Positions 1-64,000 of a stretch of 64,000 bases of DNA are shown here, in pieces. The position numbers and the translations under genes were made by a program. The first letter of the stretch is position 1, and the number at the start of each line of letters is the position of its first letter. This DNA is from Pedobacter arcticus A12 (GTDB taxonomy: Bacteria > Bacteroidota > Bacteroidia > Sphingobacteriales > Sphingobacteriaceae), in the NCBI RefSeq assembly GCF_000302595.1, contig NZ_JH947125.1, forward strand, positions 446,884 to 510,883, given 5' to 3'. The notes beneath the pieces were generated by a model. That model was not told the origin of the DNA. It did not search any database and saw nothing but the letters and a program-made list of their open reading frames with translations.

Positions 1-1326
1 TTGGAAAATTAAGGTTTGAGGTCTCTTTTTTCCGTTAAACAATAGTTGCGATGGAATTTGCTTTCCGCTGATTACGTCTATAACAACAACGTTATCTGCA
101 TTAACCTTTTTGTTACGCTTGGTAATAGCGCTCCAAGAAACTTCAACGGTTTGTGCCATACGCTGTATTCCCATTGTGTTTTTTACGTTTACCAAAAGGC
201 CGCCAGCTAAGTTTAGTTCCATCTTATAGATTTCGCTACCTGCTAATAAAAAGGCACCAACACCGTAAACGTCGGTATCATCATAAGTTACGCCTTGTGG
301 GTCGCGACCTTGTGCTTGTACGTAGCCTAATTTTCCGTTCGGGTGCACAGATGTTACCAATGCTGTCCAGGCGTTTTTAACTACTTCTTTGTAATCGTTA
401 TAATTCAGCAAACCGTTGTTGATTCCCCAAGCCAAAGCGTATGCAAAAAAGCCAGTACCACTTGTTTCTTTAGCAGGAAAACTAGCTGGATCTAACAAAC
501 TAGCATGCCACGAGCCATCTGGTTGTTGTAGCGATGCAATTCTTTTAGACATTTCTTTAAACTGCTTCTCAAATTTTTTCCTAGCGGGATGATTTTGTGG
601 CATTACTTCTAAAATTCGGACTAAGCCTCCCATTACCCAACCATTTCCTCTTCCCCAAAAAACCTTGGCGCCGTTGTTTTCTTTTTTATCGAAATATCTG
701 CTATCGCGATAGAAAAGATGTTCTGCATTATCATATAAATAATCACTGCTTTTCCACCAAAGTTTAGAAGCGGTATCTAAATATTTTGAGTCTCCGGTAG
801 CCTGTGTTAGGTATCCCAAGGCTGGTGGACCCATAAATAAGGCATCGCACCAAGCCCATTCTCTATTGTAAATTTCGTTTACCCAAAGTAAAGACTCTGT
901 GTGTGGTAAAGTAACAATGGTATCTGCCCTGTTTTTAAACTTTGCAATGTATTTTGGGTCTTTGTAAATCTGATAGAGTTGTGAGTAGGTTTGTCCCACA
1001 CAGTAATCATCGGCGAAATACCGCTCTGGGCCTAATCCCCATTTATTGTCATTACCTACCTCAATCAGTTTTTTATAGTAGGTATTATCATTTGCAATTT
1101 TACCCCAAGCCATCATCCCGGTATAAAGTGCGCCGTTTGTCCAATCGGTTTTTGGTGTTTTCCAACCATTTTCGGCTAAATCTTTCCACTGCCAATCAGC
1201 AGTTTTTTTCATGATGTGGATAATGCTGTCGGGTTGTAAATTGCTTTGCGCAAAAGTGATGCTGTAAGTGCTTGCAAAAAATAAAAAGAAGCTTAGCTTT
1301 AAAAAATGAGTTAATCTAGTTTTCAC
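1..1326 (-). CDS. GH105-type unsaturated uronyl hydrolase, C-terminus beyond the left edge
   Basis: The frame is open from the left edge to a GTG codon at 1326, giving 442 codons without the stop. The GTG is chosen because a signal peptide follows (MKTRLTHFLKLSFFLFFA, cleavage near TFAQ), and the next Met would remove it. The body has the alpha/alpha-barrel pattern of GH105/GH88 enzymes: WTNGALYTGMMAWG near residue 50, WAWCDALFMGPPALGY near 145, GRGNGWVMGGLVRILE near 210 and SGTGFFAYALAWGI near 275. Such enzymes remove the 4,5-unsaturated uronic acid left by polysaccharide lyases. The last 80 residues after the barrel look like an added beta domain, possibly DUF4861. It starts 22 bp after the beta-helix gene and is probably the last or near-last gene of the susC unit. 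The substrate (chondroitin-type or rhamnogalacturonan-type) cannot be read from sequence alone. Confidence 0.85.
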   Translation of the reverse strand, partial: MKTRLTHFLKLSFFLFFASTYSITFAQSNLQPDSIIHIMKKTADWQWKDLAENGWKTPKTDWTNGALYTGMMAWGKIANDNTYYKKLIEVGNDNKWGLGPERYFADDYCVGQTYSQLYQIYKDPKYIAKFKNRADTIVTLPHTESLLWVNEIYNREWAWCDALFMGPPALGYLTQATGDSKYLDTASKLWWKSSDYLYDNAEHLFYRDSRYFDKKENNGAKVFWGRGNGWVMGGLVRILEVMPQNHPARKKFEKQFKEMSKRIASLQQPDGSWHASLLDPASFPAKETSGTGFFAYALAWGINNGLLNYNDYKEVVKNAWTALVTSVHPNGKLGYVQAQGRDPQGVTYDDTDVYGVGAFLLAGSEIYKMELNLAGGLLVNVKNTMGIQRMAQTVEVSWSAITKRNKKVNADNVVVIDVISGKQIPSQLLFNGKKRPQTLIFQ

Positions 1327-1348
1327 GATAATTGAGTTTAATATTTAA

Positions 1349-2884
1349 TTATTTGAACCAAGATGGCAATTTACCTAATCTATTTTTTAATTGGCCTTCG
1401 TATAAAGATTGTGGCAATACTTTTTGTCCATTTGATTCTTCATATTTCAACTGACTTTCGATAAACTTTGTTGATGTTCCGTTAAAACCTACCATAATAG
1501 GGTAGGGGATTTTCCAATAGCGCTGGTTTGGCCAAAAATTGAATTCAGGATATTCTGTATTGGTTTTAGTATAGTTCCAAAACACTAAGTTACGCATGTG
1601 GTTTGGCATGTTTACAATATCTCCGCCACCCCTGTTCATCATTAAACCGCCAGTAACATTATCTAAAAGCGTATTTCGCGGTTGCGATGCATGGCTTTCA
1701 AAACAGGTAGTTGCTGGATAAGTAACTTTATATAAAACAGTATTCATTGCTGTTTTTGAACTGCCAACAGAATGCCATTGCGAAGCTTTATCTGTAATAT
1801 TAGACAAAAGGACATTTGTTCCTCCTCCATTGGTGATGGCTTCATGTCCGCCGTTTCCAGTGATTTCGCAGTTGGAGATAGTGATATTGGCTCCGTTGTT
1901 AACAACGGCTCCTACAGACACGTCCGTAAAGCGACAATTATTGATCCAAGAATTTGTAATTCTTCGCATATTAATCATGGTATAGCCACTGTCATGTAAC
2001 CAAGAGCGGTGATGTACAAAGGGTGTTTTCCAATTCCCTACAAAAGCAATGTCCTCAATACCCACTTCCTCAATTTGGCTGTATTTGGCCACTTTCCAAT
2101 CTAAATCTGCATTTATTGGATAAGCCAAAGGTTGACCAAGTGTAATGGTATTTCCTTTTATTTTTGCGATTTGATGGACAACGGATAAATCTACACCGCC
2201 ATTTGCCAAAGCTTTCCAGTCTGGATTTACTGGGTAATCGCCCAGATCTAATTTAATGGATGCCTCGTCTTTGCTTCGCATGGTTAGTATAACCCAGTCG
2301 CCTTTTGTTAAATCAGTGGTTTGGTCAAGCTGGATATCAAAGTCTCCTACTTTTGCGTGAGCGCTAATTTTTCCTATATTTTTTTCACCAGATTTGCTCC
2401 CGAAAACAAACATTGGCGGGCTACTCCACATTTTTGTAGTGTCTTGCGGTTGCAATGGTACTTTCATAAAAAGCTCTGTGCCGTCTTTTCCACTACCACT
2501 TCCTTTAAAAACAACATTGCTATTGCTTACCCAAATGCTGTTTAAATCATCATATATATCCTGAATAATAAACCTTCCTTTTGGAAAATAGATGATTCCA
2601 CCACCTGTTTTATTGGCTGCGGTAATGGCGTCAATAATTGCATCTTTATCAGATTTATCATCATTTGCAACCGCTCCAAAAGCAGTAATATCATAAGTAG
2701 GGAAACCCGAAGCTTTATAATTCATCAATTTTTCGCCGTTTTTATAACCTACGTATGAAAAATCTGGAAGAATAGAACGCTTAGGGTCTGCTTTATATTC
2801 GGTAAAAATTTTGGCTTCTTGCTGGGCAAAAGAGTTGCCAACAAAAGCAGTGGATAAGGCTAAAACAGCTAATACTTTTCTCAT
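1349..2884 (-). CDS. secreted right-handed beta-helix protein, candidate glycosaminoglycan lyase
   Basis: 511 residues with a signal peptide (cleavage near residue 20, NSFAQ). From about residue 65 it has the entry motif of the Pectate_lyase_3 fold (YDITAFGAVANDDKSDKDAI, then GGGIIYFPKGRFII), followed by coil-by-coil beta-helix sequence to about residue 430 with asparagine-rich turns (INNCRFTDVSVGAVVNNGAN). Its ATG overlaps the stop of the upstream sulfatase by one base (TAATG), so the two are translationally coupled. In a locus with a PL8 lyase, two sulfatases and uronyl hydrolases, a lyase acting on chondroitin or dermatan sulfate is the simplest reading. Family PL29, known from the Bacteroides thetaiotaomicron chondroitin locus, is one candidate from memory. 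A glycoside hydrolase or epimerase with the same fold remains possible. Confidence 0.7.
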   Translation of the reverse strand: MRKVLAVLALSTAFVGNSFAQQEAKIFTEYKADPKRSILPDFSYVGYKNGEKLMNYKASGFPTYDITAFGAVANDDKSDKDAIIDAITAANKTGGGIIYFPKGRFIIQDIYDDLNSIWVSNSNVVFKGSGSGKDGTELFMKVPLQPQDTTKMWSSPPMFVFGSKSGEKNIGKISAHAKVGDFDIQLDQTTDLTKGDWVILTMRSKDEASIKLDLGDYPVNPDWKALANGGVDLSVVHQIAKIKGNTITLGQPLAYPINADLDWKVAKYSQIEEVGIEDIAFVGNWKTPFVHHRSWLHDSGYTMINMRRITNSWINNCRFTDVSVGAVVNNGANITISNCEITGNGGHEAITNGGGTNVLLSNITDKASQWHSVGSSKTAMNTVLYKVTYPATTCFESHASQPRNTLLDNVTGGLMMNRGGGDIVNMPNHMRNLVFWNYTKTNTEYPEFNFWPNQRYWKIPYPIMVGFNGTSTKFIESQLKYEESNGQKVLPQSLYEGQLKNRLGKLPSWFK

Positions 2885-4350
2885 TATTTCTCTATATCAA
2901 AATTATCTCCAGTTTGCTTTAACCAAGCTTTTAAATCTTTTTTTAGGGTTTTAACTACTTCCGTATTACTATTATAAAGGTTGCTTAGTTCAAAAGGGTC
3001 TTTTTGTATATCAAACAAATACTTGTTTAAATTTTTTCCTTTTAAATCGTAAACCAGCTTGTATTGCGTAGTTCTAACTCCTCTAAAACCGGTATTGCTT
3101 TTGCCTGCCGTAACCGACCCCATAATGTATTGTAAATTTGGATAATCTCCTTTTCCGCTGGTGATATATTTAGAAAAATCCCTACCATCAATATCTGTTG
3201 GGAGTGGAGTTTTCACGCCCATAATGTTTAAAACCGTTGGGAAAATATCAGGTTCGCTCATTAACATTTGGTTGTCAAAGCGAGCTAGTATTTTGCCGTC
3301 CCAGTGCATGATGAAGGGAATACGAACGGATTCTTCATAGAAATGATTTTTTGAAACCTCTTCATGCTTACCCAAACTATTTCCGTGGTCGGCCATGAAA
3401 ATGATCAATGTGTTTTTTTGTAGACCACTTTGTTTTAGGTAATCTAAAATTCTACCAATCTGTTCATCGGCTCCGGTAATATTGGCGTAATAGTATTTAA
3501 TGTTATCACGATAAAGTTTACCCATTTTAGTATCTGCAGCGGGTATATCTGGGTCTTTTATCAACGTTTCTAAAGAAACATCTTTATATAAGTTGTAATA
3601 TTTTTTAGGTACTGATTTATAGCCTGTATGTGGAGGATTCATAGAAACAACCAAAGAAAAAGGTTTGTCGGCCGGTCTTACGTTTCCTTCGTTTTTAAAA
3701 AAAGCGATGGCCTTATCTGCTTCATGTTTTGGTCCCCATTCGTTTACGTAATGGAAACTATCCCGCGGATCGTTGGTATTCCAATACATGGGTTTATCAT
3801 GCTCATCATAGGTTCCGTAAGCATACCAATAATCATAACCGTGACGACGGTTTGGTGGCGTCCACTCATTCCAAGCAACTTCTTTGTTATTTGAGGTATT
3901 GATGTAGGGTTCATGCGGTGCGTCTAAGTGCCATTTACCAATATAACCGTTGAAATAGCCTGATGATTTTAAAACATCAGAAATGCAAGTCATATCTGTA
4001 GGAAGCTCAATCCCGAAAGGTGTTCCTCTTGAATTTACGTTGCTAAAAACTTTGTTTTTAAGTGGATAACGTCCACTAAAAAGCATCGCTCTGCTTGGCG
4101 AACACAATGGGTAGTTAGTAACCATCTGTTTAGATACAAAGCTTTCTTTTGCAAATGCATCTAGGTTTGGTGTTTTCACAGGTTCTTTACCTTCATAACC
4201 AACTGCTTCGCCTCGCCATTGGTCGTTGATAATGATGAGGAGATTTGGTTTCTCGCTGATTTTGCTTTGTGCAGAAAGGTTTATTGTAAGAAACAATAGC
4301 CCCGCTAAGGCGAGGCTCCTGTTTAAGATAAATGGCAATTTGCACAGCAT
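2884..4350 (-). CDS. secreted S1 family sulfatase
   Basis: 488 residues with a signal peptide (about 1-27). The sulfatase signature C-x-P-S-R lies at residues 83-87 (CSPSR); Cys83 would be converted to formylglycine. Metal-site sequence at the N-terminus is IINDQWRG (residues 40-47), and FMADHGNSLGKH supplies the second acidic cluster; IGKWHLD is the usual lysine/histidine motif. It is expected to remove sulfate esters from glycosaminoglycan fragments in the periplasm or at the cell surface. The position attacked (4-O, 6-O or 2-O) cannot be assigned. The start is 5 bp from the stop of the upstream sulfatase and the stop overlaps the next start, so this is a tight operon. Activation needs a formylglycine-generating or anaerobic maturase, which is not in this window; EgtB at 37 kb is related to the former but is not a maturase. 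Confidence 0.9.
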   Translation of the reverse strand: MLCKLPFILNRSLALAGLLFLTINLSAQSKISEKPNLLIIINDQWRGEAVGYEGKEPVKTPNLDAFAKESFVSKQMVTNYPLCSPSRAMLFSGRYPLKNKVFSNVNSRGTPFGIELPTDMTCISDVLKSSGYFNGYIGKWHLDAPHEPYINTSNNKEVAWNEWTPPNRRHGYDYWYAYGTYDEHDKPMYWNTNDPRDSFHYVNEWGPKHEADKAIAFFKNEGNVRPADKPFSLVVSMNPPHTGYKSVPKKYYNLYKDVSLETLIKDPDIPAADTKMGKLYRDNIKYYYANITGADEQIGRILDYLKQSGLQKNTLIIFMADHGNSLGKHEEVSKNHFYEESVRIPFIMHWDGKILARFDNQMLMSEPDIFPTVLNIMGVKTPLPTDIDGRDFSKYITSGKGDYPNLQYIMGSVTAGKSNTGFRGVRTTQYKLVYDLKGKNLNKYLFDIQKDPFELSNLYNSNTEVVKTLKKDLKAWLKQTGDNFDIEK

Positions 4351-4355
4351 ATATT

Positions 4356-5864
4356 TTATTTACGTTTTTTAATCGATTCTAGATCCGCGGAAAGCATAGC
4401 CACTTTGTTCGGGTATTTTTCTGCCAGGTTATTTTTCTCTGAAGGGTCTTTCTTTAAATTATACAATTGTGGTTTTACAGAATTTCCTAGTGCGATATCT
4501 ACGAAAGTATCATAAGATGGTCCGCCACTCGGTACAATATATTTCCAGTCTTTTTTAACAATAGCTAATGTTCCGGCATCTTCTACTAAAACTTTACGGC
4601 CTTTTTTATCCTTACCTAAATAGGCTTTAATTTGATTCTCGCTATCAATGGCTTGATCTGCTGCAATCGCTACGTTTAGGTAAGCAGCAAAAGACGCTGT
4701 AAAATCTATTTGTGATAATACTGCTTTTGAGGTTTTACCCCCCGCCACTTTTCCGGGCCATGATACGATGAAAGGTACACGAGTTCCAGCTTCGTAAATA
4801 CTGTATTTACCACCGCTATAAATGCCAGCGGCTTTGTGCCCTTTTGCCATCGCTACAGCACCATCTGCATAGCCATCATCCAAAACAGGTCCATTGTCAC
4901 TGCTAAAAATAATGATGGTGTTTTTGGTTAATCCTTGTTCTTCAATGGTTTTTACAATTTCGCCAACGCTCCAATCTAATTGCAGAATTGCATCGCCACG
5001 AGGACCCATTCCGCTTTTGCCTACAAAACGGGGATGTGGGTCACGCGGAACGTGAGGATCTCCGGAAGCAAAGTATAAGAAAAACGGATTGTCTTTATTT
5101 TTTCTAATGTAAGCTGTAGCTCGATTGGTGATAGTATCAGCAATGTTTTGGTCTGTCCACCTAGCGCTGTGTCCGCCGGCCATCCAACCAATGCGACTAA
5201 TGCCATTTACGATGGTATTGTTGTGGCCTTTTGAAAGGCCCATTCTCATTAATTCTGGGTTTTCTTTGCCTGTTGGGTCGGTTCCGATTTTCTTTTGATA
5301 ATTTACCTGAATTGGGTCTTTTTTATCCAAATCCCGGATTTTATACTGCTCAATAAAAACGGTAGGTACACGGTCTAGCGTAGCGGCCATAATGTACGAG
5401 TAGTTGAAGCCAACTTCTACTGGACCGGGTTTAATATCACCGTTCCAATCTTGTTTTTTATTGTTTCCTAAACCTAAATGCCACTTCCCAATTGCTGCGG
5501 TGTTATATCCCGCCTGCTTAAAAATCTTTGGCAAGGTGGTGTTGGATGTGTCTATCAAAAGAGGAGAGTCACCAGGAGCAATGCCCGTGTCGTCTCTCCT
5601 CCAAGCATACCTACCAGTCAACAACGAGTACCTGGAAGGGGTACAAGTTGCAGAGGTAGTGTGAGCGTTTGTAAAAAGGGTTCCTTTTTTTGCAAGTGCA
5701 TCAATATTGGGAGTGGATATTTTAGTTGCACCGTAACAGCTTAGGTCTCCATAACCTAAGTCATCGGCATAGATAAATACTACGTTTGGTTTATCCTGAG
5801 AAAATACTTGTAGATTACCTAATGTGCAAAAAGCGAACACGCCAAAAATTATTTTCTTCATCAT
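4356..5864 (-). CDS. secreted S1 family sulfatase
   Basis: 502 residues with a signal peptide (about 1-22). It has a complete arylsulfatase layout: metal aspartates in YADDLGYGD (Asp34, Asp35), formylglycine precursor Cys74 in CTPSRYSLLTGRY, IGKWHLGLG near 125, FASGDPHVPRDPH near 265 and the SSDNGPV metal motif near 320. The architecture resembles N-acetylgalactosamine-6-sulfatase-type enzymes, which fits a chondroitin 6-sulfate substrate, but specificity is an inference. It is the first gene after susD. A 169-bp spacer with a perfect 11-bp stem separates it from susD, so its mRNA level may differ from that of susCD. Confidence 0.9.
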   Translation of the reverse strand: MMKKIIFGVFAFCTLGNLQVFSQDKPNVVFIYADDLGYGDLSCYGATKISTPNIDALAKKGTLFTNAHTTSATCTPSRYSLLTGRYAWRRDDTGIAPGDSPLLIDTSNTTLPKIFKQAGYNTAAIGKWHLGLGNNKKQDWNGDIKPGPVEVGFNYSYIMAATLDRVPTVFIEQYKIRDLDKKDPIQVNYQKKIGTDPTGKENPELMRMGLSKGHNNTIVNGISRIGWMAGGHSARWTDQNIADTITNRATAYIRKNKDNPFFLYFASGDPHVPRDPHPRFVGKSGMGPRGDAILQLDWSVGEIVKTIEEQGLTKNTIIIFSSDNGPVLDDGYADGAVAMAKGHKAAGIYSGGKYSIYEAGTRVPFIVSWPGKVAGGKTSKAVLSQIDFTASFAAYLNVAIAADQAIDSENQIKAYLGKDKKGRKVLVEDAGTLAIVKKDWKYIVPSGGPSYDTFVDIALGNSVKPQLYNLKKDPSEKNNLAEKYPNKVAMLSADLESIKKRK

Positions 5865-5917
5865 TCTATTTTTGTAATCAGATTTTAAATCAAATGTATA
5901 CTGACAAACTATAATAC

Positions 5918-5944
5918 AATCAGCTACCCAATAGGTAGCTGATT
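5918..5944 (-). promoter_or_regulatory. intercistronic hairpin between susD and the sulfatase genes
   Basis: The sequence is a perfect 11-bp inverted repeat, AATCAGCTACC (5918-5928) and GGTAGCTGATT (5934-5944), with a 5-base loop. Read in the direction of the operon it is not followed by a good U-run, so it is more likely an RNA-stability or partial attenuation element than a full terminator. Confidence 0.5.
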
Positions 5945-6033
5945 TTTGTGAATACTTCAGCTAGAGAATATTTTAATTTAGGAATTAGTTCACTTAGTTA
6001 AAAATCTAGCAATCATTACTCTTCTTTTTACAT

Positions 6034-7599
6034 CTACCAATCTAAATTCTGAGTAAGTGAGGTGTTAACCGCTCTTTCTCTAAGAGGGATTGGGTATAGC
6101 AAATGCCTAGTTGCTGCATTATTTCCTGCTAACGCACTGTATTTAAATAAGGCGGGGGCATTTGCTGTGATATCATCAGCAGCAGCTTTTAAATTTGTAA
6201 GGTATATCCCCCATCTTTTTAAATCATTAACCCTTAAGCCTTCGAAACATAATTCTCTTGCTCTTTCGTCTTGAATTGCTTTTAAGAAAGTTGCTGACGT
6301 TAGTTTATTAAGATTAAGCGTAGTGTATTGTTTAGCGCCTGCTCTAGCTCTTACTAAATTTAACTTTTCGTGAGCTAAATCCGTTGGTCCATTAACAGCA
6401 AACTCAGCCTCTGCGTACATCAACAATACGTCCGCGTAGCGTAATAAAGGAAAGTTTTGTGGAGTAAAATTCTTTTGCTTCTCTATAATTTCATAGGGTC
6501 TTCTAAATTTACCACACATTCTTTGATAAAGGTCTGTAACTTTCCAATTTACTTTAGTTGCAGTTGCTCCTTGGTATTGATAAGGGCCAACCGCCCAGTC
6601 TTTTCTTGTGTCATTTACATCATTATACAATTTGTATAAAGTGCCTGTTGCTCCAATAAAACCGTAAGCATATCCTTCAGCTAAATCACTGCACTGTATT
6701 CCATTAGTATTGCCTACTCTGCCCGCTTCTTGGTAAGCGTTACCAATTCTATTTCCCCATAACTCAACTTCCCAAATACTCTCCTTGATATCGTACTGAT
6801 CTTTTGCGTACCTAATAAATATATCACTATAGGATGGATTTAACATATGACCTGCTGATGGATCCTCTACAACTTTTTTAGCCCATTTAAGCGCTTCAGT
6901 ATATCTTGGGATACCCTCGTTCAATGGCATACCAGCCATATATAAATTAACACGAGTCAAAATCCCTCTAACGGCCGATTTATTTACTCTACCTCCATAT
7001 CCAATAGCTGTGATATCCATTACAAGAGGCTCCGCTTCTTCCATATCTTTAAGGACTTGAGTATAAACCGCCTTAGCCGGACTGCGAGCTATATTGGTAT
7101 TACCCAACGTTACCTTTGCATCTAAAACAAGTGGAACATCACCCCAATTGCTTACCAATAAAAAGTAATAGTAGCCTCTTAGAAACTTTGCTTCGCCTTT
7201 TATAGCATTCCTTTTAGCATCTTCCATAGTAGGTTTATCAATATTAGCTAACAACAAGTTGGCTCTATTAATTCCGTCATACAATGCTGCCCACATTTTC
7301 TCTATATCTGTAGCTGCTGCATCATAATTTAACACTTGTGTGCCTGTAGTGATAGCACTTCTTCTATAGTAGCTTAAGTCAGAAGCAGCGTTTAATGTTG
7401 TAAAAAAAGAATTCCCGTATATATCCTGACTGCCAAGAATATCATATACTCCGGCAAGCGCACTATTCATTTCTTTCTCTGTATTGTAGTAAAACTCCGG
7501 AGAAAGAGAGTCAGAAGGTTGGGTGTCTAAAAAGCTCTCGCAAGACGTAACTAAACATCCGAAAAAAGCAAGTGCGATAAAATATTTTAAACTTTTCAT
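6034..7599 (-). CDS. SusD/RagB family surface glycan-binding lipoprotein
   Basis: 521 residues. The N-terminus is a lipoprotein signal with the lipobox Cys at residue 20 (LVTSCESFLDTQPSD), followed by the typical SusD opening. TPR-like helices follow, and the C-terminal RagB_SusD part contains NFPLLRYADVLLMYAEAEF and DERARELCFEGLRVNDLKRW, both family hallmarks; the tail LYPIPLRERAVN is the usual end. It forms the lid over the SusC pore at the cell surface and helps bind the glycan. The start lies 17 bp after the susC stop. Confidence 0.97.
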   Translation of the reverse strand: MKSLKYFIALAFFGCLVTSCESFLDTQPSDSLSPEFYYNTEKEMNSALAGVYDILGSQDIYGNSFFTTLNAASDLSYYRRSAITTGTQVLNYDAAATDIEKMWAALYDGINRANLLLANIDKPTMEDAKRNAIKGEAKFLRGYYYFLLVSNWGDVPLVLDAKVTLGNTNIARSPAKAVYTQVLKDMEEAEPLVMDITAIGYGGRVNKSAVRGILTRVNLYMAGMPLNEGIPRYTEALKWAKKVVEDPSAGHMLNPSYSDIFIRYAKDQYDIKESIWEVELWGNRIGNAYQEAGRVGNTNGIQCSDLAEGYAYGFIGATGTLYKLYNDVNDTRKDWAVGPYQYQGATATKVNWKVTDLYQRMCGKFRRPYEIIEKQKNFTPQNFPLLRYADVLLMYAEAEFAVNGPTDLAHEKLNLVRARAGAKQYTTLNLNKLTSATFLKAIQDERARELCFEGLRVNDLKRWGIYLTNLKAAADDITANAPALFKYSALAGNNAATRHLLYPIPLRERAVNTSLTQNLDW

Positions 7600-7616
7600 A
7601 ATATTTTTTTAATAGT

Positions 7617-10600
7617 TTATAATGAAGTACTAAGTCCAAATACAATAGTTCTGGCTCTTGGATAAGCTGAATAATCGAACCCTGGAGTTAAAGCTGAATT
7701 ACGTATAGAAACCTCAGGATCCATACCAGAATAGTTTGTCCAAGTAAGCAGGTTTTGTCCAGAAACTGAAAGTCTTAGCGTTTTTAATCCTATTGGTTTT
7801 ATCAATTGAGGTTTAAATGCATAGCCTAACGACACTGTTTTTAATCTTAGAAAAGATCCATCTTCAATTAAGCGGGATGAATAAACTCTAGGTCCCTGTC
7901 CATTCACTCTGTATAAGGTATTACTTGGATTTTCCGGAGTCCATCTATCTGCATAGCTTGCAAATTGATTTAAGTTTTGTTTAGCTAACATGTTTCCGTC
8001 AAAAATCATCCTATTGGCATTGTAAATGTCATTGCCGTAAGACCATTGGAAAAAAACATTTAAGTCAAAGTTTTTGTAGCTAAAATTATTATTGAAACCA
8101 CCTGTATGAATTGGTTGACCTCTTCCTATAACAGTTCTGTCGTCAGAATTTACTATGTTATCATTTCCCGCAATGTCTTTGTATTTTATATCTCCAGGTT
8201 GGATTACATTCCTAGCGTTACCATTATTTGGAACATCTGCTTTTAAAACATAAGCACCACCTATCAAATCAAAATCAGAAACTTGATAAACACCATCCCA
8301 TACATAGCCATAGAAACTAGCAATAGGCTCGTTCACTTTGGCTATGTATAAAGGGGTAGAATTATAGGAATTCTCCCACGATACTGGGGTAGTTCTAAAT
8401 TGCTGACCTTCGCTTAGTCCTAGTACTTTAGATTTATTGAAGCTTATATTTATACTGCTAGACCATTTAAAATCACGTTTTGAAATATTTGTAGTATTTA
8501 AGCTCAACTCTAAACCTTCATTTCTTACTTTTCCGATATTCATAAATGCAGTAGTATAGCCAGTACTATACGGTAAATCTGCATCTAATAATAAATCATA
8601 AGTTGTTTTTCTGTACACATCTGCGGTTAAAGAGAGTTTGTCTTTAAACAAGCTTAAATCATATCCAATGTTTGCTTGAGCAGTACTTTCCCATTTCAAG
8701 TCCTTATTACCTAAGGCTACAGGAATTGCACCTAAATTAATCGAATTGTTAAACGCATAAGGAGAACCAGTCGGTTGCCCTAATACAGATAGATAGGAGA
8801 AATCTCCAACTCTATTATTTCCAGTTACACCATATCCAACCCTAAGCTTCGCATCGTAAATAAAATCAAGGTTTTTCATAAAGCTCTCGCTACTCATTCT
8901 CCACGCTACAGAAACGGACGGGAAATAACTCCATCTTTTACCAGGTGCAAATTTCGACGAACCATCTGCTCTAAAAGAAGCCGTAGCTAAATATTTTGAT
9001 TTATAATTATACATTACACGTGAAAGAAATGACTCTAATGTAGCGTTTGAACTTTCAGCGTTAATAGTTTGTGGCACACCTTCATCTAATCCGTCTAACC
9101 CTAGAGATTCATTAGGCACTTGGATTGCTTTACTTCCATAACGAGAATATTTATCTTCTTGGAAAGATACCCCTCCCAAAACAGTTAATTCGTGATTTTT
9201 ATTGAATTTCTCTTTATAAGTTAGGATATTCTCATTTGCCCAGCTACTGTTTTGTGTAAAAATAACAGATCCATTGACGCCATTTACACCGCCAGCAGTG
9301 TTGGGATTGCCATAATACGTTAAGCTGTTATAAAATAAATCGTTTCTACGGAGGTTATTAGTTACTGCTCCAGATACTTTTAATGTTAATTTTTTACTAA
9401 AAGCATATTGTGCGTAAGTATTAACAATTAAATTATTATTAGTGGCTTTGCGCAATTCATTATTTGATGATATAATAGGATTGATTCTATAATCATTTGA
9501 TCCGTCAATATCTGGATCAAAAAGCACATTAGTTAAATCTACTAATGAGGAAGAAATTGGCCTGTAACCCCAAGTACTATATAATAGATTATTAGTCGCT
9601 GAGTTGCTTCCTGAAGTTGGAACTACGCCGTCAGAAATGATATTAGCATAATTTAAATTTGTGTAAATCTTTAATTTGTCATTCACTTTTTGGGTAAGAC
9701 TTATTTTACCTTGGTTTCTTTTAAAACCAGAATTGATAATAACTCCGTCTTGATTGTTAATAGAACCACTAATAACGTATTGGGTATTATCGGTACCTCC
9801 GCTTAATGAGATATTATGTTGTTGTGTAAATGAAGATCTAAACAACTCATTTTGCCAGTCTATGCCTTTTACGGATTTATAGGTATCCAGCGTATTTCCA
9901 TTAGATAAATACAATGCAGAAGCAGCAGGTTGATTCAACTCAAGTTGAAGCTTAACAAATTCATATGGACTTAATAAATCCATTGTTTTTACGTTTTCTT
10001 GAGTACCAAAGTTTCCACTATACTCAATTACCGGGGCACCTTTCTTGCCCGATTTCGTAGTGATTAAAATCACTCCGTTGGCACCTCTAGATCCATAAAT
10101 TGCTGTTGCAGATGCATCTTTCAAGACCTCTATCGATTCTATATCACTAGTGTTAAGTGCGTTGTTATTTGCTGCTTCTATAGGGAAGCCATCAATAACG
10201 TATAAAGGCGAGTTGTCTTGCGTAATAGAATTTTGCCCTCTAATTACGATGTTGAAATTGGAGCCTGGTTGACCATCATCTGAATTCACTTGAACCCCCG
10301 CTACTCTGCCTGCTAAAGCCTCATCAAAAGATTTGACAGGCGCTTTTTGTAGGTCCTTCATACTTACCTGACCAACAGCTCCTGTTAAATCTCGCTTTTG
10401 GACTGTGCCGTAACCAACAACTACAACTTCGTTTAATCTACTTGCTATAACTTTAAGCGAAATATTGATTGTAGTACGATCACCGACTGTTGTTTCCTGA
10501 GATTCAAAACCTAGAAAAGAGAACTGAATTACCGAGGTTTTCTTTTCTACTGAAATAGAATAATTACCGTTCACATCAGTAACTGTTGCCGCCTTTTCGT

Positions 10601-10775
10601 TTTTAGCTTTCACACTTACGCCCGGTAGCGGTAAGCCTTCGTCATCTAAAATTCTTCCTTTTACTAAAATTGCCGCTGCAGAATTTGTTGCCATCACTGA
10701 TGATGAAACAAAGAAAAACAACATTAAAAATACACTGAGGCAGGAAATAACCCTTGACTTGTAGTTTTTTTTCAT
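7617..10775 (-). CDS. SusC/RagA family TonB-linked outer-membrane transporter
   Basis: 1052 residues: signal peptide to about residue 30, a carboxypeptidase-regulatory-like beta-sandwich at about 36-112 (VKGRILDDEGLPLPGVSVKA), the segment NEVVVVGYGTVQKRDLTGAV that marks SusC proteins, a plug domain to about 230 (YGSRGANGVILITTK) and a long beta-barrel. There is no STN or anti-sigma-interacting N-terminal extension, so it is not the FecA-type signalling form. It imports oligosaccharides released at the surface using TonB energy. A good promoter sits just upstream (10808-10839), with two copies of the putative operator behind it, so susC is the first gene of the unit that runs to the left edge. 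Confidence 0.97.
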   Translation of the reverse strand: MKKNYKSRVISCLSVFLMLFFFVSSSVMATNSAAAILVKGRILDDEGLPLPGVSVKAKNEKAATVTDVNGNYSISVEKKTSVIQFSFLGFESQETTVGDRTTINISLKVIASRLNEVVVVGYGTVQKRDLTGAVGQVSMKDLQKAPVKSFDEALAGRVAGVQVNSDDGQPGSNFNIVIRGQNSITQDNSPLYVIDGFPIEAANNNALNTSDIESIEVLKDASATAIYGSRGANGVILITTKSGKKGAPVIEYSGNFGTQENVKTMDLLSPYEFVKLQLELNQPAASALYLSNGNTLDTYKSVKGIDWQNELFRSSFTQQHNISLSGGTDNTQYVISGSINNQDGVIINSGFKRNQGKISLTQKVNDKLKIYTNLNYANIISDGVVPTSGSNSATNNLLYSTWGYRPISSSLVDLTNVLFDPDIDGSNDYRINPIISSNNELRKATNNNLIVNTYAQYAFSKKLTLKVSGAVTNNLRRNDLFYNSLTYYGNPNTAGGVNGVNGSVIFTQNSSWANENILTYKEKFNKNHELTVLGGVSFQEDKYSRYGSKAIQVPNESLGLDGLDEGVPQTINAESSNATLESFLSRVMYNYKSKYLATASFRADGSSKFAPGKRWSYFPSVSVAWRMSSESFMKNLDFIYDAKLRVGYGVTGNNRVGDFSYLSVLGQPTGSPYAFNNSINLGAIPVALGNKDLKWESTAQANIGYDLSLFKDKLSLTADVYRKTTYDLLLDADLPYSTGYTTAFMNIGKVRNEGLELSLNTTNISKRDFKWSSSINISFNKSKVLGLSEGQQFRTTPVSWENSYNSTPLYIAKVNEPIASFYGYVWDGVYQVSDFDLIGGAYVLKADVPNNGNARNVIQPGDIKYKDIAGNDNIVNSDDRTVIGRGQPIHTGGFNNNFSYKNFDLNVFFQWSYGNDIYNANRMIFDGNMLAKQNLNQFASYADRWTPENPSNTLYRVNGQGPRVYSSRLIEDGSFLRLKTVSLGYAFKPQLIKPIGLKTLRLSVSGQNLLTWTNYSGMDPEVSIRNSALTPGFDYSAYPRARTIVFGLSTSL

Positions 10776-10807
10776 TTGATTTTAATTTAGAATAAATGAT
10801 TGGTTAT

Positions 10808-10839
10808 CAAAAGTAGCGATAAATAAGACGTCTCACAAA
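10808..10839 (-). promoter_or_regulatory. susC promoter (Bacteroidetes type)
   Basis: On the minus strand the -33 element TTTG (10836-10839) is followed after 20 bases by TACTTTTG (10808-10815), an exact match to the TAnnTTTG -7 consensus. The predicted transcription start is near 10800, giving a leader of about 25 bases before the susC ATG. The spacer contains the 8-base palindrome AGACGTCT (10826-10833). Confidence 0.7.
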
Positions 10840-10855
10840 TTTTATAGCAAAAAAA

Positions 10856-10869
10856 TGTGTTCGACAACA
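10856..10869 (-). promoter_or_regulatory. putative operator, copy A upstream of susC
   Basis: TGTGTTCGACAACA on the plus strand matches the ideal palindrome TGTGTTCGAACACA at 12 of 14 positions, with the central CG seen in LacI-family operators. It begins 16 bases upstream of the susC -33 element. Copy B starts 31 bases further on, about three helix turns. Confidence 0.5.
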
Positions 10870-10886
10870 TATTGATTGTGAGCTAG

Positions 10887-10900
10887 TGTTGTCGAGCACA
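10887..10900 (-). promoter_or_regulatory. putative operator, copy B upstream of susC
   Basis: TGTTGTCGAGCACA on the plus strand matches the ideal palindrome at 11 of 14 positions. Together with copy A it forms a larger inverted repeat (TGTGTTCGACAAC against GTTGTCGAGCACA, one mismatch), which would suit two bound dimers on the same DNA face. Confidence 0.45.
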
Positions 10901-11149
10901 CAATGTAATTTTTTTAGTACGAAAACACAGGATAACCGTCTATATTACGTAAACGTGTTTTTTGATACGGAATACATTTTGGTTTAGGTACTAAATAGTG
11001 AAATCCAATTGAATAGAAATTATTTCTTTTTTAATAAAATAAAACTTTGGTTCTTAATAACGGATAATGCAGACGTCCGACTGTCTGCAACTTAGTTAAG
11101 TTACGAATTAAAAATTTACTTTTATAATCGTACCCGATATTGATTTCCT

Positions 11150-11272
11150 ATGCAAAGTGAAGTATTTTGGTCAGCGTTATCAGAATCAAATTACAAAACT
11201 GCTGCGGTTCTAGAATTTGATTTCGCGGCTGAATGGGATATTATAGATGCAATAGTGAGGAATAGCAGGTAG
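11150..11272 (+). CDS. doubtful 40-residue open frame
   Basis: ATG to TAG encodes 40 residues beginning MQSEVFWSALSESNYK, with a mixed and plausible amino-acid composition and an acidic middle. A weak -7-like TACTTTTA lies about 30 bases upstream. No family is recognised and no clear ribosome-binding context is seen. It may be a gene remnant, a small protein or chance. Confidence 0.2.
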   Translation: MQSEVFWSALSESNYKTAAVLEFDFAAEWDIIDAIVRNSR

Positions 11273-11300
11273 AGACGATAAGTTCTGAGTATTTTCGGGA

Positions 11301-11337
11301 AAATAAAAAGCCTGCTATTTTGATTTTAGCAGGCTTT
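11301..11337 (-). terminator. terminator of the GH88-PL8 unit
   Basis: An 11-bp stem (AAAGCCTGCTA at 11307-11317 with TAGCAGGCTTT at 11327-11337) is followed on the minus strand by TTTTTATTTT. It lies 33 bases after the PL8 stop codon and separates the unit from the susC promoter region. Confidence 0.85.
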
Positions 11338-11369
11338 GATTATTAAAAAAAAATTAATGAGGATACAAG

Positions 11370-14300
11370 TTATTTATTAAGCTTAAACTCTCTTGGCAAT
11401 CCGTTTATACAGTTTAGTATGATGACTGTATCGTTGCCAGAACTGTCAATCTTAGTAATAAAATCAGCAGAAGAAACAGCCCACTCTCCTTTAAATGTTA
11501 TTTTGAGTTCCACCGGCGTACTGTAGTTTTTAAATTTGCCATTATCGTTCACCGGAAAATTTAAATCTGGTTGCACCACGCTTACCGTAAGGGAGCTTTG
11601 GTTTTTGTGATTAACCATTAGTAAAGCCGGTGCTGAAACTTGCTTTAAGAAACCTTTTTCCAAGTTTTGGTTTGCTTCAAATATTACATAACCTGTTGTA
11701 CTGGTTTCTTTATCTATTACAATATGTGCTATACTATCTGCCCTAACAATAGTAAAGGATTCGTCGTTTTTGATTATAGCTCCAAAATTCTGCTGGCTTT
11801 TTATATCAAGAAAAGGATAAACAACGTATTGATAAGATGCTTTTTTGGGTGCTAAACCGTGGTTGATCCAAGCACTAGCAAAATCACCTTCTGTTTCTTG
11901 AACTCCCTTACCTTTTTTGCCCTTTGAACCTGAGTTTATAGAATAGGTATTATGGTAAGATTGCTGTTTTTCGCTCTTAATTTGAACAGGGTTGTCAGAA
12001 AGAATATGGTAGCCATTTCCGTAAGGATCAATTAACCAAGTGGCCGATTTTTTACTATGTGCTAATGTTGTTGCGTAGGGAAATGATTTAATGGTTTCTG
12101 ATGACGTGTATAAAGGAGATTTAATATCGGTCAAAAAAGATTGGAAAAGATTGGTCTGTGTAGGATTTTTTTCATCGATACTAGAAATGTCTGTGCCGAG
12201 GTAAATTAATTTATCACCAAAAGAAAATACAGACTTTTTAGCGTATAATTTTCCTGGATATCCTACCTTACTCTCTGGACCATCAGCGTTGGACCCTTTG
12301 TTCTCGTTTAATATCATTCCAAAAACTCCGTTACCGTTAAGTGTTGTAGATCCTGCAAAGCTTTCGTTAGAACGGAACATAATGAGCGGCATTTTAGCTT
12401 CAAGTTCTTTCAATGGCAAATAAATAACGGTAGCGCCTGGATAACGGTTCCAGTCCCATCCTTTCTGTAAAAAACCACTTCCTTCCTCGCTTTTGCTATT
12501 TAACAACTGTACTGTGCCGTTGGCAGGGTATCTTCCATATCGGTTTTCACTTACGTAAATTTCTGATGCCCAAACATATTTGCTGTAACCTTTTATAATA
12601 GCAGCCCAGTCGTTACGGCGGTGTACGGCGGTGGCTGCGTACGGAAATGTATAATACCCAGAAAGATCTTCTTGCTGTATACCATTTAAATTCGTAAAAA
12701 CGGATGTATTCAACGCATCCTCGTTTCCCCAAAGTCTTAAATATGCGGATGCAATGTCTTTATCTATTTTTTCGGTTCCTTCTGGGTTTCCAGCATTCGC
12801 CATGTCTAAATATTGTTGTCTTAGCGATTCAATGCTTCCGCCCGATAATGGGTGGCGACCAGCATTCCCGAAGCCCCAATCGTAAAGCTGACTATATGTT
12901 CTGGCTGCCAAAAAAGCATTTTTAAAATTTTTATGGCCTTCAGGTTTTATACGGAACTGGGTTCCAGAAAGCATTTTGATCAACCTCGGTACTTCCTTAA
13001 ATGCCCCGAATGCGTATGCCGGGTAATGCCCATTATGATGCCATGCCGTACCGTCAACTTTAAATCCCCATTCTTGATTTTGTTGCGCCAAAGTGATGGA
13101 TAAATAGTTGGAATAAGCGCTTAACAATGCTGCTTGCATTTCTGGTTTTTCAAACAGATAGATAAGCATTAAATGATAATAAGACTGGGTATTTAGGTAG
13201 TCGATATTTACATGAAAATTGCTTTCATCATCCAAAAGGACCCCCAGATTAAACAACCAATGTAAACTGTTCCCAACCGGACCTAGCAAATTGTGATCAG
13301 CTAATACCTGGCGCATCGTAAAAAAAGCCTCGGTGATGTCTCTAACGTTGTAACCGATATGGTGCCGAGTGCCTCCGTTAGTGCCAGCTTGCCATCCCTG
13401 ATCTAAAAAGTATCGGGTACTCGTGAAAAACATTTGCTCAATCTCTTTCCGTTCCGCTAGGTTTTCTCGATTGTAAAAAACGGACATTCTTTTTAGGATT
13501 TTCCCAAACTCTTTAATGTCATTATTGGTGTTAGGGCCTTGCTGTTTTTTATCGAAATATTCTTCATGTATGTTAAAAGCCATAGGCGGACCTAGTACAG
13601 TTCTACCATCATCTTTTAAGTTCAGGCTTTGGTACATTTCCCTTAGTTCGCTGATGTCTGCAGTGCTTTTTTTATCACTTGTTAAATCTTGCGTAATAAG
13701 TTGCTCTATATTTTTTAGATCAGATTTAACATTAGCCGAAATAGGCTGAGCTTTTAGGTCTTTTATACGATTGTAATTACTAATCAAAGGCATCCAGTGA
13801 TCATCACCGAGATTTTTGTCTGCTTTTAAGAATGGTACAATTTCATCAGGGTAGGGGTATCGATCGTCTTGATATTGGGAGAAAGTAATATCGTCGAAAA
13901 AAAGTTTTCCGCTACCGGTTGCTGTAGATATTCTGAAATAATCGTAATCAACCTGCCTCCCTTTTTTTGGGGGATTGCCTTGCATCTCAAAAAACGGAAC
14001 CCAAATACGTCGCCAGCCTGTAAACGTTAAGTCAACATCAAACCAGACCTGTTTAACGCCGTCTTTCTCAAAAGAAATGGTTATTTTTTGTTGCTTCGGT
14101 GTTTCATTATAGATAGACATCTGAAGTGTTGGACTTGCCGGAAAATGGTCTCCATATTTTAAAGGACTCTCTTTGCTAGATAGAATTTTAAAATCAGCAG
14201 TCCCGAAATTACTCGCTCCTTTCCAGTCCCACTGCAAAGATGATTTTCCGAATCTTTTATGGGTTTGCGTAATTGACAGTTTTCCGTTAACCGCTTTATA

Positions 14301-14438
14301 AAAACTGAGTGCGTTATCAGATTCAAAAGATTCTACAGCAGGTTTGTAAACCTCTTGTGAGAATGAATTAGTTGCAATCAAACAGGAAAACATTAGAAAT
14401 GTAAACCGAAATTTTGATTTTAAAACTGAGGATATCAT
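11370..14438 (-). CDS. PL8 family chondroitin/hyaluronan-type lyase, chondroitinase ABC-like
   Basis: 1022 residues with a signal peptide (cleavage near residue 28). An N-terminal jelly-roll domain (about 30-190; FESDNALSFYKAVNGKLSI, KLFFDDITFSQ) is the lyase_N domain of chondroitinase ABC. An alpha/alpha toroid follows (about 220-600) and then the beta-sandwich domains of PL8. The catalytic layout is intact: His468 and Tyr475 in AWHHNGHYPAYAFGAF have the same 7-residue spacing as His501 and Tyr508 of Proteus chondroitinase ABC, Arg528 is in AGRHPLSGGS, and a Glu follows near 626-631 (ASEIYVSENRYG). It cleaves glycosaminoglycans by beta-elimination, giving unsaturated disaccharides for the GH88 enzyme encoded directly upstream. 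The gap to that gene is 62 bp and no promoter is obvious in it. Confidence 0.93.
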   Translation of the reverse strand: MISSVLKSKFRFTFLMFSCLIATNSFSQEVYKPAVESFESDNALSFYKAVNGKLSITQTHKRFGKSSLQWDWKGASNFGTADFKILSSKESPLKYGDHFPASPTLQMSIYNETPKQQKITISFEKDGVKQVWFDVDLTFTGWRRIWVPFFEMQGNPPKKGRQVDYDYFRISTATGSGKLFFDDITFSQYQDDRYPYPDEIVPFLKADKNLGDDHWMPLISNYNRIKDLKAQPISANVKSDLKNIEQLITQDLTSDKKSTADISELREMYQSLNLKDDGRTVLGPPMAFNIHEEYFDKKQQGPNTNNDIKEFGKILKRMSVFYNRENLAERKEIEQMFFTSTRYFLDQGWQAGTNGGTRHHIGYNVRDITEAFFTMRQVLADHNLLGPVGNSLHWLFNLGVLLDDESNFHVNIDYLNTQSYYHLMLIYLFEKPEMQAALLSAYSNYLSITLAQQNQEWGFKVDGTAWHHNGHYPAYAFGAFKEVPRLIKMLSGTQFRIKPEGHKNFKNAFLAARTYSQLYDWGFGNAGRHPLSGGSIESLRQQYLDMANAGNPEGTEKIDKDIASAYLRLWGNEDALNTSVFTNLNGIQQEDLSGYYTFPYAATAVHRRNDWAAIIKGYSKYVWASEIYVSENRYGRYPANGTVQLLNSKSEEGSGFLQKGWDWNRYPGATVIYLPLKELEAKMPLIMFRSNESFAGSTTLNGNGVFGMILNENKGSNADGPESKVGYPGKLYAKKSVFSFGDKLIYLGTDISSIDEKNPTQTNLFQSFLTDIKSPLYTSSETIKSFPYATTLAHSKKSATWLIDPYGNGYHILSDNPVQIKSEKQQSYHNTYSINSGSKGKKGKGVQETEGDFASAWINHGLAPKKASYQYVVYPFLDIKSQQNFGAIIKNDESFTIVRADSIAHIVIDKETSTTGYVIFEANQNLEKGFLKQVSAPALLMVNHKNQSSLTVSVVQPDLNFPVNDNGKFKNYSTPVELKITFKGEWAVSSADFITKIDSSGNDTVIILNCINGLPREFKLNK

Positions 14439-14500
14439 ATTTTATTGCTCGTTGTGTAATTGCTAAACGTTTTTATAAAAGCGGTTTGGGTCTTTTCAAC

Positions 14501-15754
14501 TTAACTTTTCTCTTGCATTTTCTTTAACCTCGATAATGCTTCGATGTAGTAATAGTCTGCGTAAATTAATGCTACATCTATTTCTTTACCTAAAGATTTT
14601 GCCCCGGTTGAATGCAATAGAAAAGAATCGGCTTTGCCAACACCAGAATATTGCTCAGATCCTAAAGATTTTAACATTTTTATAGCGGCGTTATAATATC
14701 TTTTTTGGTCTTCTTTGTTTTCAACCATTGTACTTAAATCTAACAATGCGGATGCAACTATAGCTGCAGCGGACGCGTCCTTTTCTTCTTTAGGATTATC
14801 AGCAACATCAAAATCCCAACAAGGCACCATATCTTCTGGTAATAACGAAAGATATTTATCGGTGATTTTTTGAGCAAAGTCTAAAAACTTTTTGTCTTTA
14901 GTTTCTTTGTAAACCATGGTGTAGCCATAAACGCCCCACGCTTGCCCTCTTGACCATCTACTGTCGTCAGCATAGCCTTGTTTGGTATGTCTGTTCAAAA
15001 TTGCTCCCGAGAGGGTGTCGTACTCTAAAACATGCCAAGAGGTTAAATCGTCCCTGAAATGGTTTTTCATTGTAGTTTCAGCATGTGTAACAGCGATATC
15101 GTAGAATCTTTTATCGCCACCATGTTTTGCTGCCCAGAACAATAGTTCTAAGTTGAGCATATTATCTATAATCGTAATGTGCTGTTGCCAGCGTGGATGC
15201 ATTTGATTTGACCAAGAACGTATAGTGCCCACTTTTGGGTTAAATCTGGATGCTAGCGAATTTGCTGAGGTTAAAAGGATATCCTTATATTCTTTTTTGC
15301 CACCAATTTCATAACCGAGGCCATAAGCTGGGAACATCATAAAGCCGATGTCATGATGCTCTGTAATGTTTTTAAAATCCTCAAAAACCTCGGTACGTTT
15401 GATGGCTTCCTGCTTCCATTTGTTTTTCCCCGTAACATCATAAGCGTACCATAATATTCCAGGATAAAAACCAGATGTCCATACTAGTTTTCCGTTGTTC
15501 ACTTCTACCCATTCTGTGCCGTTAGTTTCTATTAAACGGGGGTGTTTAGTTAAATCAGTTAATTTTGGTACAGCAATTTCTAGTTGTTGATCAGTGTCAT
15601 CAATTTGTTTTTGCAAGTCGATAGTAGGCGTGTTTGCTGACTCAGCAACTTTCTTGGTGTTTTCGCAACCGGCTGTAAAAGCAAGAAGACCTGCGAATAA
15701 AAAACTTTTTGCAACCGTATACAGGCCGCGAGATTGGTTAAAACAAGTTGTCAT
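14501..15754 (-). CDS. GH88 unsaturated glucuronyl hydrolase (lipoprotein)
   Basis: 417 residues. An N-terminal lipoprotein signal ends at Cys30 (LLAFTAGCENTKK). Family motifs are complete: LVWTSGFYPGILWYAYD (about 90-106), EHHDIGFMMFPAYGLGY with Asp135, IIDNMLNLELLFWAA with Asp197, and GYADDSRWSRGQAWGVYGY. Asp135 and Asp197 correspond to the two catalytic aspartates of the Bacillus GL1 enzyme (Asp88, Asp149). It hydrates the unsaturated uronic acid of lyase disaccharides and releases the amino sugar, here probably GalNAc or GlcNAc with or without sulfate. It is the first gene of the unit with the PL8 lyase, and its promoter region carries operator copy C. Confidence 0.93.
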   Translation of the reverse strand: MTTCFNQSRGLYTVAKSFLFAGLLAFTAGCENTKKVAESANTPTIDLQKQIDDTDQQLEIAVPKLTDLTKHPRLIETNGTEWVEVNNGKLVWTSGFYPGILWYAYDVTGKNKWKQEAIKRTEVFEDFKNITEHHDIGFMMFPAYGLGYEIGGKKEYKDILLTSANSLASRFNPKVGTIRSWSNQMHPRWQQHITIIDNMLNLELLFWAAKHGGDKRFYDIAVTHAETTMKNHFRDDLTSWHVLEYDTLSGAILNRHTKQGYADDSRWSRGQAWGVYGYTMVYKETKDKKFLDFAQKITDKYLSLLPEDMVPCWDFDVADNPKEEKDASAAAIVASALLDLSTMVENKEDQKRYYNAAIKMLKSLGSEQYSGVGKADSFLLHSTGAKSLGKEIDVALIYADYYYIEALSRLKKMQEKS

Positions 15755-15908
15755 TTTGTGATAATTATAGAATTAATATTTAAATAATCTTGAAAAGGCA
15801 ATCATCTATCTCACTCCAGAGTTTGCTGTCTAAATAGTAGCTTTATTTAGCTCAATCTATTTGATTTTTAATGATGTTTATATAATCTGGTACGTTTTAA
15901 TTGGTTGC

Positions 15909-15939
15909 CAAACTTAACCACAAAAATGTGGTATTGCAA
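15909..15939 (-). promoter_or_regulatory. promoter of the GH88-PL8 unit
   Basis: On the minus strand TTG (15937-15939) is followed after 20 bases by TAAGTTTG (15909-15916), an exact TAnnTTTG match. The start site would be near 15901, leaving a leader of about 145 bases before the GH88 ATG. A perfect palindrome fills most of the spacer. Confidence 0.6.
15917..15932. promoter_or_regulatory. palindrome inside the GH88 promoter spacer
   Basis: ACCACA AAAA TGTGGT is a perfect 6-bp inverted repeat with a 4-base centre, placed exactly between the -7 and -33 elements, where a bound repressor would block RNA polymerase. It may equally be a chance palindrome in AT-rich DNA. Confidence 0.35.
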
Positions 15940-15952
15940 CTTTTTAAAGCAA

Positions 15953-15966
15953 TGTGTTCGTTAACA
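15953..15966 (-). promoter_or_regulatory. putative operator, copy C upstream of the GH88 gene
   Basis: TGTGTTCGTTAACA on the plus strand matches the ideal palindrome TGTGTTCGAACACA at 11 of 14 positions, including an intact left half and the central CG. It begins 13 bases upstream of the -33 element, close to the 16-base distance seen at susC. Confidence 0.45.
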
Positions 15967-16097
15967 TTGTTGTTTGTAAGTAAAAATTGCGGTAGAAGAT
16001 AGCTGACAACAGCAACGCAATGTAGCTTGGTAAACTATAGTAAGGTTATAAGATTTGCTTTTTTATAACTAATGCTTTTAACGATTTTTTATCACTA

Positions 16098-16130
16098 AAA
16101 AAAATCCCCACAATTAAAAACGCGGGGATT
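16098..16130 (-). terminator. terminator of the channel gene
   Basis: Stem AATCCCC (16103-16109) with GGGGATT (16124-16130), followed on the minus strand by a run of eight T. It sits 28 bases after the stop of the channel gene and isolates it from the GH88 unit. Confidence 0.85.
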
Positions 16131-16158
16131 CAAAGATTGTAGATTATGAATTTAATAC

Positions 16159-17268
16159 TTATAGATTATCGTTTCCTAGCCAATGCTTGATGATCTTGTA
16201 TGTTTTTTCATCTTCTGCTAATTCTAAAAGCTTGATGTTTACGGCATGAGAAAGCTTAGTGTCTAGTGGGAAAGCGAATCCGTAACCTTGTTTATAGTAC
16301 TCGGCTTTAGATACAAATAATTTGCTGTCCTTATTGTTCTTCAAATAGTACAGCAATTGGGGCCTATCGTAAATTACCGCATCAACTTCTTTGTTTTTTA
16401 GCTTATCAAAAGCTTCTTTTAGGTTGTCGGATGAGGTTTCTTTTACATTATGTTCTTCTAAGAACTCTTCGGTAGGAGAGCCACTAATAGTTGTTGCAGA
16501 TTTTCCTTCCAGTTGTTCAACGTTGTTGATGGTGTCGTCTCCAAACCCAGATAGGGTAAGTGTACTGGCAATACCAGCAACCATCGAAGTGGCAAAAATA
16601 ATAGAAACTACCATCCATGTTCCTGCAATAATGCGTCCCCATACTGTAATTGGTGCTTTGTCTCCGTAACCTGTGGTTGACATGGTTACTATTGCTAACC
16701 ACATTCCGTTTGCAATTCCACTTGTTGGCTCACTCGGAAACTGATCTGGTGATTCTTTACGTTCAGCAAGCCACAACAGCGTACCCACCAAGCTTAGTAT
16801 AAAAAGAAAAATTACTACGGCTATTAATAGTTTGAAGCTAAAAAATGGTTTTACCCTATCCCAAAGGGATGGCTTATCAACTCTGGATACCAGTCCTAAA
16901 CTGGATTGATAATAAGGTTGAGAAAACCGAATATGCGAAACCCTCTCTGCGGTGATACTTAGCGGACCTACGACCATATCAATTTGGTGGTTATCTAATG
17001 CGGCAATTGCGTCTCTTACAGATTGGAATTCTGTGTATTTATACTTCCATTTATTCTTATTTGCGATATCCTCCCAAATTTCGACAGCAATTCCAGCAGT
17101 TTTCTTTCCTTGTTCTACCACTACAAATGGTGCTCCGCCCGCTAAACCAACACTAATCTCTTTACCCTTAGTTATAGAGTCCGTCTGTGCCTTCGCCTTA
17201 AGCGAAAGAAGATTAACAATAAAAAGGATCAGTAAAGTAAAGGAAATGGGACTTATGCGTTTGTTCAT
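16159..17268 (-). CDS. GluR0-like potassium-selective ligand-gated ion channel
   Basis: 369 residues with the layout of prokaryotic glutamate receptors: signal peptide (to about 28), first half of a periplasmic-binding-protein fold (about 35-130, ISVGLAGGAPFVVVEQGKK), a membrane helix near 148-168, a re-entrant pore loop, a second helix near 212-232, then the second half of the binding fold (about 245-355) ending at the C-terminus. The pore loop carries TTGYGD (residues 198-203), the potassium-channel selectivity signature. It should pass potassium when an amino acid or similar ligand binds outside the inner membrane; the ligand is unknown. It has its own terminator and is not part of the polysaccharide locus operons, though it lies between them and the amino-sugar genes. 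Confidence 0.88.
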   Translation of the reverse strand: MNKRISPISFTLLILFIVNLLSLKAKAQTDSITKGKEISVGLAGGAPFVVVEQGKKTAGIAVEIWEDIANKNKWKYKYTEFQSVRDAIAALDNHQIDMVVGPLSITAERVSHIRFSQPYYQSSLGLVSRVDKPSLWDRVKPFFSFKLLIAVVIFLFILSLVGTLLWLAERKESPDQFPSEPTSGIANGMWLAIVTMSTTGYGDKAPITVWGRIIAGTWMVVSIIFATSMVAGIASTLTLSGFGDDTINNVEQLEGKSATTISGSPTEEFLEEHNVKETSSDNLKEAFDKLKNKEVDAVIYDRPQLLYYLKNNKDSKLFVSKAEYYKQGYGFAFPLDTKLSHAVNIKLLELAEDEKTYKIIKHWLGNDNL

Positions 17269-17482
17269 AAATTTATTTTTTGGCAGAAGATAGCAGCTAA
17301 TAGCGATATCCTGTTTTTTGGAGTTTATTGCTACGCTAATTTAAGAATAGCGAGAAAGAATCTTTTCTTCAATTAAAAGCAAGTAAAATGCCAATTATAT
17401 TGAAGATGGGTGAAAAGTTTGATAAATGGGGAGCAATATAAGCCCTGTTATCCGAATAAGGTTGTTACAATTACGATTGAAC

Positions 17483-18253
17483 CTATAAGCTAAGACTATG
17501 AATTTTTAAGTCCCAATATTCTGCAATAAGTGGAGCCATTTGGCGAAAACCTAGGTAACCACCTTTTAATAGGCTACCAAATTTTTGTCCATCGTCTGCA
17601 TAAGTCAAAACCAGCAAATCGTTAATATAAAAAGTGATTGTAGCTTTAGATTTTACAATTTTCATTTCCATCGGATATAAGATATCGGAAACAGAAGGAA
17701 TTGGATCGGCGCCTTGCGCTACTATATTTGCTCCGTAGCTTTTTCGCAGATTGCAAAGATGGAACGCTCGTTCTGTGTCGTAGCGTCGTCTAAAATAGGC
17801 TAAGTGAAACGCATTCATATCACCGTGGTGGTATTGATTGTATTCACCTTTACGGATAGCTAAGCGTTTATCAAAAAGATCTTGACCGTCTTTTCCGTTT
17901 GCTGCGAAAAACATCATAGCTAAACCGGGCTCGCTCAACGGACGAAATTTCCATCGGATAACTATATCAGCAGGAAACTTTTTTGGACACCAAAGCACAA
18001 AATTACTTTTCTGCCCTAAGGCTGGGTCTAGCTTGTTTTGCATTCTTAATTTCCCGTTTTCAAAACTAAGTGCTGCTTCGCCCTCTAAATGAAAATTCTT
18101 TAGATCTTCGGTTGAAGCCAAAGGGTTTTCATAGATTAAGGTCTCTTTTAAAGGTATATGGTTATGTAGGCTAGATTTAGCTTGCCAATTGGGTGTCTGC
18201 AACAGTAAAGCTCCTGCCGGAAACAGTTTTAAAAATGCTAATCTATCTAACAT
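17483..18253 (-). CDS. DUF1961 (YesU-like) lectin-fold protein
   Basis: 256 residues matching the DUF1961 pattern, a concanavalin-like beta-sandwich: LIYENPLASTEDLKNFHLEG at the start, then FENGKLRMQN, FPADIVIRWKFRPLSEPGLAMMFFAA, the charged stretch around YNQYHHGDMNAFHLAYFRR, and the end GGYLGFRQMAPLIAEYWDLK. The N-terminus (LDRLAFLKLFPAGALLLQTPNWQAKS) resembles a signal anchor, so it is probably exported. Family members occur in carbohydrate loci (yesU of Bacillus subtilis); no activity is established to my knowledge. It is the last gene of the glmM-kinase-DUF1961 row, 9 bp after the kinase. Confidence 0.8.
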   Translation of the reverse strand: MLDRLAFLKLFPAGALLLQTPNWQAKSSLHNHIPLKETLIYENPLASTEDLKNFHLEGEAALSFENGKLRMQNKLDPALGQKSNFVLWCPKKFPADIVIRWKFRPLSEPGLAMMFFAANGKDGQDLFDKRLAIRKGEYNQYHHGDMNAFHLAYFRRRYDTERAFHLCNLRKSYGANIVAQGADPIPSVSDILYPMEMKIVKSKATITFYINDLLVLTYADDGQKFGSLLKGGYLGFRQMAPLIAEYWDLKIHSLSL

Positions 18254-18262
18254 ACCAATTTG

Positions 18263-19393
18263 TTATCTGCTTGCCAAGCGTTTGTTCTCCTCTATTATTT
18301 GTTTGATAACTGTTTTTTGTGCCCAAAGCTTTTTAAATAACTGAAACTGTGAGCGGGTTCTTACCAAGTTATGGGTTGGGTATGCAATTTTGTAATAAGT
18401 ATCTCCCTGTATATAATCCGTTAGAAAACGGATAGCCTGCATATAAGGGAAAAGAAAAACTGCGAGGTACAAAGATTCTACTTCGGCTGGGGTTAAAAAG
18501 TTCATTGCTTCTTTTAAATAGCCTTTTGTATAAGAGTTGAACAAAGGCATATTTACGTCAATCTTACTAATGTCTGGTTCATCTTCTTCGCCTGTATTTA
18601 CCAAAGAACGTATAGCATCACCAAAATCGTAAGCAATATAACCGGGCATTACAGTGTCTAAATCAATGATACAGATTACGTTGTCATCTTTGTCGAATAA
18701 AATATTGTTAAATTTGGTGTCGTTATGTGTGATACGTTTAGGCAATAAACCATCTTCACCCATTTGGTAAAGACTGCACATAAAATCTTCATGTTCTCTA
18801 ATTAGTGCAATTTCTTCTTCAACTTCTTTTGCTCTTCCCAATTTATCTTCAGCAAGCGCAGTGTTAAATTGAGTAAGTCTGAACTTAATATTATGGAAAT
18901 CAACCAAAGTTTCTGTTAATAAACTTGGATCCATATCTGCCAGCATCAGTTGGAAGCGACCAAATGCCTCGCCACCTTCGTAAGCCTGTTTTGTTGAGGA
19001 TACCAAATCATAACTGACGGAGTCTTTTATAAACTGGTACATCCGCCAGAAGTTGCCGTTTTCATCTTTCAAAAATAAACTGCCTTCTATAGTTGGAATC
19101 AAGGTAAGGACTTGTTCAACCGATTTTTCTGATTTGAACTCGCTTTGAAGCTTTGTGCTCAAATGGTTCGAAACTCGAGCAATATTTACAACAACACCTT
19201 CCACATCTTTAAAAATATGATGATTAATACGCTGTAACAGATAATCTGGACAAGTAACGTCAGTATTACTGATTAAAAAAGTGTCGTTTATGTGCCCCGA
19301 ACCGAATGGTTTTGTTGCTTTAATAGCTCCTTCAATTGCAAAATTAGCTACAATATGTTTGATGGTTTCGGTTGATAAATTAGAAGTGCTCAT
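18263..19393 (-). CDS. APH-fold sugar kinase, N-acetylhexosamine 1-kinase-like
   Basis: 376 residues of the aminoglycoside-phosphotransferase fold. The catalytic loop is ITHNDTKFNNILFD (His, Asp and Asn of the Brenner-type motif near 222-232), and the metal loop is IIDLDTVMPGYIAYDFGDAIR. The N-terminal FGSGHINDTF is the nucleotide loop. Overall it resembles NahK of bifidobacteria and Bacteroidetes proteins once labelled MdsC. NahK phosphorylates GlcNAc and GalNAc at C1. Its gene lies 19 bp after a phosphohexosamine mutase gene and near a NagB-PIG-L fusion, which supports an amino-sugar role after glycosaminoglycan breakdown. Substrate is inferred; a homoserine-kinase-like or other small-molecule kinase is not excluded. 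Confidence 0.75.
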   Translation of the reverse strand: MSTSNLSTETIKHIVANFAIEGAIKATKPFGSGHINDTFLISNTDVTCPDYLLQRINHHIFKDVEGVVVNIARVSNHLSTKLQSEFKSEKSVEQVLTLIPTIEGSLFLKDENGNFWRMYQFIKDSVSYDLVSSTKQAYEGGEAFGRFQLMLADMDPSLLTETLVDFHNIKFRLTQFNTALAEDKLGRAKEVEEEIALIREHEDFMCSLYQMGEDGLLPKRITHNDTKFNNILFDKDDNVICIIDLDTVMPGYIAYDFGDAIRSLVNTGEEDEPDISKIDVNMPLFNSYTKGYLKEAMNFLTPAEVESLYLAVFLFPYMQAIRFLTDYIQGDTYYKIAYPTHNLVRTRSQFQLFKKLWAQKTVIKQIIEENKRLASR

Positions 19394-19412
19394 GGCTAAA
19401 AAATAACTATTG

Positions 19413-20792
19413 TTATAAAAATGATTTTATATCGGCAATAATCTGCTTAGCCAATTTGTTTGCTTTTTGTTCGTTTTCTGACTCAGAATAAATTCTGATG
19501 ATTGGTTCTGTATTTGACTTTCTTAGGTGCACCCATTCTTTTCCAAATTCTATTTTTAAACCATCAATAGTACTCAAGGGCTGTAGTCTGTATTTAGCTT
19601 CTACTTTTTTCAAAATCCCGTCAACATCCATTCCTTCTTCTAAAGTAATTTTGTTTTTTGAGATATGATAAGTAGGATAACTTGCTTTTAGCTGAGAAAT
19701 TGTTTTTCCGCTTTTTGCTAAATGAGTCAAAAACAGCGCAACGCCAACTAGAGCATCACGCCCGTAGTGCAGTTCTGGATAAATAATTCCTCCATTACCT
19801 TCACCGCCAATTACGGCATCGCAAGATTTCATCAAGTTTACCACATTTACTTCGCCAACGGCAGATGCTTGGTATTTTTGTCCTGCATTTTCGGTAACAT
19901 CTCTTAATGCTCTGGTTGAAGAAAGATTGGATACCGTACTGCCAGGAGTATGTTGCAAAACATAATCGGCTACAGCTACCAAAGTGTACTCTTCGCCAAA
20001 CATGCTTCCGTCTTCATTTACAAAACAAAGTCTGTCAACATCTGGGTCAACCACAATACCTAAATCGGCTTTATTTTTAACAACCATTGCAGAAATTTCT
20101 GTTAAATGCTCGGGCAAAGGTTCGGGGTTGTGCGGGAAATGGCCGTTTGGCTCGCAAAATAATTCGTAAATTGTTTCTACACCTAAAGCTCTTAGCAGGG
20201 CAGGAATAAAAATTCCTCCAGAAGAGTTTACACAATCAATTGCAATTTTAAAATTGGCGTTTTTGATTGCTTCAACATCTACCAAAGGAAGTGCTAAAAC
20301 CTGATCTATATGCTTTTGAAGATATGTATCATCATAAGTTACTTTTCCTAAGTCATCAACTCCAGAAAATGAAATCTCAAAGTTATCTGCTATTTCTAAC
20401 AGCTCTTTACCATCAGAATCGCTAATAAATTCGCCTTTCTCATTTAGAAGCTTTAGGGCGTTCCACTCTTTAGGGTTATGGCTTGCAGTTAAAATAATAC
20501 CACCACCAGCTTTTTCTTGGGGAACGGCAATTTCTACGGTCGGTGTGGTTGATAAACCTAAATCAATAACATTTAAACCAATACTTTGCAAAGTGCCAAC
20601 TACTAAATTACGTACCATTTCGCCCGAAATTCTGGCATCTCTACCTAAAACAATTTTATTGTTCCCAGTTTTTGCGAAAATCCATTTGCCGTAGGCTGCT
20701 GTGAATTTCACAATATCTGCAGGGGTTAAGCCATAGCCAGCTTTTCCACCAATAGTTCCTCTTATTCCAGAGATTGATTTAATAAGTGTCAT
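19413..20792 (-). CDS. glmM: phosphoglucosamine mutase / phosphohexosamine mutase
   Basis: 459 residues, the normal length of the alpha-D-phosphohexomutase family. The phosphoserine loop is ILTASHNPKEWNALK (near 100-114), the metal loop DPDVDRLCF (near 248), the sugar-binding loop GGEGNGGIIYP, and the phosphate-binding loop LRKSNTEPIIRIYSE near the C-terminus. It converts GlcN-6-P and GlcN-1-P into each other for UDP-GlcNAc synthesis. It may also act on N-acetylated sugars here, because the kinase encoded next would produce 1-phosphates. In this phylum a single such gene often serves cell-wall synthesis, so a housekeeping role is likely in any case. Confidence 0.88.
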   Translation of the reverse strand: MTLIKSISGIRGTIGGKAGYGLTPADIVKFTAAYGKWIFAKTGNNKIVLGRDARISGEMVRNLVVGTLQSIGLNVIDLGLSTTPTVEIAVPQEKAGGGIILTASHNPKEWNALKLLNEKGEFISDSDGKELLEIADNFEISFSGVDDLGKVTYDDTYLQKHIDQVLALPLVDVEAIKNANFKIAIDCVNSSGGIFIPALLRALGVETIYELFCEPNGHFPHNPEPLPEHLTEISAMVVKNKADLGIVVDPDVDRLCFVNEDGSMFGEEYTLVAVADYVLQHTPGSTVSNLSSTRALRDVTENAGQKYQASAVGEVNVVNLMKSCDAVIGGEGNGGIIYPELHYGRDALVGVALFLTHLAKSGKTISQLKASYPTYHISKNKITLEEGMDVDGILKKVEAKYRLQPLSTIDGLKIEFGKEWVHLRKSNTEPIIRIYSESENEQKANKLAKQIIADIKSFL

Positions 20793-20918
20793 TTTTATAG
20801 GGTTATAAAATGCCGATTCTTTTTTAGTAATTGGTGCGTTGATATGCTTTTTGTTGGTACGGTACCTGGCGATGTCGAAAATCCGGTGTCCGCTTATCCA
20901 AAGAATGCTTTTGGAATA

Positions 20919-20958
20919 ATCGTTAACGCAAAATAAAAAGCAATTTTGCGTTAACGAT
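20919..20958 (-). terminator. 16-bp perfect hairpin downstream of the NagB-PIG-L gene
   Basis: ATCGTTAACGCAAAAT (20919-20934) is the exact reverse complement of 20943-20958, with an 8-base loop. It lies 25 bases after the stop at 20984. The U-run after the stem on the minus strand is poor, so it may act as a terminator, a 3' stabiliser or a protein site (its arms contain CGTTAACG). Confidence 0.55.
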
Positions 20959-20983
20959 CTAATATGGGTTGTTAACTAAGCAA

Positions 20984-22909
20984 CTAAAATTTCCATCTAA
21001 CAAAAGCTTCGATAGCTTCGTACTCTGCCAAACCTAAATCATTGTAGGCTTTTGCTGTTTCTGTAGTACGGTCTTCTGCTCGTACCCAAAATTCGCGGGC
21101 GTCGTCTCCAGGGAAAACTGGGATATCTTTTTGTGATTGGTGTTTGAAAATTGCCTGTCTTTTACGCAATACTTCTTGTGGGGATAGCGGAACAGCCATT
21201 TCAATTTCGTCAATTTCAAATTCATGCCATGCGCCACGGTATAACCACAACCAGCAATCTTCTGTCCATGATTCTGTTTTTCTTAAGCGGGTTAATGCAT
21301 CTAAAATAATATTGAAACATACTTTATGTGTTCCGTGTGGATCTGCAAAATCTCCCGCTGCAAAAATTTGCTGTGGTTTTATTTTTTGCAAAAGCGCCAT
21401 AGTTTGTTGAATATCATCTTCATAGTCAACTTTTTTGGAAACTTTTCCTCTATCATAGAAAGGTAAATCCATAAAGTGGATGTTCGCATCTGGTAAGCCA
21501 GCAAATCTTGCGCCTGCAATAGCTTCTCCTTTTCTTATCAGACCTTTTACTGTTCGCAATTCTAAAGTATCTGGTTGATTAGGTAGTTTTTCTCCTAAAA
21601 AGGTTCTGGTATTGTTATAAACCTCTTCAAGTTTTTCAGCCGGTTGGTTTTGTGATTTGGCAAAATCAATGTTGAATTCCATAAAACGCAATGCGTCCTC
21701 GTCCCAAACTGCAGTGTTTCCAGAAGTTTGGTAAGCTACATGCACTTCATGTCCTTGGTCTGCCAAACGGATGAAAGTACCTCCCATAGATATTACATCA
21801 TCATCTGGGTGCGGAGAAAACACGATTGAACGTTTTTTAGCTGGTTCTGCTCGCTCCGGACGTTGAGAATCGTCTGAGTTTGGCTTGCCACCTGGCCAAC
21901 CTGTAATGGTGTGCTGTATTTTATTGAAAATATCGATGTTGATATTGTAAACTGGCCCTTTTTCGGTAGCCAATTGTGCCATACCGTTATTGTTGTAATC
22001 TTCTTCAGTAAGCTTCAACACAGGTTTTTTAAGTGTTTTAGCTAACCAAATTACTGCTTTTTTAATTTGTTGTGGTGTCCAATCACAATCTTGTACTAAC
22101 CAAGGGGTAGCAAAACGAGTAAGATCTGATGCTGCATCTTGGTCTAATATAAACTCAACATTATCAGAAAGTTGTAGGTAAGTAGCTGGTACATCTGAAG
22201 AGATTTCTCCTTCAACTGCTCTTTTTATAATGGAAGCTTTCTTTTGGTTCCAAGCCATCAAAATAATTTGATCAGCTTTAAAAATTGTACCAACACCCAT
22301 TGTTATTGCTTTGGTAGGTACGTTCTCTTTCCCTCCAAAATCGCGAGAAGCATCTCGACGTGTAAGGTCATCAAGCGTTACCAAGCGTGTACCAGAGTTT
22401 GGTGCAGAACCGGGTTCGTTAAAACCGATGTGTCCTGTACGTCCAATACCTAAAATCTGAATATCTAAACCTCCGTAAGCAGTGATTTTCTTTTCGTATT
22501 CTGTACAATAAGCAACAATCTCGTTTTCTGCTAAAGTACCGTCTGGAATATGCACATTGTTCATGTTGATATCCACATGGTCAAAAAGTTTAGCTTTCAT
22601 AAAGCCAACATAGCTTTGTTCTGCGGTAGGTTTCATTGGATAATACTCATCCAAGTTAAAAGTTACAACGTTTTTAAAGCTTAATCCTTCTTCTTTATGT
22701 AAACGGATTAGTTCAGCATAAACCTTTACTGGAGTAGCACCTGTGGCTAAGCCCAATACTGTTTTTTCTCCTGCGGCGTCTTTTTTAATAATTAAATCTG
22801 CTATTCTTTTAGCAACATTTTTTGATGCTATGGTGTCATCTGCATAAATACTTACAGGTAACTTCTCAAATCGGGTTTCTTCTAGAAGATTTAGTCTTGT
22901 GGTTGTCAT
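20984..22909 (-). CDS. fusion of a NagB-like deaminase and a PIG-L (LmbE) deacetylase-like domain
   Basis: 641 residues. Residues about 10-270 are NagB-like: LGLATGATPVKVY (52-64), NLDEYYPM with Asp87, and LGIGRTGHIGFNEPGS (153-168) with His160 and Glu165. The Asp that E. coli NagB has at position 141 is Thr158 here, so the deaminase site is not canonical. Residues about 358-600 are PIG-L: FSPHPDDDVISMGG (HPDDD at 367-371) and GDFADPHGTHKV supply the zinc ligands. Such domains deacetylate N-acetyl amino sugars. The same fusion exists in other Bacteroidetes (I recall BT_0258, named deaminase-like). The start has its own promoter and one operator copy. A role in turning HexNAc-6-P into fructose-6-P is likely but unproven given the Thr. 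Confidence 0.85.
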   Translation of the reverse strand: MTTTRLNLLEETRFEKLPVSIYADDTIASKNVAKRIADLIIKKDAAGEKTVLGLATGATPVKVYAELIRLHKEEGLSFKNVVTFNLDEYYPMKPTAEQSYVGFMKAKLFDHVDINMNNVHIPDGTLAENEIVAYCTEYEKKITAYGGLDIQILGIGRTGHIGFNEPGSAPNSGTRLVTLDDLTRRDASRDFGGKENVPTKAITMGVGTIFKADQIILMAWNQKKASIIKRAVEGEISSDVPATYLQLSDNVEFILDQDAASDLTRFATPWLVQDCDWTPQQIKKAVIWLAKTLKKPVLKLTEEDYNNNGMAQLATEKGPVYNINIDIFNKIQHTITGWPGGKPNSDDSQRPERAEPAKKRSIVFSPHPDDDVISMGGTFIRLADQGHEVHVAYQTSGNTAVWDEDALRFMEFNIDFAKSQNQPAEKLEEVYNNTRTFLGEKLPNQPDTLELRTVKGLIRKGEAIAGARFAGLPDANIHFMDLPFYDRGKVSKKVDYEDDIQQTMALLQKIKPQQIFAAGDFADPHGTHKVCFNIILDALTRLRKTESWTEDCWLWLYRGAWHEFEIDEIEMAVPLSPQEVLRKRQAIFKHQSQKDIPVFPGDDAREFWVRAEDRTTETAKAYNDLGLAEYEAIEAFVRWKF

Positions 22910-22958
22910 AATCTGTTTTAAGCTTTGTTGGTTTATAACTCTGAGATTGAACTATAAG

Positions 22959-22966
22959 CAAATGTA
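22959..22966 (-). promoter_or_regulatory. -7 element of the NagB-PIG-L promoter
   Basis: TACATTTG on the minus strand is an exact TAnnTTTG match, placed 50 bases upstream of the start codon. The -33 element would be TGTG at 22988-22991 (21-base spacing), a poor match that coincides with the operator. Confidence 0.5.
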
Positions 22967-22977
22967 TAAAAAAATAT

Positions 22978-22991
22978 TGTGTGCGAACACA
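22978..22991 (-). promoter_or_regulatory. putative operator, copy D upstream of the NagB-PIG-L gene
   Basis: TGTGTGCGAACACA on the plus strand matches the ideal palindrome TGTGTTCGAACACA at 13 of 14 positions, the best of the four copies. It overlaps the expected -33 position, which would suit repression. Confidence 0.55.
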
Positions 22992-23323
22992 TTTTTGCAA
23001 AATAGTTGTAATAAATTGATTGTTAAGTTATTAAATTTTATCAAATAGTAGGGTATTGTTATCTAGTAATTTATAGTAAAAATGTTAATAGCTAATAAAT
23101 CTTAAAAATAGTTCAAATACCCCACAATAGCAATATTTCTTTGGTAAACTGTAATAGTCGTAGTATTAAGCAAGTTTGGAAAGCAGTTTTTTAAAACGAG
23201 TGCCTTTTGCTTTTAATCATCAAGAGTTGATTGCATTTGGACCTTGTGATTTTAGACTGAGTTCCACACGCTTTTAGCACATGTTTTAAAGGGAGAAAGC
23301 AAAATAAATGTCACCGTTTAATG

Positions 23324-23358
23324 TAAGTGCAAAATAATAGGATGTTATTTTGCACTTA
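23324..23358. other. 14-bp perfect hairpin in the intergenic region
   Basis: TAAGTGCAAAATAA (23324-23337) pairs completely with 23345-23358 around a 7-base loop. It is far from both flanking genes and has no U-run on either side, so it is not an ordinary terminator. Purpose unknown; a small RNA end or protein site is possible. Confidence 0.4.
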
Positions 23359-23516
23359 GCGTTAGGGCTTACATCTATGCTGTTTGTTTTATCGTAAGTT
23401 AGGCTGTTAAGTTTAATTTGAGATTTTTAGCTCATCACAGAATCAATAAATATTATATTTGCTCAATTATTGCAACACTTGTTGTGTGGTGATCTAATCA
23501 ATTACATTAAATAAAA

Positions 23517-24146
23517 ATGAAAAGTAAATCTGTGATTCCTGTTTTTTTCTGTATTCCAGATATTACCGGCTTTACAAAATTTATTACCTCCACAGATGAT
23601 ACCGAATTTGCACACCGTGTAATTAGCAAGGCTCTTAACAAGGTGGCAAGTGCAAATATTTTGGAAATGAGCATTGCAGAGATTGAAGGCGATGCCGTTT
23701 TCTTTTATAAAACAGGAAGGTTGCCCGCTGTAAAAAAAGTAGCTAAACAATGCCAATTAATTTATAGCACATTTCAAGAGGCAATAAGTAGTTTCGAACA
23801 GTCAGACCCTGAGCTCTACGCAAAATATCTTTCAAAAAATCAATTAGGGATTAAACTCATTGTTCACCACGGACATGTTAGTCTGATGAAAATTAACGGT
23901 AGAACCAAGTTAATGGGCGAGGATGTAATATTGGTTCATAAATTACTGAAGAACTCTATTTTGGATCCCTGTTATATTTTGCTAACTAACCAATACTTAG
24001 CTAAATTAAAGGATAAAAAGGTTGTTAAAAGTTGGTTTCACTGGGAAAGTCTTAAAAAAGGAAAAGATAGATACGAGCATTTTGGTATTACAAACTACTC
24101 GTATATTTCTTTAATTGATTGCAAAACAATTAGTAAGAGTAAATAA
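23517..24146 (+). CDS. DUF2652 protein with class III nucleotide-cyclase-like motifs
   Basis: 209 residues, cytoplasmic, no signal peptide. CIPDITGFTKFI (Asp15) looks like the first metal site of class III cyclases and IEGDAVFFYK (Asp59) like the second; both aspartates are present. The region that normally holds the transition-state Asn and Arg reads GEDVILVHKLLKNS, with Ile138 and Lys142 in their places, so activity would be unusual or absent. The C-terminal 50 residues are basic. The gene ends 17 bases inside the 3' end of the HD-PycTM gene on the other strand. The cyclase likeness is read from motifs; a nucleotide-binding, non-catalytic role is an alternative. Confidence 0.65.
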   Translation: MKSKSVIPVFFCIPDITGFTKFITSTDDTEFAHRVISKALNKVASANILEMSIAEIEGDAVFFYKTGRLPAVKKVAKQCQLIYSTFQEAISSFEQSDPELYAKYLSKNQLGIKLIVHHGHVSLMKINGRTKLMGEDVILVHKLLKNSILDPCYILLTNQYLAKLKDKKVVKSWFHWESLKKGKDRYEHFGITNYSYISLIDCKTISKSK

Positions 24147-25338
24147 TTATACCTACAAAGCCTACCGCACAAAGAATTAATCCAACCATAAAAATATTGT
24201 ACGACCAAGTTAAAAGTTTGTATTTCTTTAACAGCACACCACCTAAGTGGTAAATATCTACCGACATACTATCGTACAATTCATTTTTTTCTCCTTTTAA
24301 AGATTTAATCTGTTCCACAAAATCTTGCAATTTCAATTGGGTAAAATTTCCAAAGAACAAAATACTGCTTCCCTTATTTTCTAGCTGGTACTTTTCTTTA
24401 GAGGTTACGTTGGGCCTTGCCGATAAAATGGCAAACGTAACTGAAACTAAACTGCTGATAACCAATAAAAGCATCGGGAAAACAAAACGCATATGTTTAA
24501 AATCTTCCGAATCTGCAAAGGTATATCCCGAACCAAAAAGCGTTATAATTACCGAAACCACAATGGTGTTTATACTGATCATAATATTAGCTTTTTGATC
24601 GGCCATTGAACTCAGATTCATGTGGTAGCCATAAACAGAACGGAATAGCGTTTCAATTCCCCGCCCTTCTTTACTCACTTTTGCATCTGTGCTATCTTTT
24701 TTTAGTTGTACTTTATATTGGTCGCTTTTATGTTTTTCAATAGCCTTACGTTGTTTTTCGATGTTTTTTTCACGTTCTTCTCCAAATTTATGTGTGGCAA
24801 CGCTGGTTTTAAACTTTTTGGATATCAAAAACTCTAGTTGTAACTCCGCCCACTCTAAATCATCGTAGGTTTTATTATTCAGCTTTTCCCACTCGCAACG
24901 TAATAGCTCTGCTCGTTTGCTGAAAGATTTTTTTCCGATACTTACATAGTCGGCATCGTGAATGATTTCTTCATTTAAGTTAGCGGGTTCATGACCAAAT
25001 TTGGTGCTTAAAATAAGTTCTTCAATTTCTTTAAATCTCGGTTCACTAAGTCGTTTGCCAAAATATTCTTTCATTATTTTAACACTTTCTTCTTCGTGGT
25101 TCTCATAATCACGAGCATAACCTGTGTCGTGAAACCAGGAAGCGATAGCAAGATTTTCGATTTCTTTTTCGGGCAATTTATAGTCTACAGCAATCTCTTC
25201 TGCCGTTTTAACAACCTTGTTGGTATGGGCAAAATTGTGATATAAAAAGTGGTTGGAAAGCTCTTTTTTAAAAAGCTCAAAAATAAACTGTTCTATTTCT
25301 TTTTCAACGTATAGCTTACTCATTGGTTCTTTGATCAT
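24130..25338 (-). CDS. HD-domain protein with Pycsar-effector-type membrane domain
   Basis: 402 residues (a second Met at residue 6 could also be the start). The N-terminal 200 residues are an HD phosphohydrolase domain: His38 in LYHNFAHTNKV, His70-Asp71 in ASWFHDTGYARDY, and a late metal Asp in IIHDADYVSIG. After a charged linker comes a membrane domain with helices near 255-275, 285-305 and 372-396, preceded by LFRSVYGYHMNLSSMADQKANIMISIN, here described only as an extended amphipathic segment. This C-terminal part fits PycTM (Pfam DUF5706), the membrane effector of Pycsar phage defence. Similar HD-PycTM proteins are common in Bacteroidetes chromosomes, often without a neighbouring cyclase. 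Confidence 0.75.
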   Translation of the reverse strand: MIKEPMSKLYVEKEIEQFIFELFKKELSNHFLYHNFAHTNKVVKTAEEIAVDYKLPEKEIENLAIASWFHDTGYARDYENHEEESVKIMKEYFGKRLSEPRFKEIEELILSTKFGHEPANLNEEIIHDADYVSIGKKSFSKRAELLRCEWEKLNNKTYDDLEWAELQLEFLISKKFKTSVATHKFGEEREKNIEKQRKAIEKHKSDQYKVQLKKDSTDAKVSKEGRGIETLFRSVYGYHMNLSSMADQKANIMISINTIVVSVIITLFGSGYTFADSEDFKHMRFVFPMLLLVISSLVSVTFAILSARPNVTSKEKYQLENKGSSILFFGNFTQLKLQDFVEQIKSLKGEKNELYDSMSVDIYHLGGVLLKKYKLLTWSYNIFMVGLILCAVGFVGIIIYSY

Positions 25339-25411
25339 TTGTGAAAATATTTAATGGTATAGGATTTGATTAAATATCCGTCTAACAATCTTTATCAAAT
25401 TTAAATCCAAA

Positions 25412-26296
25412 ATGAATAAAACTTTACTAGCCTTGCTTGTAGTTTCATTGATGTCGTGTGGCAATAATAAAAAAAAACCGCACAATAAGCCTGCGCTTGA
25501 TTCTACCGTCAATATAATTGAGGTTCCTAAAAAACTAAAAGAAATATCTGCGATATCTTTTATTAACGACAGCTTAGTAGCTATTGTGGAGGATGAAAAA
25601 GGTGTATTGTATTTTTTTGATTTGAATAAACAGAAAATAGTTAGGGAATTCCCGTTCGCAGAAGACGGCGATTATGAGGATTTAGCCCGAAATGGCGATG
25701 ATATATATGTAGTAAGAGCGGACGGTGTTATTTACGAAATAGCAAATTTTGTAAGCGAAAACCCGCAGGTAACTTATTATAAAACTGCACTAAAATCTAA
25801 GCATGATATCGAAGGTTTAGCTTACGATGTGGTAAATAATAGACTGTTATTATCTGTAAAAGAAAAAAACCTTAACAAAGCGGAGAATGAAAATGAGGTT
25901 AAAAATATTTATCAGTTTACACTGAAGGATAAAAAATTTCATAATGAACCTGCGATGCGTATTTTTCTAAAAGACATTGGGGAACAATTTAAAGGCGATG
26001 AATTAATGGAAGCATCTAAGCATTTTTTAAAGGCGGCAGGCAATAAAAACTTAAATGATGTGATGAAACCTTCTGCAATGACTTATCACCCTACAAACGG
26101 GAAGCTTTATGTGCTTTCTGCGATTAATAACTTTGTTTTAGAGCTTAACGCTGATGGTAGTTTTTCAAAAATCATCCGCTTTAGTGGAAAAGAATTTATA
26201 CAACCAGAAGGGCTTGATTTTAACTCTAAAGGGGAGATGTTTATATCAAACGAAGGAAAAAACAAAAAAGGAAACATCGTAAAACTTAAGCCATAA
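25412..26296 (+). CDS. SdiA-regulated family lipoprotein (beta-propeller)
   Basis: 294 residues. The lipobox Cys is at residue 16 (LVVSLMSCGNN). The body has propeller-like repeats: LKEISAISFINDSLVAIVEDEKGVLYFFDL, EDLARNGDDIYVVRADGVIYEI, DIEGLAYDVVNNRLLLSVKEK, MKPSAMTYHPTNGKLYVLSA and the end EGLDFNSKGEMFISNEG, which fit the SdiA-regulated family. It is predicted to sit in the periplasm or outer membrane as a lipoprotein. Its stop codon is directly followed by the ATG of the metallophosphatase-Omp85 gene, so the two products probably work together. Its biochemical role is unknown. Confidence 0.8.
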   Translation: MNKTLLALLVVSLMSCGNNKKKPHNKPALDSTVNIIEVPKKLKEISAISFINDSLVAIVEDEKGVLYFFDLNKQKIVREFPFAEDGDYEDLARNGDDIYVVRADGVIYEIANFVSENPQVTYYKTALKSKHDIEGLAYDVVNNRLLLSVKEKNLNKAENENEVKNIYQFTLKDKKFHNEPAMRIFLKDIGEQFKGDELMEASKHFLKAAGNKNLNDVMKPSAMTYHPTNGKLYVLSAINNFVLELNADGSFSKIIRFSGKEFIQPEGLDFNSKGEMFISNEGKNKKGNIVKLKP

Positions 26297-29200
26297 ATGA
26301 GAAATACCTACCTCCCAATTCTAACATGCCTAATTGCCTGTTTGGGTTATACATCTTGCACAACTTATAAACCGTTTTATGCAAAAAGTCAGAAAGACTG
26401 GCAAAAAGCAAATAATCCGGATTCCTTAACTTTAGATTATACTGTTTTTCTAATCGGAGATGTAGGGAAACCATCTTTAGATGTGCAGGAACCTACGTTA
26501 AAGCTGATGGAAAGTCAGATGTATAAGATAGACACCATTATTAAAAACTTACAGGACACGGTGATCAATAAAACATCGAGCAATAAGGACGCAGTGATTT
26601 TTATGGGTGATAATATTTACGAACACGGCATGCCAGAAGCGGACGCTGTTGACCGTAAAGAAAAGGAGCAACTTATTACAGAGCAGTTAAAAGTAGTAAA
26701 GGATTTTAAAGGTAAACGGATTTTTATACCTGGTAATCATGACTGGAATAGAAGCGCTTATGGAGGCTTAGAAGCTGTAAAAAGGCAAGAAGCATTTGTA
26801 GAAAATTACCTAGATAGCACAGATGTCTTTTTACCTAGTAACGGATGTGCTGGGCCAGTAGAGGTGCAGATGAATGGTAACCTGGTTATTATTGCTATTG
26901 ATAGCGAATGGTGGTTAACTACAAATGCCCGATCGGATCGGTACCAACAAGGATGTACGGTTACAACCGAAGACCAGTTGATTGTTCAAATCAAAGATAT
27001 TATTTTAAGAAATAAGGGTAAAAACATTGTTTTTACAATGCATCATCCGTTATTTTCAAACGGAAAGCATGGTGGCTATTTTACTTTATTAGATTATATT
27101 TTTCCACTAACCCTAGTTCGACCTAATGCTTACATTCCTTTACCCGTAATTGGTTCAATTTATCCGTTAATGAGGCAGTACGGTCTTTCTCGTCAAGATA
27201 TATCGAACAAGAAATACCAAGATTTACGTAACAAGTTATTGGCACTTATTGAGGATAAACCGAATATCGTTATGGCATCTGGGCATGAGCATGCTTTAAT
27301 GCTCACCAAATACAAAAGCCAGAATTTTGTAACCAGCGGTGCAGGAAGTAAAAATAGTGCACTTTTTAAAGGCAACGGTGCGCTTTTCGGTCATGGTACT
27401 AAAGGTTTTGCAAGGCTAAACTATTATAAAAACGGACAATGTTGGATAGAATTTTGGGAACCAATAGACGATGGAAGCAAGGGTAAGTTGGTTTACCGTT
27501 CACCGCTGTATGCGTTACCTTCAACCAAACAAAAAGTAAAAATTGAAGCCCTTACCAATTACAGCGATTCAACAAAAACAATGGCTGTAGGGGAGCAGTA
27601 CAAAGCTTCCAAATTTAAACAATGGCTTTTTGGAGAACATTACCGCTCTGTTTGGGCAACCCCGATAGAGATACCTTACCTTGATTTAACAAAATTTGCT
27701 GGTGGTTTAACGCCTTTGCAATTAGGTGGTGGAAAACAGACTACATCTTTAAGATTAGAAGGAAAAGACAAAATTCAATATCAGTTTAGAACGATAGATA
27801 AAAATCCAGCAGAATTGTTGCCAGAAGGATTTAGACCAACCTTCGCGGGTGATTTTGTTCAGGATCAGATATCTTCAGCTCATCCGTATGGCGCTTTAGT
27901 AGTGCCTGGCTTAGCGGATGCCATTGGTGTTTTTCATGCAAATCCAAAAGTGGTTTACATGCCATATTCAAATCTTTTAGGTCCGTACATTCAGGAAGTT
28001 GGCGGTAGAGTAGGTATTATTGAGGTTCGCCCAGATGAAGATTTGTCGAAATTTAAAGACTTTGGCTATACCAAAAATGCAGTAAGTACCCGTACAATGT
28101 ACGAGAAGATTAGAGAGGATAATGACAATGAGGTTGATCAACAAGGATTTTTAAAAGCTCGCTTATTTGATATCTTAATTGGCGATTGGGACCGACATGA
28201 GGATCAATGGCGTTGGGCAGAATTTAAAAAGAAAGGTAAAGGCGATATTTACAAACCAATACCACGGGATAGAGATCAGGTTTTTACCAAGTTTGATGGT
28301 GTTCTACCTCGGATAGCCAGTAAAGCAATTCCAGATGTACAGTCTTTTGAAATGAAAATTGAAGACCCTGCGAAATTATCTATTGCGGCCCGGAATTTAG
28401 ACAGAAATCTGCTTACCAAATTAACGTATTCAGATTGGATGGAAACTGCCACGTTTATGAAGAATAGACTTACCGATGCAGTGATAGAAAAATCAGTGCG
28501 CCAGATGCCGGCGCCCGCATTTGCACTAACCGGAGAAGAGCTGATTGCCAAGTTGAAATCTCGTAGAAATCAATTGGAAGAAGTAGCTGCAAAATATTAT
28601 AAAATATTAAATGAAGAAGTAACCATTACAGGTTCAGAAAAGTACGAATACGTGGTGATTAACCGCGAAAAAGATAGTACTGGAGTTACCATGTACAAAA
28701 CAAAAAAAGACGGTAAAATCGATAAAACAATTTACGCTCGCGTTTTTGATAATAACCTAACCCGCCAAATAAATTTTTACCTGTTAGATGAAAAAGACAG
28801 CCTAGTTGTTAAAGGAAAATCAGACCGACCAATAAAATTGAAAGTGGTTGGTGGCTCACAAAACGATTTTTTGGCTGACAGTGCCGAGAATGGTAGAACG
28901 GTTTTTTACGACACGCAAAAAAATAAATTTGTAAAGGGAAACAACACAAGAGTTTATAAGTCTGATGGTGCTTGGGTTAACGAATTTTTGCCAGATAATT
29001 TTAGTTATGACAAAGGATCGTTTTTGCCCAATGCCGATTATAAAAATGCAAAAGACGGTATTTTCTTAGGTATTGTTTACCAAACAAAACATTATGGTTT
29101 CAGAAAATCGCCATACAGTTTTGAACAGAAAATATCTTTACTACATTCTATTCAAACCAAAGCGCTTGTAGGGAAATATAGGTCTACTTTCTATTCATTA

Positions 29201-30043
29201 TTTGCACATAAGTATGATTTGGTTGCCAATGCAAATTACGCAGGACCAGCTTATTCATTTAATTTTTATGGCATAGGAAATGGCACAGTAAATTTGGATG
29301 ACAAGTCAGATTATTACAGAGTACGTTCTGAATCTTATGACGTACAATTTTATTTACAACGCAGAATGTCTGAAAAGGTGAAGTTTGGAGTTGGACCGGG
29401 TTTCCAATTTGTAAAAATCAACCAACCAAGCGGAATAAATTTTTTAGCAACACAACCTAATGCTTATAAAAACCCAGGGAGATTTCTAACGCTTAAATCC
29501 TACTTTGACATTTCTTTGGTGGATACCAAATTAAAACCACAGACAGGTTTAAAATGGCATAACGCTATCGACTACTTTAACGAAGTTGGAGGTGATAAAG
29601 ATAAGTTTGTAAGGTTAAGTACAGATTTGTCTGCTTTCGGCACACCAAATATTGGCTTACCTTTAACTTTGGCCTTGCGTTTAGGCGCCCAAACCAATAT
29701 TGGAGATTATAAGTTTTATCAGGCAAACTCCATCGGTAACAACGAAAATCTAAGAGGATTCAGAAACGAAAGATTCTCCGGAAAGTCTGCTTATTATGCC
29801 AATTCCGAAGTTAGATTTCCGGTTACTTCTTTTAGAAACTACATTTTAACCGGAGATTTTGGGGTTTATGGTTTTTATGATGTGGCCAAGGTGGGCAATA
29901 GCTTTGCCGACTCTAAGAAATGGCATCAAGGTTACGGGCCAGGTGTTTGGATAAACCTATATAACAAGTTTTTAGTTACAGCAGGTTATGGTTTCTCTAA
30001 AGAAAGTAGGTTAATTTCTTTCGACGTTGGTTATAGATTTTAA
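26297..30043 (+). CDS. calcineurin-like metallophosphatase fused to an Omp85/BamA-type barrel
   Basis: 1248 residues. The N-terminus carries a lipobox (LGYTSC, Cys21). Residues about 48-400 are a calcineurin-like phosphoesterase with all main motifs: FLIGDVGKP, FMGDNIYEHG, IPGNHDWNRS, TMHHPLFSNGKHG and ASGHEHALML. A middle region (about 440-900) has no clear name for me; it includes KARLFDILIGDWDRHEDQW, kinase-like in look. The C-terminal 300 residues are a beta-barrel with the Omp85 signature NENLRGFRNERFSGKSAYY and a terminal Phe. The protein would place a phosphatase domain at the outer membrane, on a lipid anchor and a barrel. Substrate unknown. It is fused in frame with no stop or shift and follows the SdiA-regulated lipoprotein gene with no gap. 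Confidence 0.85.
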   Translation: MRNTYLPILTCLIACLGYTSCTTYKPFYAKSQKDWQKANNPDSLTLDYTVFLIGDVGKPSLDVQEPTLKLMESQMYKIDTIIKNLQDTVINKTSSNKDAVIFMGDNIYEHGMPEADAVDRKEKEQLITEQLKVVKDFKGKRIFIPGNHDWNRSAYGGLEAVKRQEAFVENYLDSTDVFLPSNGCAGPVEVQMNGNLVIIAIDSEWWLTTNARSDRYQQGCTVTTEDQLIVQIKDIILRNKGKNIVFTMHHPLFSNGKHGGYFTLLDYIFPLTLVRPNAYIPLPVIGSIYPLMRQYGLSRQDISNKKYQDLRNKLLALIEDKPNIVMASGHEHALMLTKYKSQNFVTSGAGSKNSALFKGNGALFGHGTKGFARLNYYKNGQCWIEFWEPIDDGSKGKLVYRSPLYALPSTKQKVKIEALTNYSDSTKTMAVGEQYKASKFKQWLFGEHYRSVWATPIEIPYLDLTKFAGGLTPLQLGGGKQTTSLRLEGKDKIQYQFRTIDKNPAELLPEGFRPTFAGDFVQDQISSAHPYGALVVPGLADAIGVFHANPKVVYMPYSNLLGPYIQEVGGRVGIIEVRPDEDLSKFKDFGYTKNAVSTRTMYEKIREDNDNEVDQQGFLKARLFDILIGDWDRHEDQWRWAEFKKKGKGDIYKPIPRDRDQVFTKFDGVLPRIASKAIPDVQSFEMKIEDPAKLSIAARNLDRNLLTKLTYSDWMETATFMKNRLTDAVIEKSVRQMPAPAFALTGEELIAKLKSRRNQLEEVAAKYYKILNEEVTITGSEKYEYVVINREKDSTGVTMYKTKKDGKIDKTIYARVFDNNLTRQINFYLLDEKDSLVVKGKSDRPIKLKVVGGSQNDFLADSAENGRTVFYDTQKNKFVKGNNTRVYKSDGAWVNEFLPDNFSYDKGSFLPNADYKNAKDGIFLGIVYQTKHYGFRKSPYSFEQKISLLHSIQTKALVGKYRSTFYSLFAHKYDLVANANYAGPAYSFNFYGIGNGTVNLDDKSDYYRVRSESYDVQFYLQRRMSEKVKFGVGPGFQFVKINQPSGINFLATQPNAYKNPGRFLTLKSYFDISLVDTKLKPQTGLKWHNAIDYFNEVGGDKDKFVRLSTDLSAFGTPNIGLPLTLALRLGAQTNIGDYKFYQANSIGNNENLRGFRNERFSGKSAYYANSEVRFPVTSFRNYILTGDFGVYGFYDVAKVGNSFADSKKWHQGYGPGVWINLYNKFLVTAGYGFSKESRLISFDVGYRF

Positions 30044-30073
30044 TTGATTAAACCAAAAAAGCATTTTTAATTT

Positions 30074-31015
30074 ATGTTGAAGACTTTTGAACAAGACGTA
30101 ATAGTAGGATTAACATCGGCAGAGAAATTTTTACCTTCCAAATATTTTTATAATGATGAAGGTAGTCGGATTTTTAAGGAGATTATGGAGATGCCATCCT
30201 ATTACCTGAGCAATTGCGAATATGAGATTTTAGCTTTACAGGCTGCCGGTATTCATGATAAACTGGGCTTTGATGAGCCATTTAACATTATTGAGCTGGG
30301 TGCTGGCGACGGAACAAAAACGTTTAAACTGTTGCAATATCTGTTAACACAAAAAGTGAGTTTTGATTATATCCCGATAGATATCTCGCAAGAAGCGATG
30401 AATATGTTGAGCGAAACCTTACATTTAAAATTGCCAGAGCTAAGCATTAAACCCGCAATTGGTGATTATTTTGAAGTTTTGGATCAGCTTAAGCATACCA
30501 ATAAACAACAAAGTCTACTTTTGTTTTTGGGCAGTAACATTGGTAATTATCCTAATAAGGAAGCTATTGAGCTCATGCAACTGTTAAACAAGTGCATGAA
30601 AAAGGGAGATAAATTATTGATGGGGATTGATTTACAGAAAAACCCAAAGGTTATTTATGATGCTTATTCTGATAGTGGAGGAATTACCAAGCGCTTTAAC
30701 CTCAATTTGCTGAAAAGAATAAATAGGGAATTGGGTGCTAACTTTGATATTGACCAGTTTGATTTTTACTGCTATTATAATCCCAGAAATGGCGAATTAT
30801 TTAGTTATTTGGTAAGTTTAGCAGAACAGGAAGTATTTTTGCCCAATACAAACACAAAACTTTTTTTTAGAAAAGATGAAATCATTTGGACAGAGCAATC
30901 GAAGAAATATAATTTTAAAGAAATTGAATTATTAGCCGAACAATCTGGTTTTTCGGTTGTAAATTGTTTTATAGATAGTAAGCGATATTTTACAGATAGC
31001 TTACTTAGCAAATAG
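30074..31015 (+). CDS. egtD: L-histidine N-alpha-methyltransferase
   Basis: 313 residues of the Methyltransf_33 family. The N-terminal PSKYFYNDEGSRIFKEIMEMPSYYL is the family opening, the SAM loop is IIELGAGDGTKTFKLL (near 76-90), followed by YIPIDISQEAM and LFLGSNIGNYP. It trimethylates histidine to hercynine, the first step of ergothioneine synthesis. The partner egtB is 6 kb away on the other strand. msrA follows 11 bp downstream, so thiol-based and methionine-sulfoxide protection may be co-expressed. Confidence 0.9.
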   Translation: MLKTFEQDVIVGLTSAEKFLPSKYFYNDEGSRIFKEIMEMPSYYLSNCEYEILALQAAGIHDKLGFDEPFNIIELGAGDGTKTFKLLQYLLTQKVSFDYIPIDISQEAMNMLSETLHLKLPELSIKPAIGDYFEVLDQLKHTNKQQSLLLFLGSNIGNYPNKEAIELMQLLNKCMKKGDKLLMGIDLQKNPKVIYDAYSDSGGITKRFNLNLLKRINRELGANFDIDQFDFYCYYNPRNGELFSYLVSLAEQEVFLPNTNTKLFFRKDEIIWTEQSKKYNFKEIELLAEQSGFSVVNCFIDSKRYFTDSLLSK

Positions 31016-31026
31016 GAAGTATTGAG

Positions 31027-31578
31027 ATGGAAAATAATTTAGAAGTTGTAACATTAGGTGGTGGCTGTTTTTGGTGTACAGAAGCGGTACTGCAAAGATT
31101 AAAGGGAGTAGTGAAAATTGAATCGGGGTATGCAAACGGCTTAACGCCAAACCCAAGCTATGAAATGGTTTGTAGTGGAATTTCTGGCTATGTTGAAGTT
31201 GTACAAGTTACTTTTGATAGTTCTATTTTAAGTTATAAAGATTTGTTGAATGTTTTTATGACCAGCCATGATCCAACAAGTTTGAACCGCCAAGGTGCAG
31301 ATGCGGGAACACAATACCGTTCAGGGATTTATTACCACAATCTAGAGCAAAAGCATGCTACAGAAGAGGTTCTGGCAGCATTAGCTTCGGTTTATAGTAA
31401 GCCTATTGTAACGGAACTTAAACCTTTAAGTAATTATTTCCCGGCAGAAGTTTCTCATCAGAATTACTATAATCAGAATCAGTATGCTGGTTATTGCATG
31501 GCAGTTATTGAGCCTAAAGTATCTAAATTGAGAGCTCAGTACGCAACTATGCTTAGTAAGGAAGCTTTGGAGGAGTGA
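31027..31578 (+). CDS. msrA: peptide-methionine (S)-S-oxide reductase
   Basis: 183 residues. The catalytic motif is GGCFWCTEA with nucleophile Cys14; further family segments are SGYANGLTPNPSYEMVCSG, HDPTSLNRQGADAGTQYRS and HQNYYNQNQYAGYC. The TPNPSYEMVCSG segment and the conserved Tyr pair are as in active enzymes. It reduces oxidised methionine in proteins. It probably shares a transcript with egtD upstream. Confidence 0.95.
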   Translation: MENNLEVVTLGGGCFWCTEAVLQRLKGVVKIESGYANGLTPNPSYEMVCSGISGYVEVVQVTFDSSILSYKDLLNVFMTSHDPTSLNRQGADAGTQYRSGIYYHNLEQKHATEEVLAALASVYSKPIVTELKPLSNYFPAEVSHQNYYNQNQYAGYCMAVIEPKVSKLRAQYATMLSKEALEE

Positions 31579-31679
31579 GCAAGTCCGCTGTTTTAAAGTC
31601 CGCAGTCGGCAATCAGAAATTGCTGTTTATGTCTCCTGCTGATGGCGATATAATCCGAAATTAATAAGCGCAATTGTGG

Positions 31680-32111
31680 TTAAAACCCGCGTAAAGCCAA
31701 ATACTCGTTTTCTTTGGCAGTCATAGTGGTTTTATCTTTGGTGGTTTTGTCTTTATAACCTAGCAAATGCAAAGTGCTGTGTATCATTACACGGTGCAGT
31801 TCGTCTTTTACGGAAGTTTTAAAAGTTTTTGCATTTTCGCGAATCCGATCTATACTGATAAAGATGTCTCCTAAAATATCGTTTTCAGTTTCCGAATTAT
31901 CAAAAGTTACTGTATCGGTATAAGTGTCGTGGTTTAAATATTCTCTGTTGATGTTCAGCAGGTAATCATCAGAACAAAAAATAAAATTAAGTTCCAACAG
32001 TTCGTAGCCTTCGGTTTTAATATTAATTAAAAGCCAATTACGTAATAACGTAACCTGTGTAGGCTTAAAAGTAGTTTCTTCAGAAAAAAAGTTGATCGCA
32101 ATTGTGCTCAT
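31680..32111 (-). CDS. ybeY: endoribonuclease YbeY
   Basis: 143 residues, near the usual length. Family features are LNFIFCSDDYLLNINREYLNHDTYTDTVTF, LGDIFISIDRIRENA and the metal motif HSTLHLLGYKDK. His111 and His115 are present, but the third zinc ligand, normally His in GxDH, is Asp121 here (KD in place of DH). From memory this change is common in Bacteroidetes YbeY. It functions in 16S rRNA maturation and ribosome quality control. Its ATG overlaps the stop of the upstream ATPase gene by one base (TAATG). Confidence 0.9.
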   Translation of the reverse strand: MSTIAINFFSEETTFKPTQVTLLRNWLLINIKTEGYELLELNFIFCSDDYLLNINREYLNHDTYTDTVTFDNSETENDILGDIFISIDRIRENAKTFKTSVKDELHRVMIHSTLHLLGYKDKTTKDKTTMTAKENEYLALRGF

Positions 32112-32542
32112 TAATACCTAAAGTGCAGTTCTACCTCGTTACCTCTGCTGTTAAAAATGCACTGATCTGCCAAGCGTTTCATGATAAATACACCACGGCC
32201 AGTCAATTTTTCCAAATTATCTAAGTCGGTAGGGTCTGGTATGTTGTTGAAATCAAAACCTTCGCCTTCATCTGCAACGGTAAAAACCAAGCGCTTGTTT
32301 AAAATAACATCAAGGTTAACATAAACTTTTTTGTCAGGGTTCTGCTTATTACCATGATAAATTGCGTTTGTAATAGCTTCGTTTAAACAAGTCATTAGAT
32401 TAGCATAAACATCTTCGCCAATTTCTAATTTTTGTACAAGGTCATCAATAAAGTTTTCCAGTACTGCAACGCTCTCGCTATTTGATGGTAATTGAAGAGA
32501 ATATAACTCGTTTTCCATAATAGTGTCTGTGAAGTTGTCCAT
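32111..32542 (-). CDS. anti-sigma-type serine kinase / HATPase_c_2 protein (RsbW-like)
   Basis: 143 residues forming a single GHKL ATPase fold: N-box CLNEAITNAIYHGNKQNPDKK, G1 box VADEGEGFDFNNIPDPTD and GRGVFIMKRLADQ as G2. A second Met at residue 9 is an alternative start. The family includes RsbW and SpoIIAB, kinases of anti-anti-sigma proteins, but no STAS protein or sigma factor is encoded nearby, so its partner is unknown. It sits between the DUF4175 gene (2 bp) and ybeY (1-bp overlap) in a tight group. Confidence 0.85.
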   Translation of the reverse strand: MDNFTDTIMENELYSLQLPSNSESVAVLENFIDDLVQKLEIGEDVYANLMTCLNEAITNAIYHGNKQNPDKKVYVNLDVILNKRLVFTVADEGEGFDFNNIPDPTDLDNLEKLTGRGVFIMKRLADQCIFNSRGNEVELHFRY

Positions 32543-32544
32543 AT

Positions 32545-35500
32545 TTACTCTCCCAAATTTAATATTTTAAAGTATTCTGTTATTTTATTCTTGTAAAAAT
32601 AGTTTAAAGATGGAGGCACAGTTTTAATTTGCTGCGTCTCTTTAAGTTTTAGCTTTTGGTATTCTTCCAAAATTAGGTTATAATTCGGGTAAAATTCCTT
32701 TGGTGCTTTACTTTCTCTTTTATTATCCTGCTCCCGCTCGCGGTCTGCTTTTTCGGCTTCCAGCAATCTTGTTTGTATTTCCTGCTGTCTGGTTAGCGCT
32801 TCTTGTGTAATACGTCTGTTTACGAGATCGGCTTCGGTTTGTTCCATTTGTTTTATAATTTTTTCCAAATTGCCCAGTTTTCCCTGTCCGTCTTTGTTTA
32901 AGCTATTGTTGACTTCTTGTAGCGCTTGCCTTATCATTTGCTGTTGTTGCGCCATTTTAGCCAGACTTTCCGAAATTTCTTTACCACCTTTTTGTCCTGG
33001 CATAATGCCCTGTTGTTGCATGGCATCTTTTGCTTTCTGCATGTTTTTGTTCAGTTGTTGCTGCATTTTGCTTAGTTCAGATAAGCCTGGCTTATGCTTT
33101 CCACCTTTGCCACCCGATTTTGCGTTTTTCATGGCATTCTGCAATTGTTGCAACGCTTCACTCAACATTAAAGCCAAATTATTAATACCGGTTAAAGCAA
33201 ACTGCTGATTTCTGTTGGCTTCGCTTATTTTTTGCTCGGTAATTTGTTCTATGGCAAGGTTTATCTGTTGGTTAATATTTGTAATTTCTTTATTTACAGT
33301 AGATTGTATTTGCGGAACCAATTTGCTGAGGCTGTACAGACTGTCGGCAACTGTTTTTAGGTTTTCTTTAATTTCCAGTTGTTTTTGCCCGAGTTTTACA
33401 AAGTTTGGATCATCTTGGTTACTATTTTTGAAATCAAGCATCAGCTTTTCCTGGTCAAATGACGTTTTAAGGAGGTTCTTCAAAATCATTCGCAGTTGCT
33501 GTTCATTAACCTTGTTTTCCGCTTCTTGTCCGCCCTGCATGCTGTCTTTTAGCTTCTGTGCTAAATCCTGCATTTTTCCAGAAGCACCTTTTTGTGCTTC
33601 TGTCGCATCCTGTTTTTTGTTATTCTCTAAATTTTTGTCTGCGTTGTCCAAATCCTTGTCAATGTTCTGTTGGTCTTGCTTTTCGATATTGAAATCCTCA
33701 GGTTTTTCTAGCAGTTCATTTTTTTCCTGTACATCTTTTAAGTCTTTTTTAATCCCATCAAAATCCTTTTTTAGTTGTTCTTGTTGCTTTTTAATTTCCG
33801 TTGTAGGTTTTGATTTAACATCGTTACTTAGCTGTTCTTGTTTTTTTGCGAGCTCTTCTAATTTGTCAATGGTATTATTTAGTTTTTGTTCAACAGCCAG
33901 TTTTTTATAGAGCTCTAAAATTCTGTCGAGTTCTTTTTGTAAAGATTTATTGTCTAATTGCATCTTCTGCAATTCGTCCTGACTCCTATCTTTCTGGTTT
34001 TTGTCGATCAGCTTTTGTAAATTTTCTAACAAATCCTTCGTTTTTTTATCAAGTACATTTTCAAACAAATCCTGGATCTGCTTTTGTTTTTCTAACAGAT
34101 CTTTATTTTGCTTTTCTAAATCTTTGGATTGCTCTAAATTTTGTTTTCCATCTTTTTGTATGTCGTCAATTAGTTTTTCAAGGCTTTTTTTCTCTGCCAC
34201 TAAATTCTCAATCCGTTTTTTCTGTTCGTAATCAAGATTTTTTTGGTCCATTAGATCTTGCGTTAGCTTTTTGGTTTCCTGCTGTATTTTATCGGCCTTT
34301 TTAATAGCCTGTTGCATTTTTTGCTGAATACTTTCAGTGCTTTCTGCTAATTTTTCAACCTGTTCTATAGTGCTCGCTAATTTATAAATCCGTTTAATAG
34401 ATTGCGTATGTTTTGATCCGTTTACGCCATCGTTATCTGCAACATCAAAATAGTAAGAAATTTCTTCGCCGGGTTTAATTCCCAGTTGCTTTAACGGCCA
34501 TACATAAAAGAAATTACTTTGTAAAAGCCCTTTGTTAAAGTTTACCGGTATAGTAAACAACTTTCCTTGTCTGTTTTTGTCGGTCGCTTTTAACAGCTGA
34601 TAATGGAAATTTAGGGAGCTTAACCCATAATCGTCGCTGGTGTTGCCTATAAAATAAAGCACATTTACATTTGCAGAATCAATACGCTCTTGCACTTCAA
34701 TTTTGGGGTATTCGTCGGTAATCACTGTTAAACTGTAAGCTACAGAATCACTAACTACAGATTCGTTATTTTTAAAATTGATACTGTATTTTCCACTTTT
34801 TAATAGCCGGATTTGGGTGTTGAACTGAACGTTATTGTTCTTTTTTGTGGCTGTTGTTTGGTTATTGATTGATAGCGAAACATCATCAACATATTCGGTG
34901 CTAAAATTCCATTTAGCTATTGTCCCCGCCGGAATAGTTAGGTCTCCGGGATTGCTGAGCGTTTCATTTTTCTTTTTAAGATAAGCTGGATAAGTAAGTT
35001 CAACCTGAGAGCTCAAAAGTGAAGGTTTCTTTTTAACCTTAATCTCAATCTCATCAGAGAAAAATTCGCCTGCCTGAAATCTTATTTTTTTATCTTTTTG
35101 CAGGTTTTTAAAATCGTAACTAAAATTAATAATATCTTTTTTGTTGAGCTTAAAGGTGTTAAGGCCATCTACCAAATAAACTTCTTCGGGCACTTGGTTG
35201 CCAGTCATTTTTAAGTTTAATGTTAAATCATCGCCTTGGCGCACAACCAAATTTTTGTTTAAAACATTAAACTCAAAAGGTGCTTGCTTTTTATAAAAAA
35301 CTTGGTGATTAATGATCCGCTCGGTACCATCTTTTAAAACAGACGGTGCTGCAAAAGCAAGTAGAACAACTATGGCAATAGGAATTAAAGCATAGCTGAT
35401 GTACTTTTTATTTTCGGAAAGATTTACCGCCGCTACAAACGGAATAGGTTTAAAGTTGGCAATCCGTTGGTTAATACTGGCTTCAATCAGTTCTTTTTGC

Positions 35501-35871
35501 TCGGGATTTTCAATTGCAAGCTGTTTAAGGTCTAAGGTGTTAATCAGTTTGTCTTGAATATCAGGAAAATGATTTCCGATAATAACCGAAGCCTGTTGGC
35601 GGTTAATGGTTTTTCCCAACTTAAAATAAGAAACCAGGTGTTTTCCTATCAAAAACCAGAATAAAACCGCCTGTACAGTTATAAATCCATAAAAAATAAT
35701 GCTTCTTACGGTAATGTTGAAATAGCCATAATACTCAGCAACAATAAAAACCAAATAGCTGATCAAAAAACCGGCAATCCACCAAATTAAACCACGTACA
35801 ATTTTGTTCAGATAATATTTTCTGATAAAACCGTCTATTTTATGGATTAGCTGTTGGTAGTTTTGGCTCAT
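32545..35871 (-). CDS. DUF4175 family large membrane and coiled-coil protein
   Basis: 1108 residues from the ATG at 35871 (MSQNYQQLI); an upstream in-frame ATG at 35913 adds 14 residues not expected in the family. Three membrane helices lie in the first 185 residues (near 25-45, 55-78 and 158-178), followed by Ig-like beta domains (about 190-490) exposed to the periplasm, then about 500 residues of very Gln-, Lys- and Glu-rich coiled coil. The C-terminus is basic and ends SLNYFYKNKITEYFKILN. The family is conserved in Bacteroidetes and has no firm function. It is the first gene of the group with the RsbW-like ATPase and ybeY. Confidence 0.85.
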   Translation of the reverse strand: MSQNYQQLIHKIDGFIRKYYLNKIVRGLIWWIAGFLISYLVFIVAEYYGYFNITVRSIIFYGFITVQAVLFWFLIGKHLVSYFKLGKTINRQQASVIIGNHFPDIQDKLINTLDLKQLAIENPEQKELIEASINQRIANFKPIPFVAAVNLSENKKYISYALIPIAIVVLLAFAAPSVLKDGTERIINHQVFYKKQAPFEFNVLNKNLVVRQGDDLTLNLKMTGNQVPEEVYLVDGLNTFKLNKKDIINFSYDFKNLQKDKKIRFQAGEFFSDEIEIKVKKKPSLLSSQVELTYPAYLKKKNETLSNPGDLTIPAGTIAKWNFSTEYVDDVSLSINNQTTATKKNNNVQFNTQIRLLKSGKYSINFKNNESVVSDSVAYSLTVITDEYPKIEVQERIDSANVNVLYFIGNTSDDYGLSSLNFHYQLLKATDKNRQGKLFTIPVNFNKGLLQSNFFYVWPLKQLGIKPGEEISYYFDVADNDGVNGSKHTQSIKRIYKLASTIEQVEKLAESTESIQQKMQQAIKKADKIQQETKKLTQDLMDQKNLDYEQKKRIENLVAEKKSLEKLIDDIQKDGKQNLEQSKDLEKQNKDLLEKQKQIQDLFENVLDKKTKDLLENLQKLIDKNQKDRSQDELQKMQLDNKSLQKELDRILELYKKLAVEQKLNNTIDKLEELAKKQEQLSNDVKSKPTTEIKKQQEQLKKDFDGIKKDLKDVQEKNELLEKPEDFNIEKQDQQNIDKDLDNADKNLENNKKQDATEAQKGASGKMQDLAQKLKDSMQGGQEAENKVNEQQLRMILKNLLKTSFDQEKLMLDFKNSNQDDPNFVKLGQKQLEIKENLKTVADSLYSLSKLVPQIQSTVNKEITNINQQINLAIEQITEQKISEANRNQQFALTGINNLALMLSEALQQLQNAMKNAKSGGKGGKHKPGLSELSKMQQQLNKNMQKAKDAMQQQGIMPGQKGGKEISESLAKMAQQQQMIRQALQEVNNSLNKDGQGKLGNLEKIIKQMEQTEADLVNRRITQEALTRQQEIQTRLLEAEKADREREQDNKRESKAPKEFYPNYNLILEEYQKLKLKETQQIKTVPPSLNYFYKNKITEYFKILNLGE

Positions 35872-36065
35872 TTTTATAGGCTTTAAACTTAGTAAAAGTT
35901 TGGCATTGAACAATATAAATAAGAAGATGTTTAAATAAATACCTTCTTATTAACGTAGGCTAAAAAGGACGGAATCAGTGTGTTAACAACCAATATGTTG
36001 CTTATAATGCTATTGCACAGTAATTGTAACACTAGCGAAAATAGTTTTAACATAAATAGATTATT

Positions 36066-36932
36066 ATGAAAATTAAAGCGGTATTGGCAGTTGCAGGGGT
36101 TGCATTGATTATGGCGTCCTGTTCTGCACCAAGAAAATTAAGAGAGGCACAAGCCCAAAATAAAACACTTGATAGCCTTTACAGAGATTTACAAAATCAA
36201 CTATTAGCCTGCGAGAATGCGAAAAAAAGTAGCAGTGCAGATTATCAAATGCGGATAAAAAACCTTAACGAACAGCTGTCAAATGTGAAAGGTAGCAATA
36301 GCCAAATGGTTAATCAGCTAAAAGACCTGTCTGTAATTACCGGAACACAGGCGGAAAGCATCAATAAATCTTTAGAAAATATAGGCGCAAAAGACAGTTA
36401 CATTAGAGATTTACAATCAGCCATACAAAGAAAAGATTCTTTGAATATGGCTTTGGTAATGAATTTAAAAGGAGCCATTGGCAATATGGATGATAAAGAC
36501 ATCAATATTAAGGTAGATAAAGGTGTGGTTTATATCGATATTTCTGATAAACTTTTGTTTAAAAGCGGAAGTTACCAAGTTAACGAAGGTGCTAAAAATG
36601 TGTTAGGCAAAGTAGCGAAAGTGCTGTTGAACCAACCTGATATTGAGTTTATGGTTGAAGGACATACCGATAATGTTCCATACAAATCTACCGGGGTAAT
36701 TTTAGATAATTGGGATTTAAGTGTTAAACGAGCTACTTCTGTAGTGCGGATTCTCCAAGACCAATATAACATTCCACCGGCTAAAATGACCGCCGCCGGC
36801 AGAAGTGAATATGTACCGGTTAGTACTAACGATACTGCGGATGGTAAGGCTGCAAACAGAAGAACGCGTATTGTAATTCTTCCACAGTTAGATCAATTCT
36901 TTAAATTATTGGAAACACCACAACGGAAATAA
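36066..36932 (+). CDS. OmpA family lipoprotein
   Basis: 288 residues. The lipobox Cys is at residue 19 (IMASCSAPRK). A helical coiled-coil segment (about 25-130) precedes a C-terminal OmpA domain (about 160-275) with IEFMVEGHTDNVPYKSTG, NWDLSVKRATSVVRIL and GRSEYVPVSTN, the residues that grip peptidoglycan diaminopimelate. It should tether the outer membrane to the cell wall. It is divergent from the DUF4175 gene and ends at a strong terminator. Confidence 0.93.
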   Translation: MKIKAVLAVAGVALIMASCSAPRKLREAQAQNKTLDSLYRDLQNQLLACENAKKSSSADYQMRIKNLNEQLSNVKGSNSQMVNQLKDLSVITGTQAESINKSLENIGAKDSYIRDLQSAIQRKDSLNMALVMNLKGAIGNMDDKDINIKVDKGVVYIDISDKLLFKSGSYQVNEGAKNVLGKVAKVLLNQPDIEFMVEGHTDNVPYKSTGVILDNWDLSVKRATSVVRILQDQYNIPPAKMTAAGRSEYVPVSTNDTADGKAANRRTRIVILPQLDQFFKLLETPQRK

Positions 36933-36951
36933 TTCAGATATATTTAAATGT

Positions 36952-36980
36952 AAAAGACCGGTTTTTCACCGGTCTTTTTT
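36952..36980 (+). terminator. terminator of the OmpA gene, probably bidirectional
   Basis: Stem AAAAGACCGGT (36952-36962) with ACCGGTCTTTT (36968-36978), a 5-base loop, then a T run. The A run on the left means it can also stop minus-strand transcription from egtB. Confidence 0.92.
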
Positions 36981-37016
36981 TGTTTCTACATTATACCGTT
37001 TGTCTTTATTCCTAAG

Positions 37017-38165
37017 CTACTTAACCAATCTAATCCCGCTGTACATCCACCGTAAATTAGCGTGGAAGAAATTGCGATAAGTAAACCGTTGATGCCCTGG
37101 CGAAGTGGCCACAGAAGCACCACGTAAAACTTTTTGGTTTACCATAAATTTACCATTGTACTCGCCAATTGCGCCAGGAGCTTTTACAAAATTTGGATAG
37201 GGTAGGTAAGCACTTTCTGTCCATTCCCAAAGTTTTCCCCAATCCAATTCAGCCGAAGCAACTTCCCATTCAAATTCTGTAGGTAAACGCATGTTTTTAA
37301 ATGCTGCAAATGCCCAAGCTTCGTAAAAACTAATATGGCAAACCGGTTCATCCATATTAATCGGGTTTAAACCTTGTAAATCATACCTAAACCATTGTTC
37401 ATCAACTAGGTGCCAGTATAAAGGTGCGTTAATGTCGTTGTTACGTACCCAATCCCAAGCTTCTGAATGCCAAAACTTGAAATTCTGATAACCGCCTTGG
37501 GTTATGAATTCTAAATATTCAGCATTGCTAACCAAGCTTTTCGAAATCTCGAAACTGTTGATGTAAACTTTATGTCTTCCCAGCTCATTGTCAAAGCAGA
37601 AATCTTTCCCAGCATAACCAATTTCATAAACCCCTTCGTTTATAGCTGCAAATCCGCTTCCCCCGGCAGTCAAATTGCATTCAATATTTTCAGTTGCATA
37701 AGCCGGAAATAAAGGGTTATGCCCCAAAATATATTTGATATCGTAACATAATAGTTCCTGGTGCTGTTGCTCATGGTTTAGCCCTAACGTTATTAACGCC
37801 TTAACCTCGTCACTTACCTCACAAGCTAAAAACCGAACCATAGCTTCGTCCACATAGGCTCGGTACCGGTAAACATCCTGCACAGTTGGCCTACTCAAAT
37901 TCCCACGATCGGTACGGATCACCCTTGCCCCAACAGTTTCGTAATAACTGTTAAAAACAAAGTTGTAATTTTCATCAAATACCTCATATTTAACAGCGTT
38001 TAGCTTCAAAATAAAAGTCTCAAAAAACCAAGTGGTATGTCCTAAGTGCCATTTCGGCGGACTAACATCAACCACAGGTTGCACCACATAATCTTCGGTT
38101 TGCAATGGTTCGCAAATTGTTGCTGTATGTTGTCTTATGTTAAGGTAGGTTTCTGCTAAATTCAT
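37017..38165 (-). CDS. egtB: ergothioneine synthase EgtB (hercynine sulfoxide-forming)
   Basis: 382 residues from the ATG at 38165 (MNLAETYLNIRQ); an ATG 27 bases upstream would add nine basic residues without family support. The DinB_2-type N-terminus has the iron-binding histidines in KWHLGHTTWFFE and LNHEQQHQELL, and the C-terminal half is a formylglycine-generating-enzyme-like fold (EFEWEVASAELDWGKLWEW, LRGASVATSPGHQRFTYRNF). It joins hercynine to a thiol donor with oxygen. egtD is present at 30 kb; other steps (egtC- or egtE-like) are not visible in this window. Confidence 0.9.
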   Translation of the reverse strand: MNLAETYLNIRQHTATICEPLQTEDYVVQPVVDVSPPKWHLGHTTWFFETFILKLNAVKYEVFDENYNFVFNSYYETVGARVIRTDRGNLSRPTVQDVYRYRAYVDEAMVRFLACEVSDEVKALITLGLNHEQQHQELLCYDIKYILGHNPLFPAYATENIECNLTAGGSGFAAINEGVYEIGYAGKDFCFDNELGRHKVYINSFEISKSLVSNAEYLEFITQGGYQNFKFWHSEAWDWVRNNDINAPLYWHLVDEQWFRYDLQGLNPINMDEPVCHISFYEAWAFAAFKNMRLPTEFEWEVASAELDWGKLWEWTESAYLPYPNFVKAPGAIGEYNGKFMVNQKVLRGASVATSPGHQRFTYRNFFHANLRWMYSGIRLVK

Positions 38166-38256
38166 TGGTTTGTCTTTAAGTTTTGATTTCAATTCCTATT
38201 AAAGAATCTGTTTTCCTGCAATAGGAGCCTTATGCTTTTGCCTTTAGTTTTTTTAA

Positions 38257-38390
38257 GGGCGTTCCCTAAAGGTCGGCGTATGTCGCACTCCGCTCCGCTA
38301 CGGTTTTTTTATGATAAAAAATCATAAAAAGAACAGGCTTTTACAGCGCACATTCCCATTCCTAAAAGCCTTGCTTTATCCGCCTAACGC
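38257..38390. repeat. intergenic repeat element with GGGCGTTCCC and CTAACGC ends
   Basis: The segment opens with GGGCGTTCCCTAAAGGTCGG, is locally GC-rich (CGCACTCCGCTCCGCTACGG), has a perfect 10-bp hairpin in its middle (TTTTTATGAT at 38306-38315 with 38321-38330), and ends CCTTGCTTTATCCGCCTAACGC minus two bases at each side. I recall similar GGGCGT...CTAACGC segments scattered between genes in many Bacteroidetes. Only one copy is in this window. Confidence 0.45.
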
Positions 38391-38519
38391 AACCAATATT
38401 AAGCCAAAAAAATAAAGGTTTCTAACTATCTCAGAACTTCGGTCGATAGTTTGTTTTTCCATTTCAATATAATGAGCTCATCTAAAATTGGCTATAATTG
38501 GATTTTAAACCTCTTTGAA

Positions 38520-38566
38520 AAAGAAAAAGCCGTGTAAAGCTATTTTAGGTTTAGCGATACACGGCC
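38520..38566 (-). terminator. terminator of the DUF4286-rfbC-rluF group
   Basis: On the minus strand an 8-bp stem (GCCGTGTA at 38529-38536 with TACACGGC at 38558-38565) encloses a second stem (GCTA with TAGC) and is followed by TTTTTCTTTTT. It begins about 25 bases after the pseudouridine synthase stop. Confidence 0.8.
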
Positions 38567-38590
38567 GAAATTTCGGTCTAAAAAAAGACG

Positions 38591-39385
38591 CTAAATGTAT
38601 TTGTTCTGTTTCTTGCTCACTTTTCTAACGCCCGTATCGCCTTTAGAAGCTTCTTCAGTTTTACTGGATCTAGAAACTAAACCCATAATTTCTGATACCT
38701 CTTCACGGGTAAGATTTCTAAATGTGCCTACCGGTATATTTTTGGTTGTAATATTCATCACCCTAGTACGCTTTAAACGCGTAACATCGTAACCTAAGTA
38801 TTCGCACATTTTACGGATCTGGCGGTTTAAGCCTTGGGTAAGTATAATGTTGAAAGTAGATTCTCCTTCTTTCCTTACCAAGCATTTTTGAGTTACGGTA
38901 TCCATTATAGGCACACCATTTCCCATTTTTCGTAAAAAATCAATGGTTATGGGTTTGTTTACCGTAACCACATATTCTTTTTCGTGGTTATTGCCCGCTC
39001 TTAAAACTTTGTTCACAATGTCGCCATCGCTGGTCAAAAAAATCAATCCTTCAGATAGTTTATCCAACCTCCCGATAGGGAAAATACGTCTGGGATGACC
39101 TATATAATCAATAATATTTCCTTCAACGTGTCTTTCTGTAGTGCAGGTAATTCCTTTGGGTTTATTAAACGCAATATAAATCGAGTCGCTTTCATCCTTA
39201 AATCTCACCCGTCTATCGTCTACCCTAACATCGTCGCTATCACTTACTTTATCGCCTAAAATAGCTTCTCTGCCATTAATAGTTACTCGCCTTTCCAAAA
39301 TTGCTTTGTCAGCATCTCTTCTGGAGCAGAAACCAGTATCACTAATGGCTTTGTTTAATCTTAAAGTTTTTTGGTTTAAAGCCAT
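38591..39385 (-). CDS. rluF: RluF-type 23S rRNA pseudouridine synthase
   Basis: 264 residues from the ATG at 39385 (MALNQKTLRLNKAISD); the longer open frame upstream overlaps rfbC and lacks family sequence. An S4 RNA-binding domain (about 8-65, FCSRRDADKAILERRVTING) is followed by the pseudouridine synthase fold: IAFNKPKGITCTTE, GRLDKLSEGLIFLTSDG with the catalytic Asp, EKEYVVTV and GLNRQIRKMCEYLGY. The end is lysine-rich. By family it modifies U2604 or nearby positions of 23S rRNA. Confidence 0.88.
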   Translation of the reverse strand: MALNQKTLRLNKAISDTGFCSRRDADKAILERRVTINGREAILGDKVSDSDDVRVDDRRVRFKDESDSIYIAFNKPKGITCTTERHVEGNIIDYIGHPRRIFPIGRLDKLSEGLIFLTSDGDIVNKVLRAGNNHEKEYVVTVNKPITIDFLRKMGNGVPIMDTVTQKCLVRKEGESTFNIILTQGLNRQIRKMCEYLGYDVTRLKRTRVMNITTKNIPVGTFRNLTREEVSEIMGLVSRSSKTEEASKGDTGVRKVSKKQNKYI

Positions 39386-39395
39386 AATTTTAAAT

Positions 39396-39944
39396 TTAAA
39401 AAGGACTGTTGATGGTAGAAAATGCCGGTAAAACCGCATCTTTTGGTGAAACCACCGTGTCCTCAAAATTAATTCCCCAATCTATACGCAAATCTTTGTC
39501 ATTCCAGATTACGCCTATCTCCGCATCTTTATGGAAAAGTCCAGTGCACTTATAGTTGAAAATGGTTTTATCTTCTAAAGTTAAAAAGCCATGTAAAAAT
39601 CCTGGAGGTACGTAAAACATTTTGTTGTTTTCTCCGCTGAGTTCCACACTAAAATGCTGACCATAAGTAGGAGAGTCTTTTCTGATATCTACTGCAACAT
39701 CCAATACTTTTCCTTGCACTACCCGTACCAGTTTCCCTTGCGCATAAGGTGTAGCTTGTGCATGTAAACCACGTAAAGCATTTTTATGCGAGTAAGATTG
39801 ATTGTCTTGAACAAATTCTGCGTTTAAACCTAATTTTTCAAAAAGAGCCTTGTTGTAACTTTCAAAAAAGTAGCCTCTATCATCTTTCCAAATTTTGGGT
39901 TCAATAATAACTAAATCTTTAATAGGGGTTTCAATAATATTCAT
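39396..39944 (-). CDS. rfbC: dTDP-4-dehydrorhamnose 3,5-epimerase
   Basis: 182 residues, the usual length. Family segments are WKDDRGYFFESYN, FVQDNQSYSHKNALRGLHAQ with the catalytic base His61, GKLVRVVQGKVLDVAVDIR and VPPGFLHGFLTL. It makes dTDP-4-keto-L-rhamnose for cell-surface polysaccharides. The other dTDP-rhamnose genes (rfbA, rfbB, rfbD) are not beside it. It abuts the DUF4286 gene without a gap. Confidence 0.93.
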   Translation of the reverse strand: MNIIETPIKDLVIIEPKIWKDDRGYFFESYNKALFEKLGLNAEFVQDNQSYSHKNALRGLHAQATPYAQGKLVRVVQGKVLDVAVDIRKDSPTYGQHFSVELSGENNKMFYVPPGFLHGFLTLEDKTIFNYKCTGLFHKDAEIGVIWNDKDLRIDWGINFEDTVVSPKDAVLPAFSTINSPF

Positions 39945-40244
39945 CTATACTTTTTCTAATACGCTCCTAAAAGAAACAAACTGCTCAGGAAACTTTTTTA
40001 AAATATCTTCTTGCAACTTTGGCGAGTAATCTTTCCGATAATCTTCTAAATGCTCTGCATCATTGGTAACATATTGTGCGCAGTAGGTTATGCCTTCATT
40101 TATGGGCTCTGTTAACCTTAAAAGATGACAATCAATAAATTTACCGCTCGCCATTACCGCAGGCATATGCACATTTTGCATGTATTGGATATACTCTTCG
40201 TGGATAGTATCCTCAATAATAGTAGTTACGTTATAAATAATCAT
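39945..40244 (-). CDS. DUF4286 family small protein
   Basis: 99 residues with the DUF4286 pattern: IIYNVTTIIEDTIHEEYIQYM, HMPAVMASGKF, TYCAQYVTNDAEHLEDYRKD and FPEQFVSFRSVLEKV. It looks like a ferredoxin-like dimeric alpha/beta-barrel fold, cytoplasmic. Function unknown. It lies 27 bp after the TPR gene and directly before rfbC. Confidence 0.85.
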   Translation of the reverse strand: MIIYNVTTIIEDTIHEEYIQYMQNVHMPAVMASGKFIDCHLLRLTEPINEGITYCAQYVTNDAEHLEDYRKDYSPKLQEDILKKFPEQFVSFRSVLEKV

Positions 40245-40271
40245 GGCGCTAAGTTAATCAACGGCTTTTTA

Positions 40272-42086
40272 TTACAGCGCATCTCCCCTTAAATTTCTAA
40301 ATCTTTTGCGGGCCTCTATCAAATATAAACTCCCAGGGTATTGATTCATCAATTGCTGGTAATACTTTTTAGCAGCATTTAAATCCTGTAAATTCTCTTC
40401 TTCTAACACCGCAAGTTTAAAAAGCGCATCGTCTGCCCAAATGCTGTTGGGATAATTTTTTACAATGGTACTAAGGTTATTTTGTGCAGTTTGATATTGT
40501 TGTTGTTTAATGTAAATGTTTGATTTTAGCATCAGCACATCATCAAACAAGCTAGATTGCGGGTATAACGCAGTTAAACTATCCAATGTTTTAATAGCTT
40601 CGCTAGGTTTGTTTTTTAGCTGTAACAAATCGGCTTTTGCATACATTTTTAAAGCATTCCCGGTACTGTCAACAGCTAAATCATCCTGAATGAGTAGGCT
40701 TAGATCAAGCGCATCGTTAGCAATCAATTGCGATGTGGAAGCTTTTAGCACATCTAACTGCGCTTTTGCCCAGCTAAAATCTCCGTTGTAAAAAGAAAGT
40801 TTAGCATTTTTAAACTTCGCTTCCTGCCCAATTGGGTGGTCTTTAAAATTTTTTTCTACCTGGCCGTATAAAAGCGCAGCATCCCAAGGTTGGTTATTTA
40901 AAATATAAATAGTTGCCAAATCTAGCTTAAGCTGCGCAGCAATATCCGGATTTATATTGGGTAGGCTTATTGCTTTTTCCAGTAATAAGGTAGCCTCTTG
41001 TGTTTTAGTGCCGTAAAAAGCTTTTAAATTAGCTAAGGCTCTAATTGCAAAAATGGTTTGTGGGTTTTCGCCGTATTCTTTCAAAAGTAGTTCGTAATCG
41101 GTACTTAACTGCTCTATTTGTTGTTGCGAATAGGTGCCGTCAATTACCTGTTGGTTTTTAAGCTGTAACATCGCCACTTTAGATGCGATATAATAAGGCG
41201 TGTTTTGGCCTTTTGTTAAAATATATTGGTAAGCTTTTTCGGCAGTAGCATAAGCGTTGTTTTCTATCAAAATATTTGCAAAGTTATAAAGGGAAGCCCC
41301 ATCATCCTGCGTTCTTTTATCTAAGGCAATCAGCTGTACAAGAGCTAAATCATATTGTTTTTGCTGTAGATAAGCCCAAGCCAGCAAGTTTATAAAAGTG
41401 GTGTTCTGGGGGTCCTTTTGTATCTTTTTCAGCAATAAAGACTTTAATGTTGCGTAATCTTCATCACGTTCGTAGGTTCTGGCCAGGTTGTTTTTTGCAT
41501 TCGCCAAAAAGCTTGGTTGATAAACTAAGGTGTTTAAAACCTCATCGGTAAGTTCTGCTTTTTGTTTTTTAAACCGATATAAATTAATAAGCTCGAAGCT
41601 AAAAGCATACTCATCTTTTAATAATTTTCTGCCCGTTAAAAAACATTTAATAGCATAATCGTAATTTCCGGTGCTGTAAAAGGAATTGGCAATGCCGCTT
41701 ATTGCAAATTCATCTTTGGGCATTTTATTTAAAACATCATCAAAAGTTTTGTCGGCCTTGTCAACTTCGCCTTTTTCTAAATACAATTGCCCCAAATTAA
41801 TGCCGTATTTGGAGTTGATTTTTAACCTTTTAGTAACTATTTTTTCGGCCTCGCTGTAGTTTTTGAGTTTTAGAAGTGTGTTAAAGTAAGCTTCAAAATA
41901 AAAGTCATTTTCGGTATTGTGCTGATAAAATTTTTGATAGATGGCTAAAGATTTATCATATTCGCCATTGTTATAAAATTGACGAGCCAACTCCATATCA
42001 TTTACCGAATTTTGGCTTTTTGCATAATTAAAGCATGCAAGCAAAAGAAGTACAGTGCTTAAAATCTTAAAAGGTTTACACATCAA
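40272..42086 (-). CDS. exported TPR-repeat protein
   Basis: 604 residues with a signal peptide (cleavage near residue 25, AKSQN) and about a dozen tetratricopeptide repeats over the whole length, such as ARQFYNNGEYDKSLAIYQKF, AISGIANSFYSTGNYDYAIK and ADDALFKLAVLEEENLQD. The final repeats (VKNYPNSIWADDALFKLA, QYPGSLYLIEARKRFR) resemble BamD- and YbgF-type repeats. It is probably a periplasmic scaffold. The likely operon is TPR, DUF4286, rfbC, rluF. Confidence 0.85.
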   Translation of the reverse strand: MMCKPFKILSTVLLLLACFNYAKSQNSVNDMELARQFYNNGEYDKSLAIYQKFYQHNTENDFYFEAYFNTLLKLKNYSEAEKIVTKRLKINSKYGINLGQLYLEKGEVDKADKTFDDVLNKMPKDEFAISGIANSFYSTGNYDYAIKCFLTGRKLLKDEYAFSFELINLYRFKKQKAELTDEVLNTLVYQPSFLANAKNNLARTYERDEDYATLKSLLLKKIQKDPQNTTFINLLAWAYLQQKQYDLALVQLIALDKRTQDDGASLYNFANILIENNAYATAEKAYQYILTKGQNTPYYIASKVAMLQLKNQQVIDGTYSQQQIEQLSTDYELLLKEYGENPQTIFAIRALANLKAFYGTKTQEATLLLEKAISLPNINPDIAAQLKLDLATIYILNNQPWDAALLYGQVEKNFKDHPIGQEAKFKNAKLSFYNGDFSWAKAQLDVLKASTSQLIANDALDLSLLIQDDLAVDSTGNALKMYAKADLLQLKNKPSEAIKTLDSLTALYPQSSLFDDVLMLKSNIYIKQQQYQTAQNNLSTIVKNYPNSIWADDALFKLAVLEEENLQDLNAAKKYYQQLMNQYPGSLYLIEARKRFRNLRGDAL

Positions 42087-42265
42087 TGCTAAAATAGAAA
42101 TTTCTTGTGGCTATTGTTAAAATCAGGTTTATAAATAGTGTATTCTAAATGTTACTGCCGTTATAAACCTTACTCGTGTTTTAATACCTAATTTGGTTTT
42201 GTGTTAAACTCACGTTTGCAAACTTTTTTCTGGATGTTGTATAAATAAAGTAACAAAAAGATTTA

Positions 42266-44143
42266 ATGCCCTATTGGATTAAAAAATATTACCTTATAAC
42301 TGTTCTATTGATAGCTGGATGTTCTACACATCCAGTGGTAGAGGTGTTGCCGGTAGATGCCTTTTTTAAAAACGCCCAACAATTTAATTATCGTATTTCG
42401 CCTAACGGTAAAGCCCTTGCTTTTTTACAGACTTATAAAGGTAAAATGAATGTTTTTGTACGTTCAATTGATGATACCACTAGATTACAGTTAACAAAGT
42501 TCGAGGATTCATCTATCCGAGATTTTAGCTGGGTGGGTAATAATAGGTTGTTTTGTGAAAAAGAAAGAGACACTAACAATAGGTGTGGTGCTTTCCTGAT
42601 CAATAAAGATGGAACAAATTATACTTCGATTAAGAGTAGAGCTGGTACAAAACTAAGTATCCTTGATAATAGCGTTCACGCTAGCCAGGTATTAATTACT
42701 AGTAACGAGCGGGACGAATCGTTTTTTGATGTTTACCACTTAAATATAGAAAATGGTTCGAAAAAGCTGTTCGTAGAGAATCCCGGCAATATTTTACTTT
42801 GGTTTGCAGATGAAAAGGGAGATGTTAATTTAGGTGCCGGTAGTGATGGAGTAAACGAAACGATTTATTACAGGGAAAACATCGAAGAAAAATTCAAAGC
42901 TATATTCAGTAATAATTTTAAGAGTACCTTAAAACCTTTAGGGTTTACAAAAAACAAGCGATACATTTACGCATTGTCGGATCTTAATCGCGATAAGCTT
43001 GCATTGGTTGAGTTTGACTGTTTAGAAGGTAAAGAGTCGAAGCTGATCTATCAGCATCCAGATGCGGATATCCTCGAAGTTTTGACTTCGGGGTTAAATA
43101 AAGAACCAGCTCTGGTAGCTTATGATTTAGACCGAAGACAAAGGCATTTCCTAAACCAAACGTATAAAGAAATATATGAGGATATCTCGGATAAACTCCC
43201 AAATCAAGAAATAAAAATAATAGATATTTCTGAGCGTAATCTCATTATTAAAGTCTACACGGATAGAAATCCCGGGGCTTTCTATAGCTATAACATTGAA
43301 AAACGAAGTCTTAAAAAATTATCTGAAGTTAATCCTGAAATTGAGCCTGCCAATATGTGTAGCATGCAGGCAATTAGCTATCAAACAAAAGATGGCTTAA
43401 CGATTCATGGGTATTTAACTTTGCCCTTAGGTAAAAAGAAAGAAAATTTGCCTTGCGTAATATTACCGCATCAAGGTCCAAGTCAACGGAATGTCTTTGG
43501 TTTTTTACCAGAGGTGCAGTTTTTGGCCAATAGGGGTTATGCCGTTCTGCAGATGAATTATAGAGGTTCCACCGGTTATGGTAAAAAATTTGAGAATGCC
43601 GGGTTTAAGCAATGGGGTGCTAAAATGCAGGATGATATTTTTGATGGAGTTGCCTGGCTTATAAAAGAGGGTATTGCAAATCCCTCGCAAATAGGAGTTT
43701 TTGGTTATGGTTTTGGGGGTTACGCAGCATTAAACCAAGTTATTAATCATCCTGACACTTATAAGTGTGCTGCTTCTTATTCGGGCTACATTAATTTATT
43801 TACATACATTAAAGGCTATCCAGCACATTTTAAGCCTTACAAGTTAATGTTGAACGAGATGATTGGGGATCCAGAAACAGATGTTGATTATCTTAAAAGT
43901 GCGTCGCCGGTTTTTCAGATCGAAAAAATAAAAACACCCATTTTGATTGCACAAGGCGGAAAAGACGCTAAAGTAAACGTTAATGAAACAAATCAATTTG
44001 TAAAAGAACTTCGTAAAAAAAATATTCCTATTAAGTACATCTTAAATGAGAATGAGACACAGTTATTTAAAAATGTAGACAATAAAATCAGATTTTATAC
44101 GGAGCTTGTAGACTTTTTAGACCAACATCTTAAACCACATTAA
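42266..44143 (+). CDS. S9-family peptidase-like lipoprotein lacking the catalytic Ser and His
   Basis: 625 residues. Lipobox Cys at 19 (LLIAGCSTHP). An N-terminal beta-propeller (about 40-360) precedes an alpha/beta-hydrolase domain (about 365-622) as in prolyl oligopeptidase-like enzymes: GLTIHGYLTLPLG, VLQMNYRGSTGYGKKF, PILIAQGGKDAKVNVNE. The nucleophile elbow is GYGFGG (480-485) where active enzymes have GxSxGG, so Ser is Gly482; the position of the catalytic His is Gln599 (NENETQLF in place of DEGHGF). Asp567 remains. The protein is therefore predicted to be non-catalytic. It ends 6 bp before a histidine kinase gene, suggesting a periplasmic ligand-binding or sensing role for that kinase. 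Confidence 0.85.
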   Translation: MPYWIKKYYLITVLLIAGCSTHPVVEVLPVDAFFKNAQQFNYRISPNGKALAFLQTYKGKMNVFVRSIDDTTRLQLTKFEDSSIRDFSWVGNNRLFCEKERDTNNRCGAFLINKDGTNYTSIKSRAGTKLSILDNSVHASQVLITSNERDESFFDVYHLNIENGSKKLFVENPGNILLWFADEKGDVNLGAGSDGVNETIYYRENIEEKFKAIFSNNFKSTLKPLGFTKNKRYIYALSDLNRDKLALVEFDCLEGKESKLIYQHPDADILEVLTSGLNKEPALVAYDLDRRQRHFLNQTYKEIYEDISDKLPNQEIKIIDISERNLIIKVYTDRNPGAFYSYNIEKRSLKKLSEVNPEIEPANMCSMQAISYQTKDGLTIHGYLTLPLGKKKENLPCVILPHQGPSQRNVFGFLPEVQFLANRGYAVLQMNYRGSTGYGKKFENAGFKQWGAKMQDDIFDGVAWLIKEGIANPSQIGVFGYGFGGYAALNQVINHPDTYKCAASYSGYINLFTYIKGYPAHFKPYKLMLNEMIGDPETDVDYLKSASPVFQIEKIKTPILIAQGGKDAKVNVNETNQFVKELRKKNIPIKYILNENETQLFKNVDNKIRFYTELVDFLDQHLKPH

Positions 44144-44149
44144 CGTTAA

Positions 44150-45820
44150 ATGAAAACTAGAATCTTAAGCTATCGTAAAAACTTTACGCTAATTGCTTCT
44201 TTTGTAGTTTTGATTTCTAGCCTGTTAATTATTGCATTATACGTAAGTTATAAATTAACAAAAAAGGTAGTAGAAAACGAATTCTCGGCCGCTAAGGTTG
44301 ATGTGTTGGAGAAAACAGTATTGCCTTACAATGTTTTTTTTCAAAATAAGGTTTCGGAAATATCTTTTTACCAAGGTTTTTTAGATTCTACATCGGCAAC
44401 ACAATACGCAAATTCTGTACTTAATAAATACCCTTTTGTAGAACGGATCCTTTTTTACGATGCGCAGATTAGCAATAGAGACGTGGAAGATGGTTTGCGT
44501 ACATTAAATTTTTCATTGGGTATAAAAGGGCTTTATCAGTACGGTTTAAACGTTAATAAAGACTCGACAGTTCTTTTTTCTGCAGATAAACCAGGGTCAC
44601 TTTCTTTATCAAATGGCGATGAATTTAATAAGATCGGATTAAAATTAGCCAGTTACTTATCTAACGTTGACACCACTAAACTGCTTTCTAACGATCAGAT
44701 ATTTAATATTTTTTATAACATCTCCCACAATAAGATAACCTACATGAACGTGTTGAGAAGGGAAGACATTAAAGTGTACAAGGACCTGATGTTTAAAAAA
44801 ATGCCTCCTTCTCCGTTTTATGAACAGGATATTTTTTCTTTTGAGCTCAACCCATATAAATTAGTTGTTAAAAATACTTATCCTCAGCTATATCAAAATG
44901 TAGTTATCAAGCCATTATCTTTCGAAACCATTTCAGATAAACCTAATCTAGTTACTACGGAAATAGCTTTACCATTAGCGTTTTCAAACTTCAAACTTTA
45001 TTTAAGTAGCGATAGAAAATTTCTGGATAAGGAAATACGACGCAGGTTTTTGCCCGTGGGTTTAGGTATATTTGCTGTTTATGGCATTTTATTAATACTT
45101 ATTTTTTTGATCAGCAGAAACTTAAAAGTTAATCAGAAGCTTTTTAGCCTACAGTATGATTTTATAAATAACTTTACTCATGAGTTTAAAACACCCGTAG
45201 CGGTTATAAAAATTGCCGGTAACAATATTTTAAATGCGAAAGATTTATCTGATCTAGAACGAAAGCGGTACGGTAAAATCTTAGATGAAGAAGCCGATAA
45301 ACTGAACGATTTGATGAACAAACTTTTGTCGTTTACACAAATTGAAAACAGATCCATAAAAGTAAAAAACGAAGAAATAAACGTAGAAGTTTTTTCGCAG
45401 AATATTATCGACGCTTTTCAGTTAAAACACCCCGAGTACGATATACAATTAAACATTAAGGGATTAACTGTTTTTCAGAGTGACCCAGTTTTACTGAGTA
45501 GTATTTTTTATAATTTGATAGAGAATGCCTATAAATATGCAAATGCCGATAATAAATTTCTTAAAATATCGATAGTAAAGGATAAAAAAAATATTGTTTT
45601 TTCTTTTGAGGATAAGGGCATTGGTATTGATGCAAGCGAGTTAGTACACATCTTTAAGAAATTTTATAGGATACAAAGCCGTTACAACCAGCAAGGTAGT
45701 GTTGGATTAGGTTTGGCTTTTTGTAAGGAACTTGTTACTTTTATGAACGGAGAAATCCACGTAAAAAGCAAACCCGGTAAAGGATCAGTGTTTGTAGTCA
45801 CTTTGCCCCTTGATAAATAA
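44150..45820 (+). CDS. sensor histidine kinase
   Basis: 556 residues: membrane helix near 15-35, a periplasmic domain of about 260 residues with no family I recognise, a second helix near 300-322, and then directly a HisKA domain with phospho-acceptor His344 (NFTHEFKTPVAVIK), with no clear HAMP domain between. The HATPase domain has N-box LIENAYKYANADNKFL, FSFEDKGIGIDASEL and SVGLGLAFCKELVTFM. It should phosphorylate the response regulator encoded 3 bp downstream. The unusual upstream partner is the dead S9 lipoprotein. Confidence 0.93.
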   Translation: MKTRILSYRKNFTLIASFVVLISSLLIIALYVSYKLTKKVVENEFSAAKVDVLEKTVLPYNVFFQNKVSEISFYQGFLDSTSATQYANSVLNKYPFVERILFYDAQISNRDVEDGLRTLNFSLGIKGLYQYGLNVNKDSTVLFSADKPGSLSLSNGDEFNKIGLKLASYLSNVDTTKLLSNDQIFNIFYNISHNKITYMNVLRREDIKVYKDLMFKKMPPSPFYEQDIFSFELNPYKLVVKNTYPQLYQNVVIKPLSFETISDKPNLVTTEIALPLAFSNFKLYLSSDRKFLDKEIRRRFLPVGLGIFAVYGILLILIFLISRNLKVNQKLFSLQYDFINNFTHEFKTPVAVIKIAGNNILNAKDLSDLERKRYGKILDEEADKLNDLMNKLLSFTQIENRSIKVKNEEINVEVFSQNIIDAFQLKHPEYDIQLNIKGLTVFQSDPVLLSSIFYNLIENAYKYANADNKFLKISIVKDKKNIVFSFEDKGIGIDASELVHIFKKFYRIQSRYNQQGSVGLGLAFCKELVTFMNGEIHVKSKPGKGSVFVVTLPLDK

Positions 45821-45823
45821 TAT

Positions 45824-46510
45824 ATGCAAAAAGATATAAAAGTAGCAATTATAGAAGACGACGAAAATCTGCGGTTTTTGGTAAGTCACCGTTTAGAAAA
45901 AGAGGGTTACGAAGTTGTACAAACAGCAAATGGTGGCGAAGCCGTTGAACTAATACTCGCTGAACAACCAGAGATTGTGCTTTTAGACTGGATGTTGCCC
46001 GAAAAAGAAGGTTCGGAAATATGTACAAGCTTAAGGTCAAAAGGTTTTGAAAACGTAATTATTATGATGTCTGCAAAATCTCAGGATATCGATAAAATAG
46101 ACGCTTTTCAATTTGGCGTTTCCGACTATGTAAGCAAGCCTTTTAATATGGATGTATTGGTTGCAATGATTGATAGCAAGGTAAAGTACGTTTTACAAGG
46201 CAAAACTGATAATAACAGGTTTGGCGATATGGAACACCACCCGAACACCCATTCCCTGTTGAAAAATCATAGAAAAATTGAATTAACCATATTAGAAAAC
46301 CGGATTTTACTCTATTTCTTAAACCACAGAAACGCCGTAATTAGCAGAGATGATCTGATGATGGAAGTTTGGGGTTACAACTCAGATGTAAATACGCGTA
46401 CTTTAGATATGCATATTGTAAGGTTGCGTAAAAAAATAGAAACCAACCCAGATCGTCCGGATTTTTTACAAACGGTTAGGGGAGTGGGATACCGCTTCAA
46501 TGATCAGTAA
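45824..46510 (+). CDS. OmpR-family response regulator
   Basis: 228 residues. The receiver domain (1-120) has the acidic pocket IIEDDEN, phospho-acceptor Asp55 in IVLLDWMLPEKEG, and the conserved Lys in VSKPFNMD. The C-terminal winged helix ends with TRTLDMHIVRLRKKIE and FLQTVRGVGYRF. It pairs with the kinase gene 3 bp upstream. Target genes are unknown. Confidence 0.95.
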   Translation: MQKDIKVAIIEDDENLRFLVSHRLEKEGYEVVQTANGGEAVELILAEQPEIVLLDWMLPEKEGSEICTSLRSKGFENVIIMMSAKSQDIDKIDAFQFGVSDYVSKPFNMDVLVAMIDSKVKYVLQGKTDNNRFGDMEHHPNTHSLLKNHRKIELTILENRILLYFLNHRNAVISRDDLMMEVWGYNSDVNTRTLDMHIVRLRKKIETNPDRPDFLQTVRGVGYRFNDQ

Positions 46511-46563
46511 AGCCTAATTTGAGTTCATCTTTTAATTAATTTACTTTTTTAAAATTATTCTCT

Positions 46564-46571
46564 TACATTTG
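46564..46571 (+). promoter_or_regulatory. -7 element of the rpsU promoter
   Basis: TACATTTG is an exact TAnnTTTG match, 49 bases before the rpsU start. No convincing -33 element is visible 19-21 bases upstream. Confidence 0.5.
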
Positions 46572-46599
46572 CAACCCCAACAGAATTTTAAAGAGGGAT

Positions 46600-46610
46600 A
46601 GAAAGGTGGT
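46600..46610 (+). promoter_or_regulatory. extended Shine-Dalgarno sequence of rpsU
   Basis: AGAAAGGTGGT matches 10 of 11 positions of AGAAAGGAGGT, the complement of the 16S rRNA tail, and ends nine bases before the rpsU ATG. Most genes in this window lack such a sequence, as expected for the phylum. Confidence 0.7.
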
Positions 46611-46619
46611 ATTTAACAA

Positions 46620-46808
46620 ATGATTATTATCAATGTAAAAGATGGCGAATCAATTGACAGAGCGTTAAAACGTTTCAAAAAGAAATTCGAGAAAACTGGT
46701 GTTCTAAGAGAACTTCGTAGTCGTCAAGCTTACGAGAAAAAATCCGTAGCATCTAGAATGGAGAGAAGACACGCCATTTATATTCAAGCAATGAACCAAG
46801 AAGCTTAA
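46620..46808 (+). CDS. rpsU: 30S ribosomal protein bS21
   Basis: 62 residues, highly basic, with the family pattern [20 protein letters not shown] and [14 protein letters not shown]. It is a late-binding 30S protein next to the 16S rRNA 3' end. In Bacteroidetes bS21 is known to help cover the anti-Shine-Dalgarno sequence. The strong Shine-Dalgarno sequence on its own gene fits autoregulation: ribosomes lacking bS21 would read it best. Confidence 0.95.
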
Positions 46809-46838
46809 TCTTTTTTAGGTTTAAGCCGATTATATATT

Positions 46839-46886
46839 AACTATTTATGCGTTCACTTTCGGGTGATTGTATAAATAGTTTTTTCT
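46839..46886 (+). terminator. rpsU terminator
   Basis: Stem AACTATTTAT (46839-46848) with ATAAATAGTT (46871-46880), an inner TCAC/GTGA stem in the loop, then TTTTCTTTTT. Confidence 0.85.
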
Positions 46887-46888
46887 TT

Positions 46889-47092
46889 TTATAGCTCTTC
46901 CTGAGTAAACTCTTTCAAAATTTCGGTTATCATTTCTTCTGATAATGGTTCCGCATCCACAATCAAAATATCGCTTTCATTAGGTTTTGGTAATTCTAAG
47001 GTGTTTAACTGATTGTACGTTAGGCATAAAAGATGATGGTTATTTTGATTAGTTTTTACCTTGATTTTTACTGCGCTAGAATAGCGGCAGAC
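46889..47092 (-). pseudogene. possible gene remnant without a start codon
   Basis: The frame is open for 67 codons on the minus strand and ends in TAA at 46889, but has no usable start: a TAG lies just upstream (47093-47095). The product looks like real protein, with an acidic end (ESDILIVDAEPLSEEMITEI, then LKEFTQEEL). It may be the tail of a lost or frame-shifted gene. Family not recognised. The remaining bases up to the xerC start hold nothing else that I can support. Confidence 0.35.
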
Positions 47093-47222
47093 CTATACGT
47101 TACAGCAGTCCGCTCTGTTTTAAAGAAGATTTAGTTAGTTTAACTTAAATCTTTTGGTATTAGTTTAAACATTGGACAAACATTTTGTATATTCACTTTT
47201 TAAGCTAGGTCTAAATTTTTCT

Positions 47223-48101
47223 ATGGTTTTAGAGGATTTCTTAAAATATCTACAGTACGAGAAACGGTATTCTAAACATACACTAATCGCCTATGAAAAT
47301 GATATTCTTCAGTTTCAAGACTTTATTCAACAAATAGATAAAACTTTCGCAACTGCAAGTCATAAAGATATCCGCTTATGGATAATAGCTTTAATGGATA
47401 AGCAGATCGAGCCTCGGTCAGTTAATCGAAAAGTTTCAAGTATTCGGTCATTTTACAAATTCGCTTTGAAAGAAGGTATTATCAACGAAAATCCTGTTGT
47501 TAAGGTGGTAAGTCCAAAAGTTGCAAAAAAGCTTCCCGTGTTTATTACTGAGCAAAAAATGGATATACTGTTAGATAGCGAGGCATTTGAGGATAGTTTT
47601 GAAGGTGTAAGAGACAGGCTGGTTATTGAATTGCTTTTTGCAACCGGTATAAGATTAAACGAATTAATTACCTTAAAGCAAACTGACTTCTTGCCGGCAG
47701 AAAAAACAATTAAGGTTTTGGGTAAGCGAAATAAAGAACGTATTATTCCGTTGAATTTATCAGTACTGAATCAGTTGATTGCATATGTAGGGATTAAAAA
47801 AGAACAAGGGTTCGGTTTAGCAGATGGTGTATTAATCGTTACCGCTAAAGGAAAGCCAGCTTACCCTAAATTAGTGTATCGCATCGTCAACAGATATTTA
47901 CAATTGATATCAACACAAACTAAAAAGAGTCCGCATATTTTGCGACATTCTTTTGCAACAAGCCTGCTTAACAATGGGGCCGACATTAATGCAATTAAAG
48001 ACTTATTGGGGCATGCAAGCTTGGCTGCAACGCAAGTTTATACCCATAACTCAATTGAAAGGTTAAAAACAATTTATAAACAAGCTCATCCAAAGGCTTA
48101 A
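47223..48101 (+). CDS. xerC: tyrosine recombinase XerC/XerD type
   Basis: 292 residues from the ATG at 47223 (MVLEDFLKYLQYEKRYS), the normal opening of Xer proteins; a TTG 51 bases upstream only adds an unrelated stretch. The N-terminal SAM-like core-binding domain (about 1-90) is followed by the catalytic domain with Arg in LFATGIRLNELITL, HILRHSFATSLLNNG, LLGHASLAATQVYTH and the nucleophile Tyr of that last motif. It resolves chromosome dimers at dif; no dif site was recognised in the window. The hpf gene follows 13 bp downstream. Confidence 0.9.
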   Translation: MVLEDFLKYLQYEKRYSKHTLIAYENDILQFQDFIQQIDKTFATASHKDIRLWIIALMDKQIEPRSVNRKVSSIRSFYKFALKEGIINENPVVKVVSPKVAKKLPVFITEQKMDILLDSEAFEDSFEGVRDRLVIELLFATGIRLNELITLKQTDFLPAEKTIKVLGKRNKERIIPLNLSVLNQLIAYVGIKKEQGFGLADGVLIVTAKGKPAYPKLVYRIVNRYLQLISTQTKKSPHILRHSFATSLLNNGADINAIKDLLGHASLAATQVYTHNSIERLKTIYKQAHPKA

Positions 48102-48114
48102 AAAAGGAGGAAAC

Positions 48115-48447
48115 ATGAAAATCGGAATTCAATCTATCCATTTCAGCGCTGATCAGAAGCTATTAGCGTTCATTCAAAAAAAAGTAGACAAGCTAGATCA
48201 GTTCTACGATCAAATTATTAGCGGAGAAGTGTATCTGAAGCTCAATAATGTGGCTGAAGACACTAATAAAACGTCCGAGATTAAAATCATGATACCTGGA
48301 GTTACATTGTTTGCGAAAGAAACTTGTAAAACATTTGAGGAAGCTACGGATTTGGCTATTGAGTCTTTAAGGAAGCAACTTACCAAACAGAAAGACAAAG
48401 TTAAATCGCATGAGAGTAATCATAAAGATTTAGTAAAAGAAGTTTAA
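48115..48447 (+). CDS. hpf: ribosome hibernation promoting factor (short form)
   Basis: 110 residues with the S30AE/YfiA fold: IGIQSIHFSADQKLLAFIQKK, KLDQFYDQIISGEVYLKLN and DLAIESLRKQLTKQKDK. It lacks the long C-terminal dimerisation domain, so it is the short type. It binds the 30S subunit in slow growth. The start is preceded by AAAAAGGAGGAAAC, a strong Shine-Dalgarno sequence that is rare in this window. Ends at a clear terminator. Confidence 0.92.
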   Translation: MKIGIQSIHFSADQKLLAFIQKKVDKLDQFYDQIISGEVYLKLNNVAEDTNKTSEIKIMIPGVTLFAKETCKTFEEATDLAIESLRKQLTKQKDKVKSHESNHKDLVKEV

Positions 48448-48485
48448 AACATAACTAGTTGGCTGTTAAGGCTATTTTACACAAA

Positions 48486-48521
48486 AATCAATGATCCTAA
48501 AAAATCATTGATTTTTTTTTT
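48486..48521 (+). terminator. terminator of xerC-hpf
   Basis: Stem AATCAATGAT (48486-48495) with ATCATTGATT (48504-48513), then a run of T. Confidence 0.92.
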
Positions 48522-48530
48522 CAAATAAAT

Positions 48531-48560
48531 TTTGTTCGAATATTAATTTTCGTAGTTTTG
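48531..48560 (+). promoter_or_regulatory. promoter of the tRNA-tuf unit
   Basis: TTTG (48531-48534), an 18-base spacer, and TAGTTTTG (48553-48560), an exact match to TAnnTTTG. It stands 63 bases before the first tRNA and follows the hpf terminator directly. Confidence 0.7.
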
Positions 48561-48623
48561 CAGTCCCTTAAGCAAACGACTTGTAAACGGGTTAAAGAAA
48601 CGAGTTCTTTAAAACATTGAAAA

Positions 48624-48696
<73 letters not shown>

Positions 48697-48734
48697 CTTT
48701 AGTTCTAGATTTTGACATACTAGGACTAAAAGAT

Positions 48735-48815
48735 GGGGGGGTTCCAGAGCGGTCAAATGGGACGGACTGTAAATCCGTTACTTCGGTTTCGAAGGTTCGA
48801 ATCCTTCTCCCCCCA
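48735..48815 (+). tRNA. tRNA-Tyr(GTA)
   Basis: 81 bases with a long variable arm, typical for tyrosine. Acceptor stem of seven G against TCCCCCC, anticodon loop ACTGTAAAT with GTA, T-loop GGTTCGAATCC. Discriminator A. Confidence 0.97.
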
Positions 48816-48887
48816 CTGGAATAATGATTGAAAGTTTGAATTTATTAATGTACTCATTAATAAATTCACTCCTTCAAAGTTAAAAAT

Positions 48888-48960
48888 GCGAAAGTAGCTC
48901 AGTTGGTAGAGCGATAGCCTTCCAAGCTATAGGTCGCGAGTTCGAACCTCGTCTTTCGCT
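48888..48960 (+). tRNA. tRNA-Gly(TCC)
   Basis: 73 bases. Acceptor GCGAAAG with CTTTCGC, anticodon loop CTTCCAA with TCC, T-loop AGTTCGAACCT. Confidence 0.97.
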
Positions 48961-49071
48961 CATAAAATTCATTGGTAGAGGAGTTTATTAATGATGCAAA
49001 ACAGTTCATTTAGTTCAATATTTTGTGCTATGAGCTTTTTTGTTGTTTGAGTTTAACGAACTAAAGAATAA

Positions 49072-49143
<72 letters not shown>

Positions 49144-49202
49144 CGCAAGAGGATATTTTAGAATATTTAAATAAAAATTAACCTAGTAATAAGTATAAAA
49201 TC

Positions 49203-50390
49203 ATGGCAAAAGAAAAATTTGACCGTAGTAAACCACACCTTAACATCGGTACAATCGGTCACGTTGACCACGGTAAAACTACATTAACTGCAGCAATCTC
49301 TAAAGTATTATCTGACGCTGGCTTCTCTGAAGCTCGTTCATTTGCTTCTATTGACTCTGCTCCAGAGGAAAAAGAAAGAGGTATTACAATTAACACATCT
49401 CACGTTGAGTATTCAACTGCTAACCGTCACTACGCTCACGTTGACTGTCCAGGTCACGCGGATTACGTAAAGAACATGGTTACTGGTGCGGCTCAAATGG
49501 ATGGTGCTATTATCGTTGTAGCTTCTACAGACGGTCCAATGCCACAAACTCGTGAGCACATTTTATTGGCTCGTCAGGTTGGTGTTCCTTCATTAGTTGT
49601 ATTCATGAATAAAGTGGATATGGTTGATGATCCAGAATTATTAGAATTAGTTGAAATGGAAATCCGCGAATTATTATCATTCTACGATTTCCCAGGTGAC
49701 GATATTCCAGTTATCCAAGGATCTGCTTTAGGTGGATTGAACGGAGATCCAAAATGGGTTGGAAAAATTTTAGAATTAATGGAAGCAGTAGATAACTACA
49801 TTCCAATTCCTCCACGTTTGACTGAGCTTCCTTTCTTAATGCCAGTTGAAGATGTTTTCTCAATTACAGGTCGTGGTACTGTTGCTACAGGACGTATTGA
49901 GAGAGGTATCATTAACTCAGGTGAAGGTGTTGATATCTTAGGTATGGGTGCTGAAAACTTAAAGTCTACAGTAACTGGAGTTGAGATGTTCCGTAAGATC
50001 CTTGATAGAGGTGAAGCTGGTGACAACGTAGGTTTATTATTACGTGGTATTGAGAAAACTGATATCCGTCGTGGTATGGTTATCTGTAAGCCAGGTTCAG
50101 TAACTCCTCACACAGATTTCAAAGCTGAGGTTTACGTACTTTCAAAAGCAGAAGGTGGACGTCATACTCCATTCTTTAATAAATACCGTCCACAATTCTA
50201 TTTCAGAACTACAGATGTAACAGGAGAAATCTCGTTGCCAGAAGGTGTTGAAATGGTTATGCCAGGTGATAACGTTACAATTAACGTAGTGTTGATTAAC
50301 GCAATTGCAATGGAAAAAGGCTTACGTTTCGCTATCCGTGAAGGTGGTAGAACAGTAGGTGCTGGTCAGGTAACTGAAATTGTAAAATAA
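49203..50390 (+). CDS. tuf: elongation factor Tu
   Basis: 395 residues. G1 [11 protein letters not shown]3 DCPGHADY, G4 NKVDMVDD, then domain 2 ([14 protein letters not shown]) and domain 3 ([14 protein letters not shown]). Delivers aminoacyl-tRNA to the ribosome. It is probably cotranscribed with the four tRNAs before it; the same tRNA set and order precedes tufB in E. coli. A terminator follows. Confidence 0.99.
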
Positions 50391-50423
50391 TAATCATTTT
50401 CCTTAACTAAGGATTTGAAATAT

Positions 50424-50459
50424 AAAAAGTACTTGGGAAGTATTTCCTGAGTACTTTTT
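50424..50459 (+). terminator. tuf terminator
   Basis: Stem AAAAAGTACT (50424-50433) with AGTACTTTTT (50450-50459), the T run being part of the stem. It may be partial, since tRNA-Trp and secE follow on the same strand. Confidence 0.75.
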
Positions 50460-50502
50460 ATCTAAAAGCAAATTGAAACCTGCTAGCAGGTTTCTTATAC
50501 AC

Positions 50503-50573
50503 ACGGGAATAGTTCAACGGTAGAATAGAGGTCTCCAAAACCTTTGATCAGGGTTCGAATCCTTGTTCCCGTG
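50503..50573 (+). tRNA. tRNA-Trp(CCA)
   Basis: 71 bases. Acceptor ACGGGAA with TTCCCGT and discriminator G, anticodon loop CTCCAAA with CCA, T-loop GGTTCGAATCC. It sits between tuf and secE, a common bacterial arrangement. Confidence 0.95.
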
Positions 50574-50595
50574 CTAACGCAAAAAAAAAGTAAAA

Positions 50596-50790
50596 ATGGC
50601 TGGTTTTGCAGAATACATAAAAGAATCATATATCGAGCTAAGTGAAAAAGTTACCTGGCCAACTTGGAGTGAATTACAGAATAGTGCTGTAATTACTTTA
50701 GTAGCATCACTTATTATTGCTTTAATTATTTTGGCAATGGATGAGTCAGCAGGAAACTTACTTAAGTTAATGTATAAATCATTTGCATAA
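50596..50790 (+). CDS. secE: preprotein translocase subunit SecE
   Basis: 64 residues with a single membrane helix (about 33-52, VITLVASLIIALIILAM) and the SecE amphipathic motif ELSEKVTWPTWSELQ. Essential part of SecYEG. Starts 22 bp after tRNA-Trp; nusG follows after 9 bp. Confidence 0.95.
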   Translation: MAGFAEYIKESYIELSEKVTWPTWSELQNSAVITLVASLIIALIILAMDESAGNLLKLMYKSFA

Positions 50791-50799
50791 AAATAAGGC

Positions 50800-51342
50800 A
50801 TGAGCGATCAATTGAAATGGTATGTTGTTAGGGCGGTAAGCGGAAAAGAGAAGAAGGTAAAGCAATATATAGATGCAGAGATAAGCCGTTTAGGTCTTAC
50901 ACATTTGGTTCCACAGGTTTTAATACCGATGGAAAAATATTACCAAATGAAAGATGGTAAGAAAATAGCAAAAGAAAGAAACTACTACCCAGGATATGTT
51001 TTAGTTGAAACTGCTTTAAACGCAGAATTAGAACAAATAATCAAAGCAATCAATAGTGTAATAGGTTTTTTAGGAGATAAAGCTGGTAATGCAGTTCCTT
51101 TAAGACCCGCAGAAGTTAACCGTATTTTAGGTAAGGTTGATGAGATGGCAGAGCAGGGAGAGATGATGAGTGTGCCGTATTACGTTGGCGAAAATGTCAA
51201 AGTAATGGACGGACCTTTCAACGGTTTCTCTGGAGTTATTGAAGAGGTAAACGAAGAAAAGAAAAAACTGAAAGTTATGGTTAAGATTTTTGGACGTAAA
51301 ACGCCATTGGAACTTAACTATATGCAAGTTGAAAAAGAATAA
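50800..51342 (+). CDS. nusG: transcription termination/antitermination protein NusG
   Basis: 180 residues. NGN domain ([28 protein letters not shown]) and C-terminal KOW domain ([25 protein letters not shown]). Links RNA polymerase with Rho or the ribosome. Normal length. Confidence 0.97.
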
Positions 51343-51346
51343 ATAG

Positions 51347-51449
51347 AGTAGCAAGATTTATGAAGTAGCAAGATTTTAGTATCAAGTAGCAAGACATATA
51401 AGTTCTTGATACTTGGTACTTCCTACTTGATACTCCTTACTTGATACTA
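51347..51449 (+). repeat. short-repeat spacer between nusG and rplK forming a hairpin
   Basis: Three copies of AGTAGCAAGA (51347, 51364, 51385) are followed by several copies of TACTTGATAC. TAGTATCAAGTA (51378-51389) pairs completely with TACTTGATACTA (51438-51449). Similar AAGTATCAAG-type spacers occur in Sphingobacteriaceae intergenic DNA from memory. Confidence 0.6.
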
Positions 51450-51512
51450 ACAAGATCTTAAATGTTACAAATGCTTCCACATTATTAACGTTGAGAAATA
51501 AATAAATAAAAA

Positions 51513-51956
51513 ATGGCAAAAGAAGTCAGTGCGTTAATCAAATTACAAATCAAGGGAGGGGCAGCAAATCCGTCTCCACCAGTTGGTCCTGCATTAGGAG
51601 CAAAAGGTGTGAACATTATGGAATTCTGTAAGCAATTTAATGCTCGTACCCAGGATAAAGCAGGCAAAGTACTTCCTGTTGTAATCACTGTTTATGCAGA
51701 CAAGTCTTTCGAATTTATCATCAAAAATCCACCGGTTGCAATCCAGTTAATGGAAGTTGCTAATTTAAAAAGTGGATCAGCAGAGCCAAACCGTAAAAAA
51801 GTTGCCAAGGTTTCTTGGGAGCAGGTAGAAGTTATCGCTAAAGATAAAATGTCTGATTTGAACGCATTCACAATCGATTCAGCAATGAAGATGGTTGCAG
51901 GCACAGCCCGCAGTATGGGAATAAATGTTACAGGTGATGCACCCTGGACTAATTAA
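51513..51956 (+). CDS. rplK: 50S ribosomal protein uL11
   Basis: 147 residues. Typical sequence [28 protein letters not shown] at the start and [25 protein letters not shown] at the end. Part of the GTPase-associated centre. First ribosomal gene of the block, after the repeat spacer. Confidence 0.98.
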
Positions 51957-51979
51957 TTAACACATTAAGTAAAAGACAA

Positions 51980-52678
51980 GTGGCAAGATTAACAAAAAAT
52001 CAAAAGACGGCACTTTCCAAACTTGAAGACGGTAAAGCTTATTCTTTAAAAGATGCAGCTGCCTTGGTAAAAGACATTACCACTACCAAATTCGATTCAT
52101 CAGTAGATATTGATGTTCGTTTAGGTGTGGATCCACGTAAAGCCAATCAAATGGTTCGTGGCATTGCAACTTTACCTCATGGTACCGGAAAAACAGTTCG
52201 CGTTTTAGCTTTAGTAACTCCTGATAAGGAAGAAGAAGCAAAAGCTGCAGGAGCTGATTTTGTAGGTTTGGATGAGTATATAGCTAAGATTGAGGGTGGT
52301 TGGACAGATGTCGACATTATTATTACTACACCTAGCTGTATGGCTAAGGTTGGTAAGTTAGGTCGTATTTTAGGTCCGCGTAACTTGATGCCAAATCCTA
52401 AATCAGGAACTGTAACCATGAATGTGGGACAAGCAGTAACTGACGTTAAGGGTGGTAAGATCGACTTTAAAGTTGATAAAACCGGTATCATACACTGTTC
52501 AATAGGTAAAGTATCTTTCCCTTCTGATAAGATTTATGAAAATGCTTTGGAGGTTCTTCAAGTAATTTCTAAGTTGAAACCATCAGCGGCAAAAGGAACA
52601 TATTTTAAGAGTATTAATATCTCTTCTACCATGTCTCCTGGAATAAATATTGAAACTAAATCAGTAGCGGGAATTTAA
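51980..52678 (+). CDS. rplA: 50S ribosomal protein uL1
   Basis: 232 codons starting at GTG (51980); [19 protein letters not shown] is the normal family start, so the GTG is right. Conserved segments include [29 protein letters not shown] and [13 protein letters not shown]1 represses its own operon in many bacteria; a site in the leader was not identified. rplJ starts 4 bp downstream. Confidence 0.98.
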
Positions 52679-52682
52679 GATT

Positions 52683-53207
52683 ATGAGAAGAGAAGAAAAA
52701 CACGAAGTTGTTTCTGCTTTAGCTGAGAGAATGAAAGAGTCTGGTAATTTTTACATTACTGACACTTCTAGTCTATCGGTGGCAAAGATCAATATTATTC
52801 GCCGTAAATGTTTCGAGAACGAAATCGGAATGCAAGTTGTTAAGAACACCTTAATCAAAAAAGCTCTAGAGCAATTAGATGGTGATGTAACTCCTTTGTT
52901 CGATGTTCTTAAAGGTTCTTCATCTGTAATGTTCTCAACGAATGCAAACGCTCCGGCTAAGCTAATTAAATCGTTAAGAAAAGGAAAAGAAGAGAAACCA
53001 GTTTTAAAAGCAGCGTATGTAGATTCGACTGTTTTCATAGGCGATTACCAATTAGATACCTTAGTTAATCTTAAATCAAGAGAAGAACTTATCGGTGAAA
53101 TCATTGGATTATTACAGTCTCCAGCTAAAAATGTTATTTCAGCATTACAGTCTGGCGGAAACAAATTGGCAGGAATTGTCAAAACTTTACAAGAAAGAGA
53201 AGGTTAA
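52683..53207 (+). CDS. rplJ: 50S ribosomal protein uL10
   Basis: 174 residues. VVSALAERMKESGNFYITDTSSL, FENEIGMQVVKNTLIKKAL, and the C-terminal helix that binds bL12 dimers. Follows rplA after 4 bp. Confidence 0.97.
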   Translation: MRREEKHEVVSALAERMKESGNFYITDTSSLSVAKINIIRRKCFENEIGMQVVKNTLIKKALEQLDGDVTPLFDVLKGSSSVMFSTNANAPAKLIKSLRKGKEEKPVLKAAYVDSTVFIGDYQLDTLVNLKSREELIGEIIGLLQSPAKNVISALQSGGNKLAGIVKTLQEREG

Positions 53208-53266
53208 TTCAAACACCTTGAGTTTGATATAAATTATTAAATAGTAAAATTTTAAAATTAAATATA

Positions 53267-53641
53267 ATGGCGGATTTAAAATCGTTTGCTGAACAATTAG
53301 TAAACTTAACTGTTAAAGAAGTTAATGAATTAGCTCAAATCTTAAAAGACGAGTATGGTATCGAGCCAGCTGCTGCTGCAGTTGCTGTTGCTGGTCCTGC
53401 CGCTGCTGGTGAAGCTGCTGCTGAAGAGAAAACATCTTTTGATGTAATCTTGAAAGAAGCTGGTGGAGCTAAATTAGCTGTAGTAAAATTAGTTAAAGAC
53501 TTAACTGGTCTTGGATTAAAAGAAGCTAAAGATTTAGTTGATGGTGCACCAAAAGAATTGAAAGCTGGTGTTACTAAAGACGAAGCAGAAGCATTAAAAA
53601 AGCAGCTTGAAGAAGCTGGAGCTGTTGTTGAGATTAAGTAA
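53267..53641 (+). CDS. rplL: 50S ribosomal protein bL12 (L7/L12)
   Basis: 124 residues: N-terminal dimerisation helices, an Ala-rich hinge ([21 protein letters not shown]), and the conserved C-terminal domain ([30 protein letters not shown]). Several copies are needed per ribosome, which makes the hairpins that follow of interest. Confidence 0.98.
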
Positions 53642-53665
53642 TTTACTTAACTCAAATAACAAAAT

Positions 53666-53755
53666 AGCCTTAAACTCCATCTGCTAATCGGCGGACGGAG
53701 TTTACGGCTTTTGGTGTATATCACCAAATTTATACTGAACATAGGTTCAGTTTTT
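53666..53755 (+). promoter_or_regulatory. three consecutive hairpins between rplL and rpoB (attenuator candidate)
   Basis: Hairpin 1 pairs AGCC-TAAACTCC (53666-53678) with GGAGTTTA-GGCT (53697-53709), one mismatch, and is followed by TTTT. Hairpin 2 is TTGGTG (53711-53716) with CACCAA (53722-53727). Hairpin 3 is ACTGAAC (53734-53740) with GTTCAGT (53745-53751) followed by TTTT. Two of the three look like intrinsic terminators of moderate strength, so they could lower rpoBC expression relative to rplJL, as the attenuator at this place does in E. coli. Confidence 0.6.
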
Positions 53756-53790
53756 AATCGAATTTTCGGTTTAACTAAAATTTAAGACCC

Positions 53791-56700
53791 TTGGCAAACA
53801 AAAGCAATCAAAGGATAAACTTTGCTCAAAGTAAGCATGTGTTAGATTATCCTGATTTTCTGGATGTACAAATCCAATCGTTCAAGGAATTCTTTCAGCT
53901 AGAAACAACTTCAGATAACCGACACACAGAAGGCTTATTTAAAGTATTTGCTGAAAACTTTCCGATCTCTGATTCAAGAAACATCTTTGTTCTCGAATTT
54001 CTGGATTACTTTATTGATCCACCGCGTTACGACCTCACGGAGTGTATAGAGCGTGGACTAACTTACAGCGTTCCTCTTAAAGCAAAACTTCGTTTATCTT
54101 GTAACGACGAAGAGCATGAAGATTTCGAAACCATCGTACAGGATGTTTATTTGGGAACTATCCCTTATATGACACCTAAAGGTACTTTCGTGATCAACGG
54201 TGCAGAACGTGTTATTGTATCTCAATTGCACCGTTCTCCGGGAGTATTCTTCGGCGTAAGCCGCCATACAAACGGAAGTAAACTTTACTCGGCTCGTGTT
54301 ATCCCTTTCAAAGGTTCATGGATTGAGTTTGCAACGGATGTGAACAACGTGATGTATGCTTACATTGATCGTAAGAAAAAATTCCCAGTAACTACGCTTT
54401 TAAGAGCAATAGGTTATGATTCTGATAAAGACATTCTAGAATTATTTGATCTTGCTGATGAGGTTAAGGTTAGTAAGTCTGGCTTGAAAAAATATGTAGG
54501 TCGTAAACTTGCTGCCAGAGTTCTAAAAAAATGGGTTGAAGATTTTGTTGATGAAGATACTGGTGAAGTAGTTTCTATCAATAGAAACGAAATTATTCTT
54601 GAAAGAGAAACCATTTTGGAAGACGACCATATAGATATGATTGTTGATGCTGGAGTTAAAACATTGATCCTTTCTAAGGAAGATGCAAACTCTGGAGATT
54701 ATACAATTATCTACAATACGTTGCAAAAAGATACTTCCAATTCTGAAAAAGAAGCGGTAGAACATATATATAGACAATTACGTAACGCAGATCCACCTGA
54801 TGAGGAAACTGCTCGTGGTATCATTGATCGTTTGTTCTTTTCAGACAAACGTTATGATTTAGGAGACGTAGGTCGTTACAGAATCAATCGTAAATTAAAA
54901 ATGGATACACCAGTTGAAACTAAGGTTTTAACTAAGTTAGACATTATCGCGATTGTGAAATATTTGATCAAACTAATCAACTCTAAAGAAGATGTAGATG
55001 ATATTGATCACTTATCAAACAGAAGGGTTAGAACTGTAGGTGAGCAACTTTATGCTCAGTTTGGTGTTGGTTTGGCTCGTATGGCTAGAACAATCCGTGA
55101 GCGTATGAACATCCGTGATAACGAGGTGTTTACTCCAACAGATTTAATTAATGCCCGTACATTATCATCTGTAATTAACTCTTTCTTCGGAACTAATCAG
55201 TTATCTCAGTTCATGGATCAAACCAATCCATTAGCAGAGATTACACACAAACGCCGTCTTTCGGCTTTAGGTCCAGGTGGTTTATCACGTGAAAGAGCTG
55301 GTTTCGAGGTTCGTGACGTTCACTATACTCACTACGGGAGGTTGTGTACGATTGAAACTCCAGAGGGACCAAACATTGGTTTGATTTCTTCACTTTGTGT
55401 GCATGCTAAAATAAATAATTTAGGATTTATCGAAACGCCTTACCGTAAAGTTAATGACGGTGTGGTGGTAATGGATAAGCCGGTTACTTATTTAAGTGCT
55501 GAGGATGAAGACGGAATGACTATTGCACAAGCGAGTGCTCAATATAGTGATGGTGGCGTTTTTGAAGAAGATAAGGTAAAAGCAAGATATGAAGGTGACT
55601 TCCCGGTAATCGACCCTGAAAAGTTAGATTACATTGATATTGCTCCAAACCAAATTACTTCAATTGCAGCTTCATTGATTCCTTTCTTAGAGCATGATGA
55701 TGCGAACAGAGCCCTGATGGGATCTAACATGCAACGTCAAGCTGTGCCTTTATTACGTCCACAAGCTCCAATTGTTGGAACAGGATTAGAAGGTAGAGTT
55801 GCTCGTGATTCAAGAACATTGATCAACGCAGAAGGAAACGGTGTTGTTGAGTATGTTGATGCAAATAAAATCACCATCAAGTACGAAAGAAACGATGATG
55901 ATAGGTTAGTATCATTTGATGGCGAATCAAAATCATACAACTTAATTAAATTTAAGAAAACCAACCAGAGCACTTGTATCAACTTAAAGCCAATTGTTAA
56001 AAAAGGTCAAAAAGTTGAAAGAGGACAAGTTCTTTGCGAAGGATATGCTACACAAGACGGAGAATTAGCATTAGGTATCAACTTAAAAGTAGCATTCATG
56101 CCTTGGCAAGGATACAACTTCGAGGATGCGATTGTAATCTCTGAAAGAGTAGTTTCACAAGATATATTTACTTCTCTTCATATTGAAGAATTCGAACTTG
56201 AAGTTCGTGATACCAAACGTGGAGAAGAAGAATTGACACCGGATATTCCAAACGTTTCTGAAGAGGCTACAAAAGACTTAGATGAGCATGGAATTATTAG
56301 AGTTGGTGCTGATGTACAAGAAGGCGATATTTTAATAGGTAAGATTACTCCAAAAGGAGAGTCTGACCCATCTCCAGAAGAAAAATTACTGAGAGCAATC
56401 TTTGGTGATAAAGCTGGTGACGTTAAAGATGCATCTTTGAAAACTCCACCATCTATTAAAGGTGTAGTTATCGATACTAAATTATTCTCTAGAGCTAAGA
56501 AAACTTCTAAAGCTGAAGAGAAAGCATTGATCGAAAAGTTAGATGCTAAACATGAAAAAGCTGTAAGAGAGCTTCGCGAAAGTTTAGTTGATAAATTATT
56601 TACCATTGTGAATGGTAAAACATCACAAGGAGTTTATAATGTGTACAAAGAACTGTTGATAGCAAAAGGTGTTAAATTCACTCAAAAGCTGTTAATGGAA

Positions 56701-57591
56701 TTAGATTATAACCACATCAACCCAACAAAATGGACAACTGATGATGATAAGAATGATCTAATCAAAATCTTGCTACACAACTTCGGTATCAAAACTAACG
56801 AAGAGTTAGGTGCTTACAGAAGAGATAAATTTGCTATCAGTGTTGGAGATGAACTTCCATCAGGAATTGTACAAATGGCTAAGGTTTATGTTGCTAAAAA
56901 ACGTAAACTAAAAGTTGGTGATAAAATGGCTGGTCGTCATGGTAACAAAGGTATCGTTGCTCGTATCGTAAGAGATGAGGATATGCCTTTCTTAGCAGAT
57001 GGAACACCAGTTGATATTATCCTTAACCCACTGGGTGTACCTTCTCGTATGAACCTTGGACAGATTTACGAAACTGTGTTAGGTTGGGCAGGTAAAGAAC
57101 TTGGTGTTAAGTTTGCAACTCCTATTTTCGATGGTGCTTCTCAAGAAGAAGTAGCAGGTTATGTAGAAAAAGCAGGAATACCAGAATCTGGAAGAACTTA
57201 TCTATATAACGGCTTAACCGGAGATCGTTTTGACCAACAAACTACAGTAGGTATTATGTACATGCTGAAATTAGGTCACATGGTTGATGATAAAATGCAT
57301 GCTCGTTCTATCGGACCGTACTCATTAATTACACAACAGCCACTGGGTGGTAAAGCACAATTTGGTGGTCAGCGTTTTGGTGAGATGGAGGTTTGGGCTT
57401 TAGAAGCATTTGGTGCATCAAACATTCTTCAAGAGATCTTAACCGTAAAATCTGATGATGTGGTAGGTAGAGCTAAAACTTACGAGGCTATCGTAAAAGG
57501 CGAAAACTTACCAACTCCAGGAGTTCCAGAATCATTCAACGTATTGGTTCACGAATTAAGAGGATTAGGATTAGATATTACATTAGACTAA
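53791..57591 (+). CDS. rpoB: DNA-directed RNA polymerase subunit beta
   Basis: 1266 residues, starting at TTG (53791). [17 protein letters not shown] is the expected Bacteroidetes start and no ATG lies nearby. Conserved regions are visible throughout: [21 protein letters not shown], the rifampicin region around [19 protein letters not shown] and [20 protein letters not shown], and the C-terminal [19 protein letters not shown]. The rifampicin pocket residues look wild type. Cotranscription with rplL is probable but modulated by the hairpins between them. Confidence 0.99.
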
Positions 57592-57592
57592 T

Positions 57593-57653
57593 AAGTTAAA
57601 AGTTTAGAGTTGAAAGTTTAAAGTGGCGACACTGGACTTTCAACTTTTAACTT
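57593..57653 (+). repeat. hairpin-forming repeat spacer between rpoB and rpoC
   Basis: AAGTTAAAAGTT (57593-57604) pairs perfectly with AACTTTTAACTT (57642-57653); GAAAGT and ACTTTC segments extend the symmetry. The spacer has the low-complexity look of AAGTTGAAAGT-type repeats. It has no U-run, so it should not stop transcription. Confidence 0.55.
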
Positions 57654-57677
57654 ATGACTTTCAACTTAAGAAAGAAT

Positions 57678-60600
57678 ATGTCTTACAAAAAGGATAGTAA
57701 AATAAAAAGTAATTTCACTTCAATTACCATCAGCTTATCATCTCCAGAAGCAATTTTGGAAAGGTCAAGCGGTGAAGTGTTAAAGCCGGAAACCATCAAC
57801 TACAGAACTTATAAGCCTGAGCGTGATGGTTTGTTCTGTGAAAGAATTTTTGGTCCGGTTAAAGATTACGAATGCCATTGCGGTAAATACAAAAGAATCC
57901 GTTATAAAGGAATCGTTTGTGACCGTTGCGGTGTTGAGGTTACTGAGAAAAAAGTACGTCGTGAGCGTATGGGACACATCAACTTGGTGGTTCCTGTTGC
58001 GCACATTTGGTATTTTAGATCGTTACCTAACAAAATTGGTTACTTATTAGGATTGCCTACAAAACGTTTAGATTTAATTATCTATTACGAAAGGTACGCG
58101 GTAATCCAAGCAGGTATGATGGCTGACGAGGGAATCAATTACATGGATTTCTTAACGGAAGAAGAATACCTTGATATCTTAGATAAATTACCTAAAGAAA
58201 ATCAATATTTGGATGATAAAGATCCTAATAAATTCATCGCCAAAATGGGTGCTGATGCATTAGAGGATTTATTGAAAAGATTAGATTTAGATCAGTTGTC
58301 TTATGATTTACGTCACCAAGCAGCAAACGAGACTTCTCAACAACGTAAAAATGAGGCTTTAAAACGTCTTCAAGTTGTAGAAGCTTTCCGTGGAGCAAGA
58401 ACACGTATTGAGAATAACCCAGAGTGGATGATTGTTAAAATTGTTCCGGTTATACCTCCAGAATTACGTCCGTTAGTGCCTTTAGAAGGTGGTCGTTTTG
58501 CAACTTCAGATTTAAATGATTTGTACAGAAGAGTAATCATCCGTAACAATCGTTTAAAAAGATTGATGGAGATTAAAGCTCCAGAAGTAATCTTACGTAA
58601 CGAAAAACGTATGTTACAGGAAGCTGTAGATTCATTATTTGACAACTCACGTAAAGTGAATGCTGTTAAAACTGAAGGTAACAGAGCTTTGAAATCTTTA
58701 TCAGATATCTTAAAAGGTAAACAAGGTCGTTTCCGTCAAAACTTATTAGGTAAGCGTGTGGATTATTCCGGACGTTCTGTAATTGTTGTAGGACCAACTT
58801 TGAAACTACACGAATGTGGATTGCCTAAAGATATGGCTGCTGAATTATTCAAACCGTTTATCATTCGTAAAATGATTGAGCGTGGAGTAGTTAAAACGGT
58901 AAAATCTGCAAAGAAAATTGTTGACAGAAAAGATCCATTAGTTTGGGATATTTTGGAGAATGTATTAAAAGGACACCCAGTTCTTTTAAACAGAGCGCCA
59001 ACGTTGCACAGGTTAGGTATCCAATCTTTCCAACCAAAATTAGTAGAAGGTAAAGCTATTCAATTACACCCATTAGTGTGTACTGCGTTTAACGCGGATT
59101 TTGACGGTGACCAGATGGCAGTTCACGTACCACTAGGTAACGCTGCAGTTTTGGAGGCCCAAATCTTGATGTTAGCTTCTCACAATATTTTAAATCCGGC
59201 TAACGGAACTCCAGTTACAGTACCATCTCAGGATATGGTTTTAGGTCTTTATTACATGACCAAAGGCCGTAAAACTGAAGAAGGACATATTGTAAAAGGA
59301 GAAGGACAAACGTTTTACTCATCAGAAGAAGTAAATATTGCTTACAATGAGGGGAAAGTTGATGTTCACGCTTTTATAAAAGTTAAAACAAACGTAAGAG
59401 AGAAATCAGGCGAACTTGTTTCTAAAATAATTGATACCACCGTTGGTAGAGTATTATTTAATGAGGTTGTGCCTAAAGAAGTTGGTTTTATCAACGAATT
59501 ATTAACTAAGAAATCTTTAAGAGATATTATTGGTGAAGTAGTGAAGATAACCGGTATGGCTGGCGCAGCTGATTTCTTAGATGAGATTAAAACTTTAGGT
59601 TTCCAGTCGGCATTTAAAGGTGGTTTATCGTTTAACTTGAAGGATTTAAATATCCCTACAGAAAAACATACCTTATTAGAGCAAGCTAGAGCAGAAGTTG
59701 ACGATGTTATGGGTAACTATAACATGGGTTTCATTACTAATAACGAACGTTATAATCAGATTATTGATATCTGGACTCGTATCAACAACAGGTTAACTAC
59801 TCACGTAATGACCCAGTTGACTAACGATAATCAAGGATTCAACTCTGTTTACATGATGCTTGATTCTGGAGCCCGTGGTTCTAAGGAGCAGATTCGTCAG
59901 TTATGTGGTATGAGGGGATTGATGGCGAAACCACAGAAATCAGGTTCTGGAGGTGAGATTATCGAAAACCCAATTCTTTCAAACTTTAAAGAAGGTTTAT
60001 CTGTATTAGAGTACTTTATTTCTACTCACGGTGCTCGTAAAGGTTTGGCCGATACGGCTTTGAAAACTGCCGATGCGGGTTACTTAACTCGTCGTTTACA
60101 TGATGTGGCGCAGGATATGGTAATTAAACACCACGATTGCGGTACGTTAAGAGGTATGTTTACTACAGCTTTAAAAGACAACGAGGATATTGTAGAGCCA
60201 TTATACGATAGGATATTAGGACGTACTTCATTACATGATGTTTACGACCCAATTACTAACGAATTATATGTAAAAGCAGATCAAGATATTACTGAAGAAA
60301 TTGCAAGAGCAATCGAAGAATCTCCAGTAGAGGGTGTTGAAATACGTTCGGTATTAACATGTGAAGCTCCACGTGGAGTTTGCGCATTATGTTACGGACG
60401 TAACTTAGCTTCTGGTAAGCCAGTTCAAATGGGTGAGGCAGTTGGTGTAATTGCAGCACAATCAATTGGAGAGCCTGGAACACAGTTAACTTTACGTACT
60501 TTCCACGTGGGTGGTACTGCATCTAACATTGCAGCAGAATCTCAGATTAATGCAAAGTTTGATGGTGTTATTGAGTTTGAAAACTTAAGAACGGTTACTA

Positions 60601-61976
60601 GATCAAACGATGATGGAGATACTGAAGTTGTTTTAGGTCGTTCAGGTGAATTCAAGATTACTGATCCAAATTCTGGAAGAGTAATTATGACAAACAACAT
60701 CCCTTACGGATCATTCCTTTATGTAAAAGAAGGTGATAACGTAACTAAAGGAGATAGAATTTGTTCATGGGATCCATATAACGCGGTAATTATCTCTGAA
60801 TTTACTGGTAAGGTTGAATTTGAAGCAGTAATTGAAGGTGTTACTTTCCGTGAGGAATCTGATGAGCAAACTGGTCACAGAGAAAAAGTAATTATCGATA
60901 CTAGAGATAAAACTAAGAACCCTGTTGTTAAAATCGTTGATAAAAAAGGTGGTTCTATCAGAGAATATAACGTTCCGGTAGGTGCTCACATTTCCGTTGA
61001 TGAAGGTGACGAGATTAAAATGGGAGAGATCTTAGTTAAGATTCCTCGTACAAGCGGTAAAACACGAGATATTACAGGTGGTTTACCACGTGTAACGGAA
61101 TTGTTTGAAGCTAGAAACCCATCAAATCCAGCCGTAGTGACTGAAATTGACGGTGTTGTAACTTTAGGAGGTGTTAAACGTGGTAACCGTGAGGTAACTA
61201 TCGAATCTAGAGACGGGCAGATTAAGAAATACTTGGTTCCGCTTTCTAAGCACATCTTGGTACAAGAAAACGACTTTATCAAAGCAGGTATGCCATTGTC
61301 TGATGGTGCTATCTCTCCTGGAGATATCTTATCTATTAAAGGTCCGGCAGCGGTTCAGGAATATTTAGTAAATGGTATTCAAGAAGTTTACCGTTTGCAG
61401 GGTGTTAAAATCAACGATAAACACTTTGAAACCATCGTTCACCAAATGATGCAGAAAGTGCTGATCGAAGATGCTGGAGATACCATGTTCTTAGAGAAGC
61501 AGGCAGTTGATAGATTTGATTTCGCAATAGAGAACGATGAAATCTACGACAAAATGGTTGTAGAAGAAACCGGAGATTCTAACGTGTTAAAATCAGGTCA
61601 AATCGTTTCTGTACGTAAATTACGTGATGAAAACTCACAGTTAAAACGTAAGGATATGAAGTTGGTTACTGCTCGTGAAGCAAGAGCCGCTACAGCAAGC
61701 CCAATGTTGCAAGGTATTACCAGAGCATCGTTAGGTACTAAGTCATTCATCTCTGCGGCGTCTTTCCAAGAGACTACTAAGGTGTTAAACGAAGCAGCAA
61801 TTGCTGGTAAGCGTGACCATTTATTAGGCTTGAAAGAAAACGTTATCGTTGGACACTTAATTCCTTCGGGTACAGGTTTACGTGATTACGAAAGAATCAT
61901 TGTTGGTTCTCAAGAAGAATACGATAAACTGATGGCTTCTAAGAAAGAAGAAGAGGAAGAAGAAGTTGAGGCTTAG
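57678..61976 (+). CDS. rpoC: DNA-directed RNA polymerase subunit beta'
   Basis: 1432 residues from the ATG at 57678 ([15 protein letters not shown]), the usual family start; an ATG 24 bases earlier lies in the repeat spacer. Zinc finger [20 protein letters not shown] near 70, the catalytic NADFDGD (in [17 protein letters not shown]), the trigger loop region [19 protein letters not shown], and a C-terminal acidic tail of mainly Glu. It includes the long insertion of this phylum in the C-terminal part. Confidence 0.99.
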
Positions 61977-62029
61977 TTCTTCGATTTGAGATAATAGATG
62001 TGAGATTTGAGAACTCATAATCTGAATAG

Positions 62030-62060
62030 AAGGTCTGCAAGAAATTGCAGACCTTTTTTT
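62030..62060 (+). terminator. terminator of the rpoBC unit
   Basis: Stem AAGGTCTGCAA (62030-62040) with TTGCAGACCTT (62045-62055), GAAA loop, then a run of T. It touches the end of the convergent disrupted gene. Confidence 0.95.
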
Positions 62061-62595
62061 ATTTGGGTCTGCGCCCTAAAATATGACCTAAACTTAAAGT
62101 GGGGTAGTAAAATCTATATTTAGCGTAATCCTCTCCAAACACATATAATTGAGTTATTCCTATCCTAAACGTATTTGGACTTTTAAGTGCTTGATACCGG
62201 TACATAATGTAAGTAACTGGAACTATTTAGTTTTCATCAAAAAAATTAAAGCTCTTATATTTAAAATAAACTGTACCGCCTGCTCCTAATTCCAAAAAAC
62301 TTCTTTTATTACTATTTCCGATAAGATAATTTATAGATACGGGAAGAGCAGCACCAAATAGAATACCTACCCCGGCTCTTAAACCCAAGCCTTTATTGCT
62401 GGTTTTAAATCGGGTATCGTAGTTTATACTAAAAAATAGTCCATCACCTAAAATTTGACCGTCAATCAGTTGCAAAGGTTTTATTGTTTTGAAGTGAGTT
62501 GTGGAATCTGTTACTTCCTTGTTAGTTACTTCTTGGGCTTTCGCCGAAAAAAAACTAAAACAGAGTATAGTTAGGAGGACGGTTATGTGTTTCAT
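62059..62595 (-). pseudogene. outer-membrane beta-barrel-type protein gene interrupted by an in-frame stop
   Basis: The first frame runs from the ATG at 62595 to a TAA at 62227-62229 (122 residues; signal peptide MKHITVLLTILCFSFFSAKA). After that TAA the same frame stays open for 55 codons to a second TAA at 62059-62061. These codons still look like membrane-strand sequence (IVPVTYIMYRYQALKS, FRIGITQLYVFGEDY, YYPTLSLGHILG), as expected for the last strands of a small barrel. Without the stop the protein would have about 178 residues. The short form would miss the C-terminal strands needed for membrane insertion. A real mutation, a sequencing error or a genuine short protein are all possible. 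Confidence 0.6.
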
Positions 62596-62677
62596 ACTTG
62601 GCGATTTAGGTTATACCAAGTTAGATAATTTAATTCTAATCGTGACTGAACTTAATCAGTTTAAGGGTTTAATTCCC

Positions 62678-62691
62678 CGACGCTTGCGTCG
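62678..62691. repeat. small GC-rich palindrome
   Basis: CGACGC-TT-GCGTCG followed by ATAAAAAAAA on the plus strand, in the spacer between the disrupted barrel gene and the sprT-like gene. Looks like one of the short hairpin units scattered in Bacteroidetes genomes; function unknown. Confidence 0.35.
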
Positions 62692-62785
62692 ATAAAAAAA
62701 ACCTATTTAATACCTCGTACTCTTGGATCGAGATAGCTTATTTTATCATAGAAATTTTCATCTCCAGATTTTAGAAGAGGATGAA

Positions 62786-63412
62786 TTATGTTTCCTTTTC
62801 AGTATTCACAAGAAAAACTTCCGAAATCGGGCTAAACAAATAAACCAAACCCGACTTTATTTCTATACAACGATACCGTTTTCTGATCTTTGAAAGCTTT
62901 TTAAAAGTCCGTCCGTTTTTTAGACAAAAGATTTGATTTTCCTTTATTTGCTCAACTGTAGACGAACCTGCTGGTTTTACATCAAAAGCTTTTAAAGCTT
63001 TAAATAGATTGATATCGGAACAACTCGATGCTGCCGGATTTGTTAAATAGTTTTGGATGGCAATTTTGACTTCATTAGGGAAAACTTCTAGCTCAAAGAA
63101 GGGTTGCATCATTCTCTTGAAATTTAGCTTCCACTCAGTACCATGCGGTTTTGCTTGCTGCTGAAACTCTTTCCAAGTTACCAAATGAGCAAACTCATGT
63201 ACGGTAGTTACTAAAAAAGCATAAGGATTTAGGTTATAGTTTATAGATATTTTGTGACCTTCTCCCCTTTGAGGCGGTCTGTAATCACCAAACTTACTAC
63301 TCCTACTTTTCGAAATCTTAAAGTCACAATGATAAAAATCAATCCATTTTGCAAGTAATGGAGCTGCTGGCAAGGGGACGTACTTAGAAAGAATTTCGAC
63401 TTTTTTGTCCAT
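62786..63412 (-). CDS. SprT-like zinc metalloprotease-fold protein
   Basis: 208 residues. The zinc motif is HEFAH in LVTTVHEFAHLVTWKEF (near residue 92), followed by the segment GTEWKLNFKRMMQPFFE, as in SprT/Spartan proteins. The C-terminal part is basic and beta-rich (CLKNGRTFKKLSKIRKRYRCIEIKSGLVYLF), like a SprT zinc ribbon without the cysteines. The family repairs DNA-protein crosslinks in eukaryotes; the bacterial role is unclear. Lies 16 bp after the LutB-type gene. Confidence 0.82.
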   Translation of the reverse strand: MDKKVEILSKYVPLPAAPLLAKWIDFYHCDFKISKSRSSKFGDYRPPQRGEGHKISINYNLNPYAFLVTTVHEFAHLVTWKEFQQQAKPHGTEWKLNFKRMMQPFFELEVFPNEVKIAIQNYLTNPAASSCSDINLFKALKAFDVKPAGSSTVEQIKENQIFCLKNGRTFKKLSKIRKRYRCIEIKSGLVYLFSPISEVFLVNTEKET

Positions 63413-63428
63413 TAAAAATTATAAATAC

Positions 63429-64000
63429 TTATTTAATACTTTGGTTTTCTTTTTTCCATTTCGCACTAAAAGATTGGTCGGCCACTTTAGGTAATTGTCT
63501 TTTTTCTCCCCAATATTTGCTGAAGAAATTTTTCAAGATTGTGTTTTTGAATTTCCCCCCAAAAGCATCCATTAAACCTCTTTTTAACATTCCTTTTTTC
63601 CATAAAAACCAGCCAATACTTTCACTTTTGGTATTCAGGTTGGCTTTAACGGCATCTCTTCGGTTTAACAAAAGCATTTTATGGATATCAATTTTAACTG
63701 GACAAACTTCGGTGCACTTTCCGCATAAACTTGAGGCATAGCTGAGGTGCTTAAATTCTTTCATCCCCTTTAAATGTGGGGTAATAAGTGAGCCTATTGG
63801 TCCGCTGTAGGTAGTGTCATAAGTGTGGCCACCAATGTTTTTATAAACAGGGCAAGCATTTAAACATGCTCCGCATCTAATGCAATATAAACCTTGTCTT
63901 TGTTCTTTTTGTGCTAAAAGTTCTGTACGTCCATTGTCAAGTAATATAACATACATTTCCTCAGGCCCGTCGGTTTCATTCTCTTGTCTCGGACCACTTA
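63429..64000 (-). CDS. lutB: LutB-type iron-sulfur protein, N-terminus beyond the right edge
   Basis: The frame is open to the right edge; the Met at 63956 is internal, because SGPRQENETDGPEE precedes it and is typical of LutB. Two 4Fe-4S clusters are ligated by CIRCGACLNACPVYK and CGKCTEVCPVKI. The C-terminal KWKKENQSIK is variable. LutB is part of the LutABC lactate-oxidation complex; lutA and lutC are not in the window, so the partner is not proven. The missing N-terminal part should hold the LUD domain. Confidence 0.85.
   Translation of the reverse strand, partial: SGPRQENETDGPEEMYVILLDNGRTELLAQKEQRQGLYCIRCGACLNACPVYKNIGGHTYDTTYSGPIGSLITPHLKGMKEFKHLSYASSLCGKCTEVCPVKIDIHKMLLLNRRDAVKANLNTKSESIGWFLWKKGMLKRGLMDAFGGKFKNTILKNFFSKYWGEKRQLPKVADQSFSAKWKKENQSIK

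Follow-up and report, generated by a model that had tools for sequence, protein, structure and literature searches.

The window, the whole 64,000-nucleotide stretch of Pedobacter arcticus A12 DNA that was analysed, contains three closely spaced genes on one strand. They encode a lipoprotein of the S9 (prolyl-oligopeptidase) family (here S9), a sensor histidine kinase (HK) and a response regulator (RR). The features of the locus are:

40272..42086, minus strand: gene of a TPR-repeat protein, a divergent conserved neighbour of S9 (101/121 loci, counting those in which the TPR gene was found or the upstream sequence was long enough)
42140..42155, plus strand: conserved 16-bp box GTATTCTAAATGTTAC, a candidate operator (GTA-N8-GT[TG]AC in 107/145 upstream regions)
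42189..42196, plus strand: TAATTTGG, a -7-like promoter element 33 bp 3′ of the box
42266..44143, plus strand: S9-family lipoprotein with catalytic residues lost (625 aa; PF00326, 138.9 bits)
42320..42322, plus strand: codon of the lipobox Cys19 (Cys in 143/145 orthologs)
43709..43711, plus strand: codon of Gly482, at the catalytic Ser position (orthologs G 99, S 36, R 7, E 2)
43964..43966, plus strand: codon of Asp567, the retained catalytic Asp (Asp in 142/144)
44060..44062, plus strand: codon of Gln599, at the catalytic His position (His in 44/145 orthologs)
44150..45820, plus strand: sensor histidine kinase without HAMP, with a family-specific periplasmic domain (556 aa; HisKA and HATPase_c)
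44258..45049, plus strand: periplasmic sensor domain of HK, residues 37-300, without a Pfam or PDB sequence match
45824..46510, plus strand: OmpR/PhoB-type response regulator (228 aa; Response_reg and Trans_reg_C)

The intergenic gaps are 6 bp between S9 and HK, as in an earlier note on this DNA, and 3 bp between HK and RR. The TPR protein has a signal-peptide-like start and divergently flanks S9 in most loci (HK in the S9-less genus g11, described below). It may be a further part of the S9-HK-RR system.

S9 matches Pfam PF00326 well above the cutoff of 22.6 bits, and its closest solved relative is the aminoacyl peptidase 5l8s (E 2.6e-47; residues 30-622 aligned). Both results place the protein in the S9 fold, a propeller with an S9 hydrolase domain. 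The Ser-Asp-His triad of an active S9 peptidase is, however, incomplete, the three positions being occupied by Gly482, Asp567 and Gln599. These assignments are correct, as the motifs of S9 and 5l8s align as GYGFGG/GGSYGG, GGKD/GAKD and ENETQLF/EDEGHGF, bearing out the earlier note's claim that Ser482Gly and His599Gln remove the catalytic pair while the fold and Asp567 remain. The protein scored 94.1 bits against the NCBIfam dipeptidyl-peptidase Dpp5 model, below its curated cutoff of 900. That S9 is a lipoprotein was likewise confirmed by the lipobox (LIAGC in the window) and by the near-invariance of its Cys. An acid-rich stretch after the lipobox Cys is the surface-export signal of Bacteroidota. 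The residues after the Cys of S9 are mostly basic, with three or more acidic residues in only 1 of 140 sequences, so export to the surface by this signal is unlikely, and the lipoprotein is predicted to face the periplasm.

HK and RR form a two-component system, in which a HisKA/HATPase kinase adjoins a receiver/winged-helix regulator and the phospho-acceptor residues are present. H344 and the other kinase motif residues are invariant in 38 orthologs, and D55 and K105 of RR are unchanged throughout the orthologs. Neither protein scored above cutoff against the NCBIfam equivalogs (MtrAB, PhoBR, RprXY and others); the window proteins reached 189.6 for MtrA (cutoff 300), 164.7 for PnpS (400) and 123.1 for RprY (370). 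Pfam finds only HisKA and HATPase_c in HK, and neither Pfam nor PDB profile comparison gives a match for the periplasmic domain, in line with the earlier description of a kinase with no clear HAMP and an unnamed periplasmic domain. This domain is a loop of ~264 aa bracketed by two hydrophobic segments, which start near residues 12 and 300. An AlphaFold model of it, built from two input sequences, had a pLDDT of 36, too low for use. In a sample of 395 genomes of the class Bacteroidia, the domain was present in 15/15 Sphingobacteriaceae, and the other 380 genomes gave one marginal match only (E 9e-5); judged by these matches, the sensor domain appears to be essentially restricted to Sphingobacteriaceae.

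A best-hit search found an S9 ortholog in 190 of 201 Sphingobacteriaceae genomes and in all 18 of the window's genus, and we examined 144 ortholog loci for S9 residues and gene order. In all 140 loci carrying the three genes, these are co-directional in the order S9-HK-RR, and the S9-HK gap has a median of 6 bp; in the other four the sequence ends before the regulator. The association is conserved across the family and is therefore not due to chance. It has the arrangement of the LpqB- and QseG-like accessory systems, a lipoprotein gene in a kinase operon, in every one of these 140 loci. HK-RR is an uncharacterised two-component system, near-universal in Sphingobacteriaceae, whose sensor domain is unassigned and which has a candidate operator. 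S9 itself is full-length in nearly all genomes; the gene of G118 has an in-frame stop, and genus g11 (L300, L303) has cleanly lost S9 while retaining TPR-HK-RR. In L160:1560-5185, S9 is truncated ahead of the hydrolase C-terminus, 500 bp 5′ of an intact kinase.

We then compared the catalytic positions. Among the 144 orthologs, window included, position 482 is Gly in 99, Ser in 36, Arg in 7 and Glu in 2; position 599 is His in 44 and any of more than ten different residues in the rest; and the complete triad is present in 32. Gly482 is common to the five-member clade of the window (support 99.9), and Gln599 to the window and L042. In contrast, 39 of 40 S9 relatives from outside the family are intact (GxS[YH]GG, Asp, EGHGF), and neither this type of kinase nor its regulator was found beside any of the 40. 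The HGGP oxyanion motif is invariant in these relatives; inside the family it degenerates, mostly in dead copies, although it is already changed in several copies that retain the triad. The one exception among the 40 outside relatives, L279:5454-9729, holds a dead S9, with Phe and Arg for Ser and His, beside a divergent, different kinase-regulator pair. On the S9 tree this copy groups inside the Sphingobacteriaceae clade, where inner support is weak; it may have arisen independently or by transfer.

To count the losses we used an S9 tree built with the catalytic columns omitted and rooted on outside sequences. It requires 10 losses of His, with or without reversals, and 13-14 losses of the triad; Ser requires 17 changes if reversals are allowed and 28 losses if they are not. 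An independent tree of kinase plus regulator puts the number of changes at 16 for the Ser position and 9 for the His position. When regain costs more than loss, the Sphingobacteriaceae ancestor is best read as triad-intact. At equal costs the ancestral node is a near tie (16 versus 17 for Ser, 12 versus 13 for the triad), so this reading leans also on the intact outgroup. For the few copies with Ser but no His, back-mutation is a better reading than enzyme function. In a test of Ser-His coupling, all informative independent pairs went in the same direction but were too few for significance. The earlier note had taken triad-intact orthologs beside the same kinase as the mark of a single-strain mutation. 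Such orthologs exist (the 32 above), but the triad was lost repeatedly and long ago, and the residue counts together with the losses on the rooted tree rule out a single-strain mutation.

The dN/dS of close pairs of dead S9 is mostly 0.013-0.08, with a maximum of 0.15 (an Arg pair with low dS), comparable to that of triad-bearing pairs (0.017-0.083) and of the neighbouring kinase. S9 is thus needed for something besides its triad. As read from these alignments, the history is one of recurrent conversion of a peptidase to a constrained, presumptive pseudoenzyme tied to one family-specific kinase.

The region upstream of S9 contains a candidate regulatory site. GTA-N8-GT(T/G)AC occurs at 107/145 loci (1.4 expected); in nearly every case it lies on the same strand, 71-175 bp ahead of where S9 starts. 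The exact 16-mer has a single copy in each of 13 of the genus's 18 genomes. None of the 40 outside S9 genes has the box in its upstream region, nor does the S9-less g11 carry it. Offsets of a -7-like element, TAnnTT[TG], peak 32-33 bp after the box (38/107 loci), which puts the box at an activator-type position. Our guess is that it is bound by RR. RR residue 187 is Ala in all 23 genomes with a TGAC box and Ser in most of those with the TTAC type, a correlation confounded by descent.

Together, these results make it probable, in our view, that S9 is a non-catalytic accessory of its co-encoded kinase. By the base of Sphingobacteriaceae or earlier, the ancestral S9, then an active stand-alone peptidase, would have come to lie upstream of a two-component system; thereafter, selection would have kept its binding function while Ser and His were lost repeatedly. 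The β-propeller/α/β-hydrolase body may bind a ligand, perhaps a peptide, or an envelope component and modulate the kinase domain held between the two membrane segments, with RR probably feeding back on the operon via the conserved upstream box. The earlier note's interpretation is supported in part: the dead S9 lipoprotein is genuine, is kept by selection and is operon-locked with the kinase family-wide; the S9-kinase contact, the ligand, the direction of control and the binding of RR to the box are what we infer. Rates of S9 and the sensor domain covaried at first sight (rho 0.51). The partial rho was, however, 0.34, against 0.47 for the TPR control, and since this neighbour correlates as well or better, we dropped rate covariation as evidence of contact.

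We considered whether S9 is no more than a decaying passenger of the operon. The loss in g11, the stop in G118 and the truncation in L160 are what such a gene would produce, but dead-pair dN/dS of 0.013-0.15, equal to that of the kinase, and the nearly universal full-length reading frames make this hardly credible; pseudogene decay is ruled out for most lineages by the dN/dS of the dead pairs. It is also very improbable that S9 merely looks dead while a different set of residues supports catalysis, such as esterase activity or substrate-assisted chemistry. Although the fold, including Asp567 (142/144), is conserved and 32 orthologs keep the full triad, the nucleophile is now Gly, Arg or Glu, more than ten different residues stand in for His, and the oxyanion motif has degenerated too.

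Two further explanations carry more weight. The function may depend on lineage, S9 being both peptidase and accessory where the triad is present and accessory only where it is absent; this we regard as a tentative possibility, compatible with S9 acting on the kinase as well as with S9 being its output. Triad-bearing copies do lie in the same operon, and fly DPP10 combines the role of a Kv4 subunit with peptidase activity (PMC4873792), whereas the altered HGGP of several triad-bearing copies speaks against it. Alternatively, the two-component system may control its own operon, with the lipoprotein as its output, an independent peptide-binder or chaperone of the envelope. The operon might then reflect co-regulation alone. 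The box upstream of S9 and missing from g11 fits S9 as a regulated gene, the rate test gave no specific S9-sensor link, and the retention of HK-RR in S9-less g11 shows that the kinase is not strictly dependent on S9, which leaves room for this explanation. We nevertheless consider it rather unlikely, because S9 near-universally adjoins one family-specific kinase and no other partner, and its stand-alone relatives elsewhere stayed enzymes. The g11 sensor alters 8 of 27 near-invariant residues, the most of all, with one other genome close behind; Y74, D79, S80 and R203 are lost in g11 and present in its closest S9-bearing relatives. That loss of S9 relaxed this sensor is suggestive only, g11 being fast overall and a single event.

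The accessory reading has counterparts among known systems. In MtrAB-LpqB of Actinobacteria, a lipoprotein acts together with an OmpR-type regulator and its kinase, although the phylum and the sensor domain are different, and in QseG-QseE-QseF a lipoprotein accessory is co-encoded with a kinase and regulator. LpqB is not known to be a homolog of S9 peptidases, nor is QseG known to be related to peptidases or to descend from an enzyme. LpqB interacts with MtrB and lowers its activity (PMC5845573), and QseG binds and activates QseE (PMC12691602). DPP6 and DPP10 are dead S9 proteins too and assist a membrane signalling protein as accessory subunits, the kind of role proposed here for S9, and DPP10, a Kv4 accessory subunit, has Gly for the catalytic Ser with His kept (PMC4873792, PMC4350108). 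Unlike the window protein, they are single-pass membrane proteins of subfamily S9B and serve an animal ion channel. The stand-alone S9 proteins of other Bacteroidia (closest 36-39% identical to the window protein) belong to the same family with the same arrangement of domains, and many begin with a lipobox-like sequence, but they differ in their intact triad (39/40) and in the absence of such a kinase. Accessory kinase lipoproteins and dead S9 proteins are thus individually known already. The literature searched made no mention of their combination, of family-wide fixation or of repeated catalytic loss in one operon, and nothing relevant came from a search for S9 peptidases with histidine kinases in Bacteroidetes or Pedobacter.

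By analogy with DPP6/DPP10-Kv4, we consider it an even question whether S9-HK-RR constitutes a family-wide three-component signalling system, in which a former S9 peptidase, after a dozen parallel catalytic deaths, would now be a dedicated periplasmic ligand-binding subunit of HK. The operon amounts to a natural replicate experiment, in which catalytic residues have disappeared at least ten times from one orthologous protein that stays in a fixed context under strong constraint. Related species hold active-looking and dead S9 side by side, and the role of a pseudopeptidase for a sensor kinase becomes testable.
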